The position numbers were made by a program, and so were the translations under genes. From Acidobacteriaceae bacterium (GTDB lineage: Bacteria > Acidobacteriota > Terriglobia > Terriglobales > Acidobacteriaceae): a DNA stretch of 34,159 bases. Under the pieces are notes generated by a model, which worked only from the letters and a program-made list of their open reading frames with translations, was not told the DNA's origin and made no database searches. Where the stretch lies: NCBI GenBank assembly GCA_003166855.1, contig PMUM01000470.1:1-34159 (forward strand), written 5' to 3'. This document shows positions 1 through 34,159 of this stretch, piece after piece (positions within the stretch are counted from its first letter, which is position 1; each line of letters opens with the position of its first letter).

Positions 1-390
1 GTCGCCGCAGACAATGGTCATGCCCGGCTGTGTCAACCCCAGTTCTGGACCAATCACGTGGACGATGCCCTGATCCGGCGAATCCATGTCAAAGAGCCGG
101 ATGCCAAACTCCTTGCAGTTCGCCTGCAAAGCCGCAATCTGCTTGGCGGCGATCAGATCGGTGATGGGAGTACCGCGCGGCTCGGTGGGAATATTGTGGT
201 CGACGGTCGCCACGGTGCGCAGGGGTTGTCGCACTTTGCGTCCGGCCACGCGCAGGCCGTCAAACGCCTGCGGCGACGTGACCTCGTGGACGAGATGCAA
301 GTCGATATAGAGGATAGGCGACCGTCCCGCCGGCTGCGCCACCAGATGTGCGTTCCAAATCTTCTCGAATGATGTTTTCTTCTGTGACAT
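1..390 (-). CDS. leuC: 3-isopropylmalate dehydratase large subunit, N-terminal part
   Basis: LeuC is the large subunit of isopropylmalate isomerase, the aconitase-type [4Fe-4S] enzyme of leucine synthesis that interconverts 2- and 3-isopropylmalate with LeuD. Only the first 130 codons lie in the window; the gene runs off the left edge. The reading frame begins [15 protein letters not shown] and shows the family blocks [16 protein letters not shown] (about residues 28-43) and [10 protein letters not shown], then [18 protein letters not shown] and TIVCGD just before the edge. The cluster-binding cysteines lie outside the window. The start is the ATG at 388-390; I see no strong ribosome binding site. 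It is the last visible gene of the ilvC-ilvG-ilvM-ilvD-leuC run, 26 nt after ilvD, so it is probably cotranscribed. Confidence 0.93.
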
Positions 391-416
391 TCAATTCAAC
401 TCGCTGTTGCTCAAAA

Positions 417-2090
417 CTACCGGGGTGTCGTGATGGCTCCTTGCGATGCCGACGAAACCAGAGCCGCATACTTCGCGAACACGCCCTTTGGATAGCGCGG
501 CTGCGGCGCTTTCCACTGCGCCATGCGCTGGCGCAATACTTCGTCGCTCACTTCCACGACCAGTTCACGCTTGTTCACGTCAAAGCGAATCATGTCGCCG
601 TCGCGCACGCCTGCAATCGGACCTCCGAGCGCCGCCTCGGGAGAAACATGTCCGGCCATCAGGCCGCGAGTCGCGCCGCTGAATCGTCCATCAGTTAAGA
701 GCGCGACGGAACCACCAAGTCCCTCGCCCACAATCGCCGCAGTCACGCCCAGCATCTCGCGCATTCCCGGACCACCCTTCGGCCCTTCGTTGCGAATCAC
801 GACCACATCTCCTGCTTGAATCTTCTTCGCGGTGACCGCGGCCATGGCGTCTTCCTCCGACTCGAACACACGCGCTGGTCCGCGTTGCTCCAGCCGTTCA
901 TGCCCGCTGATCTTTGCGACACAACCTTCCGGCGCAAGATTTCCCTTGAGAATCACGAGACCGCCAGTCGCCTTCAGGGGCTTCTCAAGCGCAACAATCA
1001 CTTCTTGTCCCGGGGTCTCGACCGCGCTCTCGCTCTCGACGCCAATCGTTTGCCCTGTGACGGTCTTCGCCGACGAGTGCAGATATTTCCCATTGACCAA
1101 TCGCTTCGCCAGCAGTCGAATGCCTCCTGCGCGATGCATGTCCGAAGCCACGAAGCGTCCCGAGGGCTTGAGATCGGCGAGCAGCGGAGTGCGAGCGCTG
1201 ACCGTTTGGAAATCCTCAATGTCCAGCTCAACTCCCGCTTCGCGCGCAATCGCCAGCAGGTGCAGAACCGCATTGGTCGATCCGCCCGTCGCCGCAACGG
1301 ACGCGATCGCATTTTCGAAAGCGTTGCGCGTGAGAATATCGCGGGGCTTGATTCCGTTCTTCAGCACGTTCATCACAACCTTGCCGCAGGCGAACGAGAT
1401 GTCGTCTTTCAGCGGATCCATCGCTGGAACGCTATTGAAGCCCATCGGCGAAAGCCCGATCATCTCCATCACCGTTGACATGGTGTTCGCCGTGTACTGC
1501 CCCCCGCACGCGCCCGCCCCCGGACACGCCGCGTCCTCCAGTCCGCGCAGGTCTGCGTCACTCATTTTTCCCGCCATGTTCGCGCCGATCGCTTCGTAGA
1601 CGTCCTGAATCGTCACGTCTTTTCCGCGATAGCTGCCCGGAGCGATGGTTCCACCGTAAAGCACCATGCCCGGCAAGTTCATGCGTGCCAGCGCCATCGC
1701 GGCTGCAGGAATAGTCTTGTCGCATCCCACGACGCACACGACCGCATCAAACATTTGTCCGCGGCAGACGAGTTCAATCGAGTCCGCGATCAGCTCGCGG
1801 CTCACTAACGACGCGCGCATGCCTTCGGTGCCCATCGTCTCGCCATCAGAGATCGCGATGGTGTTGAACTCCATCGGTGTCCCGCCGGCAGCGCGAATCC
1901 CTTCCTTCACTTTGGCCGACAAGCGGCGCAAATGAAAGTTGCAGGGCATGGTTTCGATCCACGTATTGGCAACACCGATCAGGGGACGGCTGAGATCGGC
2001 GTCAGTGAATCCAATGGCCTTGAACATGGAGCGCGCGCCGGCGCGGTCGCGCCCTTCAGTGATTCCACGGCTAATGTGCTTGAGATCCAT
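417..2090 (-). CDS. ilvD: dihydroxy-acid dehydratase
   Basis: IlvD dehydrates 2,3-dihydroxy-isovalerate and 2,3-dihydroxy-3-methylvalerate to the 2-keto acids that precede valine and isoleucine. The 557-residue length is typical. The Fe-S cluster cysteines are visible in TMPCNFHL (near residue 50), VVGCDKT and [16 protein letters not shown]. The C-terminal half holds [15 protein letters not shown] and [13 protein letters not shown], the family's substrate/metal block. The ATG start at 2088-2090 gives the usual N-terminus ([20 protein letters not shown]). The upstream leader lacks a clear Shine-Dalgarno sequence and instead contains a large inverted repeat (2133-2210), so translation may be tuned by that structure. 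It is gene four of the branched-chain operon, between the ilvM-like gene and leuC. Confidence 0.97.
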
Positions 2091-2132
2091 AATTATTAGA
2101 CCCAGTGAAAGCTTACAGGATGGATTAGCGAG

Positions 2133-2210
2133 GTTTCAAAGTTTCATAGTTTCAAGGTTTCAATTTCAGTCGCCGAACTTTGAAACTTCGAAACCTTGAA
2201 ACTGTGAAAC
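2133..2210. repeat. inverted repeat made of four plus four degenerate 8-nt units
   Basis: The left arm (2133-2164) is four tandem copies of GTTTCANN: GTTTCAAA, GTTTCATA, GTTTCAAG, GTTTCAAT. The right arm (2179-2210) is four copies of the complement: TTTGAAAC, TTCGAAAC, CTTGAAAC, TGTGAAAC. The arms are 32 nt each with a 14-nt loop. They match at 26 of 32 positions in register, or 21 of 24 when shifted by one unit. The element lies inside the operon, between ilvM and ilvD (43 nt upstream of the ilvD start), so the transcript would fold into a long hairpin there. There is no T tract, so it is not a simple terminator. Confidence 0.85.
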
Positions 2211-2309
2211 TTGGTCCAGACAAAAACGGGGAACCTGCTCAGCAGCAGGCTCCCCCAATGCATGACGCTGCCCAGGAGCCGTCATGCTTGCCCAGCTACA
2301 AACTCAAAC

Positions 2310-2612
2310 TTACGCCCGAGCTGCGGCGCGCGACTCTTCGATCGACACGCCTGCGGGCGGATGTGGACCCGCCCATGCACTCGCAGGTGCAGCCCCAGAA
2401 CTGACCTTGATAACATCCGCGATACCGTACCATTCGCGATACAGCTGGCCAACCTGCTTCTGATTCACCTCGAGCGCCAGCGTGACCTGATGATCGTGCT
2501 CGGCTGGTTCGGCTTGTACAACAGGCAGATCGAGCGCCCGGCGCGAAGCCGCGTTCAGAATGCGCATCAACGTTCCCTGCGTATTGCGATACCGAATGTG
2601 AAAAGTCTGCAT
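2310..2612 (-). CDS. ilvM: acetolactate synthase II small subunit-like ACT protein (IlvM type)
   Basis: A 100-residue protein with one ACT domain in residues 1-72 (MQTFHIRYRN..., VTLALEVNQKQVGQLYREWYGIADVIKV). This matches the short IlvM type of regulatory subunit (about 87 residues in E. coli) rather than the longer IlvN/IlvH type. The remaining 30 residues are Ala/Pro-rich and look disordered. It should bind and stabilise the large subunit encoded just upstream (ilvG at 2697-4400), and the ilvG-ilvM-ilvD order is like part of the enterobacterial ilvGMEDA operon. The ATG at 2610-2612 has a good ribosome binding site (AGGGAG, spacing about 9). An 84-nt gap with two tight hairpins separates it from ilvG. 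IlvM-type subunits often give enzymes insensitive to valine; whether that holds here cannot be read from sequence. Confidence 0.8.
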   Translation of the reverse strand: MQTFHIRYRNTQGTLMRILNAASRRALDLPVVQAEPAEHDHQVTLALEVNQKQVGQLYREWYGIADVIKVSSGAAPASAWAGPHPPAGVSIEESRAAARA

Positions 2613-2645
2613 AAGCTAGCTCCCTGTAGCGCCATTTCTTGTAGC

Positions 2646-2687
2646 GCCGGCGTCTCGCCGGCTGTCCGGCGGCCATCTTGGCCGCCG
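2646..2687. repeat. paired GC-rich hairpins with TCT loops between ilvG and ilvM
   Basis: Two perfect hairpins stand back to back. GCCGGCG-TCT-CGCCGGC covers 2646-2662. CGGCGGCCA-TCT-TGGCCGCCG covers 2667-2687. Both have the same three-base TCT loop on the plus strand. A direct repeat TGTAGCGCC lies twice just to the left (about 2625 and 2640). The doublet is inside the 84-nt ilvG-ilvM gap of the minus-strand operon and has no T tract. It looks like a REP-type dispersed palindrome. It could protect or pause the ilv transcript. Confidence 0.8.
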
Positions 2688-2696
2688 TTGCTCGTG

Positions 2697-4400
2697 CTAC
2701 TGCGTCGGTTCTTCTTCCAGCAGCATCTCCGAAAGCGCCGCACCCGCCGGAACCATCGGGAAAACGTTGGCCTCCGGAGCGCAATCAAACACCAGCAACT
2801 CAGGCTCCGGTGAGCGCAGGAACCGGTCGATCTGATCCCCCGTGTCTTGCGAAACCGGAAACTCCCGCATGGCGTCTTCGTTAAGCCGGAAGCTGTGAAT
2901 CTTGTAGGCCTTGGCGATCTCCACGAAATCGGGATTGTCGCTCAGGTCAGTCTCCGCGTAATTACGCTGGTAAAACAGCTGCTGCCACTGCCGCACCATG
3001 CCGAGATACTTGTTGTCGATGATCACCATCTTCACAGGCAGGCCGAGCCGGTGAACCGTAGCCAGTTCCTGGATGTTCATCTGAAATCCACCATCGCCGG
3101 AAACACAGAGCACGCAGGTGTCGGGCTTCGCGAGTTGCACACCCACTGCAGCTGGCAGGGCGAAACCCATGGCTCCGAGTCCGCCCGACGTGATGAAACC
3201 ACGTGGCGAGGACGACCGGTAGCGTTGCGCCGCCCACATCTGGTGCTGGCCGACATCCGCCAGAACCACGTTGTTTTCTGGCAAGCGGCTGAAGAGTTCA
3301 TCGAGAAAGCGAATCGTCGGCTGAGCCAGCCCGCGCGGATCCAACTCGGCGCGCTCGGCTCCGCACGCGACGGAGCGCCACTTGCTGAAGTCGGGGACGG
3401 TATGCCGCCGCAATTCCGCTTGAAATGCGGGAATCGTATCCGCCAGATTTCCAATCACGGGCAAATCGCAGGGACGAACGCGATCCAGTTGGGCCGGATC
3501 GATTTCAAAGTGAACGATCTTGGCATGCGGCGCAAACCGGGTCGGTTCCCCTGTTACCCGATCATCAAGCCGCGCACCAAATACCATCAGCAGGTCTGTC
3601 TCGCTTAACGCGGTGTTCGCGGCGCGCGTTCCGTGCATGCCGACCATGCCCAGGTAATATGGTGCCTGCGGTGGAACCGCACCCAATCCGTGGACTGTGG
3701 CAAACGTCGGAACATTCAGATGGTCAAGCAACCGCCGCAACTCCGGAATCGCACCTGACAGCTTCGCTCCCGCGCCCACCAGCGCAACAGGTTTCGAAGA
3801 CTGTTGCAGCAATGCCACGATCGTGTCCGTGAATCCACCTTCGGCTTGCGCGTCAGCAGGCCGCGCGTGCGGCGTAAACTTCACCGGCCCCGAAAATTCT
3901 TTCTTGGCCTTCAGCATGTCGGTGGGAATGTCGATCACCACCGGTCCAGGACGCCCGCTGCGCGCCCAGTAGAATCCTTCGGCAATTGCTTCGGGGATTT
4001 CGTCAATCGTGCGAACCAGGCGGCTCCACTTGGTGAGCGAGAGCGTCACGCCAAAAACGTCGGTCTCCTGAAACGCATCGGTTCCGATCAGCGCACTGCG
4101 CACCTGTCCGGTGATGCAGACCAGAGGAACTGAATCCATCTTCGCGTCGGCAATGCCAGTTACCAGATTCGTTGCGCCGGGCCCGCTGGTGGCCATGGCA
4201 ACGCCAACTTCGCCCGTGACGCGTGCATAGCCCTCCGCCGCGAACACAGCCCCCTGCTCATGCCGCGTGAGGATGTGCCTTATTCCGCTGCCTTCAAGCG
4301 CGTCGTACAGCGGCATGATCGCGCCGCCGGGATAGCCAAACACCAGCTCCACCCCTTCGGCGCGCAGGCACTGCAGAACGATGTCAGCTCCCTTAAGCAT
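2697..4400 (-). CDS. ilvG: acetolactate synthase large subunit, IlvG (AHAS II) type
   Basis: A thiamine-diphosphate enzyme that condenses two pyruvates, or pyruvate and 2-ketobutyrate, to acetolactate or acetohydroxybutyrate. At 567 residues it has the N-terminal PYR domain with the catalytic Glu in [18 protein letters not shown] (about residues 43-60), the AFQETD and [14 protein letters not shown] blocks, and the ThDP motif [12 protein letters not shown] followed by [18 protein letters not shown]. The stretch around [28 protein letters not shown] and the C-terminus with VFPMVPAGA resemble E. coli IlvG more than IlvB, and an IlvM-type subunit follows, so I call it AHAS II type. The ATG start (4398-4400) overlaps the end of ilvC by 8 nt, implying translational coupling. 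A second large subunit lies at 20529-22259. Confidence 0.93.
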
Positions 4401-5436
4401 TCACCACCTGTTTTGGTTCCTTCGGGGCTTCTGCCTTCTTGCCTTCCTTCGGAAGCCAGCTCATCATGCCGCGCAGTTGCGCGCCCACGATCTCGATGGG
4501 ATGCTGTTTTTCTTTCTCGCGCAGAGCGTTGAAGTTGGGGCAGCCAGCCTTATTCTCGGCAATCCATTCCCGCGCGAACTGACCACTCTGAATGTCGGCC
4601 AGCGTCTTCTTCATTGCGGCGCGCGTGGCATCGCCTACGACCTGTTCTCCGCGAGTGAGATCCCCGTATTCGGCCGTGTTTGAGATCGAGTAGCGCATGC
4701 GGCTCAGGCCGCCTTCGTAGATCAGATCCACGATCAGTTTCACCTCGTGCAAGCACTCGAAGTAGGCGATCTCAGGAGCGTAGCCGGCCTCGACCAGGGT
4801 TTCGAATCCCTTCTTGATCAGCGACGTCAGCCCGCCACAGAGCACCGCTTGCTCACCGAACAAATCGCTCTCGGTTTCTTCCTTGAAAGTCGTCTGCAGA
4901 ACGCCCGCCCGCGTGGAGCCGATGCCATGCGCGTAAGCCAGAGCAAGTTCGTGCGCGTGACCGCTGGCATCCTGCTGGATCGCGATCAGCGACGGCACGC
5001 CGCGGCCCTCGGTGTACACCCGTCTCACCAGGTGTCCCGGGCTCTTGGGAGCGATCATCACCACATCCACGTCGGTCGGTGGAACGATCGTCTTGAAATG
5101 AATGCTGAACCCGTGCGAGACGCCTAGAACTTTGCCGGGATGCAGATACGGCTTGATGAACTGCTCATAGGTCTCCGCTTGCGTCTCATCGGGGGTCAGT
5201 ATCTGAATCCAGTCCGCCCGCTTGGCGGCTTCGTCGGGCGCTACCACGACCATGCCATCGGCTCGCGCCTGTTGGGCGCTCTTACGAGCAGCGTCTAGCC
5301 CAACAATGACTTTGAACCCGCTGTCGCGGAGATTCTGCGCCTGGGCGTGTCCCTGGCTGCCATAACCAATGATGGCGATCGTCTTGCCCTTCAATGCCTC
5401 GGGCTTAGCGTCGCGTTCATAAAAAATAGTAACCAC
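4393..5436 (-). CDS. ilvC: ketol-acid reductoisomerase, class I
   Basis: IlvC isomerises and reduces 2-acetolactate and acetohydroxybutyrate with Mg2+ and NAD(P)H, the second common step of valine/isoleucine synthesis. The 347-residue length fits class I. The Rossmann motif [21 protein letters not shown] spans residues 20-40. Metal and substrate blocks [53 protein letters not shown] and [18 protein letters not shown] are intact. The cofactor loop reads VGLDAARKS, with Asp48 where NADPH enzymes commonly have Arg, followed by Arg51, Lys52 and Ser53. The start is GTG at 5434-5436, preceded by GAGGAG at about 7 nt. It is first in the operon, about 95 nt from the predicted transcription start, and overlaps ilvG. 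Confidence 0.97.
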
Positions 5437-5509
5437 CAGCGTGCTCCTCTCGGTTCACAAGGGGAGGAAAGAAGCCCTTGCTTGTTGGGGAAAGCCATCT
5501 CCTACGGCA

Positions 5510-5531
5510 ATACCGACCGGTCGGTCGGTAT
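5510..5531. promoter_or_regulatory. TetR-type operator at the ilvC promoter
   Basis: A 22-bp element with matching outer arms ATACCGAC/GTCGGTAT and a perfect 14-bp palindrome ACCGACCGGTCGGT at 5512-5525. Such GACCGGTC-centred palindromes are typical of TetR-family operators. From memory, it fits the Thermus PfmR consensus (TACCGACCGNTNGGT). It starts 6 bp past the predicted -10 box of the ilvC promoter, so it covers the transcription start, and a bound dimer would block initiation. A TetR regulator is encoded at 6721-7320, but whether that protein binds here is inference. The plus-strand ppk2-tetR-cupin genes could also be targets. Confidence 0.7.
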
Positions 5532-5537
5532 CCCAAT

Positions 5538-5567
5538 AAGGTATCCGGCTCGGACCCAGCCTGTCAA
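5538..5567 (-). promoter_or_regulatory. sigma70-type promoter of the ilvC operon
   Basis: On the minus strand TTGACA (plus-strand TGTCAA at 5562-5567) is followed after 18 bp by TACCTT (AAGGTA at 5538-5543). The -35 box is a perfect consensus. Transcription would start near 5531, inside the TetR-type palindrome, leaving about 95 nt of leader before the ilvC GTG. A weak hairpin (CAAGGG/CCCTTG) lies in the leader. I see no convincing terminator or BCAA-rich leader peptide in it. Confidence 0.65.
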
Positions 5568-5716
5568 GTACCACAATCAAGCTCATAGCCGCACTGGGAG
5601 CAGCACCCAGGGCTCCTGGCTCAAGTGAAGATTTCATCTCGAGCTTCCGATAATAGCTATCAAGTGCTCTCATATCCGGGGGAGTCGGGTGCACAACTCC
5701 CACCTCAGAGGCAAAA

Positions 5717-6613
5717 ATGGCCGAGCGCAAGGCTACAAATCAAAGAGACATGGCGGCCCCATCCCCTTGCCCTACGGCAAAGCTGGATCGGTGCGGCAGC
5801 GAAACGGGCAAGCCATCCGAGACGATCCGCCTCCTGGAGGATTGCGACTACGAAAAGGAAATGCGCCGCCTGCAGATCGAACTTGTGAAGCTGCAGGAAT
5901 GGATCCGCCACCGCGGTCTCAAGGTGGTAGTCGTCTTCGAGGGTCGCGATGCCGCGGGCAAGGGGGGCGCCATCAAGCGGATCACGCAGACCCTGAATCC
6001 GCGCGTCTGCCGTGTGGTCGCGCTGGGCACTCCCACCGACCGGGAGAAGACGCAGTGGTACTTCCAGCGCTACATCGCCCATCTGCCTGCCTCCGGCGAG
6101 ATGGTGCTCTTCGACCGCAGTTGGTACAACCGCGCCGGCGTCGAGCATGTCATGGGTTTCTGCACCGAAGCCGAATATCTGGAATTCATGCACAGTTGCC
6201 CGGAATTCGAACGCATGCTGGTGCGCGCGGGCATCATCCTGATCAAGTATTGGTTTTCGGTGAGCGACGAAGAACAGGAACGACGCTTTCAGGCTCGCAT
6301 GAAAGATCCCACGAAGCGCTGGAAGTTGAGTCCCATGGATCTCGAATCCCGGCGGCGCTGGGCGGATTACTCGCGCGCCAAGGACGAAATGTTCGCCATT
6401 AGCGACATCAAGCAGGCCCCCTGGCACGTGGTGAACGCCGAAGACAAGAAGTGCGCCAGGCTCAATGTCGTCCGGCACCTGCTCTCCATGATTCCGTACG
6501 AGGATCTCACGCCGGAGTCTCTCAAGCTTCCTCGCTTGGACAAGACCAAGTACGTTCGCCCGCCGATCGACGAGCAGAACTTCATTCCCGAGGTGTACCG
6601 CCGAAAGGATTAG
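5717..6613 (+). CDS. ppk2: polyphosphate kinase 2 family protein
   Basis: PPK2 enzymes move phosphate between polyphosphate and nucleoside mono- or diphosphates. The 298-residue protein has Walker A EGRDAAGKGG (residues 75-84), the Walker B/lid block LFDRSWYNRAGVEHVMG (131-147) and the family segment WKLSPMDLESRRRWADYSRAKDEM, so the catalytic core looks complete and single-domain. Residues 1-40 are a poorly conserved extension, and an internal start at Met12 is possible. The ATG at 5717 has AGAGG about 6 nt upstream. The promoter is not clear. The TetR gene follows after 107 nt on the same strand. Subclass (ADP- or AMP-phosphorylating) cannot be decided by eye. Confidence 0.92.
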   Translation: MAERKATNQRDMAAPSPCPTAKLDRCGSETGKPSETIRLLEDCDYEKEMRRLQIELVKLQEWIRHRGLKVVVVFEGRDAAGKGGAIKRITQTLNPRVCRVVALGTPTDREKTQWYFQRYIAHLPASGEMVLFDRSWYNRAGVEHVMGFCTEAEYLEFMHSCPEFERMLVRAGIILIKYWFSVSDEEQERRFQARMKDPTKRWKLSPMDLESRRRWADYSRAKDEMFAISDIKQAPWHVVNAEDKKCARLNVVRHLLSMIPYEDLTPESLKLPRLDKTKYVRPPIDEQNFIPEVYRRKD

Positions 6614-6720
6614 AGACCAGGATCGGACTCCGGCATCAGCCGCTAAGGCTGCTGTCCGGACTGCTCCTATCGCCGTTCACCATTGGCATTCCGGCCCACA
6701 ACTGTTTACCATGGCACGCG

Positions 6721-7320
6721 ATGGCCCGCGAGACTCTGGTTGATTCCCGGCAGGAAATCCTGCGCACTGCGGCCCGGCTGTTTCAGCAGCGCGGGTACGA
6801 CGCGACCTCGATGAACGACGTCGCCGCAGCGCTGAAACTCAGCAAGGGCGGCCTCTATCATCATTTCCAGAGCAAAGACGAGATCCTGTTCGAGATCATG
6901 AACCACGCCATGGAACTGACCCAGGAACGCGTGATCGGCCCGGCGAGCACCATCGCCGATCCCGTGGAACGGCTGCGCGCACTGATTCGCCTGCATATCG
7001 AAGTCGTGCTCAGCCCGCGCGACCGCGAGATCACGGTCATGCTGCATGAAAACCATCCTCTACCGCCCGCACTCCGCAAGCGCATCAACCACCGCAAGAA
7101 GGAATACGTGCACTTCGTCGAGAGCCTGATCGCGGAAGTTCAAAGAGAAGCGCAACGCACTCGGGCGGCGAAAGGCACCGTGAGTCCGCGTGCCGCTGCC
7201 TTCGCCCTCCTCGGCATGATCAACTGGATTTACCAGTGGTACAAGCCCGAAGGGGAACTGCAGGCGAACAACCTGATTCCGCAGTTCACCGAGCTTCTGT
7301 TCGGAGGGATCCTCGCGTGA
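6721..7320 (+). CDS. TetR/AcrR family transcriptional regulator
   Basis: A 199-residue regulator of normal TetR length. Residues 8-55 are the N-terminal helix-turn-helix domain (RQEILRTAARLFQQRGYDATSMNDVAAAL, then LSKGGLYHHFQSKDEIL), and the rest is an all-helical ligand-binding domain ending IYQWYKPEGELQANNLIPQFTELLFGGILA. The DNA-binding part resembles regulators of fatty-acid and acyl-CoA metabolism (FadR/KstR2-like), but that assignment is loose. I chose the ATG at 6721 because upstream in-frame sequence does not look coding; no good ribosome binding site precedes it. Its stop overlaps the cupin start (GTGA). A candidate operator lies at 5510-5531, about 1.2 kb away, at the ilvC promoter. 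Confidence 0.9.
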   Translation: MARETLVDSRQEILRTAARLFQQRGYDATSMNDVAAALKLSKGGLYHHFQSKDEILFEIMNHAMELTQERVIGPASTIADPVERLRALIRLHIEVVLSPRDREITVMLHENHPLPPALRKRINHRKKEYVHFVESLIAEVQREAQRTRAAKGTVSPRAAAFALLGMINWIYQWYKPEGELQANNLIPQFTELLFGGILA

Positions 7321-7640
7321 AAGCCCGGTTCGGCAACGTCGGCGAGATTGCCCAGCAGCGCGCGCTGAGCGGCAAATTGTACCGCGAGTTTCTGCGTGTG
7401 CCTGCAATGAGCGCGGGACTGTACGTGCTGCCTGCTGGCGCTTCCGATCCGCAAACCCCGCATCACGAAGACGAGATGTATTACGTCGTCCGCGGAAGGG
7501 CGCGTTTCAAGGCCGGGGACGGAGACCGCGAGATTTTCGCAGGCAGCGTGCTTTTCGTCGCTGCCGAAGTCCAGCACTATTTCTACGATATTGCGGAAGA
7601 ATTAGCCTTGCTTGTCTTCTTCGCGCCTGCGGAGAGCTAG
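7317..7640 (+). CDS. small single-domain cupin protein
   Basis: A 107-residue cupin-2 type beta barrel. Motif 1 is PHHEDEMYYVVRGRARF with His49, His50 and Glu53 as likely metal ligands. Motif 2 is AGSVLFVAAEVQHYF with His87. The start is GTG at 7317-7319, sharing bases with the TGA of the tetR gene (GTGA overlap), and GGAGG stands 8 nt upstream within tetR, so the two are translationally coupled. An in-frame start at 7236 exists but lies within tetR and gives a non-cupin extension, so I reject it. Substrate unknown: small cupins act as dioxygenases, isomerases or sugar/ligand-binding proteins. The coupling suggests a role tied to the regulator's ligand or target pathway. Confidence 0.88.
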   Translation: MKARFGNVGEIAQQRALSGKLYREFLRVPAMSAGLYVLPAGASDPQTPHHEDEMYYVVRGRARFKAGDGDREIFAGSVLFVAAEVQHYFYDIAEELALLVFFAPAES

Positions 7641-7659
7641 ATCTGAGCTCCCCTCGCTG

Positions 7660-8430
7660 CTACTTGTGCGCCGGAATCCAGTAAACCTCTTCCTTGACTG
7701 CACCCTTGTCGGTGAACCCTCGCCGCTTCAGAATCGCCTTGCTGTGCTCGATCATGTCGGGATGCCCGCACAGGTAAGCCATGGTGTTGCTGGGTTCCAG
7801 TTCCCAATGATCGGCATATTTGCGCAGAATGTCATCGGCGCGGCCGATTTCCCCCGGCCAATCTGAGTGATCCCATGGACGGCTGACCGTGGGCACATAC
7901 TTGAACCACGGCAGTTCCTTGTCGAAGTGGTTCAGTTCATCGAGATATCCAAACTCCCATGGGCGGCTCGCGCCATTCAGCAGGTACAGCTTGTGCGTGC
8001 CATCGAATCGTCCTTCTTTCCAGTCTTTATAGAGCGTGCGCACGTAGCTGACAAACGGAGCCACGCCGGTCACGGTCGAGATCAGCAGATGATTCGTCCG
8101 TCCATTTTGCGTATCCAGCGAAAATTTCCCCTTGGGGACCTTGCGCATGAGCAGCGGGTCGCCGGGTTGCAACTTGTGCAGCAGCGGAGTCAGTGCGCCT
8201 TCCGGCACCAGTTCGAAAAAGAACTCCACCTCATTTTCAGATGGTGACGAGGCAATCGAGTACGGCCGCTCCACGCGCTTGCCGTTGGCCTCAACTCCCA
8301 GCGTCGCATATTGCCCCGGGACAAAATGGAACTCGCCTCCGCTGCGGATGCGGAACATCCAAAGATCGGGAGCAAAATCGACGCGCTTGGTCACCTCCGC
8401 GCGGAAGAACTTGTCGTCGGGAATCGTCAT
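7660..8430 (-). CDS. fpr: ferredoxin/flavodoxin-NADP+ reductase family flavoprotein
   Basis: A 256-residue FAD enzyme that would pass electrons between NADPH and ferredoxin or flavodoxin. The FAD-binding motif RPYSIASSP is at residues 55-63, the NADP-binding loop STVTGVAPFVSYVR at 118-131 and CGHPDMIE at 221-228. The C-terminus ends EEVYWIPAHK, without the terminal Tyr of plant-type FNR, as is common in bacterial Fpr. I prefer the ATG at 8430 (GAGG about 9 nt upstream) over an in-frame TTG at 8445 that lacks a ribosome binding site. A hairpin followed by T residues lies in the 222-nt upstream gap. The cognate ferredoxin is not in the window. The symbol is by family, not by proven function. 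Confidence 0.88.
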   Translation of the reverse strand: MTIPDDKFFRAEVTKRVDFAPDLWMFRIRSGGEFHFVPGQYATLGVEANGKRVERPYSIASSPSENEVEFFFELVPEGALTPLLHKLQPGDPLLMRKVPKGKFSLDTQNGRTNHLLISTVTGVAPFVSYVRTLYKDWKEGRFDGTHKLYLLNGASRPWEFGYLDELNHFDKELPWFKYVPTVSRPWDHSDWPGEIGRADDILRKYADHWELEPSNTMAYLCGHPDMIEHSKAILKRRGFTDKGAVKEEVYWIPAHK

Positions 8431-8465
8431 CTCAACTGGCCTCAAACAGTTTCAAAATTATGTTC

Positions 8466-8501
8466 AAAAATCCCCGAAGCGTCCAAGAAACTGGACGCTT
8501 C
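8466..8501 (-). terminator. minus-strand hairpin with T run, terminator or attenuator
   Basis: A perfect 10-bp stem, GAAGCGTCCA pairing with TGGACGCTTC (8476-8501), with a 6-nt loop. On the minus strand it is followed by GGGGATTTTTG. It lies about 150 nt after the CDF gene and about 45 nt before the reductase start. It may end the CDF transcript or attenuate the reductase. A possible promoter further up (TTGGGA, 17 bp, TAATCT on the minus strand) would place it in the reductase leader. A minor hairpin ACCCG-AAA-CGGGT is at 8603-8615. Confidence 0.55.
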
Positions 8502-8652
8502 AGCTCCAGGTTCAGCAAGATTAGGGTGATTGATCGTGCATCCCAATCTTTCCGGTTGCACGCAAGCTTCCAACCGAACGGTCGTACGAGATGCGATATC
8601 CTACCCGAAACGGGTCCTGTCTGGGAAGTCCATCTGAGGAAGTAGAACTGAT

Positions 8653-9597
8653 TCAGTGGCTGTGGTGATGGTGATGTTCTTCGCTGTCGCTCACGGGAAT
8701 CACGCAGCCGTGCGCAACCTCGCACACCACATGCTCGAACTGGATGGTCGTGTGGTCGATGCGGAAGTCGTGCAGCAGGCGCTCCTTCACGTCGCGCAGG
8801 ATGCGTTCGCTGACCGAGGGAGGAATGTCGGCGATCGAAATGTGGCAGGAGAGAGCGTGGGTCTCGGATCCGATGCTCCAGACGTGTAGATCGTGCACGT
8901 CATTGACTCCGCCGATTGATCGGATCGCGGATTCGATCTTCTCCAATTTCATGCCGCGCGGCGTGCCTTCCAGCAGAATATTGAGGGTCTCGCGCACGAT
9001 CCCGAAGCCAGACCATAGAATCAGCGCGCCAATGCCGAATGAGAGCGCGGAATCGATCCAGTAATTCCCCGTGACCAGAATGGCCCAGCCGCCGGCGATT
9101 ACGGCCGCGGTCGAAAGCGTGTCTCCAACCTCGTGCAGCAGCGCGCTGCGGATATTCACGTCGCCGCCAGAACCCCGGCTCGAGCGATACAGCAGCAGAG
9201 CGATCACGCCGTTCATCACCACGCCGGCAGCGGCCACCCACATCATCAGGCTGGCCTGCACATGCTCCGGGTGCTGCAGGCGGCGGAACGCCTCATAGAA
9301 GATGAAGAACGAAACTGCGACCAGCGAGGTGGCATTGACCAGGGCTGCCAGAACGCCCGCGCGGTGGTAGCCGTACGTCTTGGTGGAACTGGCCGGGCGC
9401 GCTTGGAAATAGACTGCGACCAACGACAGCAGCAGGGCGAGGAAGTCGGAAAGGTTATGTCCGGCCTCGGAAAGCAACGCCAGGGAATGAGCGCGAATGC
9501 CCGCCACCACCAGCAGCACGATGTACGCCAGGGTCACGGCGAGCGAAACCTTCAGAACCCGCGTAGGACCGCCCGCGCCATGAATGTGCACGTGCAT
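8653..9597 (-). CDS. cation diffusion facilitator (zinc/cobalt exporter type)
   Basis: CDF transporters export divalent metal ions from the cytoplasm in exchange for protons. The 314-residue protein has six predicted membrane segments and the Zn-type metal site: His47/Asp51 in SEAGHNLSD (TM2) and His155/Asp159 in HEVGDTLS (TM5). The cytoplasmic domain (about residues 205-300) includes GVNDVHDLHVWSIGSETHALSCHI. The C-terminus is a His cluster (five consecutive His, then SH) that may bind metal. The annotated ATG (9595-9597) has GGAGG only 1 nt upstream; the GTG two codons later is better spaced, and the gene may also be leaderless. The sequence best fits ZitB/CzcD-like proteins; exact metal not decidable. 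Confidence 0.92.
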   Translation of the reverse strand: MHVHIHGAGGPTRVLKVSLAVTLAYIVLLVVAGIRAHSLALLSEAGHNLSDFLALLLSLVAVYFQARPASSTKTYGYHRAGVLAALVNATSLVAVSFFIFYEAFRRLQHPEHVQASLMMWVAAAGVVMNGVIALLLYRSSRGSGGDVNIRSALLHEVGDTLSTAAVIAGGWAILVTGNYWIDSALSFGIGALILWSGFGIVRETLNILLEGTPRGMKLEKIESAIRSIGGVNDVHDLHVWSIGSETHALSCHISIADIPPSVSERILRDVKERLLHDFRIDHTTIQFEHVVCEVAHGCVIPVSDSEEHHHHHSH

Positions 9598-9603
9598 GCC
9601 TCC

Positions 9604-9632
9604 AGTGTAAGGGCGCGGCGGGCGGGCTTCAA
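9604..9632 (-). promoter_or_regulatory. possible sigma70 promoter of the CDF gene
   Basis: On the minus strand TTGAAG (CTTCAA at 9627-9632), a 17-bp GC-rich spacer, and TACACT (AGTGTA at 9604-9609). Only 6 nt separate the -10 box from the ATG, so initiation would fall on or beside the start codon, giving a leaderless or nearly leaderless mRNA. Both boxes match 4 of 6 consensus bases. Confidence 0.4.
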
Positions 9633-9670
9633 GCGAGTTCAGAGCCCAGCCGTCATGACGCCTTGAAATT

Positions 9671-9697
9671 TAAGTCCGTCCGCGGCAATGCCGATGG
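9671..9697 (+). promoter_or_regulatory. sigma28 (FliA)-like promoter before cheA
   Basis: TAAG at 9671-9674, then 15 nt, then GCCGATGG at 9690-9697. The flagellar sigma28 consensus is TAAA-N15-GCCGATAA, so nine of twelve defined bases match at the exact spacing. The start would be near 9705, leaving about 105 nt before the cheA ATG. The downstream part merges with a palindromic element (9697-9734), so a chance match cannot be excluded. Confidence 0.5.
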
Positions 9698-9734
9698 GGC
9701 GTACAGGCTGAAAGCCGGTTTTGCAGGCACGCCC
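9697..9734. repeat. nested palindromic element upstream of cheA
   Basis: Outer arms GGGCGT (9697-9702) and ACGCCC (9729-9734) enclose a small hairpin GGCT-GAA-AGCC (9706-9716). The arrangement resembles other short dispersed palindromes in this window with GAA loops (19849-19861, 19915-19927, 29045-29061). In the cheA transcript it would form a leader structure. Confidence 0.5.
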
Positions 9735-9809
9735 TAGCGTGTCGAGAGGAAACCGGATTTTGGCTGAGGACTTGCTCTACAACCAGCGTGTTCAGGCAAA
9801 CAACAACTT

Positions 9810-12224
9810 ATGGACGAAATCGTTAAAGATTTTCTTATCGAAAGCAATGAGAACCTGGACCGACTGGATCAGGAACTGGTCAAGCTGGAGTCCGATCCAT
9901 CTTCCAAAGAGCTGCTGGCTAGTGTTTTTCGGACTATTCATACGATCAAGGGAAGCTGCGGATTCTTGGGCTTCGCCCGGTTGGAAAAGCTGGCGCACGC
10001 TGGCGAGAGCCTGCTGTCGCGCCTAAGGGACGGTAAGCTCACTCTAACCGAAGAGGTCACCAGCGGATTACTCGCGATGGTGGATGCAGTCCGCCGCATG
10101 CTCTCCGCGATTCAGACCTCCGGCCAAGACGGCGACCAGGACTACGCGCCACTCATCGCGCATCTGGCGCGCCTGCAGGGGCAGACTCAGACCGGCGAGT
10201 CTGCGCCGTCTCCGACCTCTCCTGGTCCTTCCGAGAGCCTGCCGACGCCTGCGGCAGCAATCACGGCGGATGTACAGCATGCCGAGGCAAGTCCACCGCC
10301 TTCGGTGAAGCCCGAGCCTCTCCCCGGAGAAGACTTGGCCGACCCGTCGAAAATCGGCGGATTGCTAGTCGAGCGCGGGCAGGTGCGTTCCAACGATCTT
10401 GCGCAGGCTCTGGAGCAGCAGGAGAAGGGCAGGAAACGGATTGGAGAGATCCTAGTGGCACAGGGGGCGGCACAGCCCGAGGATGTGATCGCGGCGCAGC
10501 GGACCTTAGAGTCCCGGAATCCGGACGCGGCCGTGGAAACCATCCGAGTGGGCGTCACTCTGCTGGACCGGCTGATGAACCTAGTAGGCGAGCTCGTGTT
10601 GGCGCGCAACCAGCTGCTGCAGTTCTCCAACGGTACCCAGGACGCCGGCTTCCAGGCTCTTTCGCAGCGCATGAACCTGATTGCCAGCGAACTGCAGGAA
10701 GAAGTCATGCGAACCCGCATGCAGCCGATTGGCAACATCTGGAGCAAGTTTCCCCGCACGGTGCGAGACCTGGCGCTGAATTGTGGCAAGGAAGTGCGAG
10801 TGGAGATGGAGGGCAAGGAAACGGAACTGGACCGCACCATTATTGAGGCGATCAAAGACCCCCTCACTCACCTGGTTCGGAACTCCATCGACCACGGCAT
10901 CGAGCCCCCGGAAGAGCGAAAACGGTTGGGAAAAGACCCGACCGGAAGGTTGGTGCTGCGGGCCTTCCACGAAGGCGGGCAGGTCAACATCGAAATCTCG
11001 GACGACGGAGCCGGACTGAATCTCGAACTCATCCGGCGGAAGGCGATTGAACGCGGTGTTGTCCCCGCCGAACAGGCTGGGCGCATGCAGGACCGCGACG
11101 TTTTTAACCTCATCTTTCTTCCAGGTTTTTCCACTGCCGAAAAAGTATCGAACGTTTCTGGGCGTGGCGTGGGTATGGATGTCGTGAAGACCAATGTGGA
11201 AAAAATCGGCGGGACCGTCGACGTGCATTCCACGGCGGGAAAAGGCACCACCGTGAAGGTCAAGATTCCTCTGACCCTCGCCATCATTCCTGCATTGATG
11301 GTGACCTCCGGCGGCGAGCGCTTTGCGATTCCGCAGGTCAGCCTGCTGGAGCTGGTGCGGCTCGAGGCAGGCGAATCCAGCAAAGGAATCGAAATGGTCC
11401 ACGGCGTTCCGGTGTACCGCTTGCGGGGACGTCTCCTGCCTCTGGTGTACCTCAACCGCGAACTGCAGATCGTGGCCGAATCCGGGAAGGAAGTCGCCAA
11501 GGATACTGCCACAAACATTGTGGTGGTGCAGGCTGACGGTCGCGAATTCGGCCTGGTGGTCGATGAGATCACCGATACCGAGGAGATTGTCGTTAAGCCG
11601 CTGGGCAAGCAACTGAAAGGAATCAGCGCCTACTCCGGCGCAACCATCATGGGGGACGGGCGGGTGGCGCTCATCCTCGACATCCTGGGCCTGGCGCAGC
11701 GCGCCCAGGTGATTGTCGAAGCCCGCGAAGCGGCTCTTAAGGACAAAGAGAAGGCTAGCCGAAAAGAGGATTCGGCCACTGACCACCAAACCCTGCTGCT
11801 GGTCCAGTGCGGCGATCAGGGCCGCGTGGCCATTCCATTGTCATTGGTGGCGAGGTTGGAGGAGTTTCCAGCGGCGGCCATCGAACTCGCTGGGACGCAG
11901 GAAGTCATGCAGTATCGGGGACAGATCATGCCGCTCATCCGTCTGTCCACAATTCTTGCTGGGGTGGGCAAAGAGGCAACCATTGCGTCGGGGGATGCCC
12001 GCATGCAGGTTGTGGTGTATTCCGAAGCGGGCCGGAGCGTGGGCCTGATCGTAGACCGCATCATCGACATCGTGGATGAGAAGCTGGAGGTGCAGAATCC
12101 CGCCCAGCGCCGGGGAGTTCTCGGCTCATCCGTCATTCAAAAGCGCGTCACCGATCTGCTGGACGTGCCGAGCGTGGTACGCGACTCAATTCCAAGCTTC
12201 GCCGAAACGCCGTCACCAGCATAG
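9810..12224 (+). CDS. cheA: chemotaxis histidine kinase CheA with MshEN-like domain and two CheW-like domains
   Basis: The kinase of a chemosensory array, 804 residues. The Hpt domain (1-105) has phospho-acceptor His44 in TIHTIKGSCGF. A Pro/Ser-rich linker follows (125-177). Residues 181-233 form two 24-residue units split by 5 residues (KIGGLLVERG..., EKGRK, RIGEILVAQG...), the layout of MshEN c-di-GMP-binding domains, where CheA normally has P2. Dimerisation domain P3 is about 240-310. The ATPase P4 has N box HLVRNSIDHG (354-363), DDGAG (398-402) and GFSTAEKVSNVSGRGVGMDVVK. Two CheW-like domains lie at about 490-632 and 658-790. There is no receiver domain. It is first in the operon, with cheW starting 13 nt after it. 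The start at 9810 opens directly into the Hpt helix; no strong ribosome binding site. Confidence 0.95.
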   Translation: MDEIVKDFLIESNENLDRLDQELVKLESDPSSKELLASVFRTIHTIKGSCGFLGFARLEKLAHAGESLLSRLRDGKLTLTEEVTSGLLAMVDAVRRMLSAIQTSGQDGDQDYAPLIAHLARLQGQTQTGESAPSPTSPGPSESLPTPAAAITADVQHAEASPPPSVKPEPLPGEDLADPSKIGGLLVERGQVRSNDLAQALEQQEKGRKRIGEILVAQGAAQPEDVIAAQRTLESRNPDAAVETIRVGVTLLDRLMNLVGELVLARNQLLQFSNGTQDAGFQALSQRMNLIASELQEEVMRTRMQPIGNIWSKFPRTVRDLALNCGKEVRVEMEGKETELDRTIIEAIKDPLTHLVRNSIDHGIEPPEERKRLGKDPTGRLVLRAFHEGGQVNIEISDDGAGLNLELIRRKAIERGVVPAEQAGRMQDRDVFNLIFLPGFSTAEKVSNVSGRGVGMDVVKTNVEKIGGTVDVHSTAGKGTTVKVKIPLTLAIIPALMVTSGGERFAIPQVSLLELVRLEAGESSKGIEMVHGVPVYRLRGRLLPLVYLNRELQIVAESGKEVAKDTATNIVVVQADGREFGLVVDEITDTEEIVVKPLGKQLKGISAYSGATIMGDGRVALILDILGLAQRAQVIVEAREAALKDKEKASRKEDSATDHQTLLLVQCGDQGRVAIPLSLVARLEEFPAAAIELAGTQEVMQYRGQIMPLIRLSTILAGVGKEATIASGDARMQVVVYSEAGRSVGLIVDRIIDIVDEKLEVQNPAQRRGVLGSSVIQKRVTDLLDVPSVVRDSIPSFAETPSPA

Positions 12225-12237
12225 GAGAGCGGAAGCC

Positions 12238-12699
12238 ATGGCTTCATCGCAGCAGTTCTGCACATTTTTTCTCAATGGACACTTTTTCGGAACGCCGGTG
12301 CCGCAGGTGCAGGAAGTCATCCAGTACCAGGTGATGACGCGGGTTCCGCTCGCGCCCAGCGTTGTCAGCGGCATGATCAACCTGCGCGGGCAGATTGTGT
12401 CCGCCATTGACTTGCGCCGGCGCCTCGGTTTCCCCGACCGGCCCGCGGACCAACTGCCGATGAACGTGGTGGTTCGTACCAACGAGGGAGCGGTCAGTCT
12501 TCTGGTGGACGAGATCGGCGACGTGATCGAAGTGGAGGAAGAGGCGCTTGAGAGCCCTCCGGAGACGCTGCAAGGCTTCGCACGCGAAGTGGTGCGCGGG
12601 GTCTACAAGCTGTCAGGACGCCTGCTTCTGGTTCTCGACACGGAACGGGCCGTCGATGGAGGCGATGCGAGTGCCGCCATGGCAAGTAGAAGGGCCTGA
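12238..12699 (+). CDS. cheW: chemotaxis coupling protein CheW
   Basis: CheW couples receptors to CheA in the array. The 153-residue protein is one CheW domain: FCTFFLNGHFFGTPVPQVQEVI at the start, VPLAPSVVSGMINLRGQIVSAIDLRRRLG in the middle and VSLLVDEIGDVIEVEEEALESPPETL toward the end, all standard landmarks. The start is the ATG at 12238, with AGGAG about 11 nt upstream in the 13-nt gap after cheA. A longer in-frame opening back to 12076 overlaps cheA and has no CheW similarity. Tight spacing and order (cheA-cheW) make it part of the operon. Confidence 0.95.
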   Translation: MASSQQFCTFFLNGHFFGTPVPQVQEVIQYQVMTRVPLAPSVVSGMINLRGQIVSAIDLRRRLGFPDRPADQLPMNVVVRTNEGAVSLLVDEIGDVIEVEEEALESPPETLQGFAREVVRGVYKLSGRLLLVLDTERAVDGGDASAAMASRRA

Positions 12700-12757
12700 G
12701 GTTGAGTTTTGAGACCGTCGAGCATCTGCCGGTCACTTCAATAAGGAGCACTAAAAA

Positions 12758-13369
12758 ATGGCTTCCGCAACTAAACCAGCGTTGACCGTCCCAACAACCT
12801 TGCCAAAGATCGCCAATCCTGCGCCTCTCGGACTCGCGGCCTTCGGACTGACAACGGTTGTCCTGAGCTGCATCAATGCGGGCCTCCTTCCCCCGGAAGC
12901 GACCTCAGCCGTGGTACCGCTGGCGTTCGCCTTTGGGGGACTGGCTCAACTTATTACCGGAGTGCTGGAGTACGCCAATGGCAATACATTTGGCACGGTC
13001 GCCTTCACATCCTACGGGTCGTTCTGGTTATGGTACGCCTCGCTGGTGTGGTCGGTGGGGGCAGGATGGTTGAAACCTCCAGCAGCAGTTGGGGTCGCGA
13101 TCGTTTTACTGATGTGGGGAATCTTCTCGCTCTACATGTGGATTTGTACCTTCAAGGCGAACAAGTGCATCTTTGCGACTTTTCTTGCACTGTCCGCGAC
13201 TTTCTTTCTCTTGGCAGCCGGTGACTTCGGTTGGGCGCCAGGAAAGCAGTTGGGCGGATTTGCCGGCCTGGTCACAGCCGTCATTGCGCTCTATGTCTCG
13301 TTCGCGGAAGTCTTGAATAGCACGTTTGGTAAGGAGGTTCTGCCTTTGGGCAGGCCCTTGATCGGCTGA
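12758..13369 (+). CDS. satP: acetate/succinate permease of the GPR1/FUN34/YaaH (SatP) family
   Basis: A 203-residue membrane protein of the acetate uptake transporter family. The signature NPAPLG is at residues 20-25, followed by six hydrophobic segments (about 26-46, 52-72, 85-104, 108-128, 137-154, 160-180). Its length matches bacterial SatP (about 190 residues). The family forms hexameric channels or H+ symporters for acetate and succinate. A good ribosome binding site AAGGAG lies 8 nt before the ATG. Its place is odd: it sits between cheW and the chemoreceptor gene on the same strand, 58 and 83 nt from them. It may feed a carbon source to cells steering toward it, or act with the receptor in sensing; both are inference. 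Confidence 0.9.
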
Positions 13370-13388
13370 TTAAGCGGAGAAAGAGTTC

Positions 13389-13436
13389 GGTCGGAGAAAT
13401 CGACCAAGGGATACAAAACAGCGCGGCTGCGCCGCG
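13389..13436. promoter_or_regulatory. two hairpins in the satP-mcp gap
   Basis: GGTCG-GAGAAAT-CGACC covers 13389-13405, and CGCGGC-TGC-GCCGCG covers 13422-13436. The second ends directly before the AAGGAG ribosome binding site of the chemoreceptor gene. In the polycistronic mRNA they could isolate or tune receptor translation. Neither is followed by a T run. Confidence 0.45.
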
Positions 13437-13452
13437 ACAAGGAGCAAAGGAC

Positions 13453-15540
13453 ATGGCAGCAACAGCAGCAACGGGAGCCAAACTAAGCAAAACCACCTCG
13501 AGGAATCGCCGCCACGGCGGCAGAGCGTTCGTGGATACCAACACGATCTACGACTTGATCCCAGGGATGGTGGTCGTTATGGACACAGACCACACCATTC
13601 TGGACCTTAATGGGCCTGCTGCGCAGGCGGCAGGGAAGCGGAAGGAAGAATGCGTAGGCCTCAAGTTTTGGGATTTGTTCGACAACCCAGGCTGCCGAGC
13701 TGGAACCTGTGCGGCGTCGGAGGCAGTGAAGACCGGCAAGGTATGCGAGGGAGAGGCCACGCCGCGCGTCCAAGGCAAGGAAGTGCCTGTGCTGGTTACG
13801 GCAAATCCGCGCTTCGACGAAGCGGGGCAGGTCATCGGCGTCGTGGAGCTCATTTTTTCAGCGGCGGGCGAGGTTGGGCTGGCCCGCGGAATTGACGAAG
13901 TAGCCAGTGCTGCGAAACAAGGACAACTCGATGCCCGAGTGGATGAAAGCAGATTCCAAGGTCGTCATCTCGAACGAGCGAAGACACTCAACGCGATGTT
14001 GGATGCGCTCATCGGGCCGCTGCGAGAGGCGATTGAGGCTACCCGAAGAATGGCGATCAACGACTACACGAAACGGGTGGACGGAAATTATACGGGAATC
14101 TTCGCCGAGATCGCGGCGGGCATCAACGGGGTTCAGGAACGAATCCATCACGTGATCGGCACCGTCCGAAAGGTTTCGCAAGGGAACCTGGAGGATCTGC
14201 CGGAATACAAGAGAATCGGGCGCAGGTCCGAACAGGACGAACTTGTCCCATCATTGATCGCGATGATGGACGGGCTCGGAGCGCTGGTGGCGGATGCCGA
14301 AATGCTGTCGGAAGCGGCGGTGAACGGCAAACTGGCCACGCGTGCCGATGCCAGCAAGCACCAGGGCGAGTACCGCAAGGTGGTCGAAGGCGTCAACCAG
14401 ACACTGGATGCGGTCATCGGTCCGTTAAACGTTGCAGCAAAGTATGTGGACAACATCTCCGGCGGCCTGATTGAAGCCAGCGACATACTGCAGGCAATGG
14501 CCGCGAACGACTATACGCGCCGGGTTTCCGACTCGGACCAGCGGGTCAAAATCACCGACGCTTACAATGGCGACTTCAACACCATCAAGAACAATCTGAA
14601 TGCCTGTGTTGACGCCCTGGCAGGTGTGGGTGCCGCTACTAACAAGACGGCGGACACCCTGCAGGCGAGCATGAAGTCGATTGCGCAAAATGCGCAGGCG
14701 CTGTCGAGTTCGTCGCAACAGTTGGCGGCCACCAGTCAGCAAATGAGCAGTAACGCGGAAGAGACCTCGGCCCAAGCCAGCACGGTCGCCACCGCCACCC
14801 AGCAGGTAACCACGAACCTGAACAGCGTGGCCACGGGCGCGGAGGAGATGACTGCCACGGTGCAGAGCATTTCCGGCAATGCCGGCGAGGCAGCAAAAAT
14901 AGCGGGTGAAGCGGTCAAGACCGCGAATGCCGCCAATGCGACAGTCGCCAAACTGGGCGAGTCCAGCGCTGAGATCGGACAAGTCATCAAGGTCATCACG
15001 TCCATTGCTCAGCAAACCAATTTGCTTGCCCTCAACGCGACCATTGAGGCCGCGCGGGCCGGTGAAGCCGGCAAGGGATTCGCCGTGGTGGCCAACGAGG
15101 TCAAGGAACTGGCCAAACAAACCGCCAAGGCGACCGAGGACATTAGCCAGAAGATTACGGCTATCCAGGAGGACACCAAGCGGGCGGTGGAATCGATCGG
15201 AAGTATTACCGCCGTGATCAACCAGATCAACGACATTTCGGGCACCATCGCAACCGCAGTCGAAGAACAAAGTGCGACGACCAACGAAATGTCACGCAAT
15301 GTGCAGGAGGCAGCCAAGGGGTCTGGCGAAATCTCGCAGAACATCCAGGGAGTAGCCACGGCGGCCGAGAGCACGACAAAAGGAGCACAGGACAGTCAGA
15401 AAGCCGCGCAACAACTGACGGAAATGTCCACCCAGCTGCGCAATCTGGTCGACCAGTTCAAACTCGAGGAGGATGAAGAGACCGGCCCTCCGGCAAAAGG
15501 CAAAGGAACCAAAGGTCGTGCGGCGCGAGCCTCAGCATAA
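13453..15540 (+). CDS. cytoplasmic methyl-accepting chemotaxis protein with N-terminal PAS domain
   Basis: A 695-residue chemoreceptor with no membrane segment or signal peptide, so it is probably soluble and sits in a cytoplasmic array. Residues 25-137 form a PAS domain that contains four cysteines (Cys67, 81, 86, 98; GCRAGTC at 80-86), which could bind a cofactor or sense redox state. Residues 140-390 contain tandem HAMP-like helical units with repeated NDYT-R motifs ([22 protein letters not shown]). The signalling hairpin from about 400 to 670 has the conserved tip [38 protein letters not shown] near residues 515-552. There is no C-terminal CheR-tether pentapeptide; the tail is basic and Ala-rich. 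AAGGAG precedes the ATG at good spacing. Confidence 0.93.
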
Positions 15541-15651
15541 GTGATCCTCACGAGGCTGCGGAGAGATTTCCCTCTGCGGCCTCCGTTCCTTTCTTCTCGC
15601 CAGCGCGAAAGATGCCCAACTCTCTCTGGGAGGAGGCAGGATATTTTGCGA

Positions 15652-16731
15652 ATGCCCGCTAAGAAGCGAGTGCTCATCGTCGACGACGCCGTTGTGGTGC
15701 GCAAGACACTTTCCGATGCCATCGGCAGCGACTCCGCTCTGGAGGTCGCGGGTACCGCGAGCAACGGCCGGTTGGCGCTCGCGAAGTTTCCAACCCTGAA
15801 GCCGGACATCGTACTGCTCGACATCGAAATGCCGGAGATGGATGGACTGGAGACGGTTCGCCAGTTGCGCTTGATCGACGCTCACATTCCGATCATCATG
15901 TTCAGCACGCTCACCGAGCACGGCGCCTCCGCTACTCTGGAAGCTCTGGCGCTCGGCGCTACCGACTACGTCACCAAGCCCAGCAATCGGGACATGACGG
16001 AGACACTGGAGACGGTTTCTCGGGAGTTGATTCCGCGAATTCATGCACTCTGCCACCTTCCAGATGTGCACACCGAAATTCTGCCGGCGCTGCCGCCACC
16101 ACGCATTGCAGCATGGAAGCCGCGCATATTATCCCCGGTGCAGGTAGTAGCGATTGGCGTTTCGACCGGCGGTCCAGACGCGCTAGCTCGCCTTCTGCCA
16201 TCTTTGCCGGCGAACTTTCCGGTGCCCATCGTCATCGCGCAGCATATGCCTCCGATCTTTACTTCTCTTCTAGCGACCCGGCTCTCGGCGAAGTCAGTGG
16301 TGCCGGTGCGGGAATGTGTGTCTGGAGAGCCGCTACAGTCCGGCTGCGCCGTTCTTGCTGCGGGAGATTTTCACATGGTAGTCAGTCAGGAGAAAGGCAT
16401 CGTCCTGACGAAGTCCCATCAGGGGCCGAAAGAAAACTTCTGTCGCCCGTCGGTCGATGTCCTCTTTCACTCGATCGCCCGCGTCTACGGGGCCCGCGCG
16501 CTCGCCGTGATTCTCACCGGGATGGGGCAAGACGGTCTGAAGGGATGCGAAACGTTGCGGTCCTTAGGAGCCCGGATCTACGTGCAGGATGAAGCCAGCA
16601 GCGTCGTTTGGGGCATGCCCGGTTTCGTAGCCAGGAGTGGTCTGGCGGATAAGATTCTGCCGCTCGATCAGATCGGTGCCGAGATTGTTCGAGCAACGGT
16701 CTTACAGAGTGCCGCCCGGAATCAATCCTGA
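15652..16731 (+). CDS. cheB: chemotaxis response regulator, protein-glutamate methylesterase CheB
   Basis: CheB removes methyl groups from receptor glutamates when phosphorylated by CheA. The 359-residue protein has a receiver domain (1-120) with acidic pair Asp11/Asp12, phospho-site Asp57 in LLDIEMPEMDG and Lys109 in DYVTKPS. The esterase domain (about 165-350) has the catalytic triad: Ser171 in IGVSTGGPDAL, His198 in AQHMPP and Asp294 in ILTGMGQDG. I chose the ATG at 15652 (CAGGA about 10 nt upstream); a TTG two codons earlier is better spaced from the stronger GGAGG. An opening back to 15541 adds a non-homologous Arg-rich stretch. It is last in the operon and convergent with the next gene (26-nt gap). 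No cheR, cheY or cheD is in the window. Confidence 0.95.
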   Translation: MPAKKRVLIVDDAVVVRKTLSDAIGSDSALEVAGTASNGRLALAKFPTLKPDIVLLDIEMPEMDGLETVRQLRLIDAHIPIIMFSTLTEHGASATLEALALGATDYVTKPSNRDMTETLETVSRELIPRIHALCHLPDVHTEILPALPPPRIAAWKPRILSPVQVVAIGVSTGGPDALARLLPSLPANFPVPIVIAQHMPPIFTSLLATRLSAKSVVPVRECVSGEPLQSGCAVLAAGDFHMVVSQEKGIVLTKSHQGPKENFCRPSVDVLFHSIARVYGARALAVILTGMGQDGLKGCETLRSLGARIYVQDEASSVVWGMPGFVARSGLADKILPLDQIGAEIVRATVLQSAARNQS

Positions 16732-16757
16732 GATCTCACTTCCGCCGAGCGTGGCAA

Positions 16758-19610
16758 TCAGCTCTTCGTCAAGCTATCGAGATAGCGGTTGTTGTAGAAC
16801 GTGGTGGTCTTCTGCACGAACTCGAGAATCTTGAACATCCGCTCGCGGCCTTCCCGGTTCACTTCGCGGAACTGAACGGCGACGCCGGTGCCAGGATCAA
16901 GCCTGGCCACCACCCCTTCCGCCGACAAGCTAGCATCATCCATCGAGAAGCCCAACTTGATCTTGCTGCCCGGAGCAAGAATGGTGCTGGTTTCCACGAA
17001 GCACCCGCCCAGGCTGACGTCGGTCACGTTGGCGAACAGGGGAGTCTTTCCCTCCTCGGTTTGCAGTTCGATCGTGACCCGGCACTTCATGCGCGGATGA
17101 GAACGGCGGTCCTTATAGGAAAGGTGCTTCTGTTTCTCCAGATACATGCGGCGGTCGGCTTCGGCCAGAAGTTGTTCTGCGTCGTTGCCGTCCTCCGGAT
17201 ACATCGCGCGTCCCACGCTGAGCGATAGAAGATCCTCGCCGCAGACTTCGTTCCCGGCCTGCCGGGCCAGCGCTCGCATTTGCTCCGCTTTCTTGCCGGA
17301 CGCATCGGCCGTAAGCCCGGGGGCGATAACCACGAATTCATCTCCGCCCATGCGCGCAACATAGTCGTATTCGCGGCAGCTGTCTTTGAGCGCCTGGGCG
17401 AACAAACGAAGTACGCGATTGCCCTCCAGATGGCCGAAGCGGTCGTTGATCTGCTTGAATCCGTCCATGTCAGAGACCATGACGGTCAGCGACGAATTGT
17501 CTCTCTTGCAGCGGGCCAGTTCCCGCTCGAGTTGCAGGAACAGCGAGCGGGCGTTGGGCAGGCCCGTCAGGTAATCGGTGATTGCCGAATTCTCGGCCTG
17601 CTGGAACTTGAGCGCGTTTTCGATGGACAACGCCATCTTGCCGCTAACCGCGAGCAGAATGCGCAAGTGATCGGAAGTGAAGGCGTCGCGCTCGCCGCGG
17701 TAGAGCGCGAGCACACCAATCACTCCAGTGACGCCTTCCAACGGCACTGCCAGCGCAGAGCGCAGGGTGCTGAATTTGGTGGGATCGTTCAGGTATCCCG
17801 GTTCGACCGAGGGATTGCCATTGATGATCGGCTTCCGGTTATGTGCGACCCAACCAGAGAGTCCCTGCCCGATCGGGATCCGCAGGGAAGAGAACAGCCG
17901 GTAGTTGTCACCGTTGACGTATTCGGGGACAAGTTCATCCTCGCGTTTGATGTAAATGGCGATGGCATCGTACGGCACCATCGGCTTGAGCTTCACCGAG
18001 AACACGGAGAGCGTTTCGGTCAAACTCAGCGACGCGCCCAGATCCTGGCTCAGTTCGAACAGCGATTGCGCTTCCTGCCGGGCTGCCGCGATCGAAGACA
18101 GGAAAGTGGTTTCGCGTCCCGCATAGTCCTGTACGGTAGCGTTTTCGAAGCCCGCTGCCGGTTCCAAGCCGCGCTCGATCTTGATCGACGTGGAGAGTGG
18201 GCCGTTCGGGTCTTCCGCCGACTTAGCCACTGCCAGCCGCTCCAGGTGTTGGTAGCGTTTCTGCAAAATGTCAACGACTCTCGGATCAAACGACTTGCCC
18301 GACTCGACGCCTAGCTTCTGCATTACTTCCCGCAAGGGCAAGGCACGCCGGTATTGACGATCGGACGCCAGGGCGTCGAGATAGTCGACGGCTGAGAGGA
18401 TGCGCGCTCCGATGGGAATTTCCGCGCCTTTCAATCCCAGCGGATAACCGGAGCCATCCCACTTTTCGTGATGGGCCCGTACGATGGGCACAACTGGATA
18501 CGGAAAGCGCACGCGTTCCAGAATCTCGGCGCCGACCAGGGTGTGAATTTTCATCTTCTCGAATTCTTCCGGCGTAAGGCGGCCGGGCTTCGAGATAATG
18601 TGTTCCGGCACCGCGAGCTTGCCGATGTCGTGCAGGAGCGATGCCGCGTGCAGAGCCTCGAGTTCGGGGCCGATCACGCCCAGTTCCTTCGCCACTTCGA
18701 TGGCATAGACGCGGACGCGCTGCAGGTGCTCGTGGGTCGTGTGGTCCTTGGCTTCAATCGCGAGCGCCAGGGCCTCAATGGTCCGCAGATGGAGATTCGC
18801 CATTTCCTCGACGTGGCGCTTCTCGTCTTCCAGTTTGCCCAGGTAGAGGCGATACGACCGGTAGATCACGTACACCGCTGGCAGCATGAGCAGCGACGTT
18901 TCCCAGTTGAACGTATGGTTGAGCCACGCCACTGAGCCCGCCACGCCAGCGCCCACGAGGTAGTAGGGGAATGACCAGAAATAGCAGTCCACCAGGATGC
19001 GGATGAGGGGCCGGCGTTCGGTCAGGGAAATGACCATCGCGATCGAGCCCGCATTGGCAATGAAGTAGACCGTTGCCGCCAATCCCAGCAAAATCGGGCG
19101 ACTACCCACCACCAGATTCGCCAGAGGTTGGTGATAGACCTGGTAAGCAAGCGCCGTCGACACCGCGCCCGCGCACACATTGAACGTCAGTTGTATCGCC
19201 GTGGGGCGCTCCGGATACAGACACTGCGCGACCATGGAAATTGCGCCCAGAATCACGGTTTCCGTGAAGCTGAGTTCCAGGACGCCAATCAAAATGAACA
19301 GAAAATTCACCGACAGCGTGCCGGTGATGCCTGGCAGGTTTACCTTCAGACGCGATGCCAGAATGGCGATGCCTAAATAACAGATGAACTCGGCGATGTT
19401 CTTGCTGCTCTGGTGAACTCCACCGTACACCAATGTGGCCAAGCCAGCGATTACCGTCAAGCTGACGTATAGCTTGGCGGCTGTCGACAGTCCTCTCCAC
19501 GAGCGCGAGCGCTCAGGCAGGCCCATGGTGACGCTGGTTGCACCAGTCATTTGAGTAAACACACTGCGGCCGGGACGCACCCTAGCCACTCTACGAATAC
19601 CAGCTAACAT
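16758..19610 (-). CDS. membrane c-di-GMP protein with HD-GYP, GAF, GGDEF and PilZ domains
   Basis: A 950-residue protein. Residues 45-255 hold about eight membrane segments. The HD-GYP phosphodiesterase domain (about 275-460) is intact: HDIGK (327-331), HHEKWDGSGYP (380-390) and the D-YLDAL segment. A GAF domain follows (about 510-670). The GGDEF cyclase domain (about 675-830) has SDMDGFKQIND, inhibitory-site REYD at 746-749 and GGDEF at 755-759. The C-terminal PilZ domain has R836-x3-R840 (RRSHPR) and DVSLGG (864-869), the c-di-GMP contacts. So one chain may make, destroy and bind c-di-GMP. I use the ATG at 19608-19610; a TTG at 19622 and later Mets are possible, none with a clear ribosome binding site. 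It faces cheB tail to tail. Confidence 0.92.
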   Translation of the reverse strand: MLAGIRRVARVRPGRSVFTQMTGATSVTMGLPERSRSWRGLSTAAKLYVSLTVIAGLATLVYGGVHQSSKNIAEFICYLGIAILASRLKVNLPGITGTLSVNFLFILIGVLELSFTETVILGAISMVAQCLYPERPTAIQLTFNVCAGAVSTALAYQVYHQPLANLVVGSRPILLGLAATVYFIANAGSIAMVISLTERRPLIRILVDCYFWSFPYYLVGAGVAGSVAWLNHTFNWETSLLMLPAVYVIYRSYRLYLGKLEDEKRHVEEMANLHLRTIEALALAIEAKDHTTHEHLQRVRVYAIEVAKELGVIGPELEALHAASLLHDIGKLAVPEHIISKPGRLTPEEFEKMKIHTLVGAEILERVRFPYPVVPIVRAHHEKWDGSGYPLGLKGAEIPIGARILSAVDYLDALASDRQYRRALPLREVMQKLGVESGKSFDPRVVDILQKRYQHLERLAVAKSAEDPNGPLSTSIKIERGLEPAAGFENATVQDYAGRETTFLSSIAAARQEAQSLFELSQDLGASLSLTETLSVFSVKLKPMVPYDAIAIYIKREDELVPEYVNGDNYRLFSSLRIPIGQGLSGWVAHNRKPIINGNPSVEPGYLNDPTKFSTLRSALAVPLEGVTGVIGVLALYRGERDAFTSDHLRILLAVSGKMALSIENALKFQQAENSAITDYLTGLPNARSLFLQLERELARCKRDNSSLTVMVSDMDGFKQINDRFGHLEGNRVLRLFAQALKDSCREYDYVARMGGDEFVVIAPGLTADASGKKAEQMRALARQAGNEVCGEDLLSLSVGRAMYPEDGNDAEQLLAEADRRMYLEKQKHLSYKDRRSHPRMKCRVTIELQTEEGKTPLFANVTDVSLGGCFVETSTILAPGSKIKLGFSMDDASLSAEGVVARLDPGTGVAVQFREVNREGRERMFKILEFVQKTTTFYNNRYLDSLTKS

Positions 19611-19848
19611 GTTTAGAAACAATGGTTTAGGATGGATTTGGCAAACTTTCGTAACTTGCAGAATTCTTCTGGAGGGCCCTGGGAGCGGGCGGACCTGGGC
19701 TGAGGCGAGGTAAGTCTAACAACCGATTAGGTTTCGGTCTTGGTCATTGGCTGGCACGTGTTATGCCAAGCCGCCGGGAGGGCTAAATAGAGAGTGCGTG
19801 AGAACCGGGTTTCTGGGAGAACGGTGGAACAAACTCCACCAAAATCCA

Positions 19849-19943
19849 GCCGCGAAGCGGCGGCATGTGATAGCCCGGCACGTAAGTGCCGGGTAGGGTG
19901 GGAAGAGAGAGCGAGTCCCGAAGGGACGACACCATTCTCACCC
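19849..19943. repeat. cluster of palindromes in the 352-bp gap after ilvN
   Basis: The gap 19611-19962 has no convincing gene. It holds GCCGC-GAA-GCGGC (19849-19861), CCCGGCAC-GTAA-GTGCCGGG (19874-19893) and GTCCC-GAA-GGGAC (19915-19927). The third is enclosed by imperfect arms GGGTGGGAA (from 19896) and TTCTCACCC (to 19943), giving a long branched structure. GAA/GTAA loops and the modular build suggest a dispersed REP/BIME-like element. It lies just past the ilvN stop on the minus strand and could stabilise the 3' end of that mRNA. The part nearest 19611 should contain the promoter of the c-di-GMP gene, but I cannot pick boxes. Confidence 0.75.
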
Positions 19944-19962
19944 ACACTCTAAAAGGGCCGGT

Positions 19963-20508
19963 TTAGACCGAGTGCGAAACATCTTCTTCGGCCACGTCCT
20001 GGTCGGCGTTAGTCGCGGAGGCGGTGGCCGAGGATTTCCCTCGTCGCATGGCGACGATTCCGGTCCGCACCATCTCCAGCACACCGTAGGGGCGCAGCAC
20101 TTCGAGCAGGCCGTCGATTTTGTCTTCGGCGCCCGTGATCTCAATCGTCAGCGAATCCGGAGCGACATCGACGACCCGCGCGCGGAACACACTAGCCAGT
20201 TCCAGAACGTGCGAACGGGCCTCGTGGGTAGCTGCCACTTTGATCATGGCCAAGTCACGGACGATTGCTGGTTCATGGGTGATGTTCTCAACGAGCAAGA
20301 CGTTGACCAGTTTATACAGATTGGCTTCGATGCGGCGGGCCTGGTCGTGGTCGGCGTCGACCGTGATCGTCATGCGCGAGACTTCAGGTCTTTCCGTGCG
20401 GCCCACGGTCAGCGAATCGATATTGAAAGCGCGGCGGCGGAACAGCGAGGCTACGCGCGTCAGCACGCCCGGTTTGTTTTCCACGTACACCACGTATGTG
20501 TTCAGCAT
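19963..20508 (-). CDS. ilvN: acetolactate synthase small (regulatory) subunit
   Basis: The regulatory subunit of the IlvB-type synthase, 181 residues, the usual IlvN/IlvH length. The N-terminal ACT domain (1-75: TYVVYVENKPGVLTRVASLFRRRAFNIDSLTVG, with VSRMTITVD) binds valine in the family. The second domain (about 80-158) includes VRDLAMIKVAA and ELASVFRARVVDVAPDSLTIEITG. The last 23 residues are an acidic, low-complexity tail. The gene starts 20 nt after ilvB at the ATG 20506-20508 (weak AGAGAA site), so the two are cotranscribed. It differs clearly from the 100-residue IlvM-like protein at 2310-2612, so the window encodes two different regulatory subunits. Confidence 0.96.
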   Translation of the reverse strand: MLNTYVVYVENKPGVLTRVASLFRRRAFNIDSLTVGRTERPEVSRMTITVDADHDQARRIEANLYKLVNVLLVENITHEPAIVRDLAMIKVAATHEARSHVLELASVFRARVVDVAPDSLTIEITGAEDKIDGLLEVLRPYGVLEMVRTGIVAMRRGKSSATASATNADQDVAEEDVSHSV

Positions 20509-20528
20509 GTGTTCTCTATTCGTCGTTT

Positions 20529-22259
20529 CTATTCATCTGCGGCGGTTTCGACAATTTTGCTGGGTCGCCGGATCATCTCGTGCAACGATGCTCCTGCCGC
20601 CACCATCGGATATACCGTGTCTTCCTGTTCCACGCGGAAGTTGATCAACACCGGACCGTCATGCTGTCGTGCCGCCCGCACCGACGGCACCACTTGCGAG
20701 CGTTCCGTGACGGTCATGCTGCGAATGCCGTATGCCTCGCCTAGTTTGGCGAAATCCGGGTTCAGCAGCGGAGTCGCTGCGTAGTTGCGCTCGTAAAAGA
20801 ACTCCTGCCACTGCCGCACCATCCCGAGAAACCCGTTGTTGATGATGGCGATGTTGACCTTCAGATTCTCCTGCACAATGGTCGCAAGCTCGCATAGCGT
20901 CATCTGGAAGCCGCCATCGCCCACGACGACCCACACGTCCGCTTCCGGCCGCGCGACCTTCGCGCCAATCGCCGCAGGCAAGGCGAAGCCCATGGTGCCC
21001 AGGCCTCCGGACGTGATCAGGCTGCGCGCCTTCTCGTGCTTGTAGTACTGCGCCTCCCACATCTGGTGCTGGCCCACGTCGGTCACCACCACCGTATCGC
21101 CGTCGCGAGTCTCGCGCCAAAGATCGTTAATCACGTGGGCCGCATAAAGATGACCGCTGTCGGGCAGGTTTTGGATGTCGCGGACGGCAGCATCGCCTTT
21201 CAGTTTGTCGATGGAGTCGAGCCACTCGCTGCGGTCGATCGATTCGATCTTCGGCAAAAGCTCGTGCAGCACTTCGCGCAAGTCGCCAACGAGCGGAACA
21301 TCGACTTTGACATTCTTGTTGATCTCCGCAGGATCGATCTCTATATGAATCTTTTTCGCGTTCGGCGCGTATGTCTTCAGGTTTCCAGTCACGCGGTCGT
21401 CGAAGCGCATGCCGAACGCCAGCAGCAGATCGGCTTCCTGGATCGTGTGATTTACCCACGCCTCGCCATGCATTCCCATCATGCCGAGATTCAGGGGATG
21501 TGCCGCCGGAAACGCGCCGATGCCCAGCAGCGTAAGCGCCACAGGAATGCCCGCGCGCTCGGCAAATTCGCGCACTTCCGCCATCGCTCCCGAAATAATG
21601 ATGCCGTGACCCGCAAGGATCACTGGCCGCTTCGAGTTGTGGATCAGTTCCAGCGCTTGTTCATACTCCTTCGGCTCCGGCGATAAGTCTGGACGGTACC
21701 CCGGCAGTTGCGGCTTGGCAGCTTCCCAATCGAACTCACAAGTCGTCTGCTGCGCGTCTTTCGTGATATCGACCAGCACCGGCCCAGGACGGCCAGAGCG
21801 TGCGACATAAAAAGCTTCTCGAATGGTTCGCGCCACTTCGCTGGCGTGCGTCACCAGGTAGTTGTGCTTGGTAATGGGAAGAGTGACGCCGGTGATGTCC
21901 GTTTCCTGAAAGGCATCGGAGCCGATCAGCTTGCTTCCAACTTGACCCGTAATGCACACGATCGGCGACGAATCGAGCATGGCCGTAGCAATTCCCGTGA
22001 CCATGTTGGTAGCGCCCGGGCCAGAAGTCGCGACAGCGACTCCCACCTGCCCGCTGGCGCGCGCATAGCCATCCGCCATGTGGGTTGCACCCTGTTCGTG
22101 GCGCACCAGCACGTGGTGGATCTTGCTGTGCTTGAGCGCGTCGTAGGCAGGAAGAATGGCTCCTCCGGGATATCCGAAGACGACTTGCACACCCTCACGC
22201 TCGAGGCATTCCCAGAGAATGCTAGCCCCGGTCATGTTCTTTCCCGATGTCTTGTCCAT
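20529..22259 (-). CDS. ilvB: acetolactate synthase large subunit, IlvB type
   Basis: A second ThDP-dependent acetolactate synthase, 576 residues from the ATG at 22257-22259. Visible blocks: [15 protein letters not shown], catalytic Glu in [60 protein letters not shown], and GDGGFQMTLCELATIVQENL with [22 protein letters not shown] prefer this ATG because AGGAAGG stands about 6 nt before it; an in-frame TTG at 22289 would fall within the attenuator's T run. It is followed by ilvN. The 190-nt leader contains a BCAA-rich peptide frame and a terminator hairpin, so expression is probably set by attenuation. It makes the classical feedback-regulated isozyme with IlvN, in contrast to ilvGM at 2310-4400. 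Confidence 0.96.
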   Translation of the reverse strand: MDKTSGKNMTGASILWECLEREGVQVVFGYPGGAILPAYDALKHSKIHHVLVRHEQGATHMADGYARASGQVGVAVATSGPGATNMVTGIATAMLDSSPIVCITGQVGSKLIGSDAFQETDITGVTLPITKHNYLVTHASEVARTIREAFYVARSGRPGPVLVDITKDAQQTTCEFDWEAAKPQLPGYRPDLSPEPKEYEQALELIHNSKRPVILAGHGIIISGAMAEVREFAERAGIPVALTLLGIGAFPAAHPLNLGMMGMHGEAWVNHTIQEADLLLAFGMRFDDRVTGNLKTYAPNAKKIHIEIDPAEINKNVKVDVPLVGDLREVLHELLPKIESIDRSEWLDSIDKLKGDAAVRDIQNLPDSGHLYAAHVINDLWRETRDGDTVVVTDVGQHQMWEAQYYKHEKARSLITSGGLGTMGFALPAAIGAKVARPEADVWVVVGDGGFQMTLCELATIVQENLKVNIAIINNGFLGMVRQWQEFFYERNYAATPLLNPDFAKLGEAYGIRSMTVTERSQVVPSVRAARQHDGPVLINFRVEQEDTVYPMVAAGASLHEMIRRPSKIVETAADE

Positions 22260-22280
22260 ACGGCCCTTCCTCGCGCTCCT

Positions 22281-22322
22281 AAAAAGCAAAACCCACCGGG
22301 CCAGCGTTTCTGGCGGGGCGGG
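22281..22322 (-). terminator. attenuator terminator before ilvB
   Basis: On the minus strand, 13-nt arms (22310-22322 and 22292-22304) form a GC-rich stem with two C-C mismatches, one G-U pair and a 5-nt loop. It is followed directly by TTTTGCTTTTT (22281-22291). It lies 30 nt after the leader-peptide stop and 21 nt before the ilvB start. The terminator segment CGCTGG (22301-22306) is complementary to CCAGCG at the end of the leader peptide frame (22358-22363), giving a possible competing antiterminator pairing. Confidence 0.75.
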
Positions 22323-22351
22323 ATTCGGGAGCCTTCAAGATTTCGTGTTTC

Positions 22352-22444
22352 TCAGCTCGCTGGTTCCCTCCACACCGGAGAGGGTATAAAAACACCTACC
22401 CCCAAGACTACGACACGAATTCGGTGTAGGTAGAGGTTATTCAT
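22352..22444 (-). CDS. branched-chain amino acid leader peptide (ilvL-like)
   Basis: A 30-codon frame starting ATG at 22442-22444 and ending TGA. Eleven of 30 residues are Val, Leu or Ile; the core, residues 11-20, reads VVVLGVGVFI. Several of these codons (CTA, GTA twice, ATA) should be rare in a genome of this GC content. It lies between a predicted promoter (22458-22486) and a terminator hairpin (22281-22322) ahead of ilvB, exactly the layout of ribosome-mediated ilv attenuation. A hairpin CTCTCC-GGTGT-GGAGGG (22366-22382) sits within the frame just after the control codons. Only about 6 nt separate the likely transcription start from the ATG, and no Shine-Dalgarno sequence is present, so translation may be leaderless. 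It is too short for routine gene calling. Confidence 0.75.
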   Translation of the reverse strand: MNNLYLHRIRVVVLGVGVFIPSPVWREPAS

Positions 22445-22457
22445 AACAGGTGCACAG

Positions 22458-22486
22458 ATGGTATCGAAGCCCGGGAGTTGCCGCAA
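22458..22486 (-). promoter_or_regulatory. putative promoter of the ilvB-ilvN attenuator transcript
   Basis: On the minus strand TTGCGG (CCGCAA at 22481-22486), a 17-bp spacer and TACCAT (ATGGTA at 22458-22463). The -10 box matches 4 of 6 consensus bases. The predicted start near 22450 is 6-7 nt before the leader-peptide ATG. It fits the gap between the murU-like gene and the leader. Confidence 0.5.
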
Positions 22487-22507
22487 GTGGAAAGTCCGCC
22501 GGGCGCG

Positions 22508-23272
22508 TCACCTCGGCGGTAATGCATAGAGTTGAAGGACCTGACGCTTTACATCGTCGGCGGCTGCAGCCACGTTTTCAGGCTTACCGAGGTCTCGCCA
22601 ATAAAAGTCGTCTGCTCGAAACGCCAAGATTCTTTCTCCCTCGCCGGCTAGCCGCAGATAAGAGTTGATGATCGAGAAGACCCCATCCTCAGCCATCATC
22701 GGAAGAAGGCGCGGAGAAATTACATGCACGCCGGAGAAAGCCAACGCCTGCTTTTCCTTTGACGGCCGGACAATTTCTAGCTCCTGATTGGGTCCAGCCC
22801 GCCGGCCGCAAAGTCGCTGCTGCTCGTCGAATAGGAGGTATCGCGACGTTTCGCGCTCCTGCACAGCCAGAGTCGCGAGTGCCTGATTCTGTTTATGAAA
22901 TTCCGCCAGGCGGCGAAAGTCAATCGTGCTGAGCACGTCGACGTTGTGCAGAAGAAACGGCTCTTCCGCGTGACCCTCTTCGAGAAAGAACCATGCCGCC
23001 TTCTTGAGTCCGCCCCCAGTGTCGAGCAACACGTCTTCGCGTGAAATCTCGATCCGCATTCCGAAGTCGTCGTTCTTCTTCAGATAATCCACTACCATCT
23101 CGGCAAAGTGATGGACATTGACGATCACCTCGCGAATCCCGAACTGCTGAAGGCGTCGAAGCGTGATCTCCAGCAACGTATGTCCAGCCACTTCCACCAA
23201 GGCTTTCGGACGATCGTCGGTGAGCGGACGCAGGCGCGTGCCGAGGCCCGCGGCCAGAATCATTGCCCTCAT
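22508..23272 (-). CDS. murU: sugar-1-phosphate nucleotidyltransferase, MurU-like
   Basis: A 254-residue nucleotidyltransferase of the RmlA/MurU group. The N-terminal motif MILAAGLGTRLRPLTDDRPKALVEVAG (4-30) binds nucleotide and metal. DTGGGLKKA (near 84-92) and HNVDVL (about 108-113) are the substrate and metal blocks, and FSGVHVISP and DFYWRDLGKPENV close the fold. In Pseudomonas, MurU turns MurNAc-1-phosphate into UDP-MurNAc in cell-wall recycling, and works with the kinase AmgK. Here the ATG overlaps the stop of the AmgK-like gene (ATGA), which supports that role. Another sugar phosphate as substrate is possible. Confidence 0.82.
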   Translation of the reverse strand: MRAMILAAGLGTRLRPLTDDRPKALVEVAGHTLLEITLRRLQQFGIREVIVNVHHFAEMVVDYLKKNDDFGMRIEISREDVLLDTGGGLKKAAWFFLEEGHAEEPFLLHNVDVLSTIDFRRLAEFHKQNQALATLAVQERETSRYLLFDEQQRLCGRRAGPNQELEIVRPSKEKQALAFSGVHVISPRLLPMMAEDGVFSIINSYLRLAGEGERILAFRADDFYWRDLGKPENVAAAADDVKRQVLQLYALPPR

Positions 23273-24726
23273 TGCGCAGCTTTCTCCGCTGCAGAGTTCT
23301 CCGCCGCCATCCTTTCTAGCTCGCGATGCTGCAGGACGACCTCAATTCCGCTCCTTCCGCGCAGCCGCTTCGCCACTTGCTCCGCCAGGTATACAGACCG
23401 ATGCTGCCCGCCCGTGCACCCAAACGACACCATCAGATTCTTAAACCCACGCTGCTGATAGTTGCTCACACTGGCATCCACCAATGACATCACGCTGGCC
23501 AGAAACTGATGCACGCTCTCCTGCTGGTTGAGGTAGTCGATCACCGGCGCATCCCTGCCCGTGAGCAGTTTGAAGCGATCTTCCCTGCCGGGATTGGGCA
23601 GACTCCGTCCATCAAAGATGAATCCGCCGCCATTCCCGCTCTCATCCTTCGGCAGTCCGCGATGGAACGAGAAACTGACGATTCGCACGACCAGGTTGTC
23701 CGCGTCCGAAGCCAGCCCCTGCAATTTCTCCGAGGCCAGCATGCTGTGAAAAGCGTCCATCAACGTCGGCAGCGCGATCGGCAGCGTGACGTTGTGCAGC
23801 AGCCAGCGCAGGTTCTTGAGCGCATATGGCACGCTCTGCAGGAAGTGCACCTTGCGTTCATAAAACCCGCGAAATCCGTACGCCCCCAGCGCCTGCATGA
23901 TGCGGATATAAACGTACGCGTAGTAGTACTTCATGAACGCGTCGCGTTTCAAATCAATGAAGCCGCCCAGCGTGTCAAGGTAATGATCGAGCAACTGCTG
24001 CCGCAAGTCCGGCGGCAGATCGGCCTTGGCGTCATAGAGAAGCGAGGCAACGTCATACTGCAGAGCGCCTTTGCGGCCGCCCTGATAGTCCAGAAAATAA
24101 GGCTGCCCGTCGCGTAGCATGATGTTTCGCGACTGAAAATCGCGATAGAGAAAATAGTCGCGCCCCGCGCTCAACAGAAACTTCGTCAGCCGGCTGAAAT
24201 CATCTTCCAGCGCCTGTTCGCTGAACGGAATGCCCGCCAACCGCAGAAAGTAGTACTTGAAATAATTCAGGTCCCACGCAATCGACTGCCGGTCGAAACT
24301 CCCGCGCGGATAACACACCTTGTAGTTCAAGTCGCGCCCCGCCTCCACCTGAAACCTTGGCAGCGTGGCGATGACCTTCCGATAGGCATCGACCACCGGC
24401 GCCGCAATCTGTTCTCCGCTTCGATGCTTGGAAAGAAATTCAAAAAGTGATGTATCCCCCAGGTCTTCTTCGAGATATGCCCCGTGATCCAGATCCTGGG
24501 CATAAATCTCCGGAACGGGCAGACCGTGCTTGCGAAAATGCCGGGAGAATTCGAGGAAAGCGGCGTTCTCTTCGCGCACATCGTAGAGGATGCCGATGGC
24601 GCTGGTCTTTTCGCCGGCCAGTCGGACGATCTTGCGCCCGGAGCCGCCGAGTTGCCCCTGCAACGGCTGCACCTGCGTGACCGGCGCGTGGAAATGTTGC
24701 TCGAAGAGATGGTTGAGAATGTCCAT
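23269..24726 (-). CDS. AmgK-like amino-sugar kinase fused to a RapZ C-terminal domain
   Basis: A 485-residue two-domain protein. Residues 1-340 are an aminoglycoside-phosphotransferase fold like the MurNAc/GlcNAc anomeric kinase AmgK: catalytic YRDFQSRNIM (Asp196, Asn201) and metal-binding FLDYQGG (Asp213). Residues 345-460 match the C-terminal domain of RapZ: VVRIVSFSFHRGLPKD, FDGRSLPNPG, LTGRDAPV and GCTGGQHRSVYLAEQ (436-450). In RapZ this domain binds glucosamine-6-phosphate and small RNA; the RapZ N-terminal ATPase domain is absent. So a recycling kinase may carry its own amino-sugar sensor. I use the ATG at 24726; an in-frame TTG at 24813 adds a hydrophobic stretch like a signal peptide, unlikely for a cytosolic kinase. 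Neither has a clear ribosome binding site. Confidence 0.85.
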   Translation of the reverse strand: MDILNHLFEQHFHAPVTQVQPLQGQLGGSGRKIVRLAGEKTSAIGILYDVREENAAFLEFSRHFRKHGLPVPEIYAQDLDHGAYLEEDLGDTSLFEFLSKHRSGEQIAAPVVDAYRKVIATLPRFQVEAGRDLNYKVCYPRGSFDRQSIAWDLNYFKYYFLRLAGIPFSEQALEDDFSRLTKFLLSAGRDYFLYRDFQSRNIMLRDGQPYFLDYQGGRKGALQYDVASLLYDAKADLPPDLRQQLLDHYLDTLGGFIDLKRDAFMKYYYAYVYIRIMQALGAYGFRGFYERKVHFLQSVPYALKNLRWLLHNVTLPIALPTLMDAFHSMLASEKLQGLASDADNLVVRIVSFSFHRGLPKDESGNGGGFIFDGRSLPNPGREDRFKLLTGRDAPVIDYLNQQESVHQFLASVMSLVDASVSNYQQRGFKNLMVSFGCTGGQHRSVYLAEQVAKRLRGRSGIEVVLQHRELERMAAENSAAEKAAQ

Positions 24727-24859
24727 GAAGTGCGTCGTGGTTTGCGCCTGGGGATTCACCACCAAGATAACACCGAAGAGCAACGCCAGAGTTGAGGGAC
24801 ATCCCCAAAACAAAACATCGAGGAAGGCAGAGAGTGATTCCGAGTCGCGCCGTTGCCTG

Positions 24860-24887
24860 TTGACTTTCGGCGCTGTTCCTCTACAAT
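24860..24887 (+). promoter_or_regulatory. sigma70-type promoter of the beta-helix protein gene
   Basis: TTGACT at 24860-24865, a 16-bp spacer and TACAAT at 24882-24887, five of six consensus bases in each box. Transcription would start near 24894, leaving a leader of about 155 nt before the ATG at 25049. The divergent 322-bp gap 24727-25048 holds no other gene I can support; the leader has short repeats (TCCGGA twice) but no riboswitch I recognise. Confidence 0.6.
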
Positions 24888-25048
24888 TACCCGACCACGA
24901 AAGCGGTCCGGAATATGACTCCGGATCCTCGTGAGCTTCGGTACTCGCAATCTGGTTGTAAGCGTCGAGAAACCTGCTTCTCCCTCCCCTGTCAACTCTC
25001 GTGCGCCGGCCCGCGACAGCGCATGATCAAGCAACGTTTGGGGTCTTA

Positions 25049-28000
25049 ATGAAGATTCGATCGATTGCCGCTACGAAGCTCCTTGCCTGCCTTGCTGTAT
25101 TAGCCGCTGCACCTGCATTTGCCCAGGACGTCACCCTTTCCCCCAACAGCCTCAGCTTCGGAAATCAAGTACAAGGTACCTCCAGTGCGATTCAAAAGGT
25201 CACTCTGAAAAATGGCCAGAGTGGTGCCATCACGATCACGAATATCAGAACGAACCTGTCGGACTACAATCAGATCAATAATTGTCCCTCCAGCCCGTCA
25301 ACTCTTGCGGCGGGCGCGAGTTGCTCCATTTCGATCACGTTCACGCCGTCCGCAGTTGGATCTCGCACGGGAGCGCTCACGGTCACTGACACTGGGCTCA
25401 GCAGTCCGCAGATGGCCTTCCTGGGAGGAACTGGAATTGCCCCGGTCACCGCTTCGCCCACAAGTCTCTCGTTCGGGAACCAGGCAACGGGGTTGCGTAG
25501 CGCGCCTCTATTGGTGACGGTGACCAACAATCAGAGCAAGGCGCTCAGCATCTCGAAGATTTCCACGAACCTGGCCGATTACACGGATACATCCACTTGT
25601 CCCCTCAGCCCGAACACGCTCGCCGCTGGTGCGAGCTGCACCGTGTCCGTCTTCTTCACTCCTTCGGTCCTCGGCGCCAGAACCGGCACCCTTACCATTT
25701 CCGACAACGCCGGCGCGAACCCAACCGTCAGTCTCACCGGAACCGGAGTTCTCGCTGCGGTCGCCAGCCCTGCAACCCTGGCCTTTGGCACGCAGACGAT
25801 ACATACCTCGAGCCCGCCGCAAACGGTTACGTTCACGAACAACCAATCCACCGCCCTGACGATCTCTAACATCGCCAGCAGCCTCGCTGATTTTCCCGTA
25901 ACTTCAACTTGTCCCATCAGCCCGAGCACGTTGTCCGCTGGAGCCAGCTGCACGGCGTCGGTGACGTTCGAGCCCACGGTGACCGGCGCCCGCTCCGGCA
26001 CCTTGAGCTTCACCGACAGCGCAAACAATAGTCCGCAGAAAGTGTCTCTGAGCGGAAGCGGAACCAACGCCACTCTGGTTTCAATTGCCGTGACCCCGTC
26101 GCCTGCGTCAATCCCGCTGGGAACGACTTTGCAACTCACGGCCACCGGATCCTATTCCGATGGAACCAATCAGAATCTCACCAGTTCGGCCACCTGGAGT
26201 TCGTCAGGGTCAGGAACCGCCAGCGTGAACAATGCAGGACTGGCCGACGGAGTGAGCATTGGAACCGCAACGGTCACGGCCGCCCTGAATTCGATCTCCG
26301 GCTCGACTTCGATTTCGGTGACCCAGGACGCCGTCGCGTATTACGTGTCGCCCACGGGCAACGACTCCAACCCCGGCACGCTCGCCCTTCCACTGAAGAC
26401 CGTCCAAAAAGCCGAGTCCCTGGTGGTTGCCAATTACCTCGGCTCTCATTGCTCGTCGCAAACTGCGCCAATCATCGTTCAGTTTCGCGCGGGAAGGTGG
26501 GACAGTCTTGCCCTAACCATGACCGCATCGGATAGCGGTTGCAGCACCACCGTCCCGGTAGTCTTCGAAAATTATCCGGGAGAGACCCCCATCTTCTCCG
26601 GAGGCGTGCAGGTACTGAATTGGACCAACACGTCCGGGTCCACTTGGCAGACAACTCTGCCACCGAGCACCGTAAACTTTGAAGCCCTCTATTACAACGG
26701 AGCAAGGCGAGTGCGTCCGCGCCTCGGCTCGACAACATCGACAGGTCCGCTGGGATCCTATTACCGCGTGGCGAATAACGTTGCGGGATTCTACGATCGC
26801 TTTTATTACGACCCCAGCGATCCCATCTCCGACAGCTGGCAAAACTATGCTCCATCCAAGGGAAACCCTTGCGGCCAGCCTCCCGGCCCCGCCAACTTGC
26901 AGGGAGACATTCAAGTGGCCATCTTCGAGCAGTGGGATGCTTCCTGGGAACGGATCAGCTGCATCGATACCGTCAACCATCTCGTGTATCTCACGGGCTC
27001 TACCGCCAGCGGTGTTTCTCATGGGTACATTCCTACGCACCGCTACATTGTCGAGAACGTAAAAGATGCACTGACCCTTCCGGGACAATGGTTCCTCGAC
27101 CATTCCGTAACCGGCGCTTGGAAGCTCACTTATATCGCCAATCCGGGCGAAAACCCCAATACCGACACGGTCATGATTGCGCAGCAGCCTCACGTGCTGA
27201 GCGCGAGCGGATTGAAGTACCGGACTTTCGCTGGCCTCACATTTTCGTACGACGATTACGTCGTCGGGCCGACGGGATACGTTGGAGCCCAGGCAGAATA
27301 CACAGTCCCTGCCGCTGTCGCATGCTCCGATTGCAGCAATGTGACCTTCGACAGCGACAGTTTCACCAACATAGAAGGCTTCGCGCTCGGATTTCCGTCG
27401 GATAACAAAGGAACCGCCTCGGGCGACGTAGTTCAGAACAGCGCGTTTTGGGATGTGGGGGCTGGTGGCCTTTTGACTGGCCGCGTTCCGACCGGATCGG
27501 AAACCGACTCGAATGTCTTTCAGTTCGCTACGATTCAGAACAACTTGGTGCAAGGTTATGGCCGCAAATTCCCAGGCGCAGCCGGTATCGTGAACCTGCT
27601 GGGCCACGATGTCTCCACCACCCACAACGACGTAGCGGATGGATACAGTCAGGGCATCATGATCTGCTTCCCGAGTTTCTCCCTTAGTTGTGCGGGTCAG
27701 AGCAATTCCAGCGGAGGCTTTAACCAGACCGTAACCTTCAACCACATTTGGGATCTGGGTCAGGGGATTCTGAACGACTTCGGTGGCGTGTACTTCGCGA
27801 CGTACGGCGCCACGGGAGATGTGGCAAACAATAATAAGATTCACGACATCACCGACGCTTCGTCTCAAGATACAGACGGCTACGGCGGCAACGCCTTCTA
27901 CATCGACCGGGGCGGTCCCATCCAGCTCGAGAACAACCTGATATACCGTTCGGTCAACGCTTTCAACGTAACCATGGGCCCGCCCTCCACAGGGCAAGTC

Positions 28001-28546
28001 ATCGCCGCCAACAACAACATCTTCGCTTTTTCGCGCTTGAGAGTGATCAACGTGTTTAGTTGCGCGAAGGCGGGTTACTCGCAGTTCTCGCTCAGCAACA
28101 ACATCTTTCTTCAAGACAAAACTCCTTTGTCGGTCCCAACCTCGAACTTGCAAGCCGGCGCCAGCTATCTTGGCTCGCCCATCGGCTCGGCTCAGGCCTT
28201 CGCCAGCAACGACTACTGGAATACCACAGAAGTGTTTGCCACGGACCCTCTTGCGTTCAATTCGCAGCCGTCGACATGTCAGACGAGAGGCTACTTCACG
28301 CTGGCCGCCTGGAAGGCGCTGGGCGAGGATGCCGGGAGCCTGTCCGTGGATCCGGGCTTTGTCGCACCCACGTATCCGAGTGACGACTACAATTTCACGG
28401 CCGGTCCCCCGAACATCGGCTTCATTCCGTTCAACACGACCGGAACGTGCTCAACCTGCCCGGGACGCACTGCTCCGCTGATTGTTCCCGGGCCGGTACC
28501 GGCGGGGTTTCCCACGGTGCCGTTTAACCCGGCAACCGACTATTAA
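25049..28546 (+). CDS. secreted multidomain protein: three choice-of-anchor-D repeats, Big_2-like domain, right-handed beta-helix
   Basis: A 1165-residue exported protein. The start at 25049 gives a clear signal peptide (MKIRSIAATKLLACLAVLAA with a likely cut after AFA-Q near residue 25). Residues 27-341 are three consecutive Ig-like choice-of-anchor-D units of exactly 105 residues each, each with a Cys pair spaced 14 apart that probably forms a disulfide. Residues 342-428 resemble a bacterial Ig-like Big_2 domain (LVSIAVTPSPASIPLGTTLQL). From 431 (YYVSPTGNDSNPGT, a typical opening) the rest is a predicted right-handed parallel beta-helix as in polysaccharide lyases and adhesins. No sortase, PEP-CTERM or membrane anchor is visible. 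It may bind or cleave polysaccharide outside the cell; specific function unknown. It is transcribed alone, ending in a strong terminator. Confidence 0.88.
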   Translation: MKIRSIAATKLLACLAVLAAAPAFAQDVTLSPNSLSFGNQVQGTSSAIQKVTLKNGQSGAITITNIRTNLSDYNQINNCPSSPSTLAAGASCSISITFTPSAVGSRTGALTVTDTGLSSPQMAFLGGTGIAPVTASPTSLSFGNQATGLRSAPLLVTVTNNQSKALSISKISTNLADYTDTSTCPLSPNTLAAGASCTVSVFFTPSVLGARTGTLTISDNAGANPTVSLTGTGVLAAVASPATLAFGTQTIHTSSPPQTVTFTNNQSTALTISNIASSLADFPVTSTCPISPSTLSAGASCTASVTFEPTVTGARSGTLSFTDSANNSPQKVSLSGSGTNATLVSIAVTPSPASIPLGTTLQLTATGSYSDGTNQNLTSSATWSSSGSGTASVNNAGLADGVSIGTATVTAALNSISGSTSISVTQDAVAYYVSPTGNDSNPGTLALPLKTVQKAESLVVANYLGSHCSSQTAPIIVQFRAGRWDSLALTMTASDSGCSTTVPVVFENYPGETPIFSGGVQVLNWTNTSGSTWQTTLPPSTVNFEALYYNGARRVRPRLGSTTSTGPLGSYYRVANNVAGFYDRFYYDPSDPISDSWQNYAPSKGNPCGQPPGPANLQGDIQVAIFEQWDASWERISCIDTVNHLVYLTGSTASGVSHGYIPTHRYIVENVKDALTLPGQWFLDHSVTGAWKLTYIANPGENPNTDTVMIAQQPHVLSASGLKYRTFAGLTFSYDDYVVGPTGYVGAQAEYTVPAAVACSDCSNVTFDSDSFTNIEGFALGFPSDNKGTASGDVVQNSAFWDVGAGGLLTGRVPTGSETDSNVFQFATIQNNLVQGYGRKFPGAAGIVNLLGHDVSTTHNDVADGYSQGIMICFPSFSLSCAGQSNSSGGFNQTVTFNHIWDLGQGILNDFGGVYFATYGATGDVANNNKIHDITDASSQDTDGYGGNAFYIDRGGPIQLENNLIYRSVNAFNVTMGPPSTGQVIAANNNIFAFSRLRVINVFSCAKAGYSQFSLSNNIFLQDKTPLSVPTSNLQAGASYLGSPIGSAQAFASNDYWNTTEVFATDPLAFNSQPSTCQTRGYFTLAAWKALGEDAGSLSVDPGFVAPTYPSDDYNFTAGPPNIGFIPFNTTGTCSTCPGRTAPLIVPGPVPAGFPTVPFNPATDY
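25127..26071 (+). repeat. three tandem 315-bp coding repeats
   Basis: Units at 25127-25441, 25442-25756 and 25757-26071 each encode 105 residues of the choice-of-anchor-D fold without any insertion or deletion. Shared landmarks per unit: SFGNQ or AFGTQ, TNL-DY or SSLADF, CP-SP-TL-AGASC, FTPS or FEPT, and a Gly-rich end. Protein similarity is clear while the DNA has diverged, so these are old duplications. Confidence 0.85.
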
Positions 28547-28682
28547 GGACCACCAGCCTGCTCCGGGAGTGCAGGCCCGTGTCTGTTGATCACTTCCGTA
28601 ATAGCCCATCGGAGCCATTCCGCCGCCGCTCCTCACGCGTTAGGCTGTTTGTGAGCAGACTTCGGGGGAGGGCTGTTCGACG

Positions 28683-28721
28683 AACGTCCCATGACTCTAT
28701 GAGTCTGGGACGTTTTGTTTT
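28683..28721 (+). terminator. strong intrinsic terminator after the beta-helix gene
   Basis: AACGTCCCA (28683-28691) pairs with TGGGACGTT (28706-28714). An inner stem GACTC-TAT-GAGTC (28693-28705) stacks on it with one bulged T. The run TTGTTTT follows on the plus strand. It lies 137 nt after the stop of the beta-helix gene. The minus-strand side lacks a T run, so it acts on plus-strand transcription only. Confidence 0.9.
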
Positions 28722-28799
28722 GGGCGTCACTTGGGTCTGAGCTGGAGCGGCGGAGCGCAATTCCTCGCGAAACATGCGGTCTGGGCTGCCGAAGGAATT

Positions 28800-28876
28800 T
28801 GGTGGCGGCGGTAGGACTCGAACCTACGACCTACGGATTATGAGACCGTCGCTCTAACCACCTGAGCTACACCGCC
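28800..28876 (-). tRNA. tRNA-Met (anticodon CAT)
   Basis: A complete cloverleaf on the minus strand. Acceptor arms GGCGGTG/CGCCGCC pair with one G-U. D arm GCTC/GAGC, anticodon loop CTCATAA with CAT, T arm GTAGG-TTCGAGT-CCTAC, and an encoded CCA end (28800-28802). The anticodon stem ACGGT/TCCGT has a U-U mismatch next to the loop. The body resembles elongator tRNA-Met; an Ile2 tRNA (lysidine-modified CAT) cannot be fully excluded. A good promoter lies at 28977-29005. Confidence 0.95.
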
Positions 28877-28976
28877 ACGTGCCTGCAAATCGGGAAGGAT
28901 GCGCGAAAGGAACCTTGCCGCCGGTACGGCCCCGGCACCCGCAGTAGGGAAGCAACGAACCTGCGTCCGAACCTTC

Positions 28977-29005
28977 ATTCTAAAAGCGCCTGCGAAATAG
29001 GTCAA
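28977..29005 (-). promoter_or_regulatory. sigma70-type promoter of the tRNA-Met gene
   Basis: On the minus strand TTGACC (GGTCAA at 29000-29005), a 17-bp spacer and TAGAAT (ATTCTA at 28977-28982); both boxes match 5 of 6 consensus bases. The start near 28970 leaves about 94 nt of precursor before the tRNA 5' end, to be removed by RNase P. Confidence 0.7.
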
Positions 29006-29026
29006 ACACTGTGCCGGTGTGGGGAG

Positions 29027-29077
29027 AGCCGCCTTCGGCTGTCCGTCGAGCGAAGCTCGACAGGTTTGGCGCCAAAC
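29027..29077. repeat. hairpin cluster upstream of kdsB
   Basis: Three adjacent palindromes: AGCCG-CCTT-CGGCT (29027-29040), GTCGAGC-GAA-GCTCGAC (29045-29061) and the perfect 14-bp palindrome GTTTGGCGCCAAAC (29064-29077). The first two resemble the GAA-loop elements elsewhere in the window. The last is loop-free and could be a protein-binding site. They lie between the tRNA promoter and kdsB. Confidence 0.7.
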
Positions 29078-29132
29078 TGAGACACTACTCTGCGCCATGA
29101 TCGGCGTCCGTAACTCACGTGCTTAACTCACG

Positions 29133-29867
29133 ATGATCGGAAAGTCCATGAAAGCGATCGCCGTCATCCCTGCCCGTTTGGCTTCCACCCGCCTTCCCCG
29201 CAAGATGCTGCGTGAGATTGCGGGCACGCCGCTGGTCGGCGTGGTGTACGAAGCTGTGCGGTCTTCGCCTCTGCTCGCGGAAGTAATCATCGCCACCGAC
29301 TCCGAAGAGATCATGCAGGTCTGCCGCGAACACGGCTGGAAAGCGCTGATGACTTCTCCGGCCCACCGCAGTGGCACCGAGCGAGTGCACGAAGTTTCCG
29401 GTCGCGAGGCTGCTGACGTCTACATCAACGTCCAGGGCGACGAACCTCTGGTACGCCCGCAGCAAATCGAGTCCCTGCTGCACGTCATGGAAGACCCTGC
29501 AGTTCCTGTAGGGACTTTGATGACTCCCGCCGCCGAGGTCGACATCCCGAACCCGAACGCTGTGAAGGTCGTGACCGATCTCAGCGGACGTGCGTTGTAC
29601 TTCTCCCGCGCCGCAATACCCTTCGATCGCGACGGCACCCGGCCTCGCTACTTCAAGCACTTGGGACTCTACGCCTATCGCAAACCCGCGCTGGATCGGT
29701 TTGTAACGCTCCCGGAGTCCACGCTTGAGAAGAGTGAACGACTAGAGCAACTGCGCTTCCTCGAAAATGGAGTCTCAATCTATGTCGGGGAGACTCCGCA
29801 CGACAGCGTAGGCGTCGATACAGAAGAAGACTTGCAGCGCGTGATCGAGATTCTGCGAAAACGCTGA
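29133..29867 (+). CDS. kdsB: 3-deoxy-manno-octulosonate cytidylyltransferase (CMP-Kdo synthetase)
   Basis: KdsB activates Kdo with CTP for lipopolysaccharide inner-core synthesis, so the host makes LPS. The 244-residue protein shows the family opening MKAIAVIPARLASTRLPRKML, then IIATDSEEI, HRSGTERVHEV, NVQGDEPLV and FKHLGLYAYRK, with ETPHDSVGVDTEEDLQRV near the end. Length is normal (about 250). Two starts are possible: ATG at 29133 (no ribosome binding site) or ATG at 29148 (GGAAAG just upstream), which matches the usual N-terminus better; I list the longer one. It converges with the M48 protease gene, stops 5 nt apart. Confidence 0.95.
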   Translation: MIGKSMKAIAVIPARLASTRLPRKMLREIAGTPLVGVVYEAVRSSPLLAEVIIATDSEEIMQVCREHGWKALMTSPAHRSGTERVHEVSGREAADVYINVQGDEPLVRPQQIESLLHVMEDPAVPVGTLMTPAAEVDIPNPNAVKVVTDLSGRALYFSRAAIPFDRDGTRPRYFKHLGLYAYRKPALDRFVTLPESTLEKSERLEQLRFLENGVSIYVGETPHDSVGVDTEEDLQRVIEILRKR

Positions 29868-29872
29868 TGCTT

Positions 29873-31024
29873 TCAAACCTGCGGATTGATTTCCTGCTTC
29901 CGACCCCATTCCTTGGCGGCAGCCAGCCGCCTCGAAATCGCCGGATGCGAATGGAAAAACCATTCCACCCACTTCGAGGGCGTTCGCTCCGCAAGGTTCT
30001 GCTCCGCCAGTTTGTTCATCGAGGAGATGAAAGGCTCAACGCTGGCGATGGACTCGAAGGCATACCGGTCGGCCTGCCGCTCGTTGAAGCGTGAGTACGC
30101 GTTGAGCGCTGGCATGAGCACAAACGATAGAACGACGGAAACCAGCGCCAACAACGGCAGATTCGCGAAGTCTGACAGTTCTTCGAACAGGTGCTGGTCG
30201 ACTGCGTAGTGCAGGGTCCAGTTCGCCGCCCAGAAACCGAACAGCGTGATCCCTGCCTGCACGAAAATGCTCTTCAAAATGTGGCGATGCACATGGTGCC
30301 CGAGTTCGTGCGCTAACACCGCTTCAATTTCTTCCGGCGAGTAGTTGTCGAGCAGGGTGTCGGCCAGAATAATGCGTCGCGTCGCGCCCAGTCCGGTGAG
30401 TGCCGCATTCGCCTTCTTGCTTTTCTCCGACAGCTTCCAGCGATATATGCCGCGCACCCGAGTCCCGGCGCGCTCGCTCAGCACGACCAATCGCCGCCGC
30501 AGATCTTCGTCATCGAGCGGCTCGAACTTATAGAAGATGGGGAAGAGCACGACCGGCGCAAGTTGGGCCAGAATGATGAACAGGCCCATGAACAGAGCCC
30601 AGGCCAGCATCCACCAATGCTGCGGCCATTGCCGCAGGGTGAAGTACAGCACTTCGACCACCACGGCTCCCAGCACCAAACCGACCAGAAAGCCCTTCAC
30701 CTCATCCCAGACCCACGACCGAAATCTCTGCGTTGAAAGCTTGAATCGACGCTCAAGCGAGAACCCGTAATAGTCGAGCCCAATGCCCAACACCTTGCTG
30801 ATGACCAGCAACAACACCAGATACATGAAAAGCGATAGGGAATAATTCTGAAAGCCCAGGCGGTACGCCAAGTCCCTCAGCCAATTGGTCCACCCTGTGA
30901 CCAGCAAAGTAATCAGGAACGCGAGGCCCACAAGGAAATCGATAACGCCCAGCCACCGCCGGATGCTGTTGTAGCGGTGCGCCTCAGGCGAATCGGCCTG
31001 CACCGGATTGAGTTCGTCTGCCAT
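29873..31024 (-). CDS. M48 family membrane zinc protease, Ste24/CAAX protease 1-like
   Basis: A 383-residue integral membrane metalloprotease. The zinc motif HELGH is at 239-243, and the third ligand is probably Glu315 in FNERQADRYAFE. Hydrophobic segments lie at about 25-45, 65-82, 112-130, 138-163, 252-270 and 288-305. The N-terminal half with YYGFSLERRFKLSTQ and the loop KSKKANAALTGLGATRRIILADTLL match the Ste24-type M48A group rather than HtpX, which is shorter. Bacterial members have no known prenylated substrate; a role in membrane-protein quality control is likely but inferred. It starts 51 nt after the phosphomannomutase gene on the same strand, so it may be the last gene of the mannose operon. 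Confidence 0.9.
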   Translation of the reverse strand: MADELNPVQADSPEAHRYNSIRRWLGVIDFLVGLAFLITLLVTGWTNWLRDLAYRLGFQNYSLSLFMYLVLLLVISKVLGIGLDYYGFSLERRFKLSTQRFRSWVWDEVKGFLVGLVLGAVVVEVLYFTLRQWPQHWWMLAWALFMGLFIILAQLAPVVLFPIFYKFEPLDDEDLRRRLVVLSERAGTRVRGIYRWKLSEKSKKANAALTGLGATRRIILADTLLDNYSPEEIEAVLAHELGHHVHRHILKSIFVQAGITLFGFWAANWTLHYAVDQHLFEELSDFANLPLLALVSVVLSFVLMPALNAYSRFNERQADRYAFESIASVEPFISSMNKLAEQNLAERTPSKWVEWFFHSHPAISRRLAAAKEWGRKQEINPQV

Positions 31025-31075
31025 GGTCTGTACTATCGTCGCTCTGTAGTGATCGACGTTTCTGAACGCGAAGCG

Positions 31076-32494
31076 CTAGCCGTTTCTGACAAAGCCCTCG
31101 CCGGTTGTCAGCAGTTCGCGGACCAACTCTGGCGAGGAAGCTTCCGTGTAAAGCCGCAACAGCGGCTCCGTTCCCGACGCACGGAATAAGACCCACGCTT
31201 CTGCTCCATTTCCGTTAGTCGGTGCGTCGAAGAAAAACTTTATCCCGTCGAGGTTCTCTTTCTTAAGCACATGGTAGCGGCCCAGAGTCTGCGTGCCATC
31301 AGCGCGGGCACGTTGTATGGCATTCTGCTTCATGTCTTCCGGAATGTGCAGATCGCGCCGCCCGTAATAATGCGGACCAAACTCCCGCTGCAAGTCCGCC
31401 ACCAACTGCCCCAGCGGCTTGCCTTCCTCCGCCATCACGTTGGCCAGCAGCAGGCTGTTCAGCACACCGTCGCGCTCGGGAAGAAAACGCGAATACCCGA
31501 TGCCGCCCGATTCTTCTCCCCCGATCAGGATCTCACCTTCCATCATCAGATCGGCAATGTATTTGAACCCGATGGAAGTCTCGTGCAGCTTGCGCCCATA
31601 CTTTGCCGCGATGCGGTCCAGCATGCGCGTCGTATTGAACGCGCGCACCACATCCCCGGGCCACTTCTTGCGCTCCAGCAGCCAGCGCAGCAGCACGCAG
31701 AAGATTTTGTGCGAGTCGACGAAGCTGCCGTCTTCGGCAACCGCCCCGATCCGGTCTGCATCCCCGTCGGTAGCCAGCCCGGCGTCACATTTTTCACGGA
31801 CCACCGTTTCCTGCAGCATTGCCGTATGCGGTTCAATCGGTTCGGGATTGATTCCGGGAAACAGTGGATTCAACTCCTGACGAATCGCCACGTACTGCAC
31901 CCCGCGCTCGGCAAATATTCCAGTCAGAACGCCGCGCCCCGAGCCATACATGGCATCCACCGCAAACTTGAACTTCGTTTTCGCGATCAGGTCCATGTCG
32001 GCAAAGCCGCAAACCGCGGCAACGTAGGCCTTCTTCAGATCGACTTCCTCGACTGCCGCCTTGGTGCCCTTGGGCATCGTGCCGGCGGCGAGTTCCTCTT
32101 CAATCTTCTTCATGATGGCCGGCGTAGCCGAGCCACCGAAATTGCCTTTGAACTTCACCCCGTTCCAGTTCCACGGATTGTGGCTCGAGGTGACCATCAC
32201 TCCACCCGCCGCGCCTTGATGCTTCACCGCATAGGAAACCGCGGGTGTGGGCGTGTAATCGTTGGCCAGTTTCACGGGAATCCCTGCAGCCGCAATTACT
32301 TCAGCCACAACCTGCGCCGCCCGCGACGAAGCAAAGCGTGCGTCATATCCTACGATGACCCCGCGCTGTGCGTCTTCGTATTTCAATACGTAGGAAGCAA
32401 TCGCGCCCGCCACCCGGCGCACGTTGTCGAAGGTAAAGTCGTCGGCGATGATGCCGCGCCAGCCGTCGGTTCCGAACTTGATCTCTTGCGCCAT
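31076..32494 (-). CDS. phosphomannomutase/phosphoglucomutase family protein
   Basis: An alpha-D-phosphohexomutase of 472 residues with all four active-site loops: catalytic Ser104 in TSSHNP (102-107), metal loop DGDADR (243-248), sugar-binding GEESGG (326-331) and phosphate-binding RASGTEP (438-444). The opening FGTDGWRG is typical. It converts hexose-6-phosphate and hexose-1-phosphate. Following manA and manC, it most likely supplies mannose-1-phosphate for GDP-mannose (ManB role), but the family also includes phosphoglucomutase and GlmM, which cannot be separated by eye. Start ATG 32492-32494; no clear ribosome binding site, and a large inverted repeat (32503-32587) lies immediately upstream. 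Confidence 0.9.
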   Translation of the reverse strand: MAQEIKFGTDGWRGIIADDFTFDNVRRVAGAIASYVLKYEDAQRGVIVGYDARFASSRAAQVVAEVIAAAGIPVKLANDYTPTPAVSYAVKHQGAAGGVMVTSSHNPWNWNGVKFKGNFGGSATPAIMKKIEEELAAGTMPKGTKAAVEEVDLKKAYVAAVCGFADMDLIAKTKFKFAVDAMYGSGRGVLTGIFAERGVQYVAIRQELNPLFPGINPEPIEPHTAMLQETVVREKCDAGLATDGDADRIGAVAEDGSFVDSHKIFCVLLRWLLERKKWPGDVVRAFNTTRMLDRIAAKYGRKLHETSIGFKYIADLMMEGEILIGGEESGGIGYSRFLPERDGVLNSLLLANVMAEEGKPLGQLVADLQREFGPHYYGRRDLHIPEDMKQNAIQRARADGTQTLGRYHVLKKENLDGIKFFFDAPTNGNGAEAWVLFRASGTEPLLRLYTEASSPELVRELLTTGEGFVRNG

Positions 32495-32502
32495 GGTTAT
32501 TC

Positions 32503-32587
32503 AGTGGTCAGTGATGAGTGGCCAGTGGCTAGCAAGGCATGCCCGTGACCGATCATGCTAGCCACTAACCACTAATCACTAGTCACT
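32503..32587. repeat. inverted repeat made of degenerate 7-nt units
   Basis: Left arm 32503-32534 and right arm 32556-32587 are 32 nt each and match at 26 of 32 positions, with a 21-nt loop. Read in the left-arm sense, each arm is four tandem AGTGNNN units followed by AGCA; the right-arm complement has AGTGACT, AGTGATT, AGTGGTT, AGTGGCT. It fills the 97-nt gap between manC and the mutase gene inside the operon. There is no T run. The design matches the element at 2133-2210, with a different unit sequence. Confidence 0.88.
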
Positions 32588-32591
32588 TTTC

Positions 32592-33701
32592 TTACGTCAG
32601 TTTGTGCAGCTTCTTCTCGTCGAGATACTTCACAACCTTGCCTACGTCCTGCGCGTGCTGGCGCGTCGTGATCAGCAGGGCGTCTGATGTCTCGACAACA
32701 ACCAGATCGGTCACGCCCACGGCCGCCACAAACTTTCCCGGAGCGTGAATATAGTTACCGCGAGCATTCAACAGAAAAACGCCGGAAGCCGCCACCAGAT
32801 TGCCTTCCGGCGGATTGCTCTTGGCGGTGTGATGCTCATGCAGAGCGGTCCAGGAACCCAGATCGTTCCATCCAAAATCCGCCGGTAGGCAGAAAATGTT
32901 TCCGGCCTGTTCACCCTTCGCCGAGCGCGGTTCAAGCACCGCATAGTCCACGCTGATGTTTTCGCACTTGGGATACAGTTTGCGAAACGTAGCGGCAAAC
33001 TTACGCGTACCGAACGTCGCCGCGATTTCTTCCAGCAGGCGCGCAGTCTTCGGCAAATGTTCCTGCAGTGCGTCAGCCAGCGTGCGCGCGCTCCACAAAA
33101 ACATTCCACTGTTCCAGAAATAATTTCCTGCGGCGACAAATTCTGCCGCCTTCTTCGCGTCGGGCTTTTCTGTGAATCGGCGCACTCGCAACGCCTCGCC
33201 CTGAGACGCGCTGCCCACCTCAATGTACCCATACCCAGTTTCCGCGCGATTGGGACGGATCCCTAGCACCACAATGTTCGCGCCAGTTGCAGCGATTTCG
33301 ATTCCCCGCTCCAGCGTCTCGCGATACCGGTCCTCGTCGCCAATCACGTGGTCGGAAGGGAACAGGCCCAGCACCGCTTCGGGATTCTCCCGTAACAGCA
33401 GAAAGGCAGCCAGGCCAATCGCGGGAGCCGTATTCCGTCCCACCGGTTCGGCAAGTACCTGCGCCCTTGGCAGCTTCGGGAGTTGCTTCGTAATCGCGGT
33501 CCGGAGATCTTCGTTAGTAATAATCCAGAACTTCTTCGCGGGAGCCAGCGGCAACAGCCGTGCCACGGTTTGCTGAATCATCGTCTGCTTGCCGTCGAGC
33601 GCCAGCAACTGCTTCGCGTGCTTCTTGCGGCTCAGCGGCCAGAAGCGCGTGCCGCGCCCTCCAGCCAGAATTACGGGATAGAAAGTTGAGTTCTTAGCCA
33701 C
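32592..33701 (-). CDS. manC: mannose-1-phosphate guanylyltransferase
   Basis: ManC makes GDP-mannose from GTP and mannose-1-phosphate for polysaccharide and glycolipid synthesis. The 369-residue protein is the short monofunctional type, without the C-terminal isomerase domain of longer ManC enzymes, which fits the separate manA gene upstream. Visible blocks: ILAGGRGTRFWPLSRKKHAKQ (11-31), EPVGRNTAPAIG, FPSDHVI, RFTEKPD, YFWNSGMFLW and CLPADFGWNDLGSW. The start is GTG at 33699-33701, 13 nt after manA; the ribosome binding site is weak. The long inverted repeat follows directly after the stop. Confidence 0.95.
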   Translation of the reverse strand: MAKNSTFYPVILAGGRGTRFWPLSRKKHAKQLLALDGKQTMIQQTVARLLPLAPAKKFWIITNEDLRTAITKQLPKLPRAQVLAEPVGRNTAPAIGLAAFLLLRENPEAVLGLFPSDHVIGDEDRYRETLERGIEIAATGANIVVLGIRPNRAETGYGYIEVGSASQGEALRVRRFTEKPDAKKAAEFVAAGNYFWNSGMFLWSARTLADALQEHLPKTARLLEEIAATFGTRKFAATFRKLYPKCENISVDYAVLEPRSAKGEQAGNIFCLPADFGWNDLGSWTALHEHHTAKSNPPEGNLVAASGVFLLNARGNYIHAPGKFVAAVGVTDLVVVETSDALLITTRQHAQDVGKVVKYLDEKKLHKLT

Positions 33702-33714
33702 GGATTTTCACGAC

Positions 33715-34159
33715 CTACATTCTCGTTTCGGGTTCCGGTTGTGGTTTTCCAGGAACATAGGCCCGCAAAAACTCTAGCGCCCACTGCGGCCGCACGCCAA
33801 ACTTGCCAATGGAAGCGGGAACCACGACCGCATCGCCTTTCGCCAGAGTCACCGGATCCATCCCGGCGGCCTCGATCACTCCGCAGCCTTCCACCGCGAC
33901 CAGGATTTGCACCGAACTACGCCCCGAATCGTCACGCGTCGCCAGTTCCATTGGATCTTTCGCTTCAAACATGTCCACTACAAAATAAGGAGCACCGACC
34001 AGGGGCGCATGCCGGTTCTTGCTGCCGCGAATCTGCTGCGGTGCTGGGCGCACGACTTTCCCCGAGTTCACTTTCTCCTTCACCGCCGCCATCCCATCCT
34101 TCAGGTGCAGCTCCCGCGGGCGCCCGTAATCATACAGGCGATAGGTGGTATCGGACTGT
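33715..34159 (-). CDS. manA: mannose-6-phosphate isomerase class I, C-terminal part
   Basis: The open frame continues to the right edge, so the 5' end is missing; 148 codons are present. The block SDTTYRLYDYGRPRELHLKDGMAAV at the edge is characteristic of ManA-type isomerases. The rest forms the C-terminal cupin barrel (VQILVAVEGCGVIEA, LAKGDAVVVPASIG). ManA interconverts fructose-6-phosphate and mannose-6-phosphate with Zn2+, feeding the phosphomannomutase and manC genes that follow, so the three genes make GDP-mannose from central metabolism. An internal ATG at 34090-34092 should not be taken as the start, because similarity continues upstream of it. The stop is 13 nt before manC. Confidence 0.92.
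   Translation of the reverse strand, partial: QSDTTYRLYDYGRPRELHLKDGMAAVKEKVNSGKVVRPAPQQIRGSKNRHAPLVGAPYFVVDMFEAKDPMELATRDDSGRSSVQILVAVEGCGVIEAAGMDPVTLAKGDAVVVPASIGKFGVRPQWALEFLRAYVPGKPQPEPETRM

Follow-up and report, generated by a model that had tools for sequence, protein, structure and literature searches.

Genes and features of the locus

The window analysed here is a stretch of 34,159 nucleotides from an Acidobacteriaceae bacterium and corresponds to contig C377 of a 6.94-Mb genome, a Sulfotelmatobacter-like MAG (479 contigs, 93% complete and 6% contaminated). Among the scanned loci, from which very near records may have been omitted, its nearest named relative is a Candidatus Sulfotelmatobacter MAG (L018), whose IlvB is 95% identical. 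The genes of the two acetolactate synthase subunits, ilvB and ilvN, are located on the minus strand, and the element described below occupies positions 22281–22486 of the same strand, before ilvB and downstream of another gene (22508–23272). An intrinsic terminator sits between the leader and ilvB, and the two genes that follow serve the biosynthesis of the amino acid that is probably sensed (Table 1). An Acido-Lenti-1 RNA (RF01687) was also observed at 19848–19893 (minus strand), in the interval that separates ilvN from a GGDEF/HD gene.

Table 1. Features of the ilvB-ilvN locus and of the element preceding it.
Feature	Position	Strand	Basis or remark
-35-like box TTGCGG	22481..22486	minus	sequence; recurs in relatives
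-10-like box TACCAT, 17-nt spacer	22458..22463	minus	sequence; recurs in relatives
Leader peptide ORF MNNLYLHRIRVVVLGVGVFIPSPVWREPAS	22352..22444	minus	ATG 22444-22442, TGA 22354-22352; frame kept in 14/16 aligned
Helix A 5′ strand CTACACCG, anti-antiterminator	22422..22429	minus	covariation in 16 sequences
Proposed control codon GTA (Val, codon 16)	22397..22399	minus	GTA at aligned place in 12/16
Helix A 3′ strand CGGTGTGG	22370..22377	minus	covariation
Antiterminator strand 2 GGTGTGGAGGGA	22365..22376	minus	folding with 22323-22312 before terminator 3′ arm exists
Helix B 5′ strand GAGCT	22354..22358	minus	overlaps stop codon; alignment and folding
Helix B 3′ strand GGCTC	22329..22333	minus	alignment and folding
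Strand 3 TCCCGCCCCGCC	22312..22323	minus	common to antiterminator and terminator; folding and cross-class matching
Terminator hairpin CCCGCCCCGCCAG..CTGGCCCGGTGGG	22292..22322	minus	hairpin -18.6 kcal/mol
T-run TTTTGCTTTTT	22281..22291	minus	sequence
ilvB, acetolactate synthase large subunit	20529..22259	minus	ATG at 22259; Pfam
ilvN, acetolactate synthase small subunit	19963..20508	minus	Pfam

Conservation upstream of ilvB

The single sequence gives weak statistics. The enrichment of Val, Ile and Leu (V/I/L) in the window's own leader has p = 0.051 and was rejected as stand-alone evidence; the minimum free energy of the leader RNA is ordinary (z = -1.19) and was set aside as uninformative. 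Therefore, the case rests on comparison. Thirteen genomes of the genus, the present one included, possess an IlvB match at E ≤ 1e-180, and the locus of one of them (L017) is cut by a contig end. The element precedes ilvB in eight of the 12 decidable orthologues (L001, L006–L012) and is absent upstream of ilvB in L013–L016 of the same genus. A wider scan used R1, a covariance model built from 16 ilvB elements only, and matched upstream of ilvB in nine of 80 named loci, namely L018 (a copy of L010), L019, L021, L022, L023, L025, L027, L031 and L032, in none of which the IlvB identity is under 78.9%. The remaining 71 named loci lack an R1 match at E ≤ 0.01; in L026, just about 100 bases are available upstream.

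A sequence-only reading of the window had pointed out an internal hairpin and a GC-rich stem with a T-run before ilvB, and had suggested aligning the same region in relatives. These features are present, and in the alignment of 16 sequences the frame, the position of its stop codon, three helices (among them GAGCT/GGCTC and the terminator) and the T-run recur and are kept together. In 14 of the sequences the stop codon overlaps the GAGCT strand.

Other arrangements were also seen upstream of ilvB. L013, which shares a contig with L020, lacks the element but has a Val-rich ORF of its own, MGINAIRAVREVRVVGVIFSVAIRGLVLAPSGFSG, together with a GC-rich hairpin, perhaps another attenuator. Small V/L/I-rich ORFs were found in L060, L071 and L095 (two Myxococcales-like and one Anaerolineales MAG), that of L071 being GVVVVVGLIISLLL, and L060 and L095 also have a terminator-like hairpin.

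The leader frame and its proposed control codon

The frame MNNLYLHRIRVVVLGVGVFIPSPVWREPAS comprises 30 codons, 11 of them for V/I/L, with CTA, GTA and ATA codons present, just as had been described from the letters. The two aligned sequences without an intact frame are L021, with an early stop, and L025, with a shifted frame. In the 14 intact leaders, V/I/L account for 126 of 386 residues in frame, compared with 63/386 and 37/386 in the other two frames. Val is enriched, with 17.5% of leader codons versus 7.9% in the window genes, whereas Ile (4.3 versus 5.4%) and Leu (9.8 versus 9.7%) are not. The branched-chain richness noted in the earlier reading thus comes down to an enrichment of Val, through its rare codon GTA. 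In fact, GTA makes up 27 of the 70 Val codons of these leaders and 53 of 653 (8%) in 15 window genes, a difference whose p-value is overstated because the leaders are related. Arg is enriched as well (15.5% versus 5.9%), perhaps owing to RNA constraints, and a role of the leader that involves Arg is conceivable.

The GTA codon falls at alignment columns 58–60. In the window it lies 29 nt before the GAGGG core of strand 2, and the same control position is found 28–29 nt before the GAGGG/GGGGG core in 13 of the 14 leaders (20 nt in L023). GTA itself stands at this distance in 11 of the 14 intact leaders; the control position reads GTG in L010 and GCG in L012. Apart from the stretches whose RNA forms helix A or strand 2, the peptide is variable.

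Promoter-like boxes and predicted 5′UTR

The promoter-like boxes that the sequence-only reading had marked are found in place and recur in most of the ilvB leaders examined; they would set the start of transcription near 22451–22450. Among the 17 ilvB leaders examined, ten have TTGC(G/A) at -35 with 17-nt spacing, and three more, L021 and L023 among them, have TTGCCA with 18-nt spacing, while the scan gave no promoter for L012, L027 and L031. The -10 box ends 13 nt before the ATG in the window's own leader (L001) and in L006, which predicts a 5′UTR of about 6 nt. In eight other leaders with the same TTGC(G/A)-17-TACYAT promoter it ends 20–23 nt before the ATG and the predicted UTR is 13–16 nt; the prediction is 15–16 nt in L021 and L023, 21 nt in L022 and 29 nt in L032. 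A peptide start about 6 nt from the transcript start, as had been claimed, is therefore predicted here and in L006 only, and the short UTR appears to be a local trait. The claimed lack of a Shine-Dalgarno sequence extends further, since nothing SD-like precedes 12 of the 17 leaders, including the window's own; the SD-like letters in the other five include three weak GGTG.

Leaderless translation is a consistent prediction for the Cys leaders of sulfite reductase in the same genus (see below). Fifteen of these were tried and 14 located, L127 being missed by the search key, and all 14 have TTGAC promoters with a predicted UTR of 2–4 nt.

Predicted RNA helices, antiterminator and terminator

The Val codons lie within helix A (CUACACCG:CGGUGUGG), in which four of the eight pairs are changed on both sides somewhere in the 16 sequences; in comparison with shuffles, its covariation score was reached by 0/500 and its count of double-changed pairs by 10/500. 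The antiterminator suggested earlier, CCAGCG/CGCTGG, had to be replaced: it pairs fully in only three of the 16 sequences (L001, L006, L012 with G-U) and shows no covariation, whereas a different pairing, GGUGUGGAGGGA:UCCCGCCCCGCC, is conserved. Together with helix B, this antiterminator is paired in 94.7% of the cells of the ilvB alignment, with no compensatory double changes in the antiterminator within the ilvB set. In RNA that ends before the terminator 3′ arm, GGUG.GG.GGGA pairs with UCCC.CC.CGCC around GAGCU:GGCUC, with variations. The modelled structures contain mutually exclusive 1:2, 2:3 and 3:4 hairpins.

We further folded the 14 sequences with a 26-nt ribosome footprint, the figure used for Mycobacterium tuberculosis ilvB1 in the excerpted text of PMC13236596. 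When it is centred on the control position, the remaining pre-terminator RNA folds at -19.8 to -31.0 kcal/mol, where the value of -31.0 (L010) takes in part of the 3′ arm and the others reach -25.5. When it covers the stop codon, the RNA that still lacks the 3′ arm retains -0.6 to -3.8 kcal/mol, and the complete RNA then adopts a fold of -17.7 to -26.7 that includes the terminator. Shuffled sequences fold only a little less well than the pre-terminator RNA (z -0.2 to -2.7). Deleting the first 57 nt of the leader does not remove the terminator from the full-length minimum-energy fold in 14 of the 16 sequences, the exceptions being L010 and L025; a switch would thus have to act kinetically.

In L027, L031 and L032, strand 2 is CGGCCUGGAGGG, CUGGCCGGAGGG or CUGGCCCGGAGGG, similar in sequence to the terminator's own 3′ arm CUGG..GGUGGG. 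Across 22 elements, hand-picked to cover the classes described below, duplexes of strand 2 with its own strand 3 average -14.2 versus -12.4 for permuted partners, and one of 20,000 permutations was as good, which overstates the case as kin are treated as independent. The strands 2 of the variants CCCACTATCAG (L159) and CCCACCTCCGG (L153) match closely, and L162, L150, L152 and L157 rank poorly. Against shuffles, the duplex has a mean z of -1.6 in 48 elements and of -0.98 in the 16 ilvB ones, two of which are positive; for the ilvB case we judged this test insufficient alone.

Related elements in the genome and genus

In the 6.9-Mb genome itself, where 150 of 2411 first-look candidates were scored, R1 returned, at E ≤ 10, the ilvB element itself and just two further matches, 5.5 kb apart on contig C31. 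At C31:4073-4166 (L099) a Thr/Ile/Ser-rich frame precedes aspartokinase, and at C31:9606-9703 (L100) a Cys-rich leader, CCCTCCCCACVC, precedes nitrite/sulfite reductase. Thirty of 41 genomes of the genus have an R1 match at E ≤ 0.01, in 47 places, of which eight are training sequences and 39 are new. These places belong to ilvB (10), ilvC (2), aspartokinase (11) and sulfite reductase (24), as named by N-terminal resemblance with at least one member per class HMM-checked (the gene at L141 is masked), and a small frame is present at each. The aspartokinase leaders are mostly Thr-rich and those of sulfite reductase Cys-rich; weak by count are L205 (3 Thr) and L215 (5 Thr), and in L125 Val is not enriched. 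The genome has two occurrences of the pattern CCCACC-N4-34-GGTGGGTTT, compared with three hits of the reversed control. One is at the aspartokinase leader. The other (L114) lies behind a short reading frame containing three Cys, MFPLSTACALGCCRPAPARG, and is followed by a protein start that resembles peroxiredoxin.

The window also holds a second cluster, ilvC-ilvB2-ilvD (5436–417). Above position 5436, before ilvC, there is no R1 match and no attenuator element is evident in the sequence, but L125 and L137 of the same genus do have the element before ilvC. Between a promoter-like TTGACA and the ilvC start of the window, the palindrome-like ACCGACCGACCGGTCGGTA at 5511–5529 looks like a repressor operator; CCGACCGACCGGTCGG is also found before ilvC in L125 and L137, and CCGGACGGTCGGTCGG upstream of ilvB in L021, L022, L023 and L025.

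Related elements across the phylum

For the phylum we used R2, a broadened model from 51 matches of all classes, with stricter filters when more than 40 genomes were searched. As a result, 53 of 396 genomes matched in 69 places, or 67 after two antisense copies were removed, with near-identical genomes counted separately (e.g., L178 and L179). A leader is present by eye in 60 of the 67, a count that includes leaders above the p ≤ 1e-4 threshold; no convincing one was seen in L156, L160, L167, L173, L184, L192 and L194. The R2 training set contains or overlaps 14 of the 67, and without these the leaders number 46 of 53. An automatic scan found an amino acid enriched at p ≤ 1e-4 in 42/67 places and in 122/2680 random positions of the same loci, a control that includes positions on the leaders themselves.

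Cys leaders dominate (49 of 60), followed by Thr (3), Trp (2), Met (2), Val/Leu/Ile (2, before ilvB and ilvD), His (1) and Asn (1). The downstream genes that were HMM-checked, one example each, are cysteine synthase, CysH, uroporphyrinogen methyltransferase, rhodanese, an SrpI-like encapsulin shell, peroxiredoxin, DAHP synthase, TrpE, IlvC, IlvD, homoserine dehydrogenase, GHMP kinase, HisI, a Cys/Met-metabolism PLP enzyme, a class II tRNA synthetase and a sulfur transporter. The single-case leaders (Asn, His, Trp and Met; L198, L177, L153, L155 and L157) have a similar layout. The Asn leader, NNNNN, precedes a class II D/K/N tRNA synthetase-like gene, the His leader hisI, the Trp leaders trpE and DAHP synthase, and the Met leader a Cys/Met metabolism enzyme. 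Cys leaders also stand before genes without an evident sulfur role (L151, L181, L197 and L200), and at L148 no gene is visible after the leader.

Two non-biosynthetic arrangements recur. In 15 of the 16 peroxiredoxin loci scanned, with L105 as the exception, a tRNA-Cys gene shares the strand, and the order Cys leader, peroxiredoxin, tRNA-Cys on one strand is seen in L104, L107, L109, L170, L171, L172, L174, L176, L178, L187, L190, L191, L193, L196 and L199; in L106 the Cys leader directly precedes tRNA-Cys. In L102, L103, L110, L111 and L112, a Cys-containing leader stands before a rhodanese gene and an SrpI-like type 2A encapsulin shell gene (rhodanese HMM-checked in L102 and the shell in L103, all other genes assigned by resemblance).

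These elements may form a widespread and modular attenuator family of Acidobacteriota, a tentative reading to which we give slightly less than an even chance as a whole. One RNA scaffold, with a strand 2 that mimics the terminator 3′ arm and a CCCACC/GGTGGG-type terminator, would carry exchangeable Val/Leu/Ile, Thr, Cys, Met, Trp, His and Asn leaders, would have spread by duplication between operons, and would also control the peroxiredoxin-tRNA-Cys and rhodanese-encapsulin units. A scaffold common to the classes could reflect descent or convergence.

Proposed mechanism and alternative explanations

Our preferred explanation of the ilvB element, with a probability of about 0.9, is ribosome-mediated transcription attenuation of ilvB-ilvN in response to charged tRNA-Val. 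Attenuation is supported by the frame, stop and hairpins conserved at 16 ilvB loci and by R1, which was built from ilvB elements alone and nevertheless matches 47 small frames before amino-acid and sulfur genes; the sequence-only reading, which had named a leader-peptide attenuator of these two genes, is thus well supported by comparison. In the proposed cycle, a ribosome would translate the 30-codon leader. With ample Val-tRNA it would reach the TGA and cover strand 2, leaving strand 3 free, so that the terminator forms and transcription stops before ilvB. With little Val-tRNA it would stall at the Val codons inside helix A, chiefly at the conserved rare GTA; helix A would be blocked, and the free strand 2 would pair with strand 3 once this is made, pre-empting the terminator and allowing transcription of ilvB-ilvN. 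Without translation, helix A would sequester strand 2 and the terminator would form. Comparison supports the frame, the stop position, the position of the control codon, the covariation of helix A and the matching of strands 2 and 3 across related elements, while the translation of the leader, the stalling, the kinetics and the response to valine are what we infer from them.

The T-run hairpin could instead terminate the upstream gene, with a frame that arose by chance and an ilvB driven from elsewhere. The weak support of the single sequence for peptide (p 0.051) and fold (z -1.19) would suit such an arrangement, but the promoter boxes, the frame with its stop, helices A and B and the terminator have been conserved as a set, and helix A covaries within the frame, which makes it very improbable. 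A strongly conserved RNA with a terminator would also be expected of a metabolite riboswitch or a T-box RNA with an incidental small frame. We consider this scarcely credible, as the excess of V/I/L codons is confined to the leader frame, the codons found in related elements (Cys, Thr, Met, Trp or His) usually fit the downstream gene, and no Rfam family matches: a gathering scan and a permissive scan of 22200–22520 gave nothing near the gathering score.

The short terminated RNA or the peptide might also act in trans, which would add to attenuation and not replace it. Both molecules would be made, and peTrpL of Sinorhizobium meliloti is a precedent in the excerpted text of PMC7298713. We nonetheless consider trans action improbable, as the peptide is variable except where its codons belong to helix A or strand 2.

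Relation to known systems and significance

The proposed attenuation is itself of a known kind. In Escherichia coli, the ivbL-ilvBN attenuator likewise has a Val-rich leader peptide before ilvBN, with a longer run of Val codons than the acidobacterial leader. Polycysteine leaderless short ORFs of mycobacteria are reportedly the subject of Canestrari et al. 2020; the acidobacterial Cys leaders, whose start codons lie near the predicted transcript start, resemble them. The mycobacterial ORFs belong to another phylum, and the acidobacterial Cys elements match a model built from Val-leader elements.

The ilvBNC attenuator of Corynebacterium glutamicum, as far as the excerpted text of PMC11857589 describes it, also controls ilvB through anti-antiterminator, antiterminator and terminator hairpins, on a leaderless mRNA with the control codons CUU and GUA. 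In the excerpted text of PMC13236596, M. tuberculosis ilvB1NC shares with the model proposed here a GUA regulatory codon, a UGA stop, a ribosome mask of about 26 nt and an exchange of terminator and antiterminator. Both systems are likened to ours by description and belong to another phylum; most same-genus leaders here have a predicted 5′UTR of 13–16 nt, in contrast to the leaderless C. glutamicum mRNA, and M. tuberculosis has a leader core LVVI in a 166-nt leader. By analogy, the acidobacterial element should work like these two ilvB attenuators, whose control codons include GUA.

According to the excerpted text of a 2010 survey (PMC2965389), hardly any predicted acidobacterial attenuator could be linked to a function; its authors knew of leader-peptide systems in Proteobacteria and Actinobacteria only, and add a case in Firmicutes. 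In the literature we searched, with most subscription journals outside its scope, we found nothing beyond this survey on leader-peptide attenuation in Acidobacteria, and no paper on such attenuation at encapsulin, sulfite reductase or tRNA-Cys.

One probable acidobacterial attenuator is thus described in detail, including a proposed control codon, a corrected antiterminator and a model that picks up dozens of similar elements. For research on soil acidobacteria, such elements may serve as ready reporters of amino acid starvation. Moreover, the resemblance between elements for different amino acids is strong enough to raise the question of whether one was copied from another, and, if they do form one modular family, a shortage of Cys-tRNA would raise the production of tRNA-Cys itself.
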